DNA from: a marine bacterium B5-7
Lineage (GTDB): Bacteria; Pseudomonadota; Gammaproteobacteria; Arenicellales; CAJQKF01
Direction of reading: 5' to 3'
DNA: 64,000 nt
NCBI GenBank assembly: GCA_021604525.1
Contig: BQJD01000003.1
Location: forward strand, 138,242-202,241
Position 1 is the first letter of the stretch; every line of letters starts with the position of its first letter. Positions 1 to 64,000 of the stretch are shown in pieces. A model generated the notes under the pieces. It made no database searches, was not told the origin of the DNA, and was given only the letters and a program-made list of their open reading frames with translations. A program made the translations under genes and the position numbers.

Positions 1-465
1 ATAACGGTCGAGTGTTGCACGAAGTTCCTTGAGTACAGGTAGTACCGCTTCAAGTTTTGTGAAATCAAACTCACTGGCAAGCCGGGATATATCTGGCCCA
101 AGGCTTGTTATGGCGTTGTCACGAAACTCGCGACCCGATTTGGTTATAAAGACCAGCTTACCGCGCCCGTCATGTGGATTGGGGCGGGTCTCGATCAGCG
201 CTCGCTTTTCCAGGCCCGAAAGCGTGTGAGTCAGGGTGGTTTTAGGCACCTGAAAAGCTACCGCTAGCGATAGCGGCGTGACTCCATCGCCAAGGCGGGC
301 AAGATGATTGAGTACGGTGAAATGCGGTAGCAATAATGAATCGTCAAGCCGTTGTTCGAACAACGTCCGCGATAATTGATGGATGATGCCGATCTCAGTA
401 AATGCATCGAAGATCTGCCGGATGTCAGATGCGTTTTCGCTCGCAGCGTCTTGTCTTTTAACCAT
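1..465 (-). CDS. MarR-family transcriptional regulator (C-terminus cut by window edge)
   Basis: A reading frame runs on the minus strand from ATG at 465 to the window edge without a stop, so the last residues are missing. The 155 visible residues begin MVKRQDAAS. They contain a winged-helix core with the MarR-type run LPHFTVLNHLARLGDGVTPL, then a recognition-helix stretch (VPKTTLTHTLSGLEKRALIE) and the wing NPHDGRGKLVFIT. MarR proteins bind DNA as dimers and usually repress themselves and a neighbouring enzyme, with release by small phenolic or oxidising ligands; the ligand here is unknown. The start overlaps the end of the upstream nitroreductase-like gene by 8 bases, so the two are translationally coupled and probably controlled from the operator pair at 1661-1695. 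Confidence 0.88.
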   Translation of the reverse strand, partial: MVKRQDAASENASDIRQIFDAFTEIGIIHQLSRTLFEQRLDDSLLLPHFTVLNHLARLGDGVTPLSLAVAFQVPKTTLTHTLSGLEKRALIETRPNPHDGRGKLVFITKSGREFRDNAITSLGPDISRLASEFDFTKLEAVLPVLKELRATLDRY

Positions 466-1615
466 TTACTATTTTTACACTTAAGGGCCAGCGTGGACTT
501 GGGTCAATGGGTTCAGCATAACCCAATCGACCCAGCATCTGCACAGTTTGACCTTGTGGTGCGAGTCGCATGTGTAGCGCCTCATGGAATTCCTTCATTT
601 CCGGATATTCCTGTAATGCCTGGCTGATCGGATGCAAGCTTAATCCTTGAATTGTTGCTGCAAGATTAACCCGAACCCAGGCACGGCCACTTTCAATCTG
701 GCTTGAACGATCATTGCTAGACGACGTTATCCAGACATAGGCTTTGGCACTTGAAAATACATCGCGATACATATCGAGGCCTTTGGAAAATGCACTCGAA
801 TCCGGATCAGCAAGATTTTTGCGGTTCATCATACCCATTAATATGAGCGACTCAAGGAATGGTCCGCCAATGTCGATCCCATCGGGACTGGCTTCAATTT
901 CTGTTTTGCCCATACGCATCAAGTCAATGCTTTCCTGAAACTTGGCAGGCGTTACATACTCGCGCTCGAACGCCTTGAAGGTGAGGTCTCTTAGAAACGC
1001 AACATCTTCTTTGTTATCCGTAGTGTGTATAGTAAATGTCGTTGCATCAGCAACAACCGATTCAAGTTCATGGAGGCCGGTAGTGGGTACTTGCCTGTGT
1101 TTATCAAATGGTTCCTTGCAGGAACGACGATTCAATACCGCCGCGAACAGGGGATCAGGTTTTACTTCTGCAGATTTTTCGAATACAGCAGTAACAATAG
1201 GTCGGTCATCAAGAAAACTGGAATCTGATCCGTGCGGAAATTCTGTCACCTCGACACGGTAGCCATCATTTGCTGCAGCCTGAACCATGAGTTCAATAAA
1301 GCAGCCAAGGCCGATGGTGATTTGGCGGTCGAACGGATCGGTCTCTTTTAAAAGTCGTGTAGTGTCGACCCGCAGAGTCACACCATTATCGCCGTCGAGT
1401 TGTACCATCCATGGTTGTCGGTTATGAGGATTCGGCGCGAGGATTGCATAAGATAATGCACGCAGACGCGGATCGGAATATTTTCCCGCATGAGACCACG
1501 GCTCGTATGCGCGGTGAGGTGTTCGGGTAGTGAGGAATCCGGTGGTTGCTGCACCGGCAGCGACAACAATACCGCCGCCGATTATTCGGATAAATTTTCG
1601 TTTGGAATGTTGCAT
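458..1615 (-). CDS. Nitroreductase-superfamily (Acg-like) FMN oxidoreductase with Tat-like leader
   Basis: The protein has 385 residues and resembles the Acg-type group of FMN-binding nitroreductase-fold proteins, larger than classical nitroreductases of about 200 residues. The N-terminus (MQHSKRKFIRIIGGG, then an Ala/Gly-rich hydrophobic run) looks like a twin-arginine export signal with Lys in place of the first Arg, so export is likely but not certain. The typical motif APNPHNRQPW, expected to contact FMN, follows at about residues 60-70. I chose ATG 1615 over an in-frame ATG at 1702 because the longer form would place the promoter and both operators inside the coding region. The 3' end overlaps the MarR gene. 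The substrate is unknown; MarR coupling suggests a redox or xenobiotic role. Confidence 0.75.
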   Translation of the reverse strand: MQHSKRKFIRIIGGGIVVAAGAATTGFLTTRTPHRAYEPWSHAGKYSDPRLRALSYAILAPNPHNRQPWMVQLDGDNGVTLRVDTTRLLKETDPFDRQITIGLGCFIELMVQAAANDGYRVEVTEFPHGSDSSFLDDRPIVTAVFEKSAEVKPDPLFAAVLNRRSCKEPFDKHRQVPTTGLHELESVVADATTFTIHTTDNKEDVAFLRDLTFKAFEREYVTPAKFQESIDLMRMGKTEIEASPDGIDIGGPFLESLILMGMMNRKNLADPDSSAFSKGLDMYRDVFSSAKAYVWITSSSNDRSSQIESGRAWVRVNLAATIQGLSLHPISQALQEYPEMKEFHEALHMRLAPQGQTVQMLGRLGYAEPIDPSPRWPLSVKIVNG

Positions 1616-1652
1616 CTGATGCTCCGGTTGTTTACAGGATAACGATCCGCGC

Positions 1653-1695
1653 ATCATACTAGTACGATATCGAACAAACAAGTACGAGATCGGAC
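1653..1695 (-). promoter_or_regulatory. Promoter with two MarR-type operator boxes
   Basis: Read on the minus strand, -35 TTGTTT (1676-1681) and -10 TATGAT (1653-1658) are separated by exactly 17 bases and point to the nitroreductase-MarR operon. Two related boxes, AGTACGATATCGAAC (1661-1675) and AGTACGAGATCGGAC (1681-1695), lie exactly 20 bases apart. Each is a near-palindrome of the form GTnCGAnATCGnAC. One sits in the -35/-10 spacer and the other just upstream of -35. This is the expected geometry for a repressor binding one face of the helix. Assignment to the adjacent MarR is inference. Confidence 0.65.
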
Positions 1696-1861
1696 TAAAC
1701 ATTATCTACTTGACTATTTGTTATTAATTAGATAGTTGCAAGTAACTTATAAGACCATACTGGATATGGTATTTGTGTTATGAAGGCTTTTTGAGTCGAA
1801 ATTGAGCTGCATTGCGGCGCTTATCCGATGGACTGGAAGAGCCACGCCTTGTGAATCAATG

Positions 1862-2596
1862 CTATGGCTTTAAGTCCATATCCAGATGGATGTAATCCCC
1901 CCGATAGTTCACATCGGCTACGTACAGTACCAATCCATCTGGTGAACACATTACCCGACGGACTTCGGCCATCGGCTCACCGACCGGTATTTCCAGAAGA
2001 TTGGCGACCTCGACATCGGCTTTGCTGATATGCATCGTCTGTCTCGCGCTTCCGAATTCAACGCCGGGCAGGGAAAAAAGCACGGGTAATACGGCTTCAT
2101 TTCGAAAGTCGGACTCGGCCATTTTGAATATGTTTTCTTCGATATAAATCGAGATTACGCAGTATTTGACCCCGTCGCGTGCATGTACCCGTTTCATATG
2201 AAAATAGTTGGATGCGAGTGTACCGTCATCCGGCTGTAACTGCGGCGACGCCGTCGATTCCTCCAGATTGGTCAATACAGGCTTGTCGTCCCGGTACATA
2301 TCAACCAGGCCCGCGAGAGTCGTGTGAACACGCAAGTTGCGGCCCGCTGCCGTGGATTTATTAACCACGGTTCCTTTGCCGCGCCGTGCCGATACGAGAT
2401 CTTCGTCACTCAGCAGGCGAACAGCCTGTCGTACAGTGACCCGTGCAACTTCGAACTCGTCCATTAAATTTTCGATGGACGGTAATTTGTCGCCTGGCTT
2501 CCATACTCCACGAGCAATTCTATGGCGAAACACATCGGCCAGTTGAAGATATCGTGGTATCGGGCTGGCGCCAAATATCGGGTGCCTGTTTTTCAA
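1862..2596 (-). CDS. GntR-family (HutC/UTRA) transcriptional regulator
   Basis: This 244-residue protein has an N-terminal GntR winged helix (residues about 12-78: YLQLADVFRHRIARGVWKPG, then LPSIENLMDEFEVARVTVRQ and the wing ARRGKGTVV). The C-terminal UTRA ligand domain covers about 95-240 (for example EVANLLEIPVGEPMAEVRRV). HutC-subfamily regulators sense a small metabolite, often a sugar phosphate or amino acid derivative, and usually repress adjacent catabolic genes. The gene is divergent from the ABC transporter-sulfatase cluster, with 146 bases between the starts, so it is the likely local regulator and its ligand may be the imported substrate or a breakdown product. Confidence 0.88.
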   Translation of the reverse strand: MKNRHPIFGASPIPRYLQLADVFRHRIARGVWKPGDKLPSIENLMDEFEVARVTVRQAVRLLSDEDLVSARRGKGTVVNKSTAAGRNLRVHTTLAGLVDMYRDDKPVLTNLEESTASPQLQPDDGTLASNYFHMKRVHARDGVKYCVISIYIEENIFKMAESDFRNEAVLPVLFSLPGVEFGSARQTMHISKADVEVANLLEIPVGEPMAEVRRVMCSPDGLVLYVADVNYRGDYIHLDMDLKP

Positions 2597-2658
2597 TAAG
2601 TTGTCCTCATGGACTAATTTTTAACATCGTAATCAAATTGTGTATTGCCTTAAACATC

Positions 2659-2695
2659 CTAAGTATAGTACGTTTAGCTAAATGACCTAAAGGTC
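2659..2695. promoter_or_regulatory. Candidate GntR operators between divergent genes
   Basis: The divergent intergenic region holds two inverted repeats. CTAAGTATAGTACGTTTAG (2659-2677) is centred on GTA-TAG-TAC, similar to the GTnTAnAC core favoured by HutC-type regulators. GACCTAAAGGTC (2684-2695) has perfect 5-base arms around AA. Both lie between the start of the GntR gene (2596) and the Shine-Dalgarno AGGAGG (2730-2735) of the ABC binding-protein gene. The sequence symmetry is directly visible; regulator assignment is inferred from position. Confidence 0.4.
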
Positions 2696-2742
2696 GCATT
2701 ATGGGTTGTTTAATCCGATTATATCCACCAGGAGGAATCATC

Positions 2743-4173
2743 ATGCCCAAAAACTCAAATGACCGCACACTGTTCGACAAATTCAATGTGTCAAGACGAA
2801 CCGCGGTGAAAACTGCTCTCGCGGGCGCTGCGACTCTGGCTGCACCGGGGCTCATGATTGGACGCGCTCATGCCGCTGGTCAGTATATGGATTTGGGTTC
2901 TTTCCAGGGTGCCGGAATCGATTGGCGCATGGCCGAGGGTGAAGAAATCACTATCGCTGTCATTCCTGCCGGTTATTTCAAGAATCTTGAAGAAGTCATG
3001 CCGGATTTCAGAACCCTGACCGGGATCAACGCAAGACTGGAGATGATTCCACCCGGACAGATTCGCCAGAAAGCGGTATTGGATCTTTCCAGCAAGACCG
3101 GTACATACGCCAGCCATGCTGCTGACCCGATGTACTATCAATTGTATGTCGCTAACGGTTGGATCGATCCACTGGATGATTACCTCAACAACGATAAGCT
3201 GACCGATAACGCCTGGTTCGACTACGAAGATATCCAGCCGGGTCATCGCGGCGCAACATCTGTTGACGGTGTTCCTTACGGCATACCGTTTGATGGTGAG
3301 GCAACCATTCAGATATATCGAAAGGATGTTTACGACGCAGCGGGTATTGGGCCTGCGGATACTCTCGAACAATACGCGAGTAATGCCGCGAAAGTACATG
3401 ATCCCGATAACCGACTGTGGGGCTGTGCGCTGCGCGGTTTTCGCGGGGCAGGGCAGAACATGTACATCTACCCATCCATCTTCAAGGCCTATGGAGGCGA
3501 ATGGTTCGATGGCGACCGGGTTACAGTAGACACACCCGAAGCGTTGGGCGCGCTGGAATACTATGTGTCACTACTTAACAAGTATGCACCCGCCGGTGTT
3601 GAAAACTGGAACTGGCCGGATATTGCCGATGCCTTCGGGCAGGGCACGGTGGCATCATATATAGATGCACACGGTAGTGCCGCCGTGGTAGCAAATCCGG
3701 AGAAATCGAAAGTGGTTGGCAAGATCGGTTTCGCTCGCTGGCCCAAGGGTCCATCCGGTAAACGTGTGACATCCATCTGGAACTGGAGTTTTCCGATCAA
3801 CGGTGCATTGAGCGAAAAACAAAAACATGCCACCTGGTTATTCAATCAGTGGGCTGGGTCACGCGAGGTTCAGGTAGCGACGACTTATGCATTCCCGGGC
3901 GCCTACAAACGTACCGGTGCTAATCGCGCATCGCTTTGGAAAGATCCGAAATTTCTCGAGTTAATGAGTCAATTCGGTGACAACTATGTAGAAGCAACCA
4001 CTGAGTCATTCGCGAACGATACGGATCCTGACTGGCGACCACGTCTACCGCAATGGCCGGCGGTGGGAGATACCATGGCAACAGCGATTCAAGCGGCTCT
4101 TGTCGGGCAAGCAACACCGGCTGCAGCATTGAAAGAAGCGCAGGAGAAAATCGACAAGATACTCAAGGGCTGA
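2743..4173 (+). CDS. ABC transporter substrate-binding protein, Tat-exported, sugar type (family 1)
   Basis: The product has 476 residues. The N-terminus carries a Tat signal (SRRTAVKTALAGAATLAAPG) ending near AHA-AG, so the folded protein is exported to the periplasm. The body has the look of family-1 carbohydrate-type binding proteins (EEITIAVIPAGYFKNLEEVM near the start; VPYGIPFDGEATIQIYRKDV, the usual hinge-region signature). I chose ATG 2743 because AGGAGG at 2730-2735 is ideally placed 7 bases upstream; the ATG at 2701 has no such site. It starts the operon binding protein-permease-permease-ATPase-sulfatase-FGE. The substrate cannot be read from sequence, but the downstream sulfatase suggests a sulfate ester. 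Confidence 0.9.
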   Translation: MPKNSNDRTLFDKFNVSRRTAVKTALAGAATLAAPGLMIGRAHAAGQYMDLGSFQGAGIDWRMAEGEEITIAVIPAGYFKNLEEVMPDFRTLTGINARLEMIPPGQIRQKAVLDLSSKTGTYASHAADPMYYQLYVANGWIDPLDDYLNNDKLTDNAWFDYEDIQPGHRGATSVDGVPYGIPFDGEATIQIYRKDVYDAAGIGPADTLEQYASNAAKVHDPDNRLWGCALRGFRGAGQNMYIYPSIFKAYGGEWFDGDRVTVDTPEALGALEYYVSLLNKYAPAGVENWNWPDIADAFGQGTVASYIDAHGSAAVVANPEKSKVVGKIGFARWPKGPSGKRVTSIWNWSFPINGALSEKQKHATWLFNQWAGSREVQVATTYAFPGAYKRTGANRASLWKDPKFLELMSQFGDNYVEATTESFANDTDPDWRPRLPQWPAVGDTMATAIQAALVGQATPAAALKEAQEKIDKILKG

Positions 4174-4213
4174 TGAACTGTTTCATACGGTTATTGTTGT
4201 CGGGTAATAATGG

Positions 4214-5107
4214 ATGATAGGTAACATGCACCAGAGCGAACGGCGATTTGCAATGGCAATTACCATGCCGGCGCTACTGGTGCTGTTGCTGACTACTACT
4301 TTCCCCTTGGGTTATCTTATCTGGAGTTCATTCCAGACCCTCAATCTTGCCATGCCGTTTTTAGACGGTTTTGCCGGCTTTTCAAACTATGTTGAGATGT
4401 GGGGCGACTCGCGCTATTGGCATGCCATGCAACTTACCGGTATTTACACGGTATCGAGTGTCACGCTGCAAGTCGTTATTGGCCTGGGGCTCGCGCTTTT
4501 GGTTATGCAAATTCCAAGGGCGCAGTGGGTGTTTCGGATTGTGGCCATTTTGCCGATTGTGTTAGCGCCAGTCGTTGTGGGTTTGTTCTGGCGAACGCTG
4601 ATGCTCGCACCAAATTTTGGAATGGTCGACTTCCTGGTGCAATGGCTCGGGTTCGAGCAAATTAACTGGTTGGGTGAACCCATACCGGCACTCATTTCTG
4701 TTATTGCAATCCATACCTGGCAGTGGACGCCATTCGCCTTCCTTGTTTTCCTTGCGAGTCTGGCCTCTTTGCCGGGTGATGTATTTGAAGCGGCTCGAAT
4801 AGACAAGGCCAATGCGTTTCAACGATTTTGGCATCTCACTTTGCCACTGATACGTCCAGCAATCATTATCGTGATTATCATGCGGGCGATGATATCTCTG
4901 GCAGCCTTTGCGGCGATTTTTGCCGCAACCGGTGGAGGGCCAGGAACAGCTACCGAGATTTTAAATCTATATGCCTTCAAGACATCGTTTGTAGAACTCA
5001 ATTTCGGTTATGGTTCAGCGCTAGCCGTCTCGTTACTCATCATCACCATGGCAGTATCTGCAATGCTGTTTCGCCTTCGGACTGCACGAACGGTTAAGCC
5101 ACAATGA
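4214..5107 (+). CDS. ABC transporter permease, MalF/UgpA type
   Basis: This 297-residue inner-membrane protein shows about six hydrophobic segments. The conserved permease EAA loop is at EAARIDKANAFQRFWHLTLP, the site that docks with the ATPase. It would form the translocation path together with the next gene, whose ATG overlaps this stop as ATGA (4-base overlap), implying translational coupling. An in-frame ATG four codons later (4226) is an alternative start; neither has a strong ribosome site. The family is the carbohydrate uptake (CUT1-like) group, consistent with a family-1 binding protein. Confidence 0.9.
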   Translation: MIGNMHQSERRFAMAITMPALLVLLLTTTFPLGYLIWSSFQTLNLAMPFLDGFAGFSNYVEMWGDSRYWHAMQLTGIYTVSSVTLQVVIGLGLALLVMQIPRAQWVFRIVAILPIVLAPVVVGLFWRTLMLAPNFGMVDFLVQWLGFEQINWLGEPIPALISVIAIHTWQWTPFAFLVFLASLASLPGDVFEAARIDKANAFQRFWHLTLPLIRPAIIIVIIMRAMISLAAFAAIFAATGGGPGTATEILNLYAFKTSFVELNFGYGSALAVSLLIITMAVSAMLFRLRTARTVKPQ

Positions 5108-5958
5108 TGAATATTCACCAGCGCGCAAGTGCAAGACGTAATGCACTTCTTATGACCGCAGCCACAGTGTTGTTACTCATATGGGTGTTCCCGTTACTAT
5201 GGGCGACCGTGGTTTCGTTAAAGTCGGAAAGCGAAGTATTGGCTTATCCTCCTAACCTGATATTCAAGCCTGTCTTTCAAAACTATCAGGATGCAATATT
5301 TGGTGACTTCTCAATACTTGATAGTTTGTTAACCAGTGTCATTGTTGCGACAACAACAACACTACTAACGATTGTTCTGGCTGTGCCGGCGGCCTACGCA
5401 TTTGCCCGACTTAAACTGCCCGCCAGAAGAACTCTCGGGTTTTATACCCTGGCAACACAGATGGTGCCACCGGTAGGCCTGGTCATCCCTTATTTTTTGA
5501 TTCTTAATAAACTTCAGTGGCTGGATACATATCAAGGGATGATCGTCGTCTACCTTACCTTTTCATTACCGTTCGCCATCTGGTTGCTGGTGTCTTACAT
5601 GGAAGACATACCGTTTGAAATGGAAGAAGCGGCACTCCTTGATAAAGCCAGCCGTTTGCAAACAATGTGGTACGTAATCATCCCGCAAGTGCGTGGAGGT
5701 ATTGCGGTCACGGTGATATTCGTATTTCTCAACGCCTGGAACGAATTTCTTTTCGCCGTTCAACTCGGTGGTAATACGGTGCGTCCGGTGACTGTTGCGA
5801 TGTATAACTTTGTGTCGGTAGAGCAAACTCTATGGGCCAAGCTCGCAGCGGCTGCTTTGGTTGCCATGTTGCCGGTGGTCATTATCGGTATTGCTGCGCA
5901 AAAACAAATTGTCAAGGGCTTGACTGTGGGTGCAGTCAAAGGTGGAGGACGCAGATGA
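5104..5958 (+). CDS. ABC transporter permease, MalG/UgpE type
   Basis: This 284-residue inner-membrane permease pairs with the upstream MalF-like protein. Hydrophobic segments are spread through the length, beginning with LLMTAATVLLLIWVFPLLWA. The EAA-type loop reads EMEEAALLDKASRLQTMWYV, followed by NAWNEFLFAV, a motif typical of CUT1 MalG-type permeases. Both ends overlap neighbours by ATGA (5104 and 5955), so permease 1, permease 2 and ATPase are tightly coupled. Confidence 0.9.
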   Translation: MMNIHQRASARRNALLMTAATVLLLIWVFPLLWATVVSLKSESEVLAYPPNLIFKPVFQNYQDAIFGDFSILDSLLTSVIVATTTTLLTIVLAVPAAYAFARLKLPARRTLGFYTLATQMVPPVGLVIPYFLILNKLQWLDTYQGMIVVYLTFSLPFAIWLLVSYMEDIPFEMEEAALLDKASRLQTMWYVIIPQVRGGIAVTVIFVFLNAWNEFLFAVQLGGNTVRPVTVAMYNFVSVEQTLWAKLAAAALVAMLPVVIIGIAAQKQIVKGLTVGAVKGGGRR

Positions 5959-7016
5959 CACAGGCAGGGCGAGTCACCCTAAGAGGCATTAATAAACGCT
6001 TCGGCAGTTTTACCGCATTGAAGAATGTGGATCTGGATATTAAACCGGAAGAGTTTTTTGCTCTGCTCGGACCTTCAGGTTCCGGAAAGACAACTACCCT
6101 GCGAATGATAGCCGGGCTTGAAACCCCTGACGAAGGTGTCATCGAAATAGCTGGTAAAGATGTAACTTTCGCCCCGCCCGGTGACCGTGACATAGCTATG
6201 GTTTTCCAGAATTATGCGCTTTATCCCCACATGACGGTGAGGGAGAACATTGCATTCCCCCTTAAAATGGAGAAGGTACCTGCAAAGGAAATCGAACCCA
6301 GAGTGGTTGATGCAGCAAAGAAGGTTGATATCGATCATCTGCTCCATCGCCGACCTGGCCAGCTAAGTGGCGGTCAACAACAACGCTGCGCACTGGCCAG
6401 GGCAATTGTTCGTCAACCCAAACTGTTTCTGCTTGACGAGCCGCTTTCCAATCTCGATGCTCAGCTACGACTGCAAACACGTGTCGAACTAAAGAAACTG
6501 CAGCGGAGCTTGAATGTTACGGCTATTTACGTAACGCACGATCAGGAAGAAGCCATGACCCTGGCAGATAGAATGGCTGTGTTTTTTAATGGGGAAATCA
6601 TGCAGATTGGTACACCGGATGAAGTATTCAATCGACCGGACAGTATTGCAGTGGCTGCGTTTATCGGCAGTCCGCCAATGAATTTGTTGCCTGCACAACT
6701 TGATGGAAGTCAGTTGAAGGTCGAAGGAAGGACGATAGAGCTTGATCGTAAACCGACCGCAACTCCCATGGCTGTTACCATGGGAATTCGGCCATCACAT
6801 ATTCGTATTGATGCCGATGGCATACCCGCTCGTTTATACCTGTCTGAGAATATGGGCGAGAGTGTACTGTTGAATCTGTATATTGGCGAACACCTGGTGA
6901 AGGTTCGCGCGAACGAAAACGTGAGTCTTGATGATGGCGACATTGTTCCGATAACCTTTGACGTGAATGCCATACATCTTTTCGATGCGCAAACAGGGAT
7001 CCGGATCGAGAATTAA
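5955..7016 (+). CDS. ABC transporter ATPase, MalK/UgpC type
   Basis: The protein has 353 residues. Walker A is GPSGSGKT (39-46), then the Q-loop (VFQNYALYPHMTV), the signature LSGGQQQR, Walker B LFLLDEPLSNLD and the switch histidine in THDQEEAM. After about residue 235 comes a MalK-type OB-fold regulatory domain (DEVFNRPDSIAVAAFIGSPP, then MGIRPSHIRI), which places it in the carbohydrate uptake group. ATG 5955 overlaps the upstream stop (ATGA) and follows the site GGTGGAGG at 5941-5948; the frame stays open upstream, but that part overlaps the permease and lacks a start of equal quality. It energises import through the two preceding permeases. Confidence 0.93.
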   Translation: MTQAGRVTLRGINKRFGSFTALKNVDLDIKPEEFFALLGPSGSGKTTTLRMIAGLETPDEGVIEIAGKDVTFAPPGDRDIAMVFQNYALYPHMTVRENIAFPLKMEKVPAKEIEPRVVDAAKKVDIDHLLHRRPGQLSGGQQQRCALARAIVRQPKLFLLDEPLSNLDAQLRLQTRVELKKLQRSLNVTAIYVTHDQEEAMTLADRMAVFFNGEIMQIGTPDEVFNRPDSIAVAAFIGSPPMNLLPAQLDGSQLKVEGRTIELDRKPTATPMAVTMGIRPSHIRIDADGIPARLYLSENMGESVLLNLYIGEHLVKVRANENVSLDDGDIVPITFDVNAIHLFDAQTGIRIEN

Positions 7017-7023
7017 TTCAAGT

Positions 7024-7043
7024 GTAAGCGTTTAATCGTTTAC
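7024..7043. promoter_or_regulatory. Inverted repeat upstream of sulfatase gene (LacI-box-like)
   Basis: The sequence GTAAGCGTTTAATCGTTTAC has arms GTAA-n-CG and CG-n-TTAC around a 6-base centre. Its left half (TGTAAGCGTTTAAT) comes within a base or two of the LacI/GalR-type consensus TGnAAnCGnTTnCA. It lies in the 55-base gap between the ATPase stop and the sulfatase start. It could be an internal operator, or chance; no LacI-type regulator is encoded in the window. Confidence 0.25.
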
Positions 7044-7071
7044 GGTCTGTGTGATAAATGGAGTGATGAGG

Positions 7072-8688
7072 ATGCAACAGCAACCCAATGTGTTGCTCAT
7101 AATGAACGATGATATGGGTTATTCCGACATCGGTTGTTATGGCGGTGAAGTGGATACACCCAATCTGGACAGATTGGCACGGCATGGACTTCGCCTGACC
7201 CAGTTCTATAACACTCCACGTTGCAGTCCATCACGGGCGTCCTTGCTGACCGGGCTTTATCCCCACCAGACGGGCATCGGTATACTTACTTACCCGACTG
7301 GTCCCGAAGGTTATGCCGGAGACTTGAATCGTAATTGCGCGACTATTGCCGAAGTACTTAAGGGGCAGGGTTATAAAACCTATCTTAGCGGAAAGTGGCA
7401 TATATCAAGCGACCTGATTGAACCATCTGATTCATGGCCACTGCAACGCGGATTCGATCATTTCTACGGGACCATCATTGGTGCAGGCAGCTTTTATTAT
7501 CCAAACACGTTGACCCGTGGTAATGAGAATATCGATCATGAGGCCAGGAACGATGAGTCCTTTTTTTATACCGACGCTATCAGTGACCAGGCAGCCCGAT
7601 TCATACATGAACATGCCAAGGACAATCCTGCCAGTCCATTTTTTCAATATGTCGCATATACCGCACCCCACTGGCCGTTACATGCCCACGATGATGATAT
7701 TGCGAAATACAAGGGACGTTTCGATGCCGGCTGGGACAAACTGCGTGCAGAACGCTTAAAGCGAATGGTCGACGAAGGTCTTATTGATCATAACTGGCAA
7801 TTGACCGATCGCGACCCGAGTCAACCTGGATGGGAGGATGCGCAGGACAAACAGTGGTTGTTGCGTTGCATGGAGGTATATGCCGCACAGATCGACCGTA
7901 TGGATCAGGGTATTGGACGTGTGATCAAGGCTCTTGAAGATACAGGGCAGTTGGACAATACATTAATCTTTTTTCTGTCCGACAACGGTGCGTGCGCCGA
8001 AGATATTCCTGAAAATGTCACTGCCCGTGAAATGGTAAACGATCTGATGATTGCCCGAGAAAAGACCCGCAAAGGTGAAGATGTGATTTTTGGAAATATT
8101 CCTCATCTGATGCCGGGACCTGAAAATACCTATCAAAGTTATGGCACTGCCTGGGCTAATCTTTCCAACACGCCTTTCAGGCTATACAAACACTGGACCC
8201 ATGAGGGCGGGGTATCCACACCGTTTATTTGTCACTGGCCCAAGGGTATCTCTGTGAAAGGTGTCATTCGACATACTCCCGGTCACATACCTGATGTAAT
8301 GGCCACAATCCTCGATGTAACTGGTGCCATCTATCCGGATTCAGTTGGTGATACGAAAATCCCTGCGCCGGAAGGACATAGTTTGACACCACTGTTTGTG
8401 AATGAGGAATTGCATGATCGGCCAATTTTCTGGGAACACGAAGGCAATGCAGCGGTAAGGTTCGGCAAGTGGAAACTGGTTCGTGCCTATCCCGATTCGT
8501 GGGAGTTATATGACATGGAAAAAGATCGAACCGAGATGAACAATCTTGCCGATGCCTATCCCAGGGAAGCCACACGCCTTGCCTCCCTTTATGATGAGTG
8601 GGCTACTCGTTGCGGTGTGATCCCACGGGAAAAGATTCTTGAGATGATGAAGAAATTACCGGGCAAGGCATTTTGGGAAGATGAATAA
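7072..8688 (+). CDS. Sulfatase (arylsulfatase type, formylglycine-dependent), no signal peptide
   Basis: This 538-residue enzyme of the type I sulfatase family hydrolyses sulfate esters. The N-terminus begins directly with the metal-site strand (PNVLLIMNDDMGYSDIGCYG; the adjacent Asp pair binds Ca2+). Cys51 in CSPSRASLLTG is the residue converted to formylglycine (C-x-P-x-R). Later motifs include GKWH (a catalytic Lys/His region) and LIFFLSDNGA (a metal-binding Asp-Asn). There is no signal peptide, so the enzyme should act in the cytoplasm on imported substrate. I chose ATG 7072 because GGAG (7060-7063) lies 8 bases upstream; ATG 7066 is too close to it. Position after the ABC genes and before an FGE gene argues for one operon. 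The exact substrate (aryl, sugar or alkyl sulfate) is unknown. Confidence 0.93.
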   Translation: MQQQPNVLLIMNDDMGYSDIGCYGGEVDTPNLDRLARHGLRLTQFYNTPRCSPSRASLLTGLYPHQTGIGILTYPTGPEGYAGDLNRNCATIAEVLKGQGYKTYLSGKWHISSDLIEPSDSWPLQRGFDHFYGTIIGAGSFYYPNTLTRGNENIDHEARNDESFFYTDAISDQAARFIHEHAKDNPASPFFQYVAYTAPHWPLHAHDDDIAKYKGRFDAGWDKLRAERLKRMVDEGLIDHNWQLTDRDPSQPGWEDAQDKQWLLRCMEVYAAQIDRMDQGIGRVIKALEDTGQLDNTLIFFLSDNGACAEDIPENVTAREMVNDLMIAREKTRKGEDVIFGNIPHLMPGPENTYQSYGTAWANLSNTPFRLYKHWTHEGGVSTPFICHWPKGISVKGVIRHTPGHIPDVMATILDVTGAIYPDSVGDTKIPAPEGHSLTPLFVNEELHDRPIFWEHEGNAAVRFGKWKLVRAYPDSWELYDMEKDRTEMNNLADAYPREATRLASLYDEWATRCGVIPREKILEMMKKLPGKAFWEDE

Positions 8689-8767
8689 TGTGACTATCAG
8701 TTTGCAGACTGAAGTGATTTATGAAGATGGTCAGAAACACCGAATTCAAGGTGACATCAAGGTCTGA
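8681..8767 (+). CDS. Possible 28-residue leader peptide or small protein before FGE
   Basis: ATG 8681 lies inside the last codons of the sulfatase gene, in another frame, and opens a 28-codon frame ending at TGA 8765-8767. The peptide begins MNNVTISLQTEVIYEDGQ and ends GDIKV, with an alternating pattern suggestive of beta strands. It is in the same frame as the FGE gene, whose start follows 9 bases after this stop. It may be a coupled leader peptide, a true small protein, or noise. No homologue is recognised. Confidence 0.3.
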   Translation: MNNVTISLQTEVIYEDGQKHRIQGDIKV

Positions 8768-8776
8768 TCGCTAGCC

Positions 8777-9742
8777 GTGAAGAAGCCACTGAAGGCATGT
8801 TGTACTGCTTCGCGAGATAGTACCTCGCATGATGCGATACATCATGGTGATACGATCAGGCCTCAATCGACGTCATACTTATTGCCGCGATTGATTGATA
8901 TTAATCCGGCAGAATTCCTGATGGGTACGGACGGCACCGAGGGGTATCTGGAAGACGGTGAAGGACCGGTTCGTAGTATACGTTTATCACCATTCAAGAT
9001 CGCACCATGTACGGTTACCAATGCTGATTTCCTGCGTTTTGTTTTTGCAACCGGTTACGTCACTGATGCTGAGCGCTACGGCTGGTCGTTTGTTTTTGAA
9101 GCGCATGTAGCTGGCGAACCATTGGAAGATGGCTCGTACGTTCGTGATACGCCTTGGTGGATCGCCGTTAAAAATGCGAACTGGGCGCAGCCAGAAGGTG
9201 GAAACTCAAATATTGATGATCGCATGGACCACCCCGTGGTGCATGTGACCTGGTTCGACGCCAAGGCATTTTGTCGTTGGAGTGGCACGCGACTACCCAC
9301 TGAGGCTGAATGGGAGTGTTCAGCGCGTGGCGGTCTTGAGCAGTGTCGCTACCCCTGGGGAGATGAAATTTATCCGGGTGGTGAGCATCATTGCAATATT
9401 TGGCAGGGTGATTTCCCGACTCACAATACAATGGAAGACGGTTTTGCATCAACCGCGCCCGTCGATACATTTCAAGCGAATGGATACGGTTTGTACAATG
9501 TATCCGGCAATGTCTGGGAGTGGTGCGAAGACTGGTTTTCACCCGATTATCACCAAGTGACTGAAGTAGTTGATCCGCTGAATCGGGTGCCTTCAGGGAG
9601 CCGATCGATGCGTGGTGGATCGTTCCTGTGTCATCACACTTACTGTAATCGTTATCGTGTAGCGGCGCGAAGCTCCAATACTCCAGAGAGTTCCACCAAC
9701 CATACCGGATTTCGTGTGGCTGCCGATGGCCAGGTCATTTAG
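8777..9742 (+). CDS. Formylglycine-generating enzyme (sulfatase-modifying factor)
   Basis: The product has 321 residues and belongs to the FGE-sulfatase family, which oxidises the Cys of C-x-P-x-R in sulfatases to formylglycine using O2 and copper. The fold's hallmarks are visible: DINPAEFLMGTDG near the start, HPVVHVTWFDAKAFCRWSG, RLPTEAEWECSARGG, YPWGDE, NVSGNVWEWCEDWF and RGGSFLCHHTYCNRYR. The two catalytic cysteines align as Cys285 and Cys290 (C-x4-C), so this should be a true FGE rather than a degenerate relative such as EgtB. GTG 8777 is taken as start, but it lacks a clear ribosome site and TTG codons further in are possible. The adjacent sulfatase is the obvious client. Confidence 0.9.
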   Translation: MKKPLKACCTASRDSTSHDAIHHGDTIRPQSTSYLLPRLIDINPAEFLMGTDGTEGYLEDGEGPVRSIRLSPFKIAPCTVTNADFLRFVFATGYVTDAERYGWSFVFEAHVAGEPLEDGSYVRDTPWWIAVKNANWAQPEGGNSNIDDRMDHPVVHVTWFDAKAFCRWSGTRLPTEAEWECSARGGLEQCRYPWGDEIYPGGEHHCNIWQGDFPTHNTMEDGFASTAPVDTFQANGYGLYNVSGNVWEWCEDWFSPDYHQVTEVVDPLNRVPSGSRSMRGGSFLCHHTYCNRYRVAARSSNTPESSTNHTGFRVAADGQVI

Positions 9743-9755
9743 ACAATAACAATCG

Positions 9756-10241
9756 CTATTCGCGACCGGTTTTTATTCTTTGTGTTGTGAACTCGATTGG
9801 ATCTGTTATATCGAATGCGCGTCCAAAGCCTTCGACATAACTTCCTTCTATGGGTTGTATTCCGAACAGGATAAAGTCTGGCAAGGCGCGCAAGGTGTCA
9901 ACGATATCGCCGAAGCGTTCGCTCATCCGGTCAAGCAAAATCTGCCTTCGTGGATCATGTGATTCGACGACACTCACCTTGCACTGAAAGTTGACGCGTT
10001 GCCTTGCAAACACGTCAACGCAGTGTGATTCATCTTCGATCACCATAATGCCAGCACTGCGTTGCTTGATCAGGTTTGAGGTGTGATCGGACAGCCGACT
10101 CAGGAACAGATAGAAGATTCCGTCAACACGAATAAACGGTGCATAGCTTGCTAACGGCGCACCGTCATCACTCACAGTTGCGACAATAAGGGTACGTTGT
10201 CCATCAATCAGTTCCTTGATAAGTTCGCGTCGGTCTAACAA
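9756..10241 (-). CDS. HugZ-like pyridoxamine 5'-phosphate oxidase-family protein
   Basis: The 161-residue protein has the flavin split-barrel fold (RTLIVATVSDDGAPLASYAP, then GIFYLFLSRLSDHTSNLIKQ). It ends with the signature IEGSYVEGFGRAF, typical of HugZ-type heme-utilisation proteins, which bind or degrade heme. It lacks an obvious FMN-oxidase partner domain. The start appears to be TTG 10241, with AAGGAG about 10 bases upstream. The 3' end converges with the FGE gene (13 bases apart). A heme function is inferred from family only; no heme uptake genes are seen nearby. Confidence 0.72.
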   Translation of the reverse strand: MLDRRELIKELIDGQRTLIVATVSDDGAPLASYAPFIRVDGIFYLFLSRLSDHTSNLIKQRSAGIMVIEDESHCVDVFARQRVNFQCKVSVVESHDPRRQILLDRMSERFGDIVDTLRALPDFILFGIQPIEGSYVEGFGRAFDITDPIEFTTQRIKTGRE

Positions 10242-10280
10242 GTCTCCAATACTCCTTGTGTGTATCTCTTAAAGTGAGTG

Positions 10281-11462
10281 TTATGTGAGGCGTGCTGCTC
10301 GCAAACGTTTGAATCCGGATGTCAGGTCGTCGATCAAATCTCCTGAATCCTCTAAACCGGCATGAATTCTAAGTAGCACACCATTGTCCTTGAGCGGTGT
10401 GACGGAACGGTGCTGATTAATATCGTAGGGAATGATGAGACTTTCATATCCACCCCAACTAAAGCCCATAAAAAACAGCTCAAGGGAGTCGAGCATGGCT
10501 GCCAAAGCGATATCGTCAACAGGTTGTATCACGACTCCAAAGAGTCCGCTGGATCCACTAAAGTCACGCTTGAAGATGGTATGCCCGGGATGGTCTTCAA
10601 GTGCTGGATGAATAACCCGTATAGTCTCCGGTTGCTCCATTAAAAAGTCGGTCAGACGAAGGGCGTTCTCCTGATGGACATCGAGACGTGCCTTGAGTGT
10701 ACGTATACCTCGTTGGGCAAGATAAATGTCATCAGGTGCGACCGACTGACCGATGAGGCTGCAGTAGCGTCTGACTTGACTAAAGGTTTGCTCATTACAT
10801 ACCACGACACCCATCATCAGATCAGAATGACCGCCAAGATATTTGGTAACGGCGTGTATGACGATATCAACGCCATGACTCAATGGCTTGAAAAAAAGCG
10901 GTGTAGCCCAGGTATTATCGAACACGGTGACGATATCACGATCAGAAACCGCGTTTGTGATCGCCGGTACATCGATGATTTCAAACGTGTGAGAACCAGG
11001 TGATTCCATGTAGACGACCCGGGTATTCTTGCGTAGCAATGATTCGATACTGGCGCCAATGGTTGGGTCGTAGAATTCGCAAATGATGTTGAGCGGCGTG
11101 AGGACGTTGTTGCACAAGTTACGCACCGGGGCGTAGACCGTATCGGCAATCAGAATGTGGTCACCAGGTTTCAATAGCGACATCAGCGAGAGGTGTATCG
11201 CCGCAAGTCCGGATGACACGGTAATCGATCCGAAACCGCCTTCGAGATCGGTGACTGTGTCCTCGAATGCGAAAGTGGTCGGTGTTCCATCGCGGCCGTA
11301 GGTTACCGCCCGTGCGCCAGATTTTCGCCGGGTTTTTAGATCATCAAGGTTCTTGTGGGCGATGGTTGAGGCATGATAGACAGGCGGATTGATAACGCCC
11401 TGGTGTTCATGGGGATGATTACCAAGATGGGCCAGGCGAGTTGCGATTTTTTTCGCAGACAT
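10281..11462 (-). CDS. metC: Cystathionine beta-lyase (PLP-dependent, Cys/Met metabolism family)
   Basis: This 393-residue PLP enzyme of the Cys/Met metabolism family would cleave cystathionine to homocysteine, pyruvate and ammonia. The family motifs are present: YGRDGTPTTFAFEDTVTDLE, SSGLAAIHLSL, VFDNTWATPLFFKP and HAVTKYLGGHSDLMMG, where Lys207 should bind PLP. The C-terminal FMGFSWGGYESL run matches beta-lyases better than gamma-synthases. ATG 11462 gives a normal-length N-terminus; an in-frame ATG at 11513 is possible. It diverges from lhr. Cystathionine gamma-lyase/synthase activity cannot be excluded. Confidence 0.88.
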   Translation of the reverse strand: MSAKKIATRLAHLGNHPHEHQGVINPPVYHASTIAHKNLDDLKTRRKSGARAVTYGRDGTPTTFAFEDTVTDLEGGFGSITVSSGLAAIHLSLMSLLKPGDHILIADTVYAPVRNLCNNVLTPLNIICEFYDPTIGASIESLLRKNTRVVYMESPGSHTFEIIDVPAITNAVSDRDIVTVFDNTWATPLFFKPLSHGVDIVIHAVTKYLGGHSDLMMGVVVCNEQTFSQVRRYCSLIGQSVAPDDIYLAQRGIRTLKARLDVHQENALRLTDFLMEQPETIRVIHPALEDHPGHTIFKRDFSGSSGLFGVVIQPVDDIALAAMLDSLELFFMGFSWGGYESLIIPYDINQHRSVTPLKDNGVLLRIHAGLEDSGDLIDDLTSGFKRLRAARLT

Positions 11463-11544
11463 AGGGTAATAAACAGATCGTATGAGAAATAAATGGTGCG
11501 TCAATGTTACCATGTATAAAGATCACGATCGGTTTTAGTGTTTG

Positions 11545-14500
11545 ATGTTTCATCCTCTGGTTCAGTCCTGGTTCGACTCCACTTATACGGCTCCTGCAGC
11601 GTGTCAATTACGGGCCTGGGATGCTATCGGACAGGGTCATAACACACTGGTTTGCGCCCCTACCGGATCAGGTAAAACACTCTCGGCATTTCTTTCCGCC
11701 ATTGACGACCTGGTACGTGAGCTGGATATTGTCGGTACGTTGCCGGGAAACACGCGGGTACTATATGTCTCACCGTTAAAAGCGCTTTCCAACGATATCG
11801 AAAAGAATCTTCGTGCGCCGCTGACCGCTATCAACGCCGCGCTCGAGTCACGTGGCCTGGCTGAGCGGATCGAGGCGGCGGTCCGCACTGGCGATACGTC
11901 CGCTACTGATCGCCAGCGAATGAAAAAGCGTCCGCCACATATTCTCGTCACTACGCCCGAATCGCTCTACATATTACTGACCTCGGATTCAGGTCGCAGC
12001 ATGCTGTCGACAGTCGCCACTGTCATCGTCGACGAGATACATGCCCTGGCGCCTAATAAACGAGGTGCGCATCTATCCCTGTCGCTGGAACGACTTCAAA
12101 ACCTTGTCCCGAAGCCGCTATTACGGATTGGTTTATCGGCTACTCAACGACCCCTTGAGCGTGTTGCCGCATTTTTAGCGGGTAGTGATAAGGGTGAAAG
12201 CGTCACTATCGTTGCTGATGAATCCGAACGTCATCGCGATATTGAATTGTTATTGCCTGGTTCGATATTAACCGCAGTGATGGCGGCTGAGGTCTGGGCC
12301 GAGATATACGATCAACTGGCGAATCTTGCCTCGACGCATCGGACGACCCTGGTGTTCGTCAACACCCGCCGACTGGCGGAACGGGTAGCACGTCATCTGG
12401 CTGAACGGCTCGGCACGGATGCCGTCACCTCCCATCACGGCAGTTTGTCCAAAGATCATCGGTTGGATGCGGAAAACCGGTTGAAAAATGGTCATCTGAC
12501 CGTACTGGTAGCCACTGCGTCGTTAGAACTCGGAATCGATATTGGTGATGTTGACCTGGTTTGTCAGCTCGGCTCGCCGCGCTCGGTTTCAGCTTTTTTA
12601 CAACGTGTTGGGCGATCAGGCCATGCCATCGGTCGTACACCGAAAGGGCGCCTGATACCACTCAGTCGGGACGATCTCGTGGAGTGTGTTGCATTGATTG
12701 ATTGCGTTCGCCGTGGCGAGCTTGATGAAACCACCATCCCGGATGAACCCCTTGATGTATTGGCGCAGCAGATCGCTGCCGAGTCCGCAGGTGGTGAACT
12801 GTCTGTTGATGGGACCTATGCCTGGGTTACTCGGGCGATGCCTTATCAGCGACTTCAACGGGATACGTTCGATGCCGTGTTGAGAATGCTCTCCGAGGGT
12901 TTTTCCACACGTCGTGGCCGTCGCGGAGCGTTAATCAGTGTCGATCTGGTAAATAAACGGATTCACGCCCGTAAAGGCACTCGATTGACTGCGTTGACTA
13001 ACGGGGGTGCAATACCCGACCTGTTCGACTACAACGTGGTGATGGAGCCTGAAGGGCAGGTTGTCGGTACATTGAATGAAGACTTTGCCTTCGAGAGCCT
13101 GGCCGGTGATATTTTTCAATTGGGTAATACATCCTATCGAATTTTACGAATCGAGGGCGGCACGGTATGGGTTGCCGATGCGCATGGCCAACCACCCAAT
13201 ATCCCGTTCTGGTTTGGTGAGGCGCCGGGTCGTGGTGACACATTAAGCATGGCCGTGAGTCGATTGCGTGGAGACATCGAAACATGGATGTCTATCGGCA
13301 TCGAGCATGCCTACCGGCAGGTCATGCAGACGCGAGGTCTCGATGAAAATGCAGCGCATCAACTCATTGACTATCTTGGAGCGGCTTACGAAGCGCTGGA
13401 CGGGATACTGCCGACACGCCAGAAAATAGTGGCGGAACGTTTTTTTGACGACGCCGGTGATATGCACCTGGTGATTCATTCGACATTCGGGTCACGCATT
13501 AATCGGGCATTTGGTTTGGCGTTACGCAAGCGATTCTGCCGGCGCTTCAATTTTGAGTTGCAAGCGGCTGCCCTGGAAGACTGTGTCGTGTTGTCGCTGG
13601 GTGAAACACACAGTTTCGATCTTTCTGAAGTTGCCGGGTATCTCTCCTCGACGTCAGTTTATCAAGTGCTGGTGCAAGCGCTTCTCGATGCACCGGTATT
13701 TCCAACGCACTGGCGGTGGGTAACCAATATTTCATTGGCAGTTCCCCGGTTCAGAAATGGTCATAAGGTGCCGCCACAGTTTCAACGTTCCAACGCTGAA
13801 GATCTGGTGGCGGTAGTATTCCCCGATCAACTCGCCTGCGTTGAGAATATTCGCGGTGAACGCGAAGTGCCGGACCATCCACTGGTGAATCAGGCCATCA
13901 ATGATTGTCTGCACGATGTGATGGATATCGATGGATTGCAGCAAGTGCTTAAAGGACTTGAGAGTGGCACGATCGAGTGGGCAGCACGTGATCTGGTTGC
14001 TCCTTCACCTTTGTCAGATGAGATCGTTAATGCGAGGCCCTATGCGTTTTTGGATGACGCGCCGGCTGAAGAACGCAGAACCCGTTCGGTAAAAACACGT
14101 CTGCCCGATACTGGTCATGAAGAATTCGTTAACCTTGTTCGCATTGACGTCGATGCCATCAAGCGAGTGCGCAGTGAAGCCTGGCCTGATCCCCGTGATT
14201 CAGAAGAACTCCACGATGCACTGGTATGCGGCGGATACCTGACGGATGAGGAACTAAACCGGATGACTCCGGACAACGATATGATTGACGAACTCGTTGC
14301 CGCAGGCCGGATTACCCGGATGAGTCTCGATAGCGGTGAGATCATATGGACATCTGTACAGCGACTCGCGGAACTTATCGCTATTGTCCCTGATGCAATA
14401 CATGAACCTGATATTGAACCGGTCGGTTGGGATGAACCGATAACTTTATCAGCCGAGCAGGCATTGGTATCGATTATTCGATCCAGACTCGAAATTCTTG

Positions 14501-15936
14501 GACCGGTGAGCATTGATGCTGTAGCCCGCTCACTTGGTCTCGATAAGTCGCGAACCAGGGATAGCGTGACAAGCACGAATTTTCATGTCATTCATACAGC
14601 GCTCGAAACGCTTCGTCAGCAAGGTTTTGCCATTGCCGGACAATTCGGTAGCGAAGCGGCTGAGGAATTATGGTGTGATCGCCGATTGGCCGCGCGTATA
14701 CATCGCTATACGATGAAGAGCCTCAGATCACGCGTCGAGCCAGTCAGTTTGTCGGCCTGGTTGCGGTTTCTGTTTGAATGGCAGCATCTTGACAGAACCA
14801 GTCGCATGGAAGGGGTCGACGGTGTCGCTGAAGTGATTAACCAACTGGAGGGCGCTGCGGTACCATTGCGTTTTCTTGAGAGTGATATCCTGGCGACTCG
14901 AGTACGTGGCTATTATCCCGCGCTACTGGATCAAATTGCTTTATCAGGGAAATTTGTCTGGCGACGTGCACTGACCCGGCCCGTAAACGATAGTGGGCGC
15001 CGTGGAAATGGACGCGCCGTGGGATCGATGCCCGTTGCATTTTACTCACGCGGATCCATATCTTATTGGCGCGAAGGCTCGGGCGAACCCCAATGCAGCA
15101 TCAGTGCGACAGCAGATTCCTTGTTGGAAGTGCTTGCCGAGCGTGGCGCCAGTTTTTACGATGAGCTATTCGATGCTTGTGGTTTGCTGCCGGTGCACTT
15201 TGAAGAAGTATTGGCGGAGTTGATTGCAGTCGGGCTGATAACCTGTGACAGTTTCAATGGCTTCAGGGGCTTGCTCATACCGCAATCCCGTCGACGTAGT
15301 CCAGGTCGCTCATTGCAACGCAGGAGTCGTCGACTATCCTCTAACCGTATCGAGCAATCCGGCCGCTGGAGTCTTGCAAACATTACCAACGATGCATTTG
15401 ATGAAACCGATGTAAATCAACGTGATGAACGAATGATGTACCTGTGTGACGCACTATTGCATCGCTATGGCGTAGTCTCACGGGCAGTTGTTGGCGAGGA
15501 AAAAGGTTTGCCGCCATGGCGCGAGTTTGCCGCCATGTTGCGCCGTATGGAAGCACGAGGCGAGGTCCGTGGCGGGCGATTTGTTGCAGCGTTCAGCGGC
15601 GAACAATTCGCTTTGCCGGAAGCAGTTGAAACATTGCACCGGCATCGACGTGAGCCCACTGTCGAGAACCTCGTTAAACTGCATGCAGCCGATCCCCTGA
15701 ACATGACTGGTACTATTCTGCCAGGCGATCGAGTGACGGGTAACCGCACAATGGTATTCAGAAACGGCGTGCTCGCGGCTGTTCGTGATGACGAATCCGT
15801 TAAATTTACCGGAGACTTCGATGAAGGGCTAACGTGGCGCATACGGGAATTATTATTAACCTCAACCCGCGTGACCTCCAACATTGGCAACAAGAGTTTT
15901 TCATCCGTCGGAAAATATCGCCCGCGAATCAATTAG
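11545..15936 (+). CDS. lhr: Large ATP-dependent helicase-related protein Lhr
   Basis: The product is 1463 residues, close to the long bacterial Lhr form. The helicase core occupies about the first 400 residues: APTGSGKTLSAFLSAIDDLV (motif I), TPESLYILLTS, VDEIHALAPNKRGAHLSLSL (DEIH box), GLSATQRPLERVAAFL, TLVFVNTRRLAERVARHLAE and QRVGRSGHAIGRTPKGRLIP (motif VI). A winged helix and the long Lhr C-terminal extension follow. Lhr is a 3'-5' DNA helicase linked to DNA repair; a C-terminal glycosylase domain has been reported for the E. coli protein. The first ATG is 11545, with TTG 11542 just before it and no strong ribosome site. It is divergent from metC. Confidence 0.95.
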   Translation: MFHPLVQSWFDSTYTAPAACQLRAWDAIGQGHNTLVCAPTGSGKTLSAFLSAIDDLVRELDIVGTLPGNTRVLYVSPLKALSNDIEKNLRAPLTAINAALESRGLAERIEAAVRTGDTSATDRQRMKKRPPHILVTTPESLYILLTSDSGRSMLSTVATVIVDEIHALAPNKRGAHLSLSLERLQNLVPKPLLRIGLSATQRPLERVAAFLAGSDKGESVTIVADESERHRDIELLLPGSILTAVMAAEVWAEIYDQLANLASTHRTTLVFVNTRRLAERVARHLAERLGTDAVTSHHGSLSKDHRLDAENRLKNGHLTVLVATASLELGIDIGDVDLVCQLGSPRSVSAFLQRVGRSGHAIGRTPKGRLIPLSRDDLVECVALIDCVRRGELDETTIPDEPLDVLAQQIAAESAGGELSVDGTYAWVTRAMPYQRLQRDTFDAVLRMLSEGFSTRRGRRGALISVDLVNKRIHARKGTRLTALTNGGAIPDLFDYNVVMEPEGQVVGTLNEDFAFESLAGDIFQLGNTSYRILRIEGGTVWVADAHGQPPNIPFWFGEAPGRGDTLSMAVSRLRGDIETWMSIGIEHAYRQVMQTRGLDENAAHQLIDYLGAAYEALDGILPTRQKIVAERFFDDAGDMHLVIHSTFGSRINRAFGLALRKRFCRRFNFELQAAALEDCVVLSLGETHSFDLSEVAGYLSSTSVYQVLVQALLDAPVFPTHWRWVTNISLAVPRFRNGHKVPPQFQRSNAEDLVAVVFPDQLACVENIRGEREVPDHPLVNQAINDCLHDVMDIDGLQQVLKGLESGTIEWAARDLVAPSPLSDEIVNARPYAFLDDAPAEERRTRSVKTRLPDTGHEEFVNLVRIDVDAIKRVRSEAWPDPRDSEELHDALVCGGYLTDEELNRMTPDNDMIDELVAAGRITRMSLDSGEIIWTSVQRLAELIAIVPDAIHEPDIEPVGWDEPITLSAEQALVSIIRSRLEILGPVSIDAVARSLGLDKSRTRDSVTSTNFHVIHTALETLRQQGFAIAGQFGSEAAEELWCDRRLAARIHRYTMKSLRSRVEPVSLSAWLRFLFEWQHLDRTSRMEGVDGVAEVINQLEGAAVPLRFLESDILATRVRGYYPALLDQIALSGKFVWRRALTRPVNDSGRRGNGRAVGSMPVAFYSRGSISYWREGSGEPQCSISATADSLLEVLAERGASFYDELFDACGLLPVHFEEVLAELIAVGLITCDSFNGFRGLLIPQSRRRSPGRSLQRRSRRLSSNRIEQSGRWSLANITNDAFDETDVNQRDERMMYLCDALLHRYGVVSRAVVGEEKGLPPWREFAAMLRRMEARGEVRGGRFVAAFSGEQFALPEAVETLHRHRREPTVENLVKLHAADPLNMTGTILPGDRVTGNRTMVFRNGVLAAVRDDESVKFTGDFDEGLTWRIRELLLTSTRVTSNIGNKSFSSVGKYRPRIN

Positions 15937-15995
15937 AATTTTCCATTACCTGTCATTGACCGAATCGGCATTCAGTCTTGCCCGGCGCTGCCAGT

Positions 15996-18449
15996 ATGAG
16001 CAAACCATTTATGCAACTTTCGTCAGCAATACCAGTATCGGTAACTGAACATGATCCTGCCAGGCAGTCTGCACGGATTCATGTCAGTGGAATGCATTGC
16101 GCAGGCTGTGCGGCGCGTCTTCAAAATGTACTTCTGAAAGTCGATGGGGTGAGTAAGGCTGAAGTGAATTATCCACTCGAGATGGCTGTTGTAGAAACGG
16201 ATGATTCAACAGCTACCATTAATCGTGTGAGCAAGGCGATCAAGAATGCCGGCTTTACGGTAGAACGTGACAACCGAATATTCGATATCGAGGGTATGCA
16301 TTGTGCATCATGTGTCAAGGGCGTTGAAAATGAACTCCTTCATGTACCTGGTGTTGAATCTGCCGAAGTCGGGCTGACACCGCAACGGGCACGCGTCACG
16401 CTCATTGATTCATCCATTGAAAACACTGCGTTGATTACCGCTATTGAAGCGCGTGGATTCACCGCACAGGCTCGGGAAGATAATTTCACCCGACGTTTGA
16501 GACAGGATGCAGAGCTGCGTGAACGCGAGACGAAGGCGCGTCAACAAACGTTCAGGTTAATGCTGCTCGGTATCGTGCTCAGCATTCCATTTATAATTCA
16601 AATGATCTGGATGCTGAGTGGCCATGACATGCTTATGCCCGCATGGCTCGAATTCTGCCTGGCGACACCGGTGTTGTTTATCGTTGGATCTCGTTTCTTT
16701 CGACAGGCATGGGTCGTACTGCGTACTGGCAGCGCCAACATGGATACTCTGGTTGTTGTTGGTGCGAGCGCTGCATGGCTATTCAGCGTTATCCAATGGT
16801 TGTTAGGCACGGATGTTCACGGCCTTTATTTCGAAGCGACAGCTTTTATTGTGTCGCTGGTTATGGTGGGTCGCTGGCTTGAAGAACGTGCTCGTGGTGC
16901 GGCTACCGATGCAGTAGCGGCACTGGTTCGATTGCGACCTGTCACCGCAAGGCGAGTTGATAACGAGGGTGAGACGCAAATTCCGATAGAACGTGTCGAG
17001 CCAGGTGATCGTTTAAAAGTTCTGCCAGGGGAAAGACTTCCTGCAGACGGTGTCGTCACTGATGGTATCAGCGATGTCGATATGTCGATGATCAGCGGTG
17101 AAAGCACGCCAGTCACCATTAGAATTGGAGACAAAGTCACAGGGGGCGGAGTCAATAGGGGCGGTGTTTTTATCTTCGAAGTTACTGCGACGGGCAACGA
17201 TACCATGTTGGCGCGCATCGTCGAACTGGTTGAAAACGCGCAGACCGGCAAGGTCGGTGTTCAACGATTGGTGGATCGAGTTAGTGCGGTGTTCGTTCCA
17301 GTGGTGCTGTTGGTATCCATAGTGACTGGAGTCATCTGGCTTATTGCTGATACGGGTAATGGCTCGATGGCACTGGCGGCTGCAATTTCAGTTGTGGTAA
17401 TTGCCTGTCCCTGCGCGCTCGGGCTGGCGACGCCAACGGCCCTGGTTACCGGTATAGGTACAGCCGCGCGACGCGGTATCCTGATTCGTGATATCGCCAC
17501 CCTCGAAAGCGCGGGGCGGGTTGCAACGGTTGTATTCGATAAAACCGGCACATTAACGATAGGCGATCCACAGGTTGACCGATTTATCGTGACCCCAGGT
17601 TGTGATGCCGATGAATCATTGCAGATTGCAGCCTCGCTATTGACTGATAGTGAGCATCCATATGCTGCTGCATTGGTTCGCTACTCCAAAGAGCGAGGTG
17701 TAAACCCGTCACCCGCCAGCGAGTTCGAGAACTTGCCGGGCAGGGGAGTCAGCGGCAGAATCGGTGAGCGGCGTGTTATGGTGGGCAATGCCGAACTACT
17801 TCGCGACTTCGGTGTCGACTTGCTCGCCTCGACGAACAATATCCCATCAACCCGAAGTTACCTGGTTATCGATGGTGCAGTGTGGGCAGTGATCGATTAC
17901 TCAGATATGCCACGACCTGAGGCCGCGGCTGCTATTGAACGGTTGAAGCATGATGGCGTGCATTGTGTGATGCTCACCGGTGACAATGTGGCAATTGCCT
18001 CCCAGGTGGCTGGGCAACTTGGCCTAGATGATTATGTAGCCGACCTTTCGCCTGCAGATAAAGCCGAATGGATTGTGTCCAACAGGGACAAAGGACAAAC
18101 GATCGCCATGGTCGGTGACGGTATCAACGACGCGCCTGCACTTGCAAATGCCGATGTTGGCATCGCCATGGGAACCGGTACCGATATCGCTCGGCTAAGT
18201 GCCAATATTATTCTCATGCGTGCCGATCTGAACCTGGTGGCCGATGCCTTTAGCATGATGCAGGCAACCCGCAGGAAGATACGTCAGAACTTGTTCTGGG
18301 CGTTTATCTATAACTGTGTCGCCATTCCATTTGCCGCCATGGGCTATTTAAGTCCGGCGATAGCGGCTGCAGCCATGTCCTTGAGTTCCGTTAGCGTGGT
18401 TGGAAACTCGTTATTATTAAAACGCTGGAAGCGCCCGGAAAACACTTAA
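15996..18449 (+). CDS. copA: Heavy-metal (copper) translocating P-type ATPase
   Basis: This 817-residue P1B-type ATPase of the inner membrane exports Cu+. Two N-terminal metal-binding domains have GMHCAGC (Cys35, Cys38) and GMHCASC (Cys103, Cys106). The transmembrane CPC motif at 471-473 (ACPCALGLATPTALV) defines the Cu/Ag group. The phosphorylated Asp515 is in FDKTGTLTIGD, with GESTPV (actuator), SEHPYAAALV (HP motif) and GDGINDAPALANADVGIAMG (hinge). ATG 15996 is the first ATG; upstream TTG 15978 is possible. No CueR-type regulator or copper chaperone is adjacent. Confidence 0.94.
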   Translation: MSKPFMQLSSAIPVSVTEHDPARQSARIHVSGMHCAGCAARLQNVLLKVDGVSKAEVNYPLEMAVVETDDSTATINRVSKAIKNAGFTVERDNRIFDIEGMHCASCVKGVENELLHVPGVESAEVGLTPQRARVTLIDSSIENTALITAIEARGFTAQAREDNFTRRLRQDAELRERETKARQQTFRLMLLGIVLSIPFIIQMIWMLSGHDMLMPAWLEFCLATPVLFIVGSRFFRQAWVVLRTGSANMDTLVVVGASAAWLFSVIQWLLGTDVHGLYFEATAFIVSLVMVGRWLEERARGAATDAVAALVRLRPVTARRVDNEGETQIPIERVEPGDRLKVLPGERLPADGVVTDGISDVDMSMISGESTPVTIRIGDKVTGGGVNRGGVFIFEVTATGNDTMLARIVELVENAQTGKVGVQRLVDRVSAVFVPVVLLVSIVTGVIWLIADTGNGSMALAAAISVVVIACPCALGLATPTALVTGIGTAARRGILIRDIATLESAGRVATVVFDKTGTLTIGDPQVDRFIVTPGCDADESLQIAASLLTDSEHPYAAALVRYSKERGVNPSPASEFENLPGRGVSGRIGERRVMVGNAELLRDFGVDLLASTNNIPSTRSYLVIDGAVWAVIDYSDMPRPEAAAAIERLKHDGVHCVMLTGDNVAIASQVAGQLGLDDYVADLSPADKAEWIVSNRDKGQTIAMVGDGINDAPALANADVGIAMGTGTDIARLSANIILMRADLNLVADAFSMMQATRRKIRQNLFWAFIYNCVAIPFAAMGYLSPAIAAAAMSLSSVSVVGNSLLLKRWKRPENT

Positions 18450-18511
18450 GACTGCGTACATAAACTTTCTCCGCAACGAAAATTGCCAAGAGTTATCGAT
18501 ACGAAGCATTC

Positions 18512-20164
18512 ATGGAAACCAGTTTGAATCGTGATAACCGGTATGACCATTCGAGATGGTCTATTGCGCATGTCATTGAACACCAGAGTATTGTTCGCAG
18601 CAAGCAAGTCTTCATAACCTGTGAAGATGAATCACTGACCTATGGACAGGCGTATTCAGATGCCGGTCGAGTATCGAATTATCTAGCCCTGAACGGAGCA
18701 GAAGTGGGTGATCCAGTTGCCGTTATGCTGCAAAACGGTCTCGAATTTTGCCGTATCTGGCTCGGCTTGGCACGGCTTGGCGCTGTACATGTTGCCGTGA
18801 ATACGGACTACCTGGGCCGTTTCCTCGTTCACGTGTTAAATAACTGTGAGGCACGCCTGATAATAGTAGATGCGAGTTATCTTGAGCGGATTGCCGATAT
18901 TGTCGATGAACTTCATTACGTAAAGAAAATATTGATAGTTGATAGCAATGTCAGCAGCCCGTCCATCGACTTGAATACCCGCTTCGATTTTACGATACCC
19001 CGATCACGAGGAGTTATTGAGATCGATATATTCTCAAAGTGGCGACAGTGCAATGACACCATCGACTTTGAGCCACCCACTTACAAGGATGTTGGTTGTG
19101 TTATGTACACATCCGGAACCACGGGTCCGTCCAAGGGTGTGCTGATGCCTCATGCACATCTCTACTTGTTCGGACTTGGTACCATTGAGCATTTCCAACT
19201 TGATGAAAATGATGTGTTTTATATTGTTCTACCGTTGTTTCATGCCAACGGTCTTTTCATGCAACTCTATGCGACCCTGATTGCCGGAGCCCGGGCAATC
19301 ATCAAGCGGCGTTTCAGTGCGAGTGCGTGGCTAAGCGATATCGTTAAATATCAGGCAACCGCTACCAATTCACTTGGTGCGGTGGCAGCTTTTGTCCTTG
19401 ATCAACCGCTGGGCGATATGGACAAAAAACACAATTTGAGAGTGATGGGATTGGCACCGGTGAGTGCGTCTTTGGAGGAACGACTGAAAGAACGCTTCGC
19501 CATCTCCCGGATCGTTGGCTTATACGGAATGACGGAGATTAATATTCCGCTTTACACTCATGTTGATGTTGATAAACCGAATAGTTGTGGCCGGGTGTGG
19601 GATCGTTATTACGAACTTATGATAGTTGATCCGGTAACGGATGAACAAAGAAAGTCGGGTGAGGTCGGAGAGATTGTCGTCCGACCGAAGCAACCGTTTG
19701 GATTTATGTCTGGCTATTTGAATATGCCGGACAAAACAGTCGAGGCGTGGCGCAACTTCTGGTTTCATACCGGTGATGCTGCATGGATGGACGATGACGG
19801 TGATGTCTTTTTCGTTGACAGAATCAAAGACTGCATTCGCAGGCGTGGTGAGAATATTTCGAGCTTTGAAGTGGAAAATGCTATTGCAGATTTTCCTGGA
19901 ATTCGTGAAGTGGCTGCTTATGCGGTGTCATCATCCATTGAAGGTACTGAGGATGAAGTGATGGTGGCTGTTGTTGGTGATGAAGAAAATATTGATGTGG
20001 ATGCGATCAGGGAATACCTCGCATCACAATTGCCATCCTTCGCGATCCCCCGATATATCAGGTTGATGTCGGAATTGCCCAAGACTCCAACAGGGAAAAT
20101 CCAGAAACACCTTCTGCGTCAGCAGGCGATTACGGAAGATACTCGCGACTACGCGAAATCTTGA
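18512..20164 (+). CDS. AMP-forming acyl-CoA synthetase/ligase (CaiC-like)
   Basis: The protein has 550 residues and belongs to the ANL adenylating superfamily: it activates a carboxylate with ATP, then transfers it to CoA. The motifs are YTSGTTGPSKGVLMPHAHLY (P-loop), LYGMTEINIPLYTHV, WFHTGDAAWMDDDGDVFFVD and DRIKDCIRRRGENISSFEVE, ending with TPTGKIQKHLLR carrying the catalytic Lys. The overall pattern resembles the crotonobetaine/carnitine-CoA ligase group. A good terminator follows at 20196. The substrate is unknown, and no dehydratase or CoA-transferase is adjacent. Confidence 0.88.
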   Translation: METSLNRDNRYDHSRWSIAHVIEHQSIVRSKQVFITCEDESLTYGQAYSDAGRVSNYLALNGAEVGDPVAVMLQNGLEFCRIWLGLARLGAVHVAVNTDYLGRFLVHVLNNCEARLIIVDASYLERIADIVDELHYVKKILIVDSNVSSPSIDLNTRFDFTIPRSRGVIEIDIFSKWRQCNDTIDFEPPTYKDVGCVMYTSGTTGPSKGVLMPHAHLYLFGLGTIEHFQLDENDVFYIVLPLFHANGLFMQLYATLIAGARAIIKRRFSASAWLSDIVKYQATATNSLGAVAAFVLDQPLGDMDKKHNLRVMGLAPVSASLEERLKERFAISRIVGLYGMTEINIPLYTHVDVDKPNSCGRVWDRYYELMIVDPVTDEQRKSGEVGEIVVRPKQPFGFMSGYLNMPDKTVEAWRNFWFHTGDAAWMDDDGDVFFVDRIKDCIRRRGENISSFEVENAIADFPGIREVAAYAVSSSIEGTEDEVMVAVVGDEENIDVDAIREYLASQLPSFAIPRYIRLMSELPKTPTGKIQKHLLRQQAITEDTRDYAKS

Positions 20165-20195
20165 GAGATGTTACGGTAGATCTTGGCACGGGCTT

Positions 20196-20233
20196 GATTA
20201 CTGGCCGTACTGAATACAGCCCGGTAATCTTTT
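20196..20233 (+). terminator. Rho-independent terminator after acyl-CoA ligase
   Basis: GATTACTGG (20196-20204) pairs with CCGGTAATC (20221-20229), one T-G wobble among nine pairs, with a 16-base loop, and TTTT follows directly. It lies 32 bases after the ligase stop, between convergent genes. Confidence 0.65.
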
Positions 20234-20275
20234 CCCCGAAAGAGAATAAATGAATTTCGAGGTCGCCTACCAGAC

Positions 20276-20542
20276 TCAAGGCTTCTCTTTATCCGAATCG
20301 CCCGACTTTGAACCGACATCCTTCATGGATTTCCAAAACAGGTTCTGCATGGTTTCGAACGACTTGAGATTACCGGTCAGGAAGGGTTCCATCAGTTTGA
20401 CAGGATCGTAATCGGTCACGCCATCAGTTACCCGCTTGCGAATTTCTTCCATCAATTCCTGTTGAATTGCAGTTACATCCGGAAGCCCTAGAAAACGACG
20501 CAGTTCCTCGGGACTGATATCAATCTCGATATTGATCTTCAT
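20276..20542 (-). CDS. DUF6489-family small protein
   Basis: This 88-residue soluble protein starts MKINIEIDISPEELRRFLGL, then PDVTAIQQELMEEIRKRV, and ends with a charged tail. The opening, a beta strand plus the EELRRFLGLPDV run, is what I recognise as the DUF6489 family, whose function is unknown. It follows the TRAP large-permease gene by 26 bases on the same strand and is probably co-transcribed with it. Confidence 0.7.
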   Translation of the reverse strand: MKINIEIDISPEELRRFLGLPDVTAIQQELMEEIRKRVTDGVTDYDPVKLMEPFLTGNLKSFETMQNLFWKSMKDVGSKSGDSDKEKP

Positions 20543-20568
20543 TATGTAATACGTATTTCAACAATTTG

Positions 20569-23226
20569 TTAAAAGTATAGCGAGATATCCTTATGATGCG
20601 AGCGGCAACTGGCGATTACCTCAGCTTGATCACTTGTCAGTCGAGATTGCAGCCTCATGCCGATAGACTCCTTCAACAGGTCGTCGTAGTTCGCCAGTTG
20701 TTCGCCCAAGGTATCGGCTGCTTTCTGTCGCCAAGTGAGTTCTGTGCGATACGTTTGTATAGCGTCCTCAAGCTTTTCCATTGCCGCTGTACGATTTGGG
20801 TTTTCCCCTTTAAATTCGCGGCGAACTTTTGCAAAAGCCGAACGAATCTGGCTCGCATCAGTAAGAGAAGAAAATTGACTTTCAACCTCCTTTAAGCGCT
20901 CTGTAGCAGCACTCGGAGATTCATCCAGAACAACCTGTCTTAAGGCTTCGACCGATTGATCGAGTGCGGCTAGCTGTTCAACTTCAGTCAGCACCTGATT
21001 GAGTTCCTGTATTGGCTCGTAGGCGTCATCGACACCACGACGATATGCAAGGCGTGCCTTGTTCTGACTATCTGCCAGTTCCAGAAATTGCTTTCGTGCA
21101 TCATCCCATTCCGACGGTAATGATTCATTCAGTTCAACTTTATGACGCTCTAATTTTTCTATAGCAGTAGTCAACTTAGCCAGTTGTTCATCAGAGGCGC
21201 CTTCTTGGGTCTCACGTCGGTAGCGCTGATCGATCTCTGCAATTTTCTCATCAATGCCGCGCAACTCTCTTTGAATGTTGCGCACCTTGCGATGTAACGG
21301 TCGATAAGATTCAGCGTATGTTTCTATAGCCTCGTCGGTAGTTTTAATTCCTTTCAGGTTTTCAAAACTTGCCAAGGCCGATACAAATGACGCTTCAATT
21401 TTGCTACGCGTCTTGGCGGGTAGTACAGATAGATCGACTTTGCTCATGGCATTAATCCGATCCTCCAGCATATCTCGATTTTCCTGAAAATAGCCGGCCA
21501 TGTATTCTTCGATACATTCCTGTAGTTGAGGATTTTGTGGTGGTGGTGCGGTTGGTGAAGTCAGGAATGTACGGCTCGGCAGAAAATTTACCAGTGGCGG
21601 GTTAAAACCAACAATGGCTAGTGCAATCAGTTGCAATACAATAAAGGCAATGGCACCGCGATAGATTTGTGTGGTCTTAAGGGACGGTGGGGCTACACCT
21701 CGAAGATAAAATAGTGAAAAGCCGAACGGTGGTGTCAGGAACGATGTCTGCATATTAATGCCCACCATGACACCAAGCCACACGGCAGTGACATTGGCGG
21801 ATGGGTCAGCTAACAGTATCGGCGCCATGATCGGCACCACCACGACTGCGATCTCAATGAAGTCCAGGAAAAACCCCAGTACGAAAATTACTGCCATGAC
21901 GACAATGAACTGTGCCCAAAATCCACCCGGCAGGCTGGTCAGGAACTCTTTCACCAATTCCTCGCCACCGAAACCACGAAAAGCAGCGGTCAACATGGCA
22001 GCACCCAGCAGGATAATAAATACCATTGAGGTGGTTTTAGCCGTCTCGATGCAGACGCCGCGAAGAGTGTTGTCGATCTTGAATGTGCGCCATGCACTCC
22101 ATAAAACGGCTGTGAGCAAGCCGATCACGGCAATACCAGCCATGGCAATCCCGGAGTAATCATCGGGTGTTGCGTTTTTGATGTTGAGATCGTAGTTACG
22201 ACTGAAAAAGAAGATGAAACCTACAGATATCCCGGCGAGGATTGCTGGATAGTAGGCGCTGCGCTTCCCCTCAAAAAGGCGATAGCCGGCCATAATCATG
22301 GCGCCGATGGCACCGATTGCGCCTGCCTGATTGACAGTCGCGATACCGGCGATGATGGAGCCGAGTACAATGACAATTAATGCCAGGGGTGGGACCAGAG
22401 CCAACACGACCCGAACGGCGAAGCGAAGATTGATTTTTCCCTCGAAATGAACCGGCGGCGCCAACTTCGGTCGAATCAGCGCAACGATGAGGATGTAAGC
22501 CATATAAAGTCCGACAAGAATCAGACCGGGAATAAAAGCACCGAGAAACATCTCACCGGCACTGGTTGAGGTGACGTCAAACACCGAGGGCATATTGAAT
22601 TCGCCGGTAGCGAATTTATAGGCGGTTTTTCGTAAAGTCGCGGCCTGATCAGCGGCGCTTGAAAGCTGATCTGCGAGAATAATCAGAACAATGGATGGCG
22701 GAATAATTTGCCCCAATGTACCGGAAGCGCAGATCGTGCCGGCGGCAAGAGGTTTGGAATAGTTGTTGCGCAGCATGGCGGGTAAGGAAATAAGACCCAT
22801 TGCCACAACCGTAGCGCCTACAATTCCGGTGGTAGCGGCGAGCAGTGCGCCAACGAATACGACTGATATGCCCAGCCCACCCGGTATGGGACCGAATAAC
22901 TGAGCCATGGTAACCAGCAGATCCTCGGCAATCTTTGATCGCTGCAGCATGATACCCATGAAAATAAACAGCGGTATCGCTATCAGCGTATCTCGCTCAA
23001 CCTCCCAGTACACTCCCCTGAAATTTGTAATGCCTGCAGTCAACCATTGGGTCGGGCCATCGTGGGCGAAAAACGCGCTGGCATCACCTACGAATAGATA
23101 GCCACAAAGTGCCGCGAGAGAGATTGTCAGAATAGCTGAGCCAGGCAAGGCGAAAGCCACCGGAAAACCGGAGCTTAATGCACTGATCATGATCAGCAAA
23201 AGAATTGTGAGAAATACCAGTTCCAT
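20569..23226 (-). CDS. dctM: TRAP transporter large permease (DctM) with long coiled-coil C-terminal extension
   Basis: The product has 885 residues, far longer than usual DctM subunits (about 430-600). Residues 1 to about 548 form the membrane domain: many hydrophobic segments, DTLIAIPLFIFMGIMLQRSK, GALLAATTGIVGATVVAMGL, ASGTLGQIIPPSIVLIILAD, then QTSFLTPPFGFSLFYLRGVA near its end. After a Pro-rich linker (about 555-570, SPTAPPPQNPQ) comes about 315 residues of charged, heptad-like helix with runs such as LHRKVRNIQRELRGIDEKIA. TRAP systems import organic acids using Na+ gradients; DctM is the carrier. It lies 26 bases after dctQ. The extension is in frame with no disruption, so it is a genuine fusion rather than two genes. 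Confidence 0.9.
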   Translation of the reverse strand: MELVFLTILLLIMISALSSGFPVAFALPGSAILTISLAALCGYLFVGDASAFFAHDGPTQWLTAGITNFRGVYWEVERDTLIAIPLFIFMGIMLQRSKIAEDLLVTMAQLFGPIPGGLGISVVFVGALLAATTGIVGATVVAMGLISLPAMLRNNYSKPLAAGTICASGTLGQIIPPSIVLIILADQLSSAADQAATLRKTAYKFATGEFNMPSVFDVTSTSAGEMFLGAFIPGLILVGLYMAYILIVALIRPKLAPPVHFEGKINLRFAVRVVLALVPPLALIVIVLGSIIAGIATVNQAGAIGAIGAMIMAGYRLFEGKRSAYYPAILAGISVGFIFFFSRNYDLNIKNATPDDYSGIAMAGIAVIGLLTAVLWSAWRTFKIDNTLRGVCIETAKTTSMVFIILLGAAMLTAAFRGFGGEELVKEFLTSLPGGFWAQFIVVMAVIFVLGFFLDFIEIAVVVVPIMAPILLADPSANVTAVWLGVMVGINMQTSFLTPPFGFSLFYLRGVAPPSLKTTQIYRGAIAFIVLQLIALAIVGFNPPLVNFLPSRTFLTSPTAPPPQNPQLQECIEEYMAGYFQENRDMLEDRINAMSKVDLSVLPAKTRSKIEASFVSALASFENLKGIKTTDEAIETYAESYRPLHRKVRNIQRELRGIDEKIAEIDQRYRRETQEGASDEQLAKLTTAIEKLERHKVELNESLPSEWDDARKQFLELADSQNKARLAYRRGVDDAYEPIQELNQVLTEVEQLAALDQSVEALRQVVLDESPSAATERLKEVESQFSSLTDASQIRSAFAKVRREFKGENPNRTAAMEKLEDAIQTYRTELTWRQKAADTLGEQLANYDDLLKESIGMRLQSRLTSDQAEVIASCRSHHKDISLYF

Positions 23227-23252
23227 TTATCGTGCCTTGAGGGTGGGAACGT

Positions 23253-24275
23253 CTAGTGAACAGGAGCAGATTCCAGTTGTGGAACCTCTGCGCCTCGAAT
23301 GACCGCGACACTTCGCAGAAAATAACTGATGAATTGCACCATCATCGATATTGCATAGATCAGCAGAAATCCGGCCATCAGGTATTTGGTATACATGCCA
23401 AAGCCACTTTGCGAAATTTCATGATTCAGTAATGGGCTGGAAATAATGCTGGATTTACTACTCAAACCACGACTCAGGATAATCCAGCATATGGGAACTC
23501 CCAGCATTAGCGAACCGATAGCGTTAGCCCAGGCTTTGCTTCGGTCGGAAAAATACGCATAGACAACGTCGACTCGGACATGACCCTCATGGATGAGCGT
23601 GTAGGAGCTGGCGAAAAGGAATAGTGCGGCATACCAGAAACGTACCAAATCGCCCATGAATGCCTGTTCGTAAGAAAAGATGAACCGTGCAATAACGATC
23701 TGAAACTCGGCAATGACAACCAGAATTGCCAACCAGTGAAAACCGATGGAACGAGTGAAATATGCGATGACCATGGATGTGACGATTAACGGATAATGCA
23801 CATGAGTGCTTCTATACTCGGGCCGTCCGAGTTGAGTAATCAATCCCTCCGAGATCCAACCGGACAGCATTTCCTCAATTCTCATGAATGAGATAACCAT
23901 ATCGGCCAGGCCGACCAGCAATACTGACCAGAACGCGGCACGGATAATAAAAGCGGATATCGATGCAAACGTATCTGAATCCATGAGCAGGCTTCGTTTT
24001 GGACCAGCTGAGACGAATGTAAACACCGCGACAAGCGCCAACGGGTAGATCAACAGTTGAGACCAGGCTAGTAATAATGTGTTGCCGGATAGTAGATATC
24101 GCTCATCACCACCAAAATGCTTGAACAGTGCTTCCGTCCCCGGCCATTCAAGCCAGAAGGTCAAGTAACTATTCAAGAGAAATGCCACCATTGCCGCGAA
24201 AAGAATCCAGGCAACAAGCCGAACAGTGAAATCGATACCGTCAGTGGCTATGCCCGCGTTTTGAGAACTGGTCAT
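23253..24275 (-). CDS. dctQ: TRAP transporter small permease (DctQ)
   Basis: The 340-residue membrane protein is longer than the usual DctQ of 160-230 residues. The core DctQ signature lies in the second half (FWYAALFLFASSYTLIHEGH, then VRVDVVYAYFSDRSKAWANA), with extra N-terminal transmembrane segments as found in large DctQ subunits paired with mannitol/chloroaromatic-type binding proteins. It precedes dctM by 26 bases and is separated from dctP by 224 bases containing a terminator hairpin. Confidence 0.88.
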   Translation of the reverse strand: MTSSQNAGIATDGIDFTVRLVAWILFAAMVAFLLNSYLTFWLEWPGTEALFKHFGGDERYLLSGNTLLLAWSQLLIYPLALVAVFTFVSAGPKRSLLMDSDTFASISAFIIRAAFWSVLLVGLADMVISFMRIEEMLSGWISEGLITQLGRPEYRSTHVHYPLIVTSMVIAYFTRSIGFHWLAILVVIAEFQIVIARFIFSYEQAFMGDLVRFWYAALFLFASSYTLIHEGHVRVDVVYAYFSDRSKAWANAIGSLMLGVPICWIILSRGLSSKSSIISSPLLNHEISQSGFGMYTKYLMAGFLLIYAISMMVQFISYFLRSVAVIRGAEVPQLESAPVH

Positions 24276-24430
24276 AGGGAATAGTGCAGTTTAAATAGTG
24301 AAGTAAGGTTGTCTTAATCAACATGATGATTTGATCGGCCTGGTAGATCAACCCTGGTTCTCATGGCTGAACATCGATAATCATCATGCAGAACAACAAA
24401 CACTAAGTGAAATTTTCATGACGCCTTGAG

Positions 24431-24456
24431 AAAACGGAGCCCTGGGGCTCCGTTTT
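24431..24456. terminator. Strong hairpin between dctP and dctQ
   Basis: AAAACGGAGCCC (24431-24442) is perfectly complementary to GGGCTCCGTTTT (24445-24456), giving a 12-base inverted repeat with a minimal loop. On the minus strand a T-run closes the stem. It lies about 45 bases past the dctP stop, so it probably terminates most dctP transcripts while allowing some readthrough into dctQM, a common way to make more binding protein than permease. Confidence 0.7.
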
Positions 24457-24499
24457 CAGTTGGTCGTAAGTTGTGTGGCGTTCTATGCCGTGACTGAAT

Positions 24500-25591
24500 T
24501 TACAGCCCCAGTACGCGATTACGCTGATTGATGTAGGCAACATCCGAAATCTTCGCCCAGCCACCCACTTCCGAACGAGCGCTGAGGAAACTCTCGTGGA
24601 TGCGCTTGGCAAGATCACTGTGTGCCACAACTTCTGCAAACACTTCATCGGCGGCTACACCGAAGCTGTCGTAAACGTCATCGTTGAATTCACGCAATTC
24701 GACGCCTTGCTCCTTGATCAACTTGGCAAGTGAAGCACCGTTCTTGGCATTGTATTCCGACATCATCACATCGTTTTCCATCGATGCAGCGGCTTCAATG
24801 ATTATTTGATCAGACTTCGACAGACTTTCCCAGAATTCCTTGTTCATGCCGCATGAAAGCATTGAACCCGGTTCATGCATACCCGGATAGTAATAGTACT
24901 TGGCGGCTTCGTAGAATTTCATTGCCGCATCATTCCACGGACCTACCCATTCGGTTGCGTCGATTGCGCCGGATACCAGATTTTCGTAGATCTGACCGCC
25001 AGGCAGGGAAACCGGTGAGGCGCCAAGTTTGGCGATGACATCGCCACCAAGACCCGGCATACGCATTTTTAATCCGTTGAAATCGTCTGCAGATTCGATT
25101 TCCTTGTTAAACCAGCCGCCCATCTGGACGCCGGTGTTACCGCACATCAGGTTTTTTAGTCCAAAACCGCCAGCCAACTCGTCCCATAGTTCCTGACCAC
25201 CGCCGAATCGGATCCAGGCATTGATTTCGGTATAGGTTAATCCAAACGGAACTGCAGTGAAGTAGGCCCAGCCCGGATGCTTGCCTTTCCAATAGTAATC
25301 AGCACCGTGGTACATCTGGGCGTTGCCGGATGCAACTTCATCAAATGAATCAAATGCACCAACACGTTCGCCTGCAGCAAAGTACTGCACCTGAATACGG
25401 CCGTCCGTCATATTGGTAATACGCTCAGCGAACCGTTGGGCACCTGTACCGAGCCCCGGGAAATCACGCGGCCAGGTACTGACCATATTGATTTCGATGC
25501 GATTTTGGGCAATGGCCGGTGCAGCGATTGTCGATGCGCCGGCGGCAGCGCCAGCGGCGGCAGCGCCTTTTAGAAGGTCACGTCGTTTCAT
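24500..25591 (-). CDS. dctP: TRAP transporter substrate-binding protein (DctP, mannitol/chloroaromatic type)
   Basis: The product has 363 residues. The leader MKRRDLLKGAAAAGAAAGAS, followed by a hydrophobic stretch ending AIAQ, resembles a Tat signal, so it is periplasmic. The mature start (IEINMVSTWPRDFPGLGTGA) and the run GAIDATEWVGPWNDAAMKFY are typical of TRAP binding proteins annotated as mannitol/chloroaromatic type; these commonly bind carboxylates such as alpha-keto acids. ATG 25591 has an excellent site (AAGGAG, 8 bases upstream); an upstream in-frame codon at 25627 lies before it and is unlikely to be used. Confidence 0.9.
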   Translation of the reverse strand: MKRRDLLKGAAAAGAAAGASTIAAPAIAQNRIEINMVSTWPRDFPGLGTGAQRFAERITNMTDGRIQVQYFAAGERVGAFDSFDEVASGNAQMYHGADYYWKGKHPGWAYFTAVPFGLTYTEINAWIRFGGGQELWDELAGGFGLKNLMCGNTGVQMGGWFNKEIESADDFNGLKMRMPGLGGDVIAKLGASPVSLPGGQIYENLVSGAIDATEWVGPWNDAAMKFYEAAKYYYYPGMHEPGSMLSCGMNKEFWESLSKSDQIIIEAAASMENDVMMSEYNAKNGASLAKLIKEQGVELREFNDDVYDSFGVAADEVFAEVVAHSDLAKRIHESFLSARSEVGGWAKISDVAYINQRNRVLGL

Positions 25592-25604
25592 TAAAGAACT
25601 CCTT

Positions 25605-25626
25605 ATGTATTTCAATATGTATTTCA
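25605..25626. repeat. Ten-base direct repeat upstream of dctP
   Basis: ATGTATTTCA occurs at 25605-25614 and again at 25617-25626, a 12-base period, immediately upstream of the dctP Shine-Dalgarno (complement of 25599-25604). It may be a binding site for a regulator or RNA, or chance in A+T-rich DNA. Confidence 0.3.
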
Positions 25627-25827
25627 ACTATTTCTGAAATAAACAACGGTGAAGTTGTGTTCCAGTTTTTGGTGACTTATGAGCACGGGTGTGCCATCGG
25701 ATCGTAAAGCCAAGCCAGGCAAATGCAATCGTAAATAATTACCACCCCCAGCAACTGGAGTATGTTAGCAACGTTTCACTGGGCAGGCAAAAAGTAATTG
25801 CTTCCCAAAGTCAACTAATATATAAAT

Positions 25828-25847
25828 ACATAAACATATCTTTATAT
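25828..25847. promoter_or_regulatory. SahR-like operator palindrome
   Basis: ACATAAACATATCTTTATAT is an imperfect 20-base palindrome with 8 of 10 base pairs matching, located 15 bases before the ArsR-methyltransferase start. The A+T-rich ATATC/GATAT-type symmetry resembles sites known for SahR-type ArsR regulators of the methionine cycle. Symmetry is seen directly; regulator assignment is inferred. Confidence 0.5.
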
Positions 25848-25861
25848 TAGTTCCTGTTGTG

Positions 25862-26842
25862 ATGCTTGATTCTTTTTTAAATGCAATGAGGGCGCTGGCG
25901 GAGTCAACCAGGGTGCGAATAGTTGCCGTTTTGTTGCATGGCGAATTAACCGTTACGGAACTCACATCAATACTTGAACAAAGCCAACCTCGTGTCAGTC
26001 GACATCTGAAAATCCTGACTGCGGCTGGTTTAATCGAGCGTTATCAGGAAGGCACATGGGTGTTCTACAGGTTGTCGAATCATTCACTGACAGACGCGCT
26101 GAACGACTGCATCCCGATTGACGATCGAATTATCGTCAATGACCTGCAACGGCTTGAAAAACTACGCGCGGAAAGACGTGAAGCGGCTGCTGAATATTTT
26201 AAACAGAATGCCCGACGATGGGATCAGATTCGTGCCCGTTATGTGTCCGAGGAATCGGTGGAGGCACGACTAATATCGATGATCGGTAAAAGGGTATTTG
26301 ATCAGCACATCGATCTTGGTACCGGCACTGGACGAATGATCAGGCTGTTTGCACCGTTCACAGGTGTTGCAGTTGGTATCGATAATAGTCGTGAAATGCT
26401 TGCAGTGGCGCGTGCCAATCTTGATTCGGCAAAACTGCGACATTGCCAGGTGCGATTTGGCGATATTCGTACGCTTGATGTCGATAACGCCAGCGTGGAC
26501 TTTGTGACAGTTCACCATGTGCTTCATTACCTCGACGAACCTGCCGAGGTGTTGCATGAAGCCGCACGAATATTAAAACCCGGCGGAATAATTTTGATTG
26601 TCGATCTTGCTCCCCACGACAATGAGTTACTGCGCACCGAGTTTGCGCATCGACGGCTGGGCTTTGCTGAATCCGAGATTGCAGGATTAATTCAGGAAGC
26701 CGGTCTTGAGTGTGAAGCAGTTGAATCAATCAGTGACAATGCCCCAGTGACCGGCGAACGAGCACCGCTTGATGTCGTTATCTGGGCTGCATCTCATGAT
26801 GGCAATAACCGTATTAAGAAAACTTATACCGGAGTCTTGTAG
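25862..26842 (+). CDS. ArsR-family regulator fused to SAM-dependent methyltransferase (SahR-like)
   Basis: This 326-residue protein has two parts. Residues about 1-90 are an ArsR winged helix (RALAESTRVRIVAVLLHGEL, then LEQSQPRVSRHLKILTAAGL). Residues about 125-310 are a class I methyltransferase with motif I LGTGTGRMIRLFAP, motif II-like VGIDNSREML, and later HHVLHYLDEPAEVLHEAARI followed by LKPGGIILIVDLAP. No metal-binding Cys pair typical of metal sensors is present in the ArsR part. Three bases after the stop begins metF, and a palindrome sits just upstream, so I infer control of methionine-cycle genes with SAM or S-adenosylhomocysteine as ligand. ATG 25862 follows GTG 25859; either could be used. 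Confidence 0.85.
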   Translation: MLDSFLNAMRALAESTRVRIVAVLLHGELTVTELTSILEQSQPRVSRHLKILTAAGLIERYQEGTWVFYRLSNHSLTDALNDCIPIDDRIIVNDLQRLEKLRAERREAAAEYFKQNARRWDQIRARYVSEESVEARLISMIGKRVFDQHIDLGTGTGRMIRLFAPFTGVAVGIDNSREMLAVARANLDSAKLRHCQVRFGDIRTLDVDNASVDFVTVHHVLHYLDEPAEVLHEAARILKPGGIILIVDLAPHDNELLRTEFAHRRLGFAESEIAGLIQEAGLECEAVESISDNAPVTGERAPLDVVIWAASHDGNNRIKKTYTGVL

Positions 26843-26845
26843 CAA

Positions 26846-27844
26846 ATGAATTTCGAATCCACGCACTCGGTGCGTACAAATGCCCGCGAAACCACTGAAC
26901 GACTTGCACGGCGCCGATTGAATTCAACAATTCGTTCGATTCGCGAACGAGTGACTTTTTCATTCGAGTTCTTCCCGCCAGGGAATGAAGCCGGTGAGCG
27001 ACGATTGGCTAAAACCTATGATGTACTCACCGCCCTGTCACCGGACTTCACTTCGATCACGTACGGGGCAGGGGGCAGTAATCGTGAGAAGTCATTACAT
27101 ACCGTATCGGCATTAAAGGCACGATCGAAATGTGAGGTGGCGGCCCATCTGACCTGCATTGGATCTTCGCGCGCCGATATCGATGCAGCCATTGATGGTT
27201 TTATCGAAATTGGAATCGATCACTTCGTTGCATTACGCGGTGATATACCACGCGACGCGGGCCCCGATACACTGATATCCAGTGCCTTTACGCGAGCGGA
27301 TCAGCTAGTTGAAGTAATCAGGCGGCGCGGTGATTTCAATATATCTGTGGCAACGTATCCTGAAAAGCATCCTGAGTCGGCCAATCTCGCGCAAGATATA
27401 ACGGCATTAAAAGCAAAGCAGGATGCAGGCGCCAATCGAGCTATAACCCAGTTTTTTTTCGATACAGATAAATTTTTACGATTTCGTGATGCTGCAGTCA
27501 CCGCCGGGATTCGCATACCAATCATTCCAGGGATTCTACCTGTGCATAATTATGCTGGTACGGCCCGTTTTGCTGCCGGTTGCGGCGCAAACATCCCAAG
27601 CTGGGTGCATGAACTGTTTAACGGGCTTGATGATTCCCCCGAGGTTCGCGCTATGGTAGCCACCACTGTGGCAACGGAACAATGCGCGCGGTTGATCGAA
27701 CACGGCACCGAGCATTTGCATTTTTATACCCTTAACCAACATGATCTGGCGAGTGGAATTTGTCAGATACTGGGGCTTGGTTCGAATCAACCAACTCATA
27801 ATGATGATTGCACAACTCGGATTACAGGTAAATCTTCCGGGTAA
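26846..27844 (+). CDS. metF: 5,10-methylenetetrahydrofolate reductase
   Basis: This 332-residue flavoprotein of the MetF family (TIM barrel) reduces methylene-THF to methyl-THF for methionine synthesis. The motifs are FSFEFFPPGNEAGERRLAKT, SITYGAGGSNREKSLHTV, HLTCIGSSRADIDAAIDGFI, VALRGDIPRDAG, VATYPEKHPES and ITQFFFDTDKFLRFRDAAVT. It is slightly longer than E. coli MetF because of an N-terminal extension of about 30 residues rich in Arg. It begins three bases after the ArsR-methyltransferase gene and is presumably in its operon. Confidence 0.95.
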   Translation: MNFESTHSVRTNARETTERLARRRLNSTIRSIRERVTFSFEFFPPGNEAGERRLAKTYDVLTALSPDFTSITYGAGGSNREKSLHTVSALKARSKCEVAAHLTCIGSSRADIDAAIDGFIEIGIDHFVALRGDIPRDAGPDTLISSAFTRADQLVEVIRRRGDFNISVATYPEKHPESANLAQDITALKAKQDAGANRAITQFFFDTDKFLRFRDAAVTAGIRIPIIPGILPVHNYAGTARFAAGCGANIPSWVHELFNGLDDSPEVRAMVATTVATEQCARLIEHGTEHLHFYTLNQHDLASGICQILGLGSNQPTHNDDCTTRITGKSSG

Positions 27845-27953
27845 TGTTTGTATGAGGGCTGAATCAGGAATCAGGTCATACTCCACTTGCCAGACGTAAA
27901 ACGAACTTAAGTACTGCTACAATTCGCCGCTGGTAAATTGGGATTATGAGTAC

Positions 27954-29222
27954 ATGAGGCTTTCACGCATTGCGGAACAGACGTCGACACCGCCGATCCT
28001 GATGGTGGCTGCGCGTATCAACGAAAAAATTGCTCGAGGTGAACAATTCTTCAACTTCACGGTAGGCGATTTCGATCCCTGTATTTACCCTATCCCCGGC
28101 GAACTGACTGAGGCTGTAATCGGTCAATATCGCGATCATCAGACCAATTATCCCGGTGCGCCCGGTCTCGAGCCGCTTCGCCAGGGAGTCAGTCGACTCA
28201 TTGAGCATGCTGCATCAGTCAACTACGATGCGGACGAGATTCAAATCTCAAGTGGTTCGCGTCCACTTATCTATGCCATGTATCGGAGTGTGGTTGATCC
28301 GGGTGATAAAGTCGTCTATCCCGTACCGTCATGGATGAATGATGCATATTGTCATCTGTGTGGAGCGGTGGGAGTCCCCGTTGATACAAGTGCATCGAAT
28401 AATTTCATGCCTACTGCCGAAGCGCTTGAACCTCATCTCGGCGATGCCGCTATGCTCGCATTGTGCTCGCCCCAGAATCCCACCGGTACGGTATTCAAAC
28501 GAGATCAATTGAAAGATATTTGCGACCTTGTTGTCGCCGAGAACAAGAGACGTCCAGCAGGATCCAAGCCGCTGTATGTGATGTTTGACCAGGTTTACTG
28601 GCTGTTGACGTTCGATGGCATCGAATATCCACACCCCGTGAATCTTTGTCCGGATATCCGCGATTTTGTCCTGTTCGCCGATGGTCTTTCCAAGTCATTC
28701 GCAGGAACAGGCGTTCGGGTTGGCTGGGCTTCAGGACCACGACACCTGATCAAGAGTGTGTCGGATATCATTGCCTATGTTGGCGCCTGGGCACCGAAAC
28801 CGGAACAGCGCGCGGTGGCGCAATATCTCGACGACCTTAATCAGGTCGATGCCTTCTTAAATGGTTTCAGACATCGTTTGAGTCAGCGATTGACAACAAT
28901 TCATGAAGGTTTCGAGGCAATGAAAACCCGAGGCCTCGATGTCGAGGCAATCTCACCAATGGCTGGTATTTATTTGACGGTACGTATTCCGCTGCTTGGC
29001 AAACGCACGTCGAAGGGACAGGTATTAAACAGTTCCAATGATGCGCTGGACTATTTGCTTGATGAGGCAAGGGTAGGGGTTATTCCTTTTTCATTTTTTG
29101 GTGCGAGCGATCAATCCGAATGGTACCGAATATCAGTCGGGACCTGTGATGAATCGGTGATCCCGGAGTTTCTGAACAATCTCGAGACGTCGCTCGATCG
29201 ACTCGATGGGCGTCTTGAATAA
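27954..29222 (+). CDS. Class I/II PLP-dependent aminotransferase
   Basis: The 422-residue protein has the fold-type I aminotransferase pattern: NYPGAPGLEPLRQGVSRLIE, SSGSRPLIYAMYRSVVDPGD, CSPQNPTGTVFKRDQLKDIC, MFDQVYWLLTF and ADGLSKSFAGTGVRVGWASG, whose Lys binds PLP. The pattern is of the aspartate aminotransferase (AspC/AspB) type, but the substrate is not settled. ATG 27954 is at the frame's beginning. The gene lies between metF and the AlaX gene. Confidence 0.85.
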   Translation: MRLSRIAEQTSTPPILMVAARINEKIARGEQFFNFTVGDFDPCIYPIPGELTEAVIGQYRDHQTNYPGAPGLEPLRQGVSRLIEHAASVNYDADEIQISSGSRPLIYAMYRSVVDPGDKVVYPVPSWMNDAYCHLCGAVGVPVDTSASNNFMPTAEALEPHLGDAAMLALCSPQNPTGTVFKRDQLKDICDLVVAENKRRPAGSKPLYVMFDQVYWLLTFDGIEYPHPVNLCPDIRDFVLFADGLSKSFAGTGVRVGWASGPRHLIKSVSDIIAYVGAWAPKPEQRAVAQYLDDLNQVDAFLNGFRHRLSQRLTTIHEGFEAMKTRGLDVEAISPMAGIYLTVRIPLLGKRTSKGQVLNSSNDALDYLLDEARVGVIPFSFFGASDQSEWYRISVGTCDESVIPEFLNNLETSLDRLDGRLE

Positions 29223-29249
29223 AACCGACAACCGATTGATAGAAAGCTG

Positions 29250-29975
29250 ATGACAACAACGCAAATAATAACAGAAGAATTGTTTCGCGATGACGCTTAC
29301 TTGACAAGCTGTGATGCGACTGTCATGGCAGTCCGCGAAGACGGCTTGGTGCTTGATCGAACCGTGTTCTATCCAACTGGCGGTGGTCAACCGGGGGATA
29401 TTGGCACCCTTGTTCGGTCATCTGGTGACACGGCGGCTATTATCGGAACAATAAGTGACCGTGAAAGTGGAATGATTGTTCACTTGACTGAAGCTGCATC
29501 GGATCTACCGGAACGCGGCGAGCCGGTAACGATCGAACTTGACTGGCAGCGTCGTCACCGTCATATGCGTCTGCACAGTTGCATGCATATGCTATGTTCA
29601 CTGGTTCCATACGGGGTTACCGGTGGCTCAATCTCTGAAGATCGTGCCCGGCTCGACTTTGATATGAGTGACACCCTCGACAAGGTGGAACTTACAGAGC
29701 GGCTCAACTCGCTCATCGCCGAAGACCACCCGATGGAAACGCGCTGGATTACCAATGAGGAGCTCGATGCTCAGCCTGACCTGGTGCGAACCATGTCGGT
29801 GGCTCCGCCACGTGGTTCAGGCAAAATTCGCCTGGTGCATTTTGAGAATGTTGACCTTCAGCCGTGTGGCGGTACCCATGTTGCTTCAACGGCGGAAATC
29901 GGCGTGGTGAGAGTTCAGAAAATAGAAAAGAAAGGAAAGCATAACCGACGCGTTATCGTAGTGTTTGACGAATAA
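29250..29975 (+). CDS. alaX: Stand-alone alanyl-tRNA editing protein (AlaX type)
   Basis: The 241-residue protein is related to the editing domain of alanyl-tRNA synthetase. It carries FYPTGGGQPGDIGTL near the start, the zinc-binding pair H-x3-H in RLHSCMHML, and CGGTHV (C-x3-H) near the C-terminus. It hydrolyses mischarged Ser- or Gly-tRNA(Ala) in the cytoplasm. It starts 27 bases after the aminotransferase and is likely co-transcribed with it. Confidence 0.9.
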   Translation: MTTTQIITEELFRDDAYLTSCDATVMAVREDGLVLDRTVFYPTGGGQPGDIGTLVRSSGDTAAIIGTISDRESGMIVHLTEAASDLPERGEPVTIELDWQRRHRHMRLHSCMHMLCSLVPYGVTGGSISEDRARLDFDMSDTLDKVELTERLNSLIAEDHPMETRWITNEELDAQPDLVRTMSVAPPRGSGKIRLVHFENVDLQPCGGTHVASTAEIGVVRVQKIEKKGKHNRRVIVVFDE

Positions 29976-30039
29976 TTTCAATTGTCGATTGAAGTTGCAC
30001 TTTACACAGCGATAATCTACGCAACGATTAACGTAGTAC

Positions 30040-31500
30040 TCATGTGGTAAATTTTTCTTCGAGTTCGGCTATGTCAATTGCGCGTTGCCAATCAGTCATG
30101 CCTTGAAACCAGATGAGCGTATCAGCAGTAATTGTTTGTTCGTAGATAAAATCCAGTATTGCATCAATATTGTATGGACCGCTCTGATGCATGTTTAAAG
30201 CGACATAAATTTCAATCTCGGCAAAATGTTCACGTAATAACTCATCTATTTCACTACTCTTAGCAAGATCTGAGTAATCCGACTCTAGATTATCCAAATC
30301 CCGATAACCCGTATCCGGTTCTTCATTGTCGTGTGGAGTGTGAATATTGCTTAATGATTTTTCAGCAATTTCAGCGTTGATCTTTGAAGCATCGATATCA
30401 CGCCGGCCAGGCGGATATACGCTGGGTTCGATTAACTTTCTATCGGAAACTTTTTGATGTCCGTCAGGATAAGGAGAATCCAGATGAGTTACTTCATCAA
30501 ACTCTATTGTGGGGGAAAGTTCGACACGATTGTCGTTCAGAATAGTTGATTGATTTTGTCGATGATCCGGCTGGCGGTTGGATTGACTGATGGATCCCCA
30601 CGCATCGAGATGGGAGATTTCTTCTTCCAACGCGCGAATTGCAAGCTCCTCTGAGCTGACTGGTTGGATTATCGATGAGTCCAAAGAAGAATCGTTGCTG
30701 GCTGCGACGTTGACCGGCAAGGGTATAACTCTATGAGCAGAATCCGTATACGCTTTTCTATCGTCGTTGGTTTTGGGTGGTTGTAAATCTGTAACACGCC
30801 GAATTCGTAAACGAATATCACCGATACCAAGCGGCTCGAGCTGTGCGCGTACACTTCGTTGTAATGAGTCGCTAACCAATCGATTGTCGATGACAAGTGA
30901 CTGAACTGCGCTCGAGTCCTGTGCAAAACACGCTTGTATGGCTTCTATTGTGGTTTTTTTCACGAGCTTGGTAGCCAAGTCTTTTTCATTGCGCCAATGC
31001 TTCAGGCAGGCAAAGGCAAATCGACCCGCATCGATGACACTATAATTTAACGACCCGTTGATCTTCAGCGTATGAGTACTCATGTGATTATCTGAATCAG
31101 CTGTGTAACTGGAAGATTCATATTGTGTATTCCTGGAGGTTACGTCTGCTTGCAGGAATGTTGTATCCGATATCGTCGTTTCCCACAGATCCTGCTGTTC
31201 TGCGAGCGATGTGAACAGGATGTCCCCACCGATTGGTCCGACAAAATCGGCTGGCCAGGAATACAGCACCGCCAGATCAGCGAGGCATTCGCGATTCAGC
31301 AAGTGAATGCCGGGTTCGAATGAGGCGACAATTCTGTTCTCGATCGCCATGAATGCCTGTTCACCGCTTCGAACTGTAAGCGATGCACCCAGTGGTAACG
31401 ACAAGTGATCGGCATACAGATGTTCAACGAGGTATCTACTTGGGTTGTTGCTTGCGTAAATTACTCGTGGCGCTTTCAGGAGTGTGTACAGATATTTCAT
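30040..31500 (-). CDS. SPFH/YdjI-like protein with C-terminal GYF_2 domain
   Basis: The product has 486 residues. Residues about 1-255 look like the SPFH-related YdjI group (annotated 'virion core protein' in databases): SLPLGASLTVRSGEQAFMAI, FEPGIHLLNREC, and the helical repeat DAGRFAFACLKHWRNEKDLA ending with a conserved beta strand (LEPLGIGDIRLRIRRVTDLQ). Residues about 256-425 are a polar, low-complexity linker. Residues about 430-480 form a GYF_2-type domain (SGPYNIDAILDFIYEQTITA, then DTLIWFQGMTDWQRA), which binds proline-rich or protein partners. There is no transmembrane helix. Function is unknown; family members are thought to scaffold membrane or stress complexes. It follows the unknown 181-residue gene on the same strand. 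Confidence 0.7.
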   Translation of the reverse strand: MKYLYTLLKAPRVIYASNNPSRYLVEHLYADHLSLPLGASLTVRSGEQAFMAIENRIVASFEPGIHLLNRECLADLAVLYSWPADFVGPIGGDILFTSLAEQQDLWETTISDTTFLQADVTSRNTQYESSSYTADSDNHMSTHTLKINGSLNYSVIDAGRFAFACLKHWRNEKDLATKLVKKTTIEAIQACFAQDSSAVQSLVIDNRLVSDSLQRSVRAQLEPLGIGDIRLRIRRVTDLQPPKTNDDRKAYTDSAHRVIPLPVNVAASNDSSLDSSIIQPVSSEELAIRALEEEISHLDAWGSISQSNRQPDHRQNQSTILNDNRVELSPTIEFDEVTHLDSPYPDGHQKVSDRKLIEPSVYPPGRRDIDASKINAEIAEKSLSNIHTPHDNEEPDTGYRDLDNLESDYSDLAKSSEIDELLREHFAEIEIYVALNMHQSGPYNIDAILDFIYEQTITADTLIWFQGMTDWQRAIDIAELEEKFTT

Positions 31501-31594
31501 TTGCAGCAGCGAGTCGACTATTTGAAAAAGATTGCCTAAATCGTGGCGTAAGCAAAAGCGGTATGTCTGATAGCAATCGGCATGGATATCACAT

Positions 31595-32140
31595 TTACTG
31601 TGGCATAAGTCGATTCAGTTCATCGATAACCGAGGCCAGCAATTCGCGCGCACTGAGACCGAGTCCCTCTTCAAGCTGATCGATGTTGCGTTCGCCATTA
31701 AGAATCCGTCGCATTAATCCGGCGAGTGTTGCCATATCGCCACCTGCTGCCGACATCTGCTCAGACATCATGGCAAGTGCTTGCAGGGCATCGGTGTCAC
31801 CACTGGCGGCGGCGTGAATAATCGATGCAAGCCCTGGGGCTGCATTTTGTGCTTCAACGCCTTGATCACGTTTTGGCAGTGATGCGGGATCGATCAGGCC
31901 ATTAAGAATCGCCTCAACGATAGTAGCATCTTCATCGTCAAGCCCTTTTAGCAAGGATGCATCGCGACTGCCGGCAACAATTTTACGGGTTGCCGAGACC
32001 ACATCGGTCCAACCGTTCGCTTCAGCGGCAGCCAGAACGTTTTCAAGTTCCTGGCGGTCGCGACGCCCCAAACATACCTCGACTACACCATTGACGAAAC
32101 CGGCGTGCATGGCCTGTATTTGTTGTTTACGATCTTTCAT
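31595..32140 (-). CDS. Hypothetical helical protein
   Basis: I do not recognise this 181-residue protein. It is acidic, predicted all-helical and without signal peptide or transmembrane segments. It begins MKDRKQQIQAMHAGFVNGVV and ends ARELLASVIDELNRLMPQ. An Ala/Met-rich middle stretch reads QALAMMSEQMSAAGGDMATL. The gene is divergent from htpX (113 bases between the starts) and is followed 94 bases later by the SPFH-GYF_2 gene on the same strand, so the two may form an operon. Confidence 0.65.
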   Translation of the reverse strand: MKDRKQQIQAMHAGFVNGVVEVCLGRRDRQELENVLAAAEANGWTDVVSATRKIVAGSRDASLLKGLDDEDATIVEAILNGLIDPASLPKRDQGVEAQNAAPGLASIIHAAASGDTDALQALAMMSEQMSAAGGDMATLAGLMRRILNGERNIDQLEEGLGLSARELLASVIDELNRLMPQ

Positions 32141-32253
32141 GGCTATCGTGGATGAAGTCGCAGACTCGCAAACGAGTTGCTTGAAATCTTGCTTGAAAAT
32201 ACTATACCTACGAATTACTAATCACAATGAATTCGAGAGGCGTTAAAGGCACG

Positions 32254-33132
32254 ATGAAGCGTATTTTTTTATTTCTGGCGACCAATCTGGCGGTAATCGT
32301 CGTACTTGGTACCGTTCTCAGACTGTTCGGTATCGACAGCTATCTTTCCCAAAATGGGCTGAATTATACCAGTCTGCTTATATTTGCAGCCGTGTTCGGC
32401 ATGGGAGGCGCATTCATCTCATTGGCAATTTCGAAATGGAGTGCCAAGCGGATGACAGGAGCCAGGGTAATTGGGGAGCCATCCGGACGTACCGAGCAAT
32501 GGCTTATCGAGGTCGTGAAGCGTCAGGCCGAAAAAGCCAATATCGGCATGCCCGAAGTCGCCATTTTCGATGCACCGGAGGTTAACGCATTCGCTACCGG
32601 CATGAATCGCAACAAGGCACTGGTGGCCGTCAGTTCGGGATTGTTACAGTCCATGAATGCCGACGAAGCCGAGGCAGTTTTAGGTCACGAAATTACCCAT
32701 GTTGCCAATGGTGACATGATTACTCTGGCGCTGATTCAGGGCGTTCTCAACACGTTTGTCATTTTCTTTTCGAGGATCGTCGGCCAGGTCGTCGACCGGG
32801 TGATATTTAAAAACGAGCGGGGCCACGGAATCGGATTCTGGATTACTACCATGGTCGCCGAGATTTTCTTCGGTATCCTGGCTAGCATGATTGTCATGTA
32901 CTTCAGTCGACAACGTGAATTCCGTGCAGATGCCGGCGGCGCATCACTGGCTGGACGCGACAAAATGATCGCCGCACTTCAGCGTTTAAAGATTGCATCG
33001 GGGGAATCCGGTTTACCGGATCAACTGGTGGCGTTTGGTATCTCCGGCAAGGTCAAGGCAGGTCTTGGCAATCTGATGCGTACCCATCCATCGCTGGATG
33101 ATCGAATCGCCGCATTGCGTCAACTACCGTGA
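32254..33132 (+). CDS. htpX: Heat-shock membrane protease HtpX
   Basis: This 292-residue zinc metalloprotease of the M48 family degrades misfolded membrane proteins. The active site is HEITH, with His145, Glu146 and His149; two N-terminal and two central hydrophobic segments anchor it in the inner membrane. The conserved INAFATG-like motif appears as VNAFATGMNRNKALVAVSSG, and SRQREFRADAGGASLAGRDK provides the third zinc ligand (Glu). I placed the start at ATG 32254 (MKRIFLFLATNLAVIVVLG), which aligns with E. coli HtpX; the in-frame ATG at 32227 would add nine residues. The next gene overlaps as GTGA. Confidence 0.95.
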   Translation: MKRIFLFLATNLAVIVVLGTVLRLFGIDSYLSQNGLNYTSLLIFAAVFGMGGAFISLAISKWSAKRMTGARVIGEPSGRTEQWLIEVVKRQAEKANIGMPEVAIFDAPEVNAFATGMNRNKALVAVSSGLLQSMNADEAEAVLGHEITHVANGDMITLALIQGVLNTFVIFFSRIVGQVVDRVIFKNERGHGIGFWITTMVAEIFFGILASMIVMYFSRQREFRADAGGASLAGRDKMIAALQRLKIASGESGLPDQLVAFGISGKVKAGLGNLMRTHPSLDDRIAALRQLP

Positions 33133-34007
33133 CCGAACATTTGGTTCCTGTCATCAGACGTTCGGTGCTCTATCTTCCGGCGACTAATGAGCGGGCATTG
33201 ACGAAGGCGCGACAACTACCTGCAGATGTACTCATTTTTGATCTGGAAGATTCGGTATCCATTGATCGTAAAAACGATGCACGCATCAAGATTGCTGCAG
33301 CACTTGGACAAGATAATTTTCAGCCGCGTGAATGTATTGTTCGAGTAAACGGGCTTGATAGCGGGCATTTTGAAGCTGATCTCGACGCGTTGGTCGGACT
33401 TCAGTTACACGGAATCCTGGTGCCAAAAGTCTATACCACGCAAGATGTTAAGCGAATCGAACAGATGCTTGATGCAAGAAGACTGGCAGCCGATATCTGG
33501 ATCATGGCCGAGACTGCCGCGGGAATATTAAATATTGGCCAAATTGTTTTTGCCAGTTCCAGAATAAGCTGTGTTGTCGTCGGCACGTCGGATCTTGCGC
33601 GTGAACTCAGAATTCCTCTCACTCCGGGACGTTTGGGATTGCTTGCCGCATTATCGACCTGCGTATTGGCGGCACGTTCTGCCAGAGTCGATGTGATTGA
33701 TGGTGTCCATATCGATATCAAGGATGAACGGGGTTTCGCGAAATCCTGTGAGCAGGCACGCAATCTCGGCTTCGATGGTAAAAGCCTGATTCATCCGTCA
33801 CAGATCGATATCTGCAATGCAACGTTCACCCCGAACAATAAAGAAATCGAACGCGCCCGGCGTGTTGTCGATGCCTTTCATGAAGCTCAAACGCGCGGCG
33901 ATGGGGTTACCACCGTTGACGGACAATTAGTCGAAGCGTTGCATGTGACCGAGGCGCAACGGGTGCTGGAACTACGAAAGATTATCGACGCACGAATACA
34001 AGCCTGA
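33129..34007 (+). CDS. HpcH/HpaI aldolase/citrate lyase family protein (CoA-ester lyase)
   Basis: The 292-residue TIM-barrel protein is of the citrate lyase beta/malyl-CoA lyase family, which cleaves acyl-CoA esters using Mg2+. The motifs are RRSVLYLPATNERALTKARQ, LIFDLEDSVSIDRKNDAR (metal-binding acidic run), WIMAETAAGILNIGQIV, VGTSDLARELR, and the C-terminal GFDGKSLIHPSQIDICNATF. The start is GTG 33129, overlapping the htpX stop by four bases. The specific substrate (citryl-, malyl- or methylmalyl-CoA) is unknown, and no citrate lyase alpha/gamma genes are present. Confidence 0.85.
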   Translation: MTEHLVPVIRRSVLYLPATNERALTKARQLPADVLIFDLEDSVSIDRKNDARIKIAAALGQDNFQPRECIVRVNGLDSGHFEADLDALVGLQLHGILVPKVYTTQDVKRIEQMLDARRLAADIWIMAETAAGILNIGQIVFASSRISCVVVGTSDLARELRIPLTPGRLGLLAALSTCVLAARSARVDVIDGVHIDIKDERGFAKSCEQARNLGFDGKSLIHPSQIDICNATFTPNNKEIERARRVVDAFHEAQTRGDGVTTVDGQLVEALHVTEAQRVLELRKIIDARIQA

Positions 34008-34016
34008 CGTGCCGAT

Positions 34017-34871
34017 TCAATCCGGCTTGTCGCCGGCTGCTTCCAGAATACGATCCATTGCGCGATCGCTTAGAAATCGTTTCACCATGGGTAATATCCG
34101 GGCGGGTATCGTCAGTGGATAACGGGTTCGTGGTCGTCGGCTTTCAAGTGCATGACGCAGCGGTTTGACGATGGCGTCTGCTGGCATGGTGAATGCCGTA
34201 TTCGATGTACTTTCAAGACGCTTGAGTACCTTCTGATAAAGTGTACTGTGATGACTCGAATCAATGTCGATTCGATCTAAAAAAACGTGCAAGGAATTGT
34301 CTCTGAAGCGACTTTCCACAGGTCCCGGTTCTATGATACTGATTTGTATGCCGCTACCGCGCAGTTCCAGGCGTAGTGTATCGGACAGTGCTTCAAGGGC
34401 ATACTTGCTGGCGTTATACGCTCCTCGATAGGCAAGACAGATTCGCCCGAGTATCGAGCTAACCTGTATAATTCGGCCTTCGGCCTGACTTCGGAAGATT
34501 GGCAGGCATGCGCATGTGAGTTCGTGGGTACCGAACAGATTGGTCTCAAATTGTGATTTGAGAGTTCTCCGGGAAAGATCTTCGACCGCGCCGGGCTGAC
34601 CGAATGCCGCATTATTAACGAGGGCATCCAGGCGACCATTGCTGCGATCGAGTACATATGAGAGTGCATTGTTGATGGATATACTGTCATTCAGATCGAG
34701 CAAGGTGGATTCCAGACCCGCTTCACGCAGCGATTTAACATCGGCCAGGCGACGTGCCGTCGCGAAAACCCGGTAGCGCTCGGCGGGAAGGCCGAATGCG
34801 GCGGCGCGACCAATGCCACTCGAGCAGCCGGTTATCAGAATGATCCGTCTGGGATCATCGGTTAAGGTCAT
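34017..34871 (-). CDS. Short-chain dehydrogenase/reductase (SDR)
   Basis: The 284-residue protein is a classical SDR: nucleotide motif TGCSSGIG near the N-terminus, NNAAFG, catalytic Ser in IIQVSSILGR, and Y-x3-K in YNASKYALEA. The substrate-binding tail is long, as in SDR proteins acting on lipids or steroids. ATG 34871 has AAGGA about 9 bases upstream; ATG 34904 would add eleven residues. It converges with the CoA-lyase gene and diverges from the Gfo/Idh/MocA gene. The substrate is unknown. Confidence 0.85.
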   Translation of the reverse strand: MTLTDDPRRIILITGCSSGIGRAAAFGLPAERYRVFATARRLADVKSLREAGLESTLLDLNDSISINNALSYVLDRSNGRLDALVNNAAFGQPGAVEDLSRRTLKSQFETNLFGTHELTCACLPIFRSQAEGRIIQVSSILGRICLAYRGAYNASKYALEALSDTLRLELRGSGIQISIIEPGPVESRFRDNSLHVFLDRIDIDSSHHSTLYQKVLKRLESTSNTAFTMPADAIVKPLRHALESRRPRTRYPLTIPARILPMVKRFLSDRAMDRILEAAGDKPD

Positions 34872-34974
34872 GGGGTCGTATCCTTTTAATTGGTGATTGA
34901 TCAAATTTGAATGAGTTGTTCATCGTGAATCTATCTCAAGGATCCTTAAAACAAATGCAAAGAGATAGCAGCAT

Positions 34975-35916
34975 ATGACGGAAAAGACCAGAGTCGGCGT
35001 GGTCGGAGTCGGCTACCTGGGTTCTATACATGCGCGGATCTATGCACGCATGCCAAATGTTGAACTGGTGGGTGTTGCCGATATCGATCCAACGACAGCC
35101 AAGAAGGTTGGGGCGGACTGTAACTGCGATTTTTACAACATTCCCGAACAACTGCTGGATGAGGTAGAGGCAGTCAGTATCGTTGTGCCTACTACGTTGC
35201 ATCGCGAAGTGGCGGAGTTATTTATCGACAACGGTGTCGATATCCTTCTGGAAAAGCCCGTGGCACATAGCGTTGCTGATGCCGAGGTAATTGTCGATGC
35301 AGCAGAAAAAGCCGATGTTATCCTGCAGATAGGCCACCTCGAACGTTTTAATGCGGGCGTTATTGCACTCGCCGATATGCTTGATCGGCCGCGATTTTTT
35401 GAGGTGCATCGCCTCGGAACATTTGTCGAACGTGCGACTGACGTTGACGTGATCACCGACCTGATGATCCACGACATCGATATTGTTCTGTCGTTGGTCG
35501 ATTCGCCGCTTGAACGTGTTACCGCGGTGGGTACCCGGGTGGTGACGGGACATGTGGATATTGCCAATGCACGTCTTGAATTCCGAGACAAAACGGTTGC
35601 TAACGTGACCGCTTCTCGTGTTTCCAGTAAAAAATTCCGACGTATCCGCGTATTCGCCGAGTCCTGTTACATGGCGCTGAACTTTGCTGACCAGCAGCTT
35701 GAAATTGTCAGGCCGAAAAAGATAAACGAAAGCGACCGATTTGCGGCGATCGTCTCGGAAAAAATAAAGATCGAGCAACGGCCACCGCTTGATGCTGAAC
35801 TCGAACATTTTATCGAGTGTGTACGATCCCGTAATAAACCGCTGGTTGGTGGTCGGGACGGTCTTGAAGCATTGAAAGTTGCCGATATTGTCATGCGGGA
35901 TATAGAAAACACCTAG
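34975..35916 (+). CDS. Gfo/Idh/MocA-family oxidoreductase
   Basis: The 313-residue protein has the NAD(P)-binding Rossmann start VGVVGVGYLGSIHARIYARM, the family's EKP signature in ILLEKPVAHSVADAEVIV, and HLERFNAGV, followed by TDLMIHDIDIVLSLV, whose His lies at the expected active-site position. Such proteins oxidise or epimerise sugars or sugar nucleotides; relatives occur in lipid A precursor pathways, but no such genes are adjacent here. It diverges from the SDR gene by 103 bases. Confidence 0.85.
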   Translation: MTEKTRVGVVGVGYLGSIHARIYARMPNVELVGVADIDPTTAKKVGADCNCDFYNIPEQLLDEVEAVSIVVPTTLHREVAELFIDNGVDILLEKPVAHSVADAEVIVDAAEKADVILQIGHLERFNAGVIALADMLDRPRFFEVHRLGTFVERATDVDVITDLMIHDIDIVLSLVDSPLERVTAVGTRVVTGHVDIANARLEFRDKTVANVTASRVSSKKFRRIRVFAESCYMALNFADQQLEIVRPKKINESDRFAAIVSEKIKIEQRPPLDAELEHFIECVRSRNKPLVGGRDGLEALKVADIVMRDIENT

Positions 35917-36067
35917 AATCAGTCTCGAGACGGCTGCAACCCACAAATACGGTGTTAATTACTCGCTCAAGTGCTCACTTGCCCATTTAAACCGCGGGTT
36001 TTCTCTCCCATTTGCCTGATCTTGGTGACATTCGCTCAGTTTGAGCCAGATTCTAACTATTTACCGG

Positions 36068-37255
36068 TTAGTTTACTGTATTACCGGCAGGCGACTGAAT
36101 CTCGGTAAGCAGAATGACATTGCCGGCATCGGGTAATGCCTCAAGCAATGGTTTCAAGCGCTCAGCACCCTCGGCGATCGGCATGTTTGCATTTACTGAG
36201 GGTGTTAGCCATAACTCCATGTGTGTTTTACCGCCGAGATAGTGAAGGGTCAGGCGTCGAAATACGTCTGCGGTCCCGAACACTTTCTCGATCTGAGCGC
36301 GCACCTTGCGTTCAACCTCCTCACGTAACGGCAGCAGTGATGAGGGGCGATGCTCGGTATCGTCTTCGCAATCCACATGGACGATAACGTCGGACAGGTT
36401 GCTATGGCCACGACGAAGACGTGCATGCACTTCATCGCCTATGCGATGACCTTCCGAAACGCTGACCGCGGATGGAACATGGACGTGCAAATCAGCGAGT
36501 ACTCCCTGTCCCATTCTGCGAGTTCGCAACTCGTGCATGTCGCGAACGCCATCGACCGCCAGGACCGTATCGCGGATGCGTACAAGTTCCTCACTATCAA
36601 GACCCGTGTCAATCAATTCCTTGAAACCCTCCTTGCCGATGGACCAGGCAACCTTAAGTATCAAAAGGGACACTGCGACCGCTGCAAGGGCGTCTGCCCA
36701 GATGAATCCTAGCAGGGCGCCGCCTACACCAGCCATTACCACCAGTGAAGACAATGCATCAGATCGTGAGTGCCAGGCGTTGGCAGCGAGCAATCGAGAG
36801 TCCAGTTTTATTGCAGCACGCATGGTGTAATGATAAATACCTTCCTTGAGCGCGGCTGAAATTGCGGCGATGACTAATGCGATAAACCCCGGGATGGCGA
36901 TATCTTCATCGCTTGCCAGGCGTGATAGTGAATCATAGGCAATGCCAAGGGCGACCGCCGCCAGAACACTTGCCAGAATTACTGATGCTACAGTTTCAAT
37001 ACGGTCGTGACCGTACGGATGTGCTTCATCGGCTTCGCGTGAACCGTGTCGCGCCGCCAGAATGACCATGACATCCGTGGCAAGATCTGACATCGAATGA
37101 ATGCCATCCGCGATCAATGCCTGGGAATGTGCCAGCCAACCGATAAAGATCTTGATTACGCCCAGAATAAAATCAAGTACCGCGCCGACTAAAGTGACCC
37201 GGCGCGTAATCCGATATTGGGCAGAAGCGGTCGATGATGCGGAAGTTTGTGGCAT
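36068..37255 (-). CDS. Cation diffusion facilitator (zinc/iron exporter)
   Basis: The 395-residue inner-membrane protein is of the CDF family. Metal-site motifs are DGIHSMSDLATD (first H/D-x3-D site) and HSRSDALSS (second H-x3-D), with about six transmembrane segments over the first 220 residues. A cytoplasmic domain of about 170 residues follows, longer than average, with LADLHVHVPSAVSVSEGHRI and DVIVHVDCEDD. It likely exports Zn2+, Fe2+ or Mn2+. ATG 37255 (MPQTSASS) is preferred to the longer frame from 37309, but neither has a strong ribosome site. It diverges from lon. Confidence 0.85.
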   Translation of the reverse strand: MPQTSASSTASAQYRITRRVTLVGAVLDFILGVIKIFIGWLAHSQALIADGIHSMSDLATDVMVILAARHGSREADEAHPYGHDRIETVASVILASVLAAVALGIAYDSLSRLASDEDIAIPGFIALVIAAISAALKEGIYHYTMRAAIKLDSRLLAANAWHSRSDALSSLVVMAGVGGALLGFIWADALAAVAVSLLILKVAWSIGKEGFKELIDTGLDSEELVRIRDTVLAVDGVRDMHELRTRRMGQGVLADLHVHVPSAVSVSEGHRIGDEVHARLRRGHSNLSDVIVHVDCEDDTEHRPSSLLPLREEVERKVRAQIEKVFGTADVFRRLTLHYLGGKTHMELWLTPSVNANMPIAEGAERLKPLLEALPDAGNVILLTEIQSPAGNTVN

Positions 37256-37303
37256 GGGTAGGATTAAGGTCTCGGACTGCTGAATACAACCCTCGGCGAG
37301 GCA

Positions 37304-37329
37304 TTGCAAGACCTTCGATTATCCCATAT
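37304..37329 (+). promoter_or_regulatory. Candidate heat-shock (sigma-32-type) promoter for lon
   Basis: TTGCAAG (37304-37310) is followed 12 bases later by CCCATAT (37323-37329), resembling the sigma-32 consensus CTTGAA-n(11-16)-CCCCATnT. A second CCCCATAT (37372-37379) matches the -10 part better but has no good -35. lon is heat-induced in related bacteria. The motif match is moderate. Confidence 0.35.
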
Positions 37330-37426
37330 TACGCAACATGTCGTGTTGCACTGGATGGTTGTATAGAGCGACCCCATATCAGTGACTTCATGATGAGTGC
37401 CAATTGTAAATTACAGCGTTAAGAAT

Positions 37427-39856
37427 ATGAACGAAAGCGAAAATCAGGACTTGAATGCAGATGTCGATAACGCAGGCGATACTGTATCCACTGAACAGGT
37501 CGAGCCCGCTGTAAGTGGCGTTCTGGCCCGACCAGGCGATGTTTTGCCGAGTATTATCACCCTTCTACCGGTTACCAATCGACCGTATTTTCCAGGCCAG
37601 GCCATGCCGCTGATTCTGGCCAGTGATACATGGCTTGAGACCCTCAAGCATGCCCACGAAAACGGCAATAATATTATCGGGATCATTTTCAGCGATGCAG
37701 AATCGCCCGAGATAAGTACTGCCGAGGACTGTAGAAGTATTGGTACGGTATGCAGAATTCATCAGGTAAATGAACAGGAATCCGTACTACATGTGGTGCT
37801 GATCGGGATCGAACGATTTGTGATCCGTGAATGGATATCAAAACAACGGCCGTTGACTGCACGCGTCGACTATTTGCCTGACGAAAAGGATATCGATACT
37901 ACCGAGATCAAGGCGTATACCACCGCGATAATTAACGTCATCAAGGAACTCCTGCCGTTAAACCCCCTGTATGGCGAGGAGCTGAAGCAGTCGCTGGCCC
38001 ATTTTGGCCCGAATGAACCGGCGAGACTGGCAGATTTCGGTGCTAGCCTGACGACAGCCAGTGCGCCTGAAGTTCAGGAAGTACTTGAAACCTTACCGCT
38101 GTATCCAAGGCTTGAGCAGGCACTCCAATTGCTTCAAAAAGAGCTTGAGATCGCTCGCGCGCAGATGGAAATTCGTCAGCATGTCGAGGGCGAGATGCAG
38201 GATCGACAGCGCGAGGTATTCTTGCGTGAACAGTTGAAATTTATCCACAAGGAACTCGGAATATCCAAAGACGACCGAACCGCAGAGGTGGATACGTTTC
38301 GTGATCGAATGGAAGATCTCGAGATTCCCGAGCATGCGCTCGATCGAATGAATGAAGAACTGGAAAAATTATCGGTGTTGGAACGCGGTTCACCGGAATA
38401 TACCGTCACCCGGAATTATCTCGATTGGTTGACCGTTCTGCCCTGGGGCAAATTCAGCGAAGATCAACTTGATCTCAAGCGTGCCAGTAAAATTCTCGAT
38501 GAGGACCATGAAGGGCTTGATGACATCAAGGACCGGATCAAGGAGTTTCTGGGTGTCGGCATCATGAAGGGCACCGTTAGCGGTACGATTTTGCTGTTGG
38601 TGGGGCCGCCGGGCGTGGGTAAGACCTCTCTGGGTCAATCGGTAGCCCGCGCGCTTGGTCGCAAGTTTTTCAGGTTCTCACTGGGCGGAATGCGCGATGA
38701 AGCAGAAATCAAGGGTCATCGACGTACCTACATTGGCGCCATGCCGGGAAAATTTCTGCAGGCATTGAAAGATGCCGGCACCGCGAATCCGGTCATCATG
38801 CTTGATGAAATAGATAAAGTGGGCGCGTCATTTCATGGCGATCCGGCATCGGCACTCCTTGAGGTTCTTGATCCGGAGCAAAACGGCAATTTTCTCGATC
38901 ATTATCTGGATGTTCGCTTCGATTTATCTAACGTGCTGTTTATTTGCACGGCCAACTCCCTTGACACGATTCCGGCGCCACTACGAGACCGTATGGAAAC
39001 CTTGCGTCTGGCTGGGTATCTGGCATCGGAAAAAGTCGCCATAGCCCGCAAGCATCTATTCCCGCGTCAACTTGAACGAGCTGGTTTGAAACGTCGAGGC
39101 GATGTAAGAATTGATGCGGCGGCGCTTAAACGGCTTGTTGAAGAGTACGCGCGCGAAGCCGGAGTCCGCCGGCTCGACATGTTGCTGGCACAAATCGTCC
39201 GCAAGGCGGTGATGAAAATTCTCGATGGTGAGAAACGGCCGATACACATCAAGGCAGCCGACCTGGAATCTTATGTCGATCAGCCGATATTCACCCGCGA
39301 AAAGCCGATAACTGGTATTGGCCGTGTAACGGGACTGGCGTGGACCTCCATGGGTGGCGCCACGCTGAGTATCGAAGCGCGTCGGGTACACGAGTTTGGA
39401 CGTCGCTTCCATCTTACCGGTCAACTCGGCGATGTCATGAAAGAGTCGGCGCAAATTGCATACAGCTATATCTTATCGAGTGCCAGGGAGTTTGACGTTG
39501 ATGCAGAATTTTTTAAAAACAGCGAGATACATCTGCATGTCCCCGCAGGTGCGACGCCGAAAGATGGGCCAAGTGCCGGAATCACCATGGCTTGCGCGCT
39601 GCTTTCTTTGGCGAGTAACCGTTCGCCGCGCAAGAGAATTGCAATGACAGGTGAATTGACTCTCACCGGACAAGTGCTGCCAGTCGGCGGTATTCGCGAG
39701 AAAGTGGTGGCGGCTCGACGCGCCGGGATAAACCGGTTGATACTGCCTGAAGCGAATCGTGGCGATTTCGAATCATTGCCGAAATACATCAGCACTAATA
39801 TCAGTGCTTATTTTGTTTCTGAATTCTGCGAAGTCGTCCCACATGTCTTCCCTTGA
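37427..39856 (+). CDS. lon: ATP-dependent protease Lon
   Basis: The 809-residue cytoplasmic protease degrades misfolded and regulatory proteins. Its N-terminal substrate-binding domain (LPSIITLLPVTNRPYFPGQA) is followed by a coiled segment, the AAA+ domain with Walker A GPPGVGKT (393-400), then Walker B and sensor motifs. The protease domain has catalytic Ser716 in PKDGPSAGITMA and Lys759 in GGIREKVVAARRAG. ATG 37427 is chosen; GTG 37397 is in frame upstream. surE begins 37 bases after the stop. Confidence 0.96.
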   Translation: MNESENQDLNADVDNAGDTVSTEQVEPAVSGVLARPGDVLPSIITLLPVTNRPYFPGQAMPLILASDTWLETLKHAHENGNNIIGIIFSDAESPEISTAEDCRSIGTVCRIHQVNEQESVLHVVLIGIERFVIREWISKQRPLTARVDYLPDEKDIDTTEIKAYTTAIINVIKELLPLNPLYGEELKQSLAHFGPNEPARLADFGASLTTASAPEVQEVLETLPLYPRLEQALQLLQKELEIARAQMEIRQHVEGEMQDRQREVFLREQLKFIHKELGISKDDRTAEVDTFRDRMEDLEIPEHALDRMNEELEKLSVLERGSPEYTVTRNYLDWLTVLPWGKFSEDQLDLKRASKILDEDHEGLDDIKDRIKEFLGVGIMKGTVSGTILLLVGPPGVGKTSLGQSVARALGRKFFRFSLGGMRDEAEIKGHRRTYIGAMPGKFLQALKDAGTANPVIMLDEIDKVGASFHGDPASALLEVLDPEQNGNFLDHYLDVRFDLSNVLFICTANSLDTIPAPLRDRMETLRLAGYLASEKVAIARKHLFPRQLERAGLKRRGDVRIDAAALKRLVEEYAREAGVRRLDMLLAQIVRKAVMKILDGEKRPIHIKAADLESYVDQPIFTREKPITGIGRVTGLAWTSMGGATLSIEARRVHEFGRRFHLTGQLGDVMKESAQIAYSYILSSAREFDVDAEFFKNSEIHLHVPAGATPKDGPSAGITMACALLSLASNRSPRKRIAMTGELTLTGQVLPVGGIREKVVAARRAGINRLILPEANRGDFESLPKYISTNISAYFVSEFCEVVPHVFP

Positions 39857-39893
39857 GATAGGTTAAAATCCTGCCTTTATTAAAGACGGGTGC

Positions 39894-40643
39894 ATGAAGA
39901 GTATTCTTATCAGCAATGACGACGGCTATCTTGCGCCAGGACTGGCGGCTCTGGCGGAAGCCTGTGCCGGTTTTGCAAGGATTACTGTCGTTGCGCCGGA
40001 TCGAAACCGCAGCGGCGCCAGCAATTCACTGACGCTGGAGATGCCGATGCGGGTGCGCACGGCCGATAACGGCTTTTTATTCGTCGACGGCACGCCGACC
40101 GATTGTGTTCACGTTGCGATCACCGGGTTAATGGATATTGCCCCGGATATGGTCATAGCTGGCATCAACAGCGGCGCTAATCTGGGTGACGATGTATTGT
40201 ACTCCGGTACCGTGGCGGCCGCTACCGAAGGGCGGTTTTTGGGCTACCCGGCCATAGCCGTCTCCTTAGCCGGTCGTAATCCGTCACATTACGATAGCGC
40301 TGCACGCGTGGTTACAGCCTTGCTTGAACGTCTTGAAAGTGATCCATTACCGGGCGATACCATCTTGAACGTGAATGTTCCGGATATCCCGTTCGATGAA
40401 ATTCGCGGAATCAGGGCGACACGTCTCGGTCATCGTCACAAATCCGAACCGGTGATTAAAAGCACCGATCCTCTGGGTCGGGAGATTTACTGGGTGGGTC
40501 CGCCAGGTGGCGAACAGGATGCTGGAGATGGCACCGATTTTCATGCAATTAGAAATCACCACGTATCGGTGACCCCTATCCGTGTCGATCTGACCCGTGC
40601 CGATCAGATTCACCAGATTACCGAATGGTTGCCGACTCTGTGA
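39894..40643 (+). CDS. surE: 5'/3'-nucleotidase SurE
   Basis: The 249-residue metal-dependent nucleotidase hydrolyses nucleoside monophosphates and short polyphosphates. The N-terminal metal site is [14 protein letters not shown] (adjacent Asp residues), followed by [26 protein letters not shown] and [20 protein letters not shown], all family hallmarks. It heads the surE-pcm-yqaA-nlpD group, an order well known in gammaproteobacteria. Confidence 0.96.
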
Positions 40644-40686
40644 TACAGCCAGCTTGATGAATCGCCATCACATTGAAGGGATCGGC

Positions 40687-41322
40687 ATGACCTCGCGACG
40701 CACCCGCGATCGTCTTGTTGACCGACTAATAGCCAAAGGTATCAGCAATCCGAGGGTTCTGGACGCGATTGCCAACACGCCTCGACACTTGTTCGTCGAC
40801 GAGGCACTCGCGTCGCGCGCCTATGAAGATGCCGCACTGCCCATTGGCTATCAACAGACCATATCTCAGCCATTTATCGTCGCCACCATGACCGAGGCTC
40901 TGCTAGCTGGGGTTGAAAAGCATACGCGAATTCTTGAAATTGGTACCGGTTGTGGTTATCAAACGATGGTGCTGGCGCAGCTTGTCAATCTTGTCTATAG
41001 CATCGAACGCATTGGCCCGCTGCAAGTGGCCGCTCGTGATCGTTTGTACGATTTGAAAATTCGTAACGTTTATATCAAACATGGAGACGGATTCGCCGGA
41101 TGGCCGGAAAATGGCCCATATACAGGGATTCTCGTTACCGCTGCACCAAAAGCCGTGCCGGAAGAACTCTACGAGCAGTTGGCCGTAGGCGGTGCCATGG
41201 TTCTGCCGGAAGGTGATAAAAACGTCCAGCGACTGATCACCATACGTCGCACCGCCAATAACTATGAACGAAGCGAGGGTGAATGGGTCAATTTCGTTCC
41301 AATGCTCTCGGGTAAAGTCTGA
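40687..41322 (+). CDS. pcm: Protein-L-isoaspartate O-methyltransferase
   Basis: The 211-residue enzyme methylates isoaspartyl residues of damaged proteins using SAM. The family motifs are LPIGYQQTISQPFIVATMTE and the SAM-binding LEIGTGCGYQTMVLAQLV, then GDGFAGWPENGPYTGILVTA. ATG 40687 gives MTSRRTRDRLVDRLIAKGIS, which aligns with the usual N-terminus and has GAAGGG just upstream; ATG 40657 would add ten residues. It follows surE and touches the next gene (2 bases). Confidence 0.94.
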   Translation: MTSRRTRDRLVDRLIAKGISNPRVLDAIANTPRHLFVDEALASRAYEDAALPIGYQQTISQPFIVATMTEALLAGVEKHTRILEIGTGCGYQTMVLAQLVNLVYSIERIGPLQVAARDRLYDLKIRNVYIKHGDGFAGWPENGPYTGILVTAAPKAVPEELYEQLAVGGAMVLPEGDKNVQRLITIRRTANNYERSEGEWVNFVPMLSGKV

Positions 41323-41324
41323 TC

Positions 41325-41903
41325 ATGATATTTTCCAGCCTGTACGACCGTGTCATGCGGTGGTCGCAACATCGTCATGCCCGGTACTATCTTGGCGCAG
41401 TAAGCGCGATGGAGTCATCGTTTTTTCCGGTACCGACAGCATTCATGTTGGCGCCCATGTGTCTGGCGAGGCGGGATCGCGCCTGGTCTTACGCCCTCAA
41501 TGCAACGCTCACATCGGTTCTGGGTGGGATCGTCGGCTATTTGATCGGCATGTTTTTTTTCGACGCAGTCGGTCAGCAGATTATTGATTTCTACGATGCC
41601 CATGGGAAGTTCAATACCGCGATGCGCTGGTTTTCCGAATATGGAGTGTGGGTTGTGTTTATCGCCGGGTTTTCACCCATTCCATATAAGCTGTTTACCA
41701 TTACATCCGGGCTGCTCGGGCTTGCATTTGGACCGTTTGTGCTGGCTTCGCTAGTAGGGCGCGCCGGACAATTTTTCCTGATTGCCGCATTGGTGGTGTT
41801 CGGAGGCGATCGTTTGGCGGGATCGATACGCAATTATGTCGAATGGATTGGCTGGGGTGTCATTGTGTTGGCGATAGCAGCCTTTCTGCTTCTGCCTCAT
41901 TGA
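41325..41903 (+). CDS. yqaA: YqaA-type membrane protein (SNARE-associated/DedA superfamily)
   Basis: The 192-residue inner-membrane protein has four or five hydrophobic segments. The run ESSFFPVPTAFMLAPMCLAR and the re-entrant-loop motif FIAGFSPIPYKLFTITSGLL are characteristic of YqaA/DedA relatives. DedA proteins help envelope homeostasis and lipid carrier recycling; the role of the YqaA branch is less clear. It starts two bases after pcm and is followed by nlpD. Confidence 0.85.
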   Translation: MIFSSLYDRVMRWSQHRHARYYLGAVSAMESSFFPVPTAFMLAPMCLARRDRAWSYALNATLTSVLGGIVGYLIGMFFFDAVGQQIIDFYDAHGKFNTAMRWFSEYGVWVVFIAGFSPIPYKLFTITSGLLGLAFGPFVLASLVGRAGQFFLIAALVVFGGDRLAGSIRNYVEWIGWGVIVLAIAAFLLLPH

Positions 41904-41913
41904 GGTTTTGGCC

Positions 41914-42813
41914 GTGACATTCTGCGAAGTTCGCCGACCTGAATCCACACTGGTACATGTGCTGGTAATTACAATTGTTGTGATACTCATCAACGGTTGT
42001 GCGCCGCGCGTATCCGCGCCGGTCCGTGATTTATCGGCACCGCTGAAAGCGGTCGAGGTATATCGTATCGTGCGACCGGGAGATACGCTGTACAGTTTGT
42101 CCTGGGCTGCGGGTGTGGACTATCGGCAGCTGGCTGCATGGAATGGACTGAGTCCACCTTATATTATCAAGCCGGGTCAGCGTGTTAGCCTGATACCGAC
42201 TGGTCGTAAGCCGGTTGCAGGTCAGCCGTCTGTAGCCGCTTCAACGAGTCGGACCTCACCGAAAATCAGCGCCTTGCCCTCGACCACGGCAGCAGTGGCA
42301 ACGCCGATTGAGCCGACAGCAATCGAATCGCCAGATGTTGTACCTGCAGCGCCATCTGTCGTTACTGCCGCAAAGCCTCAGCCCAGTACAGTGCCGTCAC
42401 AGGCTGGAGCTAGCGTACCCGTGTCACCCGCCAACGCGGTTGCATTGAATAATCGCGGTACCTGGCAGTGGCCATTAAAAGGCAAGGTGGTTGGTGATTT
42501 CAAGGCGACTCGTGGAGTCGATATCGCTACCACTCAGGGAACACCGGTACATGCGTCGGCTCCCGGCCGGGTGGTCTATGCAGGGTCTGGATTACGTGGC
42601 TATGGTCAACTTGTGATCGTTAAGCACAGCGACGAATACTTGAGTGCTTATGGGCACAATCGTAAATTGTTGGTGGAAGAGGGTGACGTTATCGTTGGTG
42701 GGCAAGTCATTGCTGAAAGCGGCAGTGCGCCCGGAGAAGGTGACCAGATCCATTTCGAGATCCGGCGCAATGGACAGCCAGTGGACCCAATGCAACTTCT
42801 GGTTCGCAGCTAG
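41914..42813 (+). CDS. nlpD: NlpD-like lipoprotein, LysM plus LytM/M23 domains
   Basis: The 299-residue outer-membrane lipoprotein has a lipobox near LINGC. A LysM peptidoglycan-binding domain (YRIVRPGDTLYSLSWAAGVD) is followed by a Pro/Ala/Thr/Ser-rich linker and a C-terminal LytM domain (WQWPLKGKVVGDFKATRGVD, then DQIHFEIRRNGQPVDPMQLL). The metal ligands are incomplete: the first His is replaced in TRGVD and the first His of H-x-H is Gln, as in NlpD proteins that activate the amidase AmiC rather than cut peptidoglycan. GTG 41914 has GAGG eight bases upstream. No rpoS follows. Confidence 0.85.
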   Translation: MTFCEVRRPESTLVHVLVITIVVILINGCAPRVSAPVRDLSAPLKAVEVYRIVRPGDTLYSLSWAAGVDYRQLAAWNGLSPPYIIKPGQRVSLIPTGRKPVAGQPSVAASTSRTSPKISALPSTTAAVATPIEPTAIESPDVVPAAPSVVTAAKPQPSTVPSQAGASVPVSPANAVALNNRGTWQWPLKGKVVGDFKATRGVDIATTQGTPVHASAPGRVVYAGSGLRGYGQLVIVKHSDEYLSAYGHNRKLLVEEGDVIVGGQVIAESGSAPGEGDQIHFEIRRNGQPVDPMQLLVRS

Positions 42814-42819
42814 GGCCTT

Positions 42820-43212
42820 CTAACCAGAATCCGTGCAATGTGAATTGATAATCAATGCAGCGACTACCCGTCTCTGTTCACCGGCCAGCACATTATAGGT
42901 TCGGCAGGCTGCCGGCGTTGCCATTGCCTCAAGTCCCATACCGCGGTTCGAGAACCAGGCCTGCATCCACGCGGGCGCGAATTCATGCGTATGACCCGTT
43001 CCAAGAAGGACAATTTCGGCACTGTGAGATTGAATCTCTTCGCAGGCGTTTTCGTCGATATTATTCATGTGAGTAATCGACCAGTTGGGGGATATTTTTT
43101 CTGGTGAAAGAATCACACTGCCATAATGCCTTGCGTCATTAACAACGATACAGTCATCCTCGTATGCTTTGATGATGTTAATGCCGCCGATGGTATCGAG
43201 ATGGAGTTTCAT
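42820..43212 (-). CDS. Mth938/DUF498-domain protein
   Basis: The 130-residue soluble protein has the Mth938-like fold of the NDUFAF3/DUF498 family (DCIVVNDARHYGSVILSPEK, IVLLGTGHTHEFAPAWMQAW and the closing GLEAMATPAACRTYNVLAGE). Family members include a human complex I assembly factor; the bacterial role is unclear. It is convergent with nlpD, with 6 bases between the ends. Confidence 0.82.
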   Translation of the reverse strand: MKLHLDTIGGINIIKAYEDDCIVVNDARHYGSVILSPEKISPNWSITHMNNIDENACEEIQSHSAEIVLLGTGHTHEFAPAWMQAWFSNRGMGLEAMATPAACRTYNVLAGEQRRVVAALIINSHCTDSG

Positions 43213-43494
43213 GATTACGATTGTTAACTGGTGAGTTCGTCGGGAAATTCGATCAAAATTGTAACATGCAGATTTAAACCGCCCGATTCACCTGGTCCGT
43301 GTTTAAGACCTGAAGTTGTTGACGAATTTCGTTAGAATTACGCGTTTAACCGTTACCATTCGTCGCTGGGACTACTCCGATCGAACCGCTGTAAAGCACT
43401 TGTTATCAAGAAGTGTCTGGTGGCTTTTATCGGTCATGCGAAAGTAATGGGATATCAGATCTCGATTCAAGTTTTCAAGGAGTATTCGAACCTA

Positions 43495-44811
43495 ATGAAA
43501 CCAGTCAGAATCGGTATCGCTGGATTAGGCACCGTAGGTTGTGGCACTGTTCGCGTGCTGGAGCGTAACGGCGATGAAATCTCGAGGCGTGCCGGTCGGA
43601 AAATTGAAGTTACCCGTGCCCTCGTCAAGGATGCATCGCGCTTGCGCGATTGCCCGTTAACGGGTATCGAATTGACAACCGACTCGAGAGACTTGATTGA
43701 AGACCCGGAAATAGACGTTATTGTGGAACTGATGGGCGGTGATGATGCTGCCCGCGATCTCGTGCTTAAATCCATTGCTCGCGGCAAACATGTGGTCACC
43801 GCCAATAAGGCATTGATCGCAGTACATGGCAACGATATTTTTGAAAATGCACGGCAGCACGGGGTCATGGTTGCCTTCGAGGCGGCGGTTGCCGGTGGCA
43901 TATCAATCATCAAGGTAATACGCGAAGGATTAAGCGGTAATCGCGTCAACCGTCTGGCCGGGATTATCAATGGCACCAGTAATTTCATATTGACCGAGAT
44001 GCGTGTCGGTGGTCGCGAGTTTGCGGACGTTCTGAGCGATGCCCAACGACTTGGCTATGCCGAGGCTGATCCAGCTTTTGATGTGGGCGGAATAGATGCT
44101 GCCCACAAGCTGACGATATTAGCCTCCATCGCATTTGGCATACCCTTGCAATTCGATAAAGTCTACACAGAGGGAATCTCCAATATCCGGCCGGAAGATG
44201 TCGAACACGCCGCGCAATTGGGATACCGAATCAAACACCTTGGTATTGCTGCGCGTGTTGAGGGAGGATTCGAGCTTCGCGTGCATCCATGCCTGGTGCC
44301 GGAAAAGCGGCTGCTGGCCAATGTCGATGGGGTCATGAATGCCATTTTGGTTGAAGGTGACGCGGTCGGGCCCACGCTTCACTATGGTGCCGGCGCCGGC
44401 GCCGAACCGACCGCGTCAGCGGTGGTCGCCGATCTGGTTGACGTGGTTCGTGCATTAACCACCGATCCTGAAAACCGGGTGCCGCATCTGGCCTTTCAAT
44501 CGGGTCGCCTGTCGGATGTGCCGATTCTGCCAATCGCAAAAATTCAGTCGGCCTACTATCTTCGCTTGAATGCCCTTAACCGTCCCGGCGTACTCGCTGA
44601 TATCACTCGAATCCTGGGTAATCTTGATATCAGTATCCAGGCTATTCAGCAAAAGGGTAATGGCGATCATGAAGCGGTACTGCCCATAATCATCGTTACT
44701 CAAATGACACGCGAAGAGAATATGGACCAGGCCCTGGCTCAATTGGGCGAACTGCAAACCGTAGTTGGTGAGATTATCCGACTTCGTCTAGAAAACCTCG
44801 AATGGGATTAA
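43495..44811 (+). CDS. hom: Homoserine dehydrogenase
   Basis: The 438-residue enzyme reduces aspartate semialdehyde to homoserine in the Thr/Met branch. Its NAD(P) motif is [20 protein letters not shown]. Catalytic-domain motifs are [34 protein letters not shown] and [13 protein letters not shown]. The C-terminal ACT domain (about 355-430) suggests threonine feedback. ATG 43495 ([12 protein letters not shown]) is used, with AAGGAG 12 bases upstream; a frame from 43420 would add 25 residues without homology. The 282-base region upstream shows no gene. thrC follows after 4 bases. Confidence 0.95.
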
Positions 44812-44815
44812 CCAA

Positions 44816-45886
44816 ATGACCAGTTACACACGCTACCGCGGCCTGATTGACGCCTACCGGGATCGTCTGCCAGTTCCGGACGATGCCCGCGTCATCAGTC
44901 TTGGCGAAGGTAACACACCCTTGATACGACTCAACAATATAGGCAGTGACACCGCGCGTGGTATCGATGTCTATGTTAAATATGAAGGACTCAACCCCAC
45001 TGGTTCATTCAAGGATCGGGGTATGACGGTAGCCGTTACCATGGCGGTCAACGAAGGGAGCCAGGCGGTAATATGCGCCTCCACCGGCAACACTTCAGCG
45101 GCTGCGGCCGCCTATGCAGCACGGGCCGGAATCCGTGCCTTCGTGGTGATACCTGAAGGCAAGATTGCGCTTGGTAAACTTGCCCAGGCAATGATGCACG
45201 GCGCCCGGGTAATGCAGATCACCGGTAATTTCGATGCCGGGATGGAAATCGTAAAATCCATGCCCGATATCGCACCGGTCACGCTGGTAAATTCGGTGAA
45301 CCCCTATCGGCTGCAGGGTCAAAAAACAGCAGCATTTGAGATTGTCGATGCCCTTGGTTTCGCGCCGGACTATCACTTTTTGCCTTTGGGAAACGCCGGC
45401 AATATCAGCGCCTACTGGATGGGGTATCGAGAATATTGCGAGAATGGTCCCGCGGCGATGACGCCGAAGATGATCGGCTGCCAGGCCTCGGGAGCAGCAC
45501 CATTTTTGCGAGGCGGTCCAGTGGATGAGCCCGATACGGTGGCAACGGCTATTCGAATCGGCCGGCCACAATCCTGGGATCTTGCAATACGCGCCAGGGA
45601 GGAATCCGACGGCTGGTTTCTTGAGGCCGACGATAACGAGATTCTGGCTACCCAGAAACTGCTTGCCGAACGCGAGGGAATATTCTGCGAGCCGGCATCG
45701 GCAGTATCCGTTGCCGGTGCACTTCGTGACATCGCTGCCGGAAAAGTGGGTAACGGATCGAATATAGTCTGCACTCTCACCGGACATGGTTTAAAGGATC
45801 CTGATATTGCTATTTCTCAGAGTGTTTCGCCAATTTCGGTTGAGTCCAATCCGGATGCAGTTCGTGAGGTTATTCTTGGTTCGTAA
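44816..45886 (+). CDS. thrC: Threonine synthase
   Basis: The 356-residue PLP enzyme makes threonine from O-phosphohomoserine. PLP-binding Lys66 lies in [11 protein letters not shown]; later motifs are [20 protein letters not shown] and [20 protein letters not shown], with [14 protein letters not shown] near the end. Its compact length marks the short (class II-type) threonine synthase found in many bacteria. It lies 4 bases after hom, so the pair is an operon; recJ follows 45 bases later. Confidence 0.94.
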
Positions 45887-45931
45887 CACGATCAATCGAA
45901 TGTTGCACGAACGACCGGTTCAATAACCGAC

Positions 45932-47677
45932 ATGCGGGCAAGAAAAACGATATCGAGACGTAGCAACAATCATGAAGTTATTGGCGCCGAAGGGCTGGCG
46001 CCGGTGATTCGCCGGGTGCTTGCCAACCGCGATATCCGTTCCATTGATGACCTGTCTTTTTCAAATAAGGATTTGCTTCCGCCCACGGGGATATTAAATC
46101 TTGATTTGGCGGCAGAGGTTATCTGTAAGCACATTGTTAGTGAATCACGCATTGTATTGGTGGGAGACTACGATGCAGACGGCGCTACAAGCTGTGCCCT
46201 CGGTGTGCTGGTGCTTCGTGAAATGGGCGCAATCAGCGTCGACTATCTGGTGCCTGATCGATTCAAGCTCGGCTATGGACTGTCGGCCGCGTTGGTGGAT
46301 ATCGCCAGTGACAGTGAACCTTCATTATTGATTACCGTAGATAACGGAATCGCCAGTTTAGAGGGTGCAAGGAAGGCACGGGAGAAGGGAATAGATCTTG
46401 TTATTACTGATCATCACCTGCCTGGAGATGTATTGCCGGATGCAACGGTCATCGTCAATCCCAATCTGCCCGGGGACTCGTTTCAGAGTAAGAACCTCGC
46501 TGGAGTAGGGGTTATTTTTTATGTCTTGTCCGCTGTTCGTCAGCACCTCAAACAAGTCGGTTGGTTCAAAAAACGCGGTATTCGCGAACCCGCCCTGGCC
46601 ACCTATCTGGATCTCGTCGCACTTGGAACCTATGCCGACCTGGTTCGCCTTGATCACAACAATCGGATTCTGGTTGCCCAGGGGTTGCGTCGAATCAACG
46701 CGGGTAAATGCCGGCCGGGCATACGTGCCCTGATCGATGTAAGTGGTCGCCGTGCTGGTCGTCTGGTTGCCAGCGATCTTGGTTTTCAGATTGCTCCGCG
46801 ACTCAATGCCGCCGGGCGACTCGAGGATATGTCCATTGGGATTGAATGCTTGATCGAAAACGACCCCGTGCGTGCGAGACAACTGGCTGATCAGCTCGAC
46901 GCTATCAATCGCGACCGTAAGAGCATCGAGATAACGATGCAACAACAGGCGTTAGCGGCAATTGCGCATGAAGCCAGTTTACAGCCTGATAGCCCCGTAC
47001 AAGGACTCTGTATATATCATAAGGACTGGCACGAAGGCATTGTCGGGCTGGTTGCCTCACGGTTAAAGGAACGTCGTTCAGTCCCGGCCATAGCCTTCGC
47101 GCCATCTGAAAATGGCGAACTCAAAGGCTCTGCTCGTTCGGTTCCAGGCGTACATATACGTGATATTTTGTGCGAGATTGATGCACTTGCGCCTGGTTTG
47201 CTACTTCGATTCGGTGGTCATGCCATGGCCGCTGGCATGACTATCCTGGAAATCGATTTTGACCGTTTTCGTGAATCGTTTCTCCTTGCTTTGCAGCACC
47301 ATGACGACAGCATACGCGCGGCAAGTGAACTGTTAACGGATGGGCCACTGCAAGGGGAGTTCGATGATCTCGGCTTTATTCACACACTCCGCACACTGGC
47401 GCCGTGGGGGCAGGGATTCACCGAACCACTGTTCGACAACACCTTCCGTGTGATTGAACAAAAGCTCGTTGGCGATATTCATTTGAAGATGGTACTGGCG
47501 CCAGAGGGGGGCTCGCAGCGTATTGAGGGAATCCAGTTTCGTTTCCTGGAGGCTGCCGGTGCCCCGTGTCCCGAGTTTTCAACGATTCATGCGGCCTATC
47601 GTGTCGATCTGAATGAGTTTGCCGGCCGCGTCCGACCGCAACTGATCATTGAACATTTCAACCCGGTAGCGAATTGA
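45932..47677 (+). CDS. recJ: Single-stranded-DNA-specific exonuclease RecJ
   Basis: The 581-residue 5'-3' exonuclease acts in recombination and mismatch repair. It shows DHH-family motifs VGDYDADGATSCAL (I), ITVDNGIASLEGARKAREKG (II) and ITDHHLPGDVLPDATVIVNP (III), plus AGVGVIFYVLSAV and the DHHA1 motif GLVASRLKERRSVPAIAFAP with the glycine-rich RFGGHAMAAGMTI. It lies 45 bases after thrC and could be read from the same transcript. Confidence 0.95.
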   Translation: MRARKTISRRSNNHEVIGAEGLAPVIRRVLANRDIRSIDDLSFSNKDLLPPTGILNLDLAAEVICKHIVSESRIVLVGDYDADGATSCALGVLVLREMGAISVDYLVPDRFKLGYGLSAALVDIASDSEPSLLITVDNGIASLEGARKAREKGIDLVITDHHLPGDVLPDATVIVNPNLPGDSFQSKNLAGVGVIFYVLSAVRQHLKQVGWFKKRGIREPALATYLDLVALGTYADLVRLDHNNRILVAQGLRRINAGKCRPGIRALIDVSGRRAGRLVASDLGFQIAPRLNAAGRLEDMSIGIECLIENDPVRARQLADQLDAINRDRKSIEITMQQQALAAIAHEASLQPDSPVQGLCIYHKDWHEGIVGLVASRLKERRSVPAIAFAPSENGELKGSARSVPGVHIRDILCEIDALAPGLLLRFGGHAMAAGMTILEIDFDRFRESFLLALQHHDDSIRAASELLTDGPLQGEFDDLGFIHTLRTLAPWGQGFTEPLFDNTFRVIEQKLVGDIHLKMVLAPEGGSQRIEGIQFRFLEAAGAPCPEFSTIHAAYRVDLNEFAGRVRPQLIIEHFNPVAN

Positions 47678-47748
47678 CACGACACTGCTGGCAAGTAACA
47701 GGCTTTGTGTACAATTGATATTAAAACTTCACCGCGAAATTCTTTCTC

Positions 47749-48627
47749 ATGCAACTTGAAGATCTTATTGGCAATACACCACTGATTTCATTGAAGAGAC
47801 TCCATCCGGATAATGGCGGCGAGATGTGGGTCAAGATGGAAGGCCAGAACCCCGCGGGATCGGTCAAGGATCGTCCCGCCTTCAATATGATCATGGAAGC
47901 GGAACGTCGTGGTGATATTCGACCAGGGGATACTTTGATTGAAGCGACCAGTGGTAATACCGGTATTGCACTTGCCATGGTTGCGGCAATGCGCGGATAT
48001 AGGATGCGACTTATCATGCCCGACAATATGAGCCAGGAACGTCGTACAACCATGAGCGTGTATGGTGCGGAACTTGTTCTGGTGACTCGGGATGAAGGCA
48101 TGGAATATGCCCGAGACCTGGCATTAAGCATGCAGGAACGGGGCGAGGGTATTGTGCTCGATCAGTTTGCCAATCCTGATAACCCGGATTCCCACTACAA
48201 AACAACAGGTCCTGAACTGTGGCGTCAGACTGAAGGTCGGATTACGCATTTCGTTAGCGCGATGGGTACCACCGGGACAATCATGGGTGTGTCGCGCTAC
48301 TTAAAGGAGAAGAATCCACAAATTGCCATTGTTGGCGTACAGCCTGATGAGGAGTCATCGATTCCCGGGATTCGACGCTGGCCACAAGCGTATTTGCCGA
48401 AAATTTATGACGCCAAGCGCGTTGATCGGGTTATTGAAGTTCGACAGGCTGATGCCGAAGAATATAGTCGCTTACTCGCTCGGCAAGAGGGTCTTTTCTG
48501 CGGTGTATCATCGGGCGGTGCGGTGTTCGCAGCGCGACAAATTGCACTGGAATTTCCGGGTGCGGTTATCGTAAGCGTTGTATGCGATCGTGGTGACCGC
48601 TATGTCAGTACCGGCGTTTTCAATTAG
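47749..48627 (+). CDS. cysM: Cysteine synthase B (O-acetylserine sulfhydrylase)
   Basis: The 292-residue PLP enzyme makes cysteine from O-acetylserine and sulfide or thiosulfate. PLP-binding Lys40 is in NPAGSVKDRPAFNM; later motifs are EATSGNTGIALAMVAAMRGY, VSAMGTTGTIMGVSRYLKEK and FCGVSSGGAVFAA. The short length and the sequence IPGIRRWPQAYLPKIYD match CysM rather than CysK. No regulatory site is evident; the upstream gap is 71 bases. Confidence 0.92.
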   Translation: MQLEDLIGNTPLISLKRLHPDNGGEMWVKMEGQNPAGSVKDRPAFNMIMEAERRGDIRPGDTLIEATSGNTGIALAMVAAMRGYRMRLIMPDNMSQERRTTMSVYGAELVLVTRDEGMEYARDLALSMQERGEGIVLDQFANPDNPDSHYKTTGPELWRQTEGRITHFVSAMGTTGTIMGVSRYLKEKNPQIAIVGVQPDEESSIPGIRRWPQAYLPKIYDAKRVDRVIEVRQADAEEYSRLLARQEGLFCGVSSGGAVFAARQIALEFPGAVIVSVVCDRGDRYVSTGVFN

Positions 48628-48743
48628 TGTTTTGCAAATCGATTAATGCCCTAATCACAACATTAAATATGTGCATTTAACTTGCATTACTGAATTTATA
48701 GTTATTTTTTCACAATCAATCTTAAATTTACCGATGAAGTCTC

Positions 48744-49073
48744 ATGGTTAATACCGACAAAGAGTTCCTGCACTCACTGCACCCGATTATGGATGATGCT
48801 ATCGTTCTGTCACAAAGTCAGTCATTCAGGCTTGAGAAAATACCGTGCTGTTATCTTCTGCATGACAAACAGGATGATGGTCATGTAATCAAGCTCAATG
48901 ATTCAGGCATTCTTATCTGGCACTTATGTAGCGACAAACGTACCGTAGGTGAGATTGTCGACCTGCTTGCAGACGGCTTTGAACAGCCACGTGAGGATAT
49001 GGCACGCGACGTCAGTCGGGTTGTCGAGTATCTGATAGAAGAGCGAGCCCTGCTATCGGAAGCTGATAGTTGA
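48744..49073 (+). CDS. PqqD-like peptide-recognition protein (orphan)
   Basis: The 109-residue protein has the PqqD/RRE fold seen in peptide modification systems. The hallmark run is KLNDSGILIWHLCSDKRTVG followed by EIVDLLADGF and DVSRVVEYLIEERALL. PqqD-like domains bind the leader of a precursor peptide and hand it to a radical SAM or other enzyme. No precursor, radical SAM, or PQQ genes are seen within the window, so it is an orphan. The 116 bases upstream are strikingly A+T-rich. The PolB-type exonuclease gene begins 69 bases downstream. Confidence 0.78.
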   Translation: MVNTDKEFLHSLHPIMDDAIVLSQSQSFRLEKIPCCYLLHDKQDDGHVIKLNDSGILIWHLCSDKRTVGEIVDLLADGFEQPREDMARDVSRVVEYLIEERALLSEADS

Positions 49074-49142
49074 GACTTATTCGACAGTTTGATTCTTGAT
49101 CTGACGCAAGAAACCAATTACATGACCTATGGATAGCACTTC

Positions 49143-49919
49143 ATGAACACGCTGGTATTCGATATCGAAACCGTACCGGATGTCGCACTTGGCGCGCGCC
49201 TGTTTGAACTTGAAGGCCTGGATGACGCAGACATTGCACGGGCGATGTTTGCGCGTCGACGCGAGAAAACCGGCGGCTCCGAATTTCTTCAGCACCACTT
49301 CCATCGAATCGTTGCCATTTCGATTTGTCTCAAGACATCGAAACAATTCAAAGTCTGGTCGCTGGGTGATGAAGACTCCGATGAAGGTGAGTTGATCCGC
49401 AGGTTCTTTGACGGTATCGATCGCTATCAGCCCACCCTGGTAAGCTGGAACGGCGGTGGTTTCGATTTGCCCGTTCTTCACTATCGGTCGATGATTTACG
49501 GTATTAATGCCGAGCGATACTGGGATACCGGACAACTGGATCGTGAATCGCGATATAACAATTACACCAATCGATTCCATGCCCGTCATACCGATCTGAT
49601 GGATGTACTTTCAGGCTACCAGGCACGTGCCGTGGCACCGCTCGATCAGATTGCCGTAATGCTCGGATTTCCAGGTAAGTTTGGAATGAGTGGGAGTGAA
49701 GTCTGGCCGGCCTATCTTGAGGGTCGTCTGTCTGATATTCGTGACTATTGTGAAACCGATGTACTGAATACCTATCTCGTTTATCTGCGGTTTGAAGTTA
49801 CCCGGGGCGTACTTGACATTGAATCCTTCGAGCGACAGTGCACGGAGATTCGCGACTACCTGACTGAAGAGAATAAACCACACTTTACCCGCTTCCTTGA
49901 AACCTGGAATGCTTCATGA
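49143..49919 (+). CDS. PolB-related predicted 3'-5' exonuclease
   Basis: The 258-residue protein has the DEDD exonuclease pattern with Exo I LVFDIETVPD (Asp and Glu), Exo II TLVSWNGGGFDLPVLHYRSM, and Exo III ending RDYCETDVLNTYLVY. It matches the family of stand-alone exonucleases related to the proofreading domain of DNA polymerase B. The target (DNA or RNA) is unknown. Its stop overlaps the rlmD start (ATGA), so the two are translationally coupled. Confidence 0.9.
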   Translation: MNTLVFDIETVPDVALGARLFELEGLDDADIARAMFARRREKTGGSEFLQHHFHRIVAISICLKTSKQFKVWSLGDEDSDEGELIRRFFDGIDRYQPTLVSWNGGGFDLPVLHYRSMIYGINAERYWDTGQLDRESRYNNYTNRFHARHTDLMDVLSGYQARAVAPLDQIAVMLGFPGKFGMSGSEVWPAYLEGRLSDIRDYCETDVLNTYLVYLRFEVTRGVLDIESFERQCTEIRDYLTEENKPHFTRFLETWNAS

Positions 49920-51220
49920 GCGAATTTGAAGCGCAGGTCGATGATCTGAGCCATGATGGGCGCGGGGTAACCCGGGTCGATGGCAAAGTATATTTCGTCG
50001 AAGGTGCACTACCCGGCGAGTTAATCAGGTTTCAACGTACCAAACGTCACCGCAGGCATGAGACCGGTAAGCTCGTTGAGATTCTCGAGCCAAGCGATGA
50101 TCGGGTTGAACCGCCATGCCAGTACTTTGGGGTATGTGGTGGATGTGCAATGCAACACCTCGATAGTGCCGCACAGGTGGCTTACAAACAGGGTGTTTTG
50201 CTGGATTCTCTACGGCGAATTGGCAAGGTGGATCCGACACGGGTACTTGAACCGCTGACCGGTGCATCGATCGGATATCGTCGTAAAGCGCGACTCGGAA
50301 TTCGATTCGTTCCTAAAAAAGGCGGTGTCCTGGTTGGCTTTCGTGAACGGCATAAATCCTACATTACATCATTGGATGAATGTCTGGCGCTTGATCCCAA
50401 CATTTCATGTCTGCTACCGGCATTACACCAACTTGTTGGTGCGTTATCCTGTTATGACCGGGTACCGCAAATTGAAGTTGCTCGCGGCGATTCCCAGGTC
50501 GCCCTTGTGTTTCGTCATCTTGAAGCATTAACTGACCAGGATCATGAACGATTACAGACATTTGCCTGTGATCACGATGTCGATATCTATCTGCAGTCAG
50601 GTGGCCCAGACACAGTAATGCCGTTACGAACAGGTGAAGCCCGGCTTCTTCAGTATCGTCTCGACGAATTCGACATCAATATTCGATTTGATCCGACCGA
50701 TTTTGTGCAGGTCAATGCAGACGTAAATGATGCTATGGTGAAGCGTGCAGTTGAACTTCTCCAACCAAATGTGACTGACAACATACTGGAATTATTTTGC
50801 GGTATCGGTAACTTTTCGCTACCCTTTGCTCGCCGCGCCGGTTCAGTTGTCGCAGTCGAGGCGAATGAGATACAGGTCGAGCGGGCACGTGGCAATGCAC
50901 AATTAAACAACATTGATAATACCGAGTTCGTGGTGGCAGACTTGTACAGTGATCAAATCGAATCATTAAAACGGTTTGATCACTGTAACAAGTTGTTTCT
51001 CGATCCTCCCCGTTCCGGGGCGATTGAGACCGTTAAGGAATTGGTGCCAAAACTAAAACCCGAACGAATTGTTTATGTGTCCTGTAATCCAGCGACACTT
51101 GCCCGTGATAGCGAATTACTTGTTAACAAGGAAAATTATCGGCTCGATGAAGTGGGCATTATTGATATGTTTCCACATACTACCCATGTTGAATCAATCG
51201 CTGTTTTTAACCTTAAATAG
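49916..51220 (+). CDS. rlmD: 23S rRNA (uracil-1939-C5) methyltransferase RlmD
   Basis: The 434-residue SAM enzyme methylates U1939 of 23S rRNA. An N-terminal TRAM domain (ALPGELIRFQRTKRHRRHET) precedes the iron-sulfur cysteines (PPCQYFGVCGGCAMQH). The methyltransferase domain has ILELFCGIGNFSLPFARRAG (SAM motif), LFLDPPRSGA and the catalytic cysteine run VYVSCNPATLARD. The start overlaps the exonuclease stop by four bases. It ends at the bidirectional terminator. Confidence 0.95.
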   Translation: MSEFEAQVDDLSHDGRGVTRVDGKVYFVEGALPGELIRFQRTKRHRRHETGKLVEILEPSDDRVEPPCQYFGVCGGCAMQHLDSAAQVAYKQGVLLDSLRRIGKVDPTRVLEPLTGASIGYRRKARLGIRFVPKKGGVLVGFRERHKSYITSLDECLALDPNISCLLPALHQLVGALSCYDRVPQIEVARGDSQVALVFRHLEALTDQDHERLQTFACDHDVDIYLQSGGPDTVMPLRTGEARLLQYRLDEFDINIRFDPTDFVQVNADVNDAMVKRAVELLQPNVTDNILELFCGIGNFSLPFARRAGSVVAVEANEIQVERARGNAQLNNIDNTEFVVADLYSDQIESLKRFDHCNKLFLDPPRSGAIETVKELVPKLKPERIVYVSCNPATLARDSELLVNKENYRLDEVGIIDMFPHTTHVESIAVFNLK

Positions 51221-51252
51221 CTTAAGCCGATTTCCTGCAAATAAAACCATTT

Positions 51253-51289
51253 CAAAACACGAGCCGGCATGAGGCCGATTCGTGTTTTG
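51253..51289. terminator. Bidirectional terminator between rlmD and rne
   Basis: CAAAACACGA (51253-51262) pairs perfectly with TCGTGTTTTG (51280-51289); an inner GCC/GGC stem extends it. A- and T-rich flanks occur on both sides, so it can terminate rlmD on the plus strand and rne on the minus strand. Confidence 0.75.
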
Positions 51290-51313
51290 AATAAATCAGT
51301 GTTACCCAGGTAA

Positions 51314-53674
51314 TCAGGTCTCGACTTTGTCTATTGTTGATTCCGCTACGGGTATTGAAGTGTTGTCGTTTCGGGATTCCGTTGATTTATCTGACTGCAC
51401 TACAGGTTGAATACTGCCGTTTGGCTCTGCTGTGTTGTCGGCTGGCTTCGATCCGCCACGACGATTATTGCGACCGCCTCGCGACCACGCCGTTCGAGTA
51501 GTGCTTCTCGATCCACGTGAATTCCCTTCAGTCGGTGATCCCACCCCAGGCTGTGTCGGATCACTGCGGTTGCTTTCACTGCGGTTGCTTTCGTTGCGGT
51601 TGCTTTCGTTGCGGTTGCTTTCGTTACGGTTGCTTTCGTTACGGTTGCTTTCGTTACGGTTGCTATCACTACGCCGTCCACTTCGATTGGAAGAACGACT
51701 GCGACTGGAACGGGGTTTGCGCGGCTGATCACCGTCCTCGGATTGTTTCGATCCACCTTCACCACGCTGCCGCTGAGGGCGGTTGCCTTGATTCCGACTG
51801 CCACTAGTCTGCGAATCGCTTTCGGAGCGCTGCTTCTGGCTGCGATTTTGTCGTCGCTGTCCGTCGGTGTTTTGGGTTGATGAGCGTTGATTACGAGAAC
51901 GTGATTGTCGCTGACCACCTGGGGAAGAACGCTTATTAGTATTCTTGTCATCGGTATTTGCTTCGTCAGAAGAGCTATTACCCAACATTTCACCTGAAAG
52001 CGCCTGCCAGATTCTTTTCAGGAAGCCTTCCTTGCGGATTTCTGCCTCGACTGGAGCCTTCACCTTTGACTGAATGTCGTCGAGATTGATACTGGGTGAT
52101 TCAGATGTTGCATAGACCGTATCGGCATTCAGGTCAGTCGGTTCGTCCTTATTGAACTCAATCATGTGGCTGAGCATATTTTCAAGCTCATCGACATCGT
52201 CAGAGCGTAGGCGTTTGATTTGAAAATGCGGAGATTCAAGCTCGTCAGTCGGTAGTATCAAAATACTGGTGGCAAGACGGGACTCGATCTGATTAAGCTC
52301 GTGACGTTTCTCGTTTAACAAGAAAGTCGCGGTTGAAATCGGCAAATGCGCGTGAATTGCCTCGGTATTCTCTTTAAGTGCCTCTTCTTCGAGTATTCGA
52401 AGCAGGCTTAAAGCTGATGATGTGACACTGCGAATACTACCGGTTCCTTCACAGCGGGGACAGGCGACGTAATTTGAGTCGCTAATGGAAGACCGTAATC
52501 GCTGACGCGACATTTCAAGGAGGCCGAATCGCGAAATCCGACCAACCTGAACACGGGCGCGATCGGCTTTCAAAGCATCATTCAGACGATTCTCAACCAG
52601 TCTCTGGTTTTTTGTCGACGACATGTCAATGAGGTCAATGACAATAAGGCCGCCGAGATCGCGAATTCGAAGTTGCCTGGCGACTTCATCAACCGCCTCC
52701 AGATTCGTCTGTAGCGCGGTTTCTTCGATATCCGCGCCTTTGGTTGCACGTGCCGAGTTCACATCGATAGCAACGACTGCTTCTGTGTGATCAATAACCA
52801 GCGCACCCCCTGAGGGTAATCTGACTTCCCGTGAGTAAGCAGTCTCAATCTGGTGCTCAATCTGAAAGCGGGAGAACAGCGGAATATTGTCCTCATATAG
52901 TTTCAGTCGAACCCGTGAATTCGGCATGACCTGTTCGAGAAATCGTGCCGCGCGATCATGTATGCCTGGCTCATCAATCAGAATCTCTGATATATCGCCA
53001 CGCATATAGTCTCGGAGGGCGCGAACAATCAGATTACTTTCCTGGAATATCAGGAAAGGGGCAGGGCGTTCCTTGGCTGCATTTTCGATGGCATCCCAGA
53101 GTTGCAGGAGGAAATCGAGATCCCATTGCATTTCTTCCTGGGAATGGCCGATACCGGCTGTTCGGGCAATCAGTGCATGATTATCAGAAAACTCAAGGCC
53201 AGCAATTGCATCGCGAAGTTCTGCCCGTTCGCTGCCTGATATGCGTCTTGAAATCCCGCCGCCTTTTGGATTGTTTGGCATCAACACAAGGTAGCGACCG
53301 GCAAGACTGATAAAGGTTGTCAGCGCGGCTCCCTTGGTGCCGCGTTCATCCTTGTCTACTTGAACGACGAGTTCCAGACCTTCGCTAACGACCTGATCGA
53401 TTTTGACCTGGGCCATCGGAGTTGATGGCGAGAAGTTCTGGAAGTAAGTCCTGGAGATTTCTTTAAGGGGCAGGAAACCTTGTCGACCAGCGCCGTATTC
53501 AACGAATGCGGCCTCAAGACTCGGTTCGACTCTGGTAATTTTTGCCTTGTATATATTGCCTTTTTTCTGAGCTCTTACAGCAGATTCTATATCGAGATCG
53601 AGTAGCTTTTGGCCATCGACTATGGCGACCCTGAGTTCTTCAGGATGGGTCGCATTAAAAAGCATGCGTTTCAT
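51314..53674 (-). CDS. rne: Ribonuclease E
   Basis: The 786-residue endoribonuclease starts [20 protein letters not shown], like E. coli RNase E. The catalytic half (1 to about 510) contains the S1 domain ([20 protein letters not shown]), the 5' sensor, the DNase I-like site ([20 protein letters not shown], then [11 protein letters not shown]) and the zinc link CPRCEGTG. The rest is an intrinsically disordered Arg/Ser/Asn-rich tail that should bind RNA and degradosome partners. This tail includes NRNES pentapeptide copies encoded by the 15-base repeat at 51567-51671. A long leader (about 570 bases) precedes it. Confidence 0.95.
51567..51671. repeat. Seven tandem 15-bp repeats within rne
   Basis: On the plus strand the unit CGGTTGCTTTCGTTG (or ...GTTA) repeats seven times without spacers; the outermost copies vary at the end (CACTG and CACTA). 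Because 15 is a multiple of three, changes of copy number would lengthen or shorten the NRNES-rich RNase E tail without frameshift. Confidence 0.9.
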
Positions 53675-54247
53675 CGCGGGTGTGTTCTCCGGCCGATTCT
53701 TGCCGTCGAACGTGTCGCGTCTACTGGAATACGATACCAGTCAGTTGCAAAACAATTGCACGTTCCACTCTAGGTGTGAACTAAAAATACATAATAAATC
53801 AAATATTTATAGATATTTTTAAAAGCAAGTTCGTAATATTGCTACGCAAATTGGTTCATTTCACAGTAGCTTGCACTGCGACACATTCGGTCAAATCGGC
53901 ACTGATTAGGTGCGTTCCTTCAATATGAAGGGCGAGGAACGCTAAGCCCCTGGCCGGACGATTTAGTATCAGTTCGTGTTGCCACCGCCATTACGCACTC
54001 GATTTTCGCCGATGCTACCCGATTTTCTGATCGCGCCTGACAGACATAAGCCAAGTTGTTTTTGTTACAAACTTGTGGTCGGCGGACTGATGCCGTTCGG
54101 TGGCTAAGACGGGTGCTCTATGTACTTCCCGGGTGGCAACCCGGATCGTCGGACCATGATTCAAGCCATTATTTTTCAACGTGAGAGCCTGTAAAAATTC
54201 CCTCATCGCTGTAAAACTTGTGGTGATTTCTATAACGGAAACCGCCA
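53675..54247 (-). promoter_or_regulatory. Long structured 5' leader of rne
   Basis: About 570 bases separate the predicted rne transcription start (near 54247) from its ATG, and I see no convincing gene in them. On the minus strand there are at least two strong hairpins. One is GCGTT/AACGC with inner CCTTC/GAAGG around ATATT (53912-53941). The other is CCGGGT/ACCCGG around a four-base loop (54129-54144). In E. coli the 361-base rne leader lets RNase E degrade its own mRNA. I infer a similar role; I cannot match the E. coli hairpin by eye. Confidence 0.5.
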
Positions 54248-54253
54248 TGGACG

Positions 54254-54282
54254 AATATAACAGCCCTATTTGGGGACCGCAA
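54254..54282 (-). promoter_or_regulatory. Predicted rne promoter
   Basis: On the minus strand TTGCGG (54277-54282) and TATATT (54254-54259) are separated by 17 bases, a good sigma-70 layout pointing to rne. Confidence 0.5.
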
Positions 54283-54323
54283 TCACCTTAATAATCCATA
54301 GTGAGCCTATTAAATGGAACGCT

Positions 54324-54351
54324 TTGTCTTAAGCGTTACAGACTCTATAAT
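54324..54351 (+). promoter_or_regulatory. Predicted rluC promoter
   Basis: TTGTCT (54324-54329), a 16-base spacer and a perfect TATAAT (54346-54351) lie about 70 bases before the rluC start. The rne and rluC promoters are divergent and their -35 boxes are about 40 bases apart. Confidence 0.65.
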
Positions 54352-54421
54352 GTCGTCGCCCTGAACTCCCGATCAAAATCGTCCCATCAATAGCACCCCA
54401 ATTGGCCCCCGTAAGGAAATC

Positions 54422-55351
54422 GTGACTCGTCACGAAGACGGGCAACGTCTCGACAACTATCTGACCAGTCGACTCAAAGGTCTGCCGAGATCGCGGCTAT
54501 ACCGGATAATCCGGCGGGGTGAAGTGCGTATCAATGGATCACGATGTTTGCCATCGACGCGCCTCGCTACCGGTGATGTCGTACGGATTCCACCCGTTCG
54601 TACCGCACATGATGCTAATAACACGGCGCCTCTACCCAAGGCCCTTAAGATGCTTGATTCACGGGTGTTGTATCAAGACGAGCATCTGCTGGTAATTGAC
54701 AAACCTGCAGGTGTAGCAGTTCATGGTGGCAGCGGTATACCTTTCGGAGTCATTGAAGCACTCAAGAGATCGTCATTGGCGGGTGAGTTTCTGGAGCTTG
54801 GTCATCGTCTCGATCGAGATACATCGGGCTGTCTGGTGTTGGCGCGGACTCGAAAAGCCTTGTTATCCATTCACGAAGCATTCCGGCGTGAAGCGGAGCT
54901 CGTCAGTAAGGTTTATCTCGCGCTCGCGGCACGCAAGTGGCTAGACGACAGAGGTGACCATTTTCGTATTGATCACCCACTTGAGCGTTACCGTGATCCG
55001 TTGACCGGGCACTCGCGAATGCGCGTCTCGTCCATTGGCCAGAGCGCAGCCAGTCAGGTGGAGCTTGTCAGGCGTTTTGATTCGGCGTGTCTTGTTAAGG
55101 TTCATCTGGAAACCGGACGTATGCACCAGGCCCGGGTGCATTTGGCAAGCGTTGGCTTGCCAGTTGCTGGCGATGACATATACGGAGATAGTGGATGCAA
55201 CAAGGCACTGCGTGATTGTGGTCTGAAACGATTGTTTTTACACGCGAGTACACTCAGCTTCAATCATCCGGAAAATGGCCAACGACAGGTATTTGATGCG
55301 CCCCTTGCACCCGAGCTTTCAGATGTGATCGAAAAACTGGAAAAGATTTGA
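54422..55351 (+). CDS. rluC: 23S rRNA pseudouridine synthase RluC
   Basis: The 309-residue enzyme makes pseudouridines in 23S rRNA (positions 955, 2504 and 2580 in E. coli). An N-terminal S4 domain (GLPRSRLYRIIRRGEVRING) precedes the catalytic motif GHRLDRDTSGCLVLARTRKA, whose Asp is the nucleophile, and later HLETGRMHQARVHLASVGLP. The start is GTG 54422; the N-terminus before DGQRLDNYL is short compared with relatives, and the frame extends upstream without a usual start codon. The opposite strand encodes rne, an arrangement typical of gammaproteobacteria. Confidence 0.92.
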   Translation: MTRHEDGQRLDNYLTSRLKGLPRSRLYRIIRRGEVRINGSRCLPSTRLATGDVVRIPPVRTAHDANNTAPLPKALKMLDSRVLYQDEHLLVIDKPAGVAVHGGSGIPFGVIEALKRSSLAGEFLELGHRLDRDTSGCLVLARTRKALLSIHEAFRREAELVSKVYLALAARKWLDDRGDHFRIDHPLERYRDPLTGHSRMRVSSIGQSAASQVELVRRFDSACLVKVHLETGRMHQARVHLASVGLPVAGDDIYGDSGCNKALRDCGLKRLFLHASTLSFNHPENGQRQVFDAPLAPELSDVIEKLEKI

Positions 55352-55767
55352 TGAACGAGCGCGGCACCGGTACCTGTTATCCGCCAAATTCATTCGGGTC
55401 AACGGCGCAGTATTGTTGTAAATTGACAGACATTCCCGACCCGCCTGACGGGCATCGATTTATTATCACAATTGCGACAATTCCGACAAACGCGTTTATT
55501 GTTAGAACGGAAAACGGGCTCTGCGCCTTTATCAATCGATGCGCGCATCACCAACTTGAACTCGACTGGATTGAAGGCAAATTCTTCTCACACGATCTTG
55601 ACCACATAATTTGCTCAACCCACGGGGCGATATTCGAACCAGATACCGGATTTTGTGTTGCCGGGCCTTGTATCGGCAAATCCCTCAAACAACTGGACGT
55701 ATCGGTCGTTGGCAACAAGGTATTCATACGGTCATCTGCGACAACGAAGATTACAACCAGGATATAG
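55351..55767 (+). CDS. Rieske [2Fe-2S] protein
   Basis: The 138-residue protein has the Rieske cluster ligands C-x-H in NRCAHH and C-x2-H in ICSTHGAIFEPDTGFCVAGP, about 20 residues apart. This layout is like small ferredoxin-type Rieske proteins rather than the bc1 subunit. It has no membrane segment. The ATG overlaps the rluC stop (TGATG), so it is translationally coupled. The partner and role are unknown. Confidence 0.87.
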   Translation: MNERGTGTCYPPNSFGSTAQYCCKLTDIPDPPDGHRFIITIATIPTNAFIVRTENGLCAFINRCAHHQLELDWIEGKFFSHDLDHIICSTHGAIFEPDTGFCVAGPCIGKSLKQLDVSVVGNKVFIRSSATTKITTRI

Positions 55768-55855
55768 CTTTACCCTCAGTTTTGACTATTAATTTGTTCA
55801 ATATCCTTGAACACCACAGAAACCAGAACTTTAACCTTACAGGTATTATTGATTT

Positions 55856-56776
55856 ATGAATGACGACAAGATTGAATCTATTGCCCGGGAAATCCTGACG
55901 GAATTTCGACGTTATCGGAGAGGTCGCTGGTGGGCGCGTGCATTCTGGGCAATCCTCATTCTGGCGCTGATTTTTTTTCCGATGGTCAAGGATTTACACA
56001 CCGATGTCGGTCGACATAGCGCCTTAATTGACTTAAGCGGCGTCATTGGAATAGGTGAGGACGCATCTTCCGATCGAATTAATGAAGGACTTCGTGCAGC
56101 TTTTGAAAGTTCGTCCGTGAAGGGTGTGATCCTGCGGGTTAACAGCCCGGGTGGTAGTCCGGTGCAGTCCAGACAAATTAACCAGGAAATTGCGCGATTA
56201 CGATCACTGCACCCGGATATTCCGGTGTATACCGTGGTCGAGGAAATTTGTGCATCAGGCGCGTATTACGTGGCGGTTGCGTCTGACAGGATATTTGTCG
56301 ATCCCGCCAGCCTGGTAGGATCGATAGGCGTCAGGCTGGACAGCTTCGGGTTAGTCGAGGCGCTGGAAAAACTTGGAATCGAACGTCGTTTGTTTACTGC
56401 AGGCTCACGCAAGGGCGCCCTGGATCCGTTCCTGCCGCTTCAGAAAGACGATGTCGAATTCGTTGAAAGTTTGATCGAGCCGGTACATCGGCAATTTATC
56501 GAGGCTGTTGAAAAGGGTCGTGGCGAACGATTAAATCCGGGCGACACGAACCTCTTCAGTGGAATGATCTGGGGCGGCGAAGAGGCGCTTCAACTTGGTT
56601 TGGCGGATGACTATGGCACGGTTGATTCGGTGGCTCGAGACATCATCGGGGAAGAACAGATCGTCGATTACACACCCGGCTACGATTTGTTTGAAGAAAT
56701 CTCACGAGAGTTGTCGATGCAATTCAGCTTGGTGCTGACCCGAATAATCGAAAAAACGGGATGGCGTTTACAATAA
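55856..56776 (+). CDS. sppA: Signal peptide peptidase SppA (S49 family)
   Basis: The 306-residue single-domain protease has one N-terminal transmembrane helix (WWARAFWAILILALIFFPMV) and a periplasmic catalytic domain. Nucleophile Ser134 lies in CASGAYYVAVASDRIFVDPA; general base Lys186 lies in FTAGSRKGALDPF. The oxyanion motif VILRVNSPGGSPVQSRQINQ is well kept. It removes leftover signal peptides and may degrade damaged proteins. It forms a likely operon with rluC and the Rieske gene. Confidence 0.93.
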   Translation: MNDDKIESIAREILTEFRRYRRGRWWARAFWAILILALIFFPMVKDLHTDVGRHSALIDLSGVIGIGEDASSDRINEGLRAAFESSSVKGVILRVNSPGGSPVQSRQINQEIARLRSLHPDIPVYTVVEEICASGAYYVAVASDRIFVDPASLVGSIGVRLDSFGLVEALEKLGIERRLFTAGSRKGALDPFLPLQKDDVEFVESLIEPVHRQFIEAVEKGRGERLNPGDTNLFSGMIWGGEEALQLGLADDYGTVDSVARDIIGEEQIVDYTPGYDLFEEISRELSMQFSLVLTRIIEKTGWRLQ

Positions 56777-56856
56777 TTGATCAGGTGGCACGTAGACCTG
56801 AAAATGCCTGATATAAGTGTTTGTGGAATATTTTCTCAATTCGTTATCATAAATAT

Positions 56857-57444
56857 TTAAAAAAGCGTGACCCCTTCCACATTCAGCATCTCGCACAATC
56901 GAATCATTGGCAAGCCGATCAGGCTGTTGGGGTCGTTACCGCTTAATGAACGAATCAGACTGATCCCTGCACCTTCGGCCTTGACGCTGCCACAACAATT
57001 ATAGGGTTTTTCAAAGGCAAGATATCTCTCGATTATCTCTCGATCAATTTCCCGAAAGGTAACGTAGAACGGATCTACAGCGGTTTGTGTACGTCCAGTC
57101 TCGGTATTATGCAACGCAAGTCCGGTATACAGCGTTATTCTGTTGCCGGATGCGGATAGGAGATGACGTATGGCTTCGTCATGATCGGCCGGCTTTCCGA
57201 CTATGATGCCCGCGTGTTCGGCAACTTGATCGGAGCCAATGACAAGTGTGCCGGATCGGCCCTCGGCGACCTTTAGCGCCTTGGCAACCGAAAGTCTTGT
57301 AACCAGGTCTTCGGGCGACTCATTCGGACGAGGGGATTCGTCGATTTCAGGACTTTCACACTCGAATTCAAGTCCACTACGGGCCAATAATTCGCGACGG
57401 AACGGTGACGACGATGCAAGAACGATAGAATAGGGCGATTTCAT
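56857..57444 (-). CDS. yceF: Maf-like nucleotide pyrophosphatase (YceF, 7-methyl-GTP type)
   Basis: The 195-residue enzyme hydrolyses modified or non-canonical nucleoside triphosphates. It has ILASSSPFRRELLARSGLEF (hence the substrate motif), VIGSDQVAEHAG, and the closing EGAGISLIRSLSGNDPNSLI plus GLPMIRL, which favour YceF over the YhdE type. It converges with sppA and diverges from rpmF. In E. coli a yceD (DUF177) gene lies between its partner region and rpmF; none is seen here. Confidence 0.92.
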   Translation of the reverse strand: MKSPYSIVLASSSPFRRELLARSGLEFECESPEIDESPRPNESPEDLVTRLSVAKALKVAEGRSGTLVIGSDQVAEHAGIIVGKPADHDEAIRHLLSASGNRITLYTGLALHNTETGRTQTAVDPFYVTFREIDREIIERYLAFEKPYNCCGSVKAEGAGISLIRSLSGNDPNSLIGLPMIRLCEMLNVEGVTLF

Positions 57445-57549
57445 GAGTCAGACAGGCTCTTTGGGATACTCGATTACGGGCGTCAGTATACCGTCGAGAT
57501 GGGTTGACACGGTCAGATCTGAAAACTTCAGTTGGTGTTATTCAACGTT

Positions 57550-57578
57550 TTGACATATTCCAGACACATCTATATGAT
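57550..57578 (+). promoter_or_regulatory. Strong sigma-70 promoter of rpmF-plsX-fab operon
   Basis: A perfect TTGACA (57550-57555), a 17-base spacer and TATGAT (57573-57578) lie about 125 bases before rpmF. It is the strongest-looking promoter in the window and fits a highly expressed ribosomal-protein/fatty-acid operon. Confidence 0.8.
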
Positions 57579-57701
57579 TCGCCGATTTTTTGCGTCCGGT
57601 GATGGGTTACCATATCGGTCTTCGTGAGTAGTCGTGCATCGGCGCTCATCACCTCCCATCAGATCGAACAAATCGCGGGAAATTAACAAGGTACTGAGAG
57701 A

Positions 57702-57899
57702 ATGGCAGTTCAGAAAAGTCGAAAGACCCCTTCAAAACGCGGTATGCGTCGTTCGCATGACTCACTGGGAGAGGCTTGTTTATCAGTCGACCCTGTATCA
57801 GGTGAACTGCATCGACGTCATCACGTCACCGCCGACGGCTACTATCGCGGCAAGAAAGTAATTGCCGATCGTGAAGCAGATATCGATATAGAAGCCTGA
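57702..57899 (+). CDS. rpmF: 50S ribosomal protein L32
   Basis: This 65-residue basic protein begins [20 protein letters not shown] and carries [17 protein letters not shown], the L32 signature. It lacks the Cys pairs of zinc-binding L32 forms, as in E. coli. It opens the fatty acid cluster; plsX follows 36 bases later. Confidence 0.97.
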
Positions 57900-57935
57900 T
57901 CCGGACCGCAGCGATCGATTGAATCTGGCTTTCGG

Positions 57936-58943
57936 ATGACAATAACGATCGCAATCGATGCAATGGGTGGTGATTTCGGCCTCGATGTCACGATACCGGC
58001 AGCAATTAGCGCCCTTGATGAGACTCACGACGTTAATCTGATACTGGTAGGACCTGTTGAAGACATTAAGTCTCATCTGGGTTCCCGGGTCAGTGATGCG
58101 CGATTGAGCCTGGTGAACGCGACCCAGGTGGTTGGCATGGATGAGTCGGCGGCTAACGCATTGCGTGGCAAAAAAGACTCCTCAATGCGCGTTGCAATCA
58201 ACCAGGTCAGGAATGGCAAGGCACAGGCTTGCGTAAGTGCCGGAAACACCGGTGCATTAATGGCAACGGCGCGCTTCGTGTTAAAGACCCTGCCAGGGAT
58301 TAGCCGGCCAGCCATCGTAACGGCGTTGCCACGCGCTCAAGGACGTGTTCACGTCCTCGATCTCGGTGCCAATGTCGACGTGCCAGCGGAAATTCTCTTT
58401 CAGTTTGGGGTTATGGGCGCTACCTTGGTGCGTTGCATTGAAAATCGTGAACCCACCGTCGGCTTGCTGAATCTCGGTGTCGAGGATATCAAGGGGAGTG
58501 ATACGATTCGCCGGGCCTCGGAACTTTTTCGCGACAGTCCGCTAAACTATATCGGGTTTGTCGAAGGTGACGAGATTTTCAACGGGACAGTCGATGTGAT
58601 CGTTTGCGACGGATTCTCGGGAAACGTTGCTCTCAAAACCAGTGAAGGACTCGCGCAAATGATTCGTGCCATGCTCAAGGAAGAATATAGCCGCAACTTG
58701 CTTACACGACTGGCAGGAATGTTTTCAATGCCAGTATTACGTTCTCTTGGCAAGCGTATGGATCATCGCCGCTACAATGGTGCAAGTCTTGTTGGCTTGC
58801 GTGGAACTGTTATCAAAAGTCATGGCGGAACCGACGTATTGGGATATGCCAAAGCCATTGATGTCGCTGTTACCGAAGTACGAAACCGGGTTATCGAGAA
58901 TCTTGAAGCAGCTTTTGGTGAGATTGGCGAGGTCGCCGTCTGA
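57936..58943 (+). CDS. plsX: Phosphate acyltransferase PlsX
   Basis: The 335-residue protein converts acyl-ACP to acyl-phosphate for phospholipid synthesis. The motifs are IAIDAMGGDFGLDVTIPAAI, ACVSAGNTGALMATARFVLK, LDLGANVDVPAEILFQFGVM and ICDGFSGNVALKTSEGLAQM-like VCDGFSGNVALKTSEGLA. It lies between rpmF and fabH as in E. coli. Confidence 0.96.
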   Translation: MTITIAIDAMGGDFGLDVTIPAAISALDETHDVNLILVGPVEDIKSHLGSRVSDARLSLVNATQVVGMDESAANALRGKKDSSMRVAINQVRNGKAQACVSAGNTGALMATARFVLKTLPGISRPAIVTALPRAQGRVHVLDLGANVDVPAEILFQFGVMGATLVRCIENREPTVGLLNLGVEDIKGSDTIRRASELFRDSPLNYIGFVEGDEIFNGTVDVIVCDGFSGNVALKTSEGLAQMIRAMLKEEYSRNLLTRLAGMFSMPVLRSLGKRMDHRRYNGASLVGLRGTVIKSHGGTDVLGYAKAIDVAVTEVRNRVIENLEAAFGEIGEVAV

Positions 58944-58946
58944 ATT

Positions 58947-59912
58947 ATGTACAGTCGCATCATAGGCACGGGTTCGTACCTGCCCAGCCGCATAGTCGAT
59001 AATCATGAACTCGAACGAATGGTCGATACCAGTGACGAGTGGATTCGTACGCGTACGGGAATCGTACAACGCCATATTGCTGCCGAGGGTGAATTTACCA
59101 GCGATCTGGCCGAGGCTGCTGCACGTCGGGCGATTGACGCGGCCGGAATTGATCCCAACGAGATCGATTTAATTGTGGTTGCTACCACCACCCCGGATCT
59201 GGTATTCCCGAGTACCGCAACGCTGGTTCAACATCGCCTTGGGATACGCGGTTGTCCGGCATTTGATATTCAGGCGGTCTGCGCCGGATTCATGTATGCG
59301 CTGGATATTGTCGATAAATATATACGCACGGGTGCCGCACATAATGTATTGGTGATCGGTGCGGAAACCTTTTCCCGGATTATCGACTGGACCGATCGCA
59401 ACACCTGTGTGTTATTCGGTGACGGTGCCGGCGCGATGGTGATCCGCGCAGACGAAGAGCACGGTATTCTGTCATCGCATATACATGCCGATGGTGCTTA
59501 CAAGGAACTGCTCTGGGTTCCGGTCGGGGTATCGAATGGCGGTGCCGAGCTTGAAGCCGGTAGAGCCTTTACCCGAATGAAAGGTAATGAAGTCTTTCGC
59601 TGGGCCGTCAATGCCATGAGTGATATTGCTCTGGATGCACTTAAGCATAACAATATGAGTGTTGATGAGGTTGACTGGGTAGTGCCTCATCAGGCCAATG
59701 TCAGAATCATTCATGCCATTGGCAAACGCCTTGGAGTCAGTCCTGACAAACTGGTTATTACGGTGTGCGATCATGGCAATACATCTGCGGCTTCGGTGCC
59801 ATTGGCGTTCGATGTGGCAGTGCGCGACGGACGCTTTAAACCCGGCGATGTAATCCTGCTCGAAGGATTCGGCGGTGGTTTTACCTGGGGTTCGGTGCTT
59901 CTTCGATATTAG
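58947..59912 (+). CDS. fabH: 3-oxoacyl-ACP synthase III (FabH)
   Basis: The 321-residue ketosynthase starts fatty acid chains from acetyl-CoA and malonyl-ACP. The catalytic Cys112 lies in AVCAGFMYAL; the His is in VPHQANVRIIHAIGKRLG and the Asn in CDHGNTSAASVPLAF. It starts three bases after plsX. fabG follows directly after 15 bases; no fabD lies between. Confidence 0.96.
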   Translation: MYSRIIGTGSYLPSRIVDNHELERMVDTSDEWIRTRTGIVQRHIAAEGEFTSDLAEAAARRAIDAAGIDPNEIDLIVVATTTPDLVFPSTATLVQHRLGIRGCPAFDIQAVCAGFMYALDIVDKYIRTGAAHNVLVIGAETFSRIIDWTDRNTCVLFGDGAGAMVIRADEEHGILSSHIHADGAYKELLWVPVGVSNGGAELEAGRAFTRMKGNEVFRWAVNAMSDIALDALKHNNMSVDEVDWVVPHQANVRIIHAIGKRLGVSPDKLVITVCDHGNTSAASVPLAFDVAVRDGRFKPGDVILLEGFGGGFTWGSVLLRY

Positions 59913-59927
59913 GAGGATGATTAGCTT

Positions 59928-60680
59928 GTGACTGACTCTGCATTTGAAAACGCAATTTGCCTTGTAACAGGCGCGAGCCGCGGAATCGGACAGGCAATTT
60001 CAATTGCTCTGGGAAGTGCCGGTGCCACAGTCGTTGGCACAGCAACAAGCGCTGGCGGCGCCGACGCCATTACCGGCGCGTTCAAGGAATCCGGGATACG
60101 TGGTACCGGCATGCTACTCAACGTATCTGACAGCGACAGTGTTGAGACGGTCGTTAAAGCTGTCGGGGAAAAATTTGGCGCGCCAACCATTCTGGTCAAT
60201 AATGCCGGCATCACTCGCGATAATCTCATCCTGCGTATGAAGGAATCGGAATGGGACGACACCATGGATACCAATCTTAAATCGCTGTACCGTATGACGC
60301 GTGCCTGTGTTCGGGCAATGACCCGGGCTCGTTCAGGACGTATCATCAATATCAGCTCGGTAGTGGGTGCTACCGGGAATGCAGGGCAATCCAATTATGC
60401 CGCCAGCAAAGCTGGAATGATCGGCTTTACACGCTCACTTGCTTCTGAATTGGCGAGCCGTAATATTCTTGTTAATGCCATTGCACCTGGATTTATCGAA
60501 ACTGATATGACCGCGGAACTAAACGATACGGTACGCGAGAAACTACTTGCGACGGTGCCATTAGGGCGCCTCGGAAGTCCTGATGAAATCGCTCGAGTGG
60601 CTGTATTTTTAGCGTCACCTGCGGCGAATTACATCACCGGTCAAACCATTCATGTTAATGGTGGCATGTATATGGGTTGA
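59928..60680 (+). CDS. fabG: 3-oxoacyl-ACP reductase (FabG)
   Basis: The 250-residue NADPH-dependent SDR reduces 3-oxoacyl-ACP. Cofactor motif TGASRGIGQAISIALGSAGA, then NNAGITRDNLILRMKESEWD, the catalytic Ser in INISSVVGATGNAGQSNYAA with YAASKAGMIGFTRSLA, and the C-terminal GQTIHVNGGMYM. The start is GTG 59928 with AGGAGG 11 bases upstream at 59911-59916; an ATG directly after that site opens only a four-codon frame. Confidence 0.96.
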   Translation: MTDSAFENAICLVTGASRGIGQAISIALGSAGATVVGTATSAGGADAITGAFKESGIRGTGMLLNVSDSDSVETVVKAVGEKFGAPTILVNNAGITRDNLILRMKESEWDDTMDTNLKSLYRMTRACVRAMTRARSGRIINISSVVGATGNAGQSNYAASKAGMIGFTRSLASELASRNILVNAIAPGFIETDMTAELNDTVREKLLATVPLGRLGSPDEIARVAVFLASPAANYITGQTIHVNGGMYMG

Positions 60681-60863
60681 ACCACAGTGTCTGTAAAGTG
60701 GCTTTTTACAACCAGTCGTGCGTTGTAAAGTCGTTTTTAAAACATTTATAACTTGTTGTTTTATTTATATTAACCAATTATTTTTCCCAAATCACGGGTC
60801 GTGTCTGTCATGGTGGACTTGGCTGAGTGAATAGTGTTAACTTTGCGCTCCCGAATGAGGGGA

Positions 60864-60879
60864 GGAACCTCGCGGTTCC
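60864..60879 (+). promoter_or_regulatory. Hairpin in acpP leader
   Basis: GGAACC-TCGC-GGTTCC (60864-60879) forms a perfect 6-bp stem with a 4-base loop, about 65 bases before the acpP ATG. The 263-base fabG-acpP gap has no gene; its first part is A+T-rich. The hairpin may stabilise or regulate the highly expressed acpP mRNA. Confidence 0.4.
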
Positions 60880-60943
60880 GAGCGATCTGGACACTACCCG
60901 GAGTTTGGGTACCGACTCATCCTAACTGGAGGTTTTACCGATA

Positions 60944-61183
60944 ATGAGTAGCATTGAAGAACGCGTCAAAAAGATCGTTGTGGAGCAACTTGGTGTTAGT
61001 GATGACCAAGTAACTCCCGATGCATCGTTTGTCGATGATCTTGGCGCGGATTCACTTGATACCGTTGAGCTTGTGATGGCTCTCGAGGAAGAATTCGATA
61101 CCGAGATTCCTGACGACGAGGCTGAAAAAATTACCACTGTGAAACAGGCGATTACCTTCATACAGGAAAACGCCAGCGCCTGA
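60944..61183 (+). CDS. acpP: Acyl carrier protein
   Basis: The 79-residue acidic protein begins [20 protein letters not shown]; its [20 protein letters not shown] run carries the serine that receives 4'-phosphopantetheine. It shuttles acyl chains among the Fab enzymes. A good ribosome site (GGAGG) precedes the ATG. A terminator-like hairpin separates it from fabF. Confidence 0.98.
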
Positions 61184-61312
61184 TTCCCGACTCCGCGTGA
61201 TAGTCGGTAGTGCCGTACAATTCCGAGGTGCTGAACGCAACAGGAATTGTCAGTACTCCGAACGCTGATTGGGATGCTACTTGACCGAGTCCCTCTCGGA
61301 CATCACCTGAAC

Positions 61313-61350
61313 AACGCCGCCGCCCGTTTCAACTCTGGTGGCGGCGTTTT
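61313..61350 (+). terminator. Terminator or attenuator between acpP and fabF
   Basis: AACGCCGCCGCC (61313-61324) pairs with GGTGGCGGCGTT (61337-61348), twelve pairs with one G-T wobble around a 12-base loop, followed by TT (four T in total). Placed 130 bases after acpP and 25 bases before fabF, it probably makes acpP transcripts exceed those reading into fabF. Confidence 0.75.
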
Positions 61351-61372
61351 AGTGTAAGCACAGGGTTTTAAT

Positions 61373-62614
61373 ATGAGTAAACGTCGAGTTGTCGTTACCG
61401 GGCTTGGCATGGTTTCGCCAGTGGGCAGCGACTGTCCGACGTCTTGGCAGAACCTGTTGGGTGGTGTCAGTGGCGTCGATACCATCCGTAGTTTTGATGC
61501 TTCAAGCATGCCGTCAAGGATAGCTGGCGAGGTTAAGGATTTTAATCCCGAAGCGGTACTCCCGGTCAAGGAATTGCGCAAGATGGATCGTTTCATCCAG
61601 CTTGGCATGGTCGCCGGAATTGAGGCAATCAAGGATTCCGGGCTTGATTTCAGCGATGAAGCTCTTGCTCTCACAAGTGGCGTCTATATTGGCGCAGGCA
61701 TCGGTGGCGTTGGAACTATTGAAAAGACCACTGAGGCTTTTCTGGAGCGGGGCTATAAACGCGTATCACCATTCTATATTCCGATGAGCATCATCAATAT
61801 GGTCTCCGGTAACCTGTCGATTCTATATGGATTGAAAGGACCGAATCTATCGATGGTGACTGCTTGTAGCACGGGTACCCACGCCATAGGTGAAGCAAGC
61901 AGGATGATCGAATATGGTGATGCGGATGTCATGGTTGCCGGCGGCACCGAGGGTTCGGTTACACCCACCGCCATGGCCGGGTTTGGCGTTGCCAAGGCGT
62001 TAAGTCGTAACAACGACAATCCAACCGCCGCCAGTCGCCCGTGGGATATCGGACGTGATGGCTTTGTTCTGGGTGAAGGTGCCGGCGTGTTGGTTCTCGA
62101 AGAGATGGAGCATGCCAAACGTCGAGGTGCGCAAATCTATGCAGAACTCGCAGGTTTTGGTGTCAGTGGCGATGCGCACCACATGACTCAACCAGCTCCC
62201 GGAGGCGAAGGCGCTTCCCGATGCATGGTTAATGCAATCCGCAATGCAGGGTTGAATACCGATCAAATCAATTATCTCAACGCACACGGCACCTCTACGC
62301 CGCTCGGTGATATTGCCGAAACGCTAGCCATCAAGAGAACCTTCGGTGACCACGCCTATCAGCTTGCAGTCAGCTCAATTAAATCCATGATCGGTCATCT
62401 GCTCGGTGCAGCAGGGGGCGTAGAGGCGGTGACCACAGCACTCAGTGTGTATCATCAGGTCATTCCTCCGACAATCAACCTCGAAAATCAGGATCCTGAA
62501 TGCGACCTCGACTACGTACCGGGTAGCGCGCGGGAGATGACGATCGATGCAGCATTATCAAACTCCTTCGGCTTCGGCGGTACCAACGGTACTCTGGTAT
62601 TTAGCCGGGTCTAG
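61373..62614 (+). CDS. fabF: 3-oxoacyl-ACP synthase II (FabF)
   Basis: The 413-residue ketosynthase elongates acyl-ACP. The start MSKRRVVVTGLGMVSPVGSD is typical; the catalytic Cys165 lies in TACSTGTHAIGEASRMIEYG, His305 in NAHGTSTPLGD and the second His in SIKSMIGHLLGAAGGVEAVT, with the closing GFGGTNGTLVFSR. It follows acpP, as in E. coli. Confidence 0.97.
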   Translation: MSKRRVVVTGLGMVSPVGSDCPTSWQNLLGGVSGVDTIRSFDASSMPSRIAGEVKDFNPEAVLPVKELRKMDRFIQLGMVAGIEAIKDSGLDFSDEALALTSGVYIGAGIGGVGTIEKTTEAFLERGYKRVSPFYIPMSIINMVSGNLSILYGLKGPNLSMVTACSTGTHAIGEASRMIEYGDADVMVAGGTEGSVTPTAMAGFGVAKALSRNNDNPTAASRPWDIGRDGFVLGEGAGVLVLEEMEHAKRRGAQIYAELAGFGVSGDAHHMTQPAPGGEGASRCMVNAIRNAGLNTDQINYLNAHGTSTPLGDIAETLAIKRTFGDHAYQLAVSSIKSMIGHLLGAAGGVEAVTTALSVYHQVIPPTINLENQDPECDLDYVPGSAREMTIDAALSNSFGFGGTNGTLVFSRV

Positions 62615-62775
62615 TCGCATGCTGCACACATGTTGCAGGTCAGTGCGATTTTTGACACAACTTGACCGTAAACTGCCATGTTAATTGGGTAGATGAGCAA
62701 TTCAAGCCGTGTTACAACATCATCGTGTTTTCCATTGGATAATTAAAGCGGTCCGTAAGTGGTGATACCACTAAA

Positions 62776-63864
62776 ATGAAAATCGCATTTACATCGGCTC
62801 GAGATACTGAAGTAAAAAATCCGATTCGCGGCTTCTCATTGTGGATTGCTCTCGCCATAATATTGTTTGCTGTCGTGATCGGGTTTACCGCACTCGGTAT
62901 TTATATGCGCCATACATTGTCGGCGCCGCTTCACCCCGGGTCATCAATCTACACCATTGAACGGGGTCAGACACTGAAAAGCTTTGCACGTGAGCTTAGG
63001 CGAGCCGGTGTCATACAGGAGGCGTACAGCTTGCAGGCCTATGCGCGATACAAGGATGTCGCGACGCGAATCAAGGCAGGGCAGTATCGATTCGATGATG
63101 GCATCAGTCAGATCGACCTGCTGGACAAGATCGTGAGTGGGGATGTTGTGACCTACCATGTGCAATTTATTGAGGGGCAAACATTTCGTCAATTGCGTGA
63201 CGTTCTTACCGACGTTAAAAACCTTGAGCAACTAGCAACAGGCATGACCAACGACGAGGTAATGACATTACTCGGCTTTGCGGATCAACATCCCGAAGGG
63301 CGATTTTTTCCCGACACCTATCGTTTCATTGCCGGCGACAGTGATGTTGATATTCTCACTCGTGCACACCGTAAGATGGCACAAGTTGTTGACGATGAAT
63401 GGCAAGCACGCGCACAGGGGCTACCTCTTCAAAATTCTTATCAAGCGTTGATACTGGCGTCGATAATTGAAAAGGAAACAGGACTGGCATCGGAGAGAAG
63501 TACTATTGCGGGTGTCTTTATAAATCGACTGAAAAAGAACATGCGTCTGCAAACCGATCCAACAGTTATCTATGGCATTGGCGATGCATTCGATGGCAAT
63601 CTGACCCGCCGTCATCTAAAAACGGATACACCATACAACACCTATACGCGGCGCGGCCTGCCGCCCACGCCGATAGCCATGCCGGGACGAGAATCAATTC
63701 ATGCGGCGCTACATCCTGAATCAACGACAGCGCTTTATTTTGTGTCGCGAGGAGATGGTTCACACCAGTTCTCCAGCACTCACGCCGAACATATTCGTGC
63801 CGTTCGAAAATATCAACTTAATGGTAAATCGAATCGAAATGCTGATAAGGGCCAGGACGGGTAG
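62776..63864 (+). CDS. mltG: Endolytic murein transglycosylase MltG
   Basis: The 362-residue inner-membrane protein has one N-terminal transmembrane helix (LWIALAIILFAVVIGFTALG) and a LysM-like YceG domain. Catalytic Glu232 lies in SIIEKETGLASERSTIAGVF, followed by LQTDPTVIYG and PPTPIAMPGRESIHAALHPE. It cuts nascent glycan strands. It follows fabF after 161 bases with no gene in between; in E. coli pabC sits there. Confidence 0.95.
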   Translation: MKIAFTSARDTEVKNPIRGFSLWIALAIILFAVVIGFTALGIYMRHTLSAPLHPGSSIYTIERGQTLKSFARELRRAGVIQEAYSLQAYARYKDVATRIKAGQYRFDDGISQIDLLDKIVSGDVVTYHVQFIEGQTFRQLRDVLTDVKNLEQLATGMTNDEVMTLLGFADQHPEGRFFPDTYRFIAGDSDVDILTRAHRKMAQVVDDEWQARAQGLPLQNSYQALILASIIEKETGLASERSTIAGVFINRLKKNMRLQTDPTVIYGIGDAFDGNLTRRHLKTDTPYNTYTRRGLPPTPIAMPGRESIHAALHPESTTALYFVSRGDGSHQFSSTHAEHIRAVRKYQLNGKSNRNADKGQDG

Positions 63865-64000
63865 ATGACAGCAGGTGAACAACGCGGCCGATTGATAACC
63901 GTCGAGGGTACTGATGGAGCTGGCAAGAGCACTCAGATACATTTTGTAAAGGAATATCTATCGGCCAGAGGCGTCAGCGTGATCACCACCCGTGAACCGG
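63865..64000 (+). CDS. tmk: Thymidylate kinase, N-terminal part (cut by window edge)
   Basis: ATG 63865 follows the mltG stop directly and the frame runs off the end. The 45 visible residues contain a P-loop GTDGAGKST (15-23) in the context LITVEGTDGAGKSTQIHFV, then VITTREP, both thymidylate kinase signatures. The mltG-tmk order is as in E. coli. Confidence 0.9.
   Translation, partial: MTAGEQRGRLITVEGTDGAGKSTQIHFVKEYLSARGVSVITTREP

Follow-up and report, generated by a model that had tools for sequence, protein, structure and literature searches.

A conserved, predicted periplasmic helical arm on the DctM subunit of a TakP-type TRAP transporter clade

TRAP importers serve organic-acid uptake in many marine heterotrophic bacteria, and their large permease subunit, DctM, typically ends soon after the last transmembrane (TM) helix. 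This habit, a typical trait rather than a criterion of family membership, is broken in a 64,000-nucleotide stretch of DNA from the marine gammaproteobacterium B5-7 (hereafter the window), where one DctM runs on for ~330-335 residues beyond the usual end. What is this extension, on which side of the membrane does it lie, and what might it do for the transporter? The question touches on a wider one: there is no settled account of how the elevator is met and served by a soluble, sometimes dimeric substrate-binding protein (SBP), and the purpose of the TakP-type dimers has been open since 2007.

Architecture of the cassette and of the DctM membrane domain

The cassette and the membrane part of DctM comprise the following features.

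24500..25627, minus strand: DctP substrate-binding protein of the TakP type, with a Tat signal (TakP 2hzk, E=6.4e-75)
23253..24275, minus strand: long DctQ, 340 aa, matching PF04290 only at residues 193-323, with ~165 added N-terminal residues
23781-24275, minus strand: the N-terminal addition of DctQ, ~165 residues with several hydrophobic segments, outside the PF04290 range
20569..23226, minus strand: ORF of the extended DctM, 885 aa, frame open throughout
21559..23226, minus strand: DctM membrane (elevator) domain, residues 1-556 (PF06808, E=3.4e-63; model matches 7qha_B at TMt 0.74, and 9pym)
22078..22251, minus strand: additional helix pair, residues 326-383, between the two halves of DctM (AlphaFold2; gap against PpSiaM; weakly conserved)

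The three adjacent ORFs match PF03480 (E=9.4e-54), PF04290 (E=1.6e-08) and PF06808 (E=3.4e-63, Pfam scan of the 885-aa ORF), respectively, as expected of a DctP-type TRAP; Q and M are encoded by separate genes, and the permease is not of the fused-QM or TAXI-TRAP kind. The order DctP-DctQ-DctM recurs, among the loci listed, wherever the contig extends far enough. The window thereby encodes all three parts of a DctP-type TRAP transporter of the TakP kind, which belongs to a known family.

The DctP probably starts at the ATG at 25591, and its nearest solved relatives are TakP (2hzk, E=6.4e-75) and other binders of 2-oxo acids or TRAP substrates. For the pyruvate/cation site of TakP, PMC1839085 names Y99, Y100, Q156, R177, E214, W215 and E240; the window DctP shares every one of these residues, as do 68/68 members of its family. 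As all seven are kept, homology suggests that the likely substrate is a 2-oxo acid (or a similar monocarboxylate) together with a cation. The alignment runs to residue 352 of the 365 of TakP, into the region that forms its swapped dimerisation helix. Beyond local Pelagibacteraceae synteny, no recurrent neighbour of the cassette that would name the substrate was found. A small ORF (MKINIEIDISPEELRRFLGLPDV...) lies directly downstream of dctM at approximately window positions 20262-20545 on the minus strand, and no widely recurring gene occupies this place at the other loci. An AMP-forming acyl-CoA synthetase-like ORF (18512-20164, plus strand) faces the cassette and is not a recurrent neighbour either.

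The membrane part of DctM closes at ~residue 550 with the DctM end motif FxPxLVNxLP, and a profile alignment places the C-termini of HiSiaQM, FnSiaQM and PpSiaM at the same point. The first-pass annotation, made from the letters alone, had put the end of the membrane domain near residue 548, followed by a long uninterrupted tail to residue 885, and had held that DctM subunits normally stop soon after the last helix; the alignment and the open 885-aa frame agree with it on each count. Structural similarity search of the membrane-part model using Foldseek retrieved the TRAP QM structures 7qha_B (TMt up to 0.74), 9pym (IseQM), 8thi and 7qe5, which identifies an M subunit with the INDY-like elevator fold. 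The additional helix pair (residues 326-344 and 354-383 in the AlphaFold2 model) has no PpSiaM equivalent in the profile alignment and is of low conservation. Inserted between the inverted halves of DctM, it preserves the parity of the topology.

The DctQ was described at first pass as extra long too, and at 340 aa, against about 165-170 aa in the short class of relatives, it is. TakP-type systems from the genome of the window and related genomes fall into three classes. The extended class combines a Q of 325-375 aa with an M of about 885 aa, and its DctPs are 61-85% identical to the window DctP at the loci listed. The intermediate class (DctP 51-53% identical) has a Q of 244-267 aa and an M of 542 aa with no extension. 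The short class (DctP about 41% identical), to which the paralogue L002 of the window's own genome belongs, has a Q of 164-170 aa and an M of mostly 517-522 aa. The length of DctQ hence tracks the type of DctM across the three classes (about 164-170, 244-267 and 325-375 aa), and at nearly all readable loci listed a DctQ of mostly 325-375 aa stands alongside the ~885-aa DctM. At one locus (L086, 7695-9586), a short additional DctQ-DctM pair of 168 and 461 aa comes immediately after an extended cassette.

Fold, conservation and distribution of the extension

Past the membrane domain, DctM comprises the following features.

21532..21558, minus strand: Pro-rich linker, residues 557-565 (consensus SETAPPPxN), conserved in 106 homologues
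20572..21531, minus strand: predicted periplasmic all-helical domain, residues 566-885, of near-constant length in 106 homologues (AlphaFold2 pLDDT 96, pTM 0.86; fold without a match)
20986..21417, minus strand: predicted long antiparallel helical hairpin, residues 604-747, with its tip near residues 675-678 (helices 604-674, 679-701 and 707-747)
21514..21516, minus strand: Cys571, invariant in 106/106 homologues, presumed disulfide partner
20605..20607, minus strand: Cys874, invariant in 106/106 homologues, presumed disulfide partner
20572..20607, minus strand: C-terminal motif C-x-S-x-H-[RK]-D-I-S-L-x-F, residues 874-885, with F885 the last residue in 106/106

AlphaFold2 modelled the extension, with 49 homologues, as all helix and with high confidence (pLDDT 96, pTM 0.86). 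In the full-length model, which is all-helical and lacks TM helices after residue 556, the helices span residues 566-595, 604-674, 679-701, 707-747, several short stretches, 812-851 and 865-875. The helix 604-674 alone has 71 residues, about 105 Å by helix rise. Since helices 604-674 and 679-747 succeed each other across a short turn, their predicted secondary structure indicates that they should make an antiparallel hairpin of roughly 100 Å. A heptad-like repeat reaches significance in two of the helices, 604-674 (best period 3.45, 0/500 permutations) and 707-747 (period 3.6, p=0.002). The extension is thus the genuine long, mostly helical and partly coiled-coil tail behind a Pro-rich linker that had been surmised from the letters.

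Searches with the extension returned little else. Pfam gave no match above cut-off for residues 557-885 and only coiled-coil noise, Pfam and NCBIfam together only weak coiled-coil resemblances (SMC, TPR_MLP1), and a PDB sequence search coiled-coil noise again; neither Pfam nor NCBIfam has a name for the domain. Foldseek found no similar fold among the 50 best rows against the PDB (best E 0.19, TMq <=0.26) or the 50 best against BFVD (best E 0.029). On this model, the fold of the arm is apparently new with respect to the two libraries compared, PDB and BFVD. No open-licence PMC paper describing the domain was found, and the papers found on SAR11 or Ruegeria transporters did not assign a function to the cassette with the long DctM, in line with the first-pass remark that the extension is not known to have a described function.

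The extension has a mean pairwise identity of ~35% among its 106 homologues (74 clusters at 60% identity), and is less conserved than DctP or the DctM membrane domain. The linker, which joins the membrane part to the helices with the consensus LTSETAPPPxNP, contains with the first arm residue four invariant positions (P561, P562, N565 and P566). Conservation is highest in the linker, at several places in the base (P603, R649, W707, D733/Y736 and W832-R833) and in the motif CxSxH[RK]DISLxF; it is lowest at the tip of the hairpin, which carries indels. Exactly two cysteines occur in the extension of 106/106 homologues, C571 just past the linker and C874 twelve residues before the end; unlike these, the membrane-domain cysteines vary. 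All 106 extended proteins finish precisely at the final F of the motif.

A search with the extension alone matched 53 of 100 relatives; apart from some fragments where a contig breaks or the frame shifts, the matches run over the full length within the DctM ORF. A wider species search confirmed 566 candidates as relatives of the query (E<=1e-3), and among its 80 best contigs nearly all hold a full or near-full extended DctM, mostly at 54-62% identity; one contig-end fragment is 79% identical. The architecture, mostly 882-890 aa in length, recurs in about 80 or more species records, and hosts among the 80 best contigs are Pelagibacteraceae (SAR11), Rhodobacterales-type and other Alphaproteobacteria, many Gammaproteobacteria, SAR324 and Thermodesulfobacteriota. 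In the phylum as a whole the protein is uncommon, with 7 positive genomes among 398 drawn evenly. An assembly or frameshift artefact, or a chance open frame, is rejected as virtually impossible, given the identical architecture in about 80 or more independent species records and 53/100 relatives, and invariant columns that continue to the last residue.

Membrane-domain matches in the relatives split into those at least 69% identical, which are extended or fragmentary, and those at most 50% identical, which are unextended. No orthologue that had lost the extension was seen among the relatives, where extended matches are short only through contig ends or frameshifts; nor did the extension occur as a separate gene in the genomes searched, every match lying in an M-length ORF or in a contig-break or frameshift piece, and a plasmid search gave no match. 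In a membrane-domain tree, a branch supported at 100/100 sets all sampled extended DctMs apart from the others, with a single change of state, so that a single acquisition is the simplest reading of the sequences, with long branches flanking the supporting branch. The extension, conserved across the whole clade and fused only to DctM in the genomes searched, is a standard domain, as the first-pass annotation had considered possible, of one clade of TakP-type TRAPs. A distant relative (genome G379) holds two extended copies, L120 and L126, with open frames of 888 and 903 aa.

Location and possible role of the arm

Cryo-EM of PpSiaQM showed both ends of the M subunit on the outer side (N-out/C-out) and assigned TM10-12 to the transport domain, the part that moves (PMC9971032). 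The family-mean loop charge of DctM sums to about +9 in the predicted-inside loops and about -7 in the predicted-outside loops. Taken with the fold match to PpSiaM and the invariant cysteine pair, these data argue that the extension is very probably periplasmic. That C571 and C874 never change, in an extension of only ~35% mean identity and beside variable membrane cysteines, is the pattern expected of a disulfide formed under oxidising conditions, and the two are presumed to be bonded. The C-out topology, the loop charges and the two cysteines would thus make the arm a periplasmic, disulfide-closed domain. The first-pass annotation had instead proposed a cytoplasmic scaffold, tether or sensor, and charged, heptad-like helices are indeed common in cytoplasmic scaffolds; against the topology of M subunits (PMC9971032), the fold match (TMt 0.74), the loop charges and the cysteines, a cytoplasmic location is very probably wrong and was rejected. 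Of that proposal, a tether survives as a possibility on the periplasmic side; the cytoplasmic scaffold or sensor does not fit.

What might such an arm hold? TakP is a helix-swapped tight dimer, for which a lasting attachment to the membrane partners was proposed as possible (PMC1839085). Docking predicted that the second TakP protomer points upward from QM, and in HiSiaPQM the C-lobe of the SBP was proposed to move with the elevator (PMC9352664). We infer, with about even confidence, that the arm is a clamp or tether that holds the dimeric DctP on the transporter. This reading is favoured because the arm should be suspended from the elevator's final helix on the side where DctP docks, and is plausible because about 100 Å could reach along an upward-pointing dimer of the TakP type. 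Homology and conservation support a last DctM helix that belongs to the moving transport domain, ends in the periplasm and bears the arm, in which the Pro-rich linker leads into a helical domain presumably closed by the C571-C874 disulfide and drawn out into the predicted hairpin of about 100 Å. The conserved, membrane-proximal base might dock on the surface of QM, on the DctP seated there, or on both, while the hairpin would rise beside the DctP dimer, with the second protomer of that dimer facing away from the membrane. In this way the arm could keep or correctly orient the dimeric binding protein while following the elevator movement, and may raise capture efficiency at low substrate concentration. 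As the tip of the hairpin is very variable, it probably makes no specific contact. The recurrent company of a TakP-type DctP and a long DctQ seems to speak for a clamp on DctP, as does, by analogy, the claw of VcGluQM. Armless TakP-type systems with presumably dimeric DctP exist in the genome of the window, and the arm is therefore not needed for the docking of a dimer as such.

The main rival places the partner in DctQ: the arm would lie folded across the periplasmic face as a brace for the membrane part, pair with the added N-terminal helices of the long DctQ instead of DctP, and so rigidify a larger scaffold. Long Q and long M co-occur, conservation concentrates at the base and C-terminus of the arm, and in an exploratory mirror-tree analysis the extension showed its strongest partial correlation with the N-terminal addition of DctQ (r 0.51), compared with 0.44 for the membrane domain and 0.12 for DctP. 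Tested by parts against DctP, also as an exploratory comparison, the base gave 0.20 and the tip -0.22. As weak evidence, these values seem to fit a Q partner at least as well as a DctP clamp. However, both the extension and the DctQ N-terminus evolve fast, and the correlation may be an effect of saturation; moreover, in the intermediate class Q is already somewhat longer (244-267 aa) with M unextended, and a hairpin of ~100 Å exceeds what a brace needs. We consider the brace rather unlikely.

Less probable again is a spacer or anchor towards the peptidoglycan or outer membrane, or an oligomerisation rod that joins transporters. A rod-like hairpin with a divergent tip would suit such a role, and periplasmic-adaptor coiled coils reach comparable length (EmrA, 127 Å; PMC4158417), but Pfam and NCBIfam scans revealed no peptidoglycan-binding or adaptor domain, the variable tip speaks against a specific distal partner, and an outer-membrane partner gene is absent from the cassette.

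The clamp on DctP also has a bolder form, which we hold to be doubtful: a DctP-type permease might keep its dimeric SBP permanently docked through a purpose-built, disulfide-closed arm mounted on the elevator, with the outer protomer capturing substrate and the inner one delivering it, as a new class of TRAP. Such a membrane-bound pathway was proposed for TakP in 2007. If true, the class would count SAR11 among its users.

Comparison with known transporters

What is new here is a domain unnamed in the libraries searched, with no fold match and no described counterpart found among such transporters. It is a conserved elevator attachment that Pelagibacteraceae and many marine lineages carry, while sister systems of the same genomes lack it, and it offers a testable handle on how SBP and elevator work together.

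The cassette is related to TakPQM of Rhodobacter sphaeroides (TakP 2hzk/2hzl), to whose TakP the window DctP is homologous over its length, with the seven site residues shared and the alignment reaching into the swapped-helix region, and whose DctQ and DctM families are the same. The window M of 885 aa and Q of 340 aa nevertheless exceed the 517-542 aa and 164-267 aa of the unextended TakP-type relatives compared, which come from the window's own genome and related ones. The SiaQM transporters of Photobacterium profundum and Haemophilus influenzae (7qha, 8thi and 7qe5) share the M membrane fold and topology with the window DctM, but stop right after the last TM helix and have neither a periplasmic domain nor the helix pair between the halves.

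By analogy of position, the nearest counterpart of the arm is the claw of VcGluQM, the TAXI-TRAP of Vibrio cholerae, which is unrelated in fold. The claw is periplasmic, sits on the transport domain and is predicted to stabilise SBP docking (PMC11574862). It is a mainly β domain (DUF3394) set between extra TM helices of a TAXI system, whereas the arm is all-helical, about 330 aa long and placed directly after TM12 in a DctP-type system whose Q and M are separate proteins; Pfam found no DUF3394 in the extended DctM. If the arm holds DctP, permease-borne periplasmic docking domains would extend from one TAXI group to DctP-type TRAPs. The maltose ABC importer, a precedent noted in PMC11574862, shares the idea that the permease may grip its SBP through a periplasmic domain, although its transporter class and fold are unrelated to those of the window TRAP.
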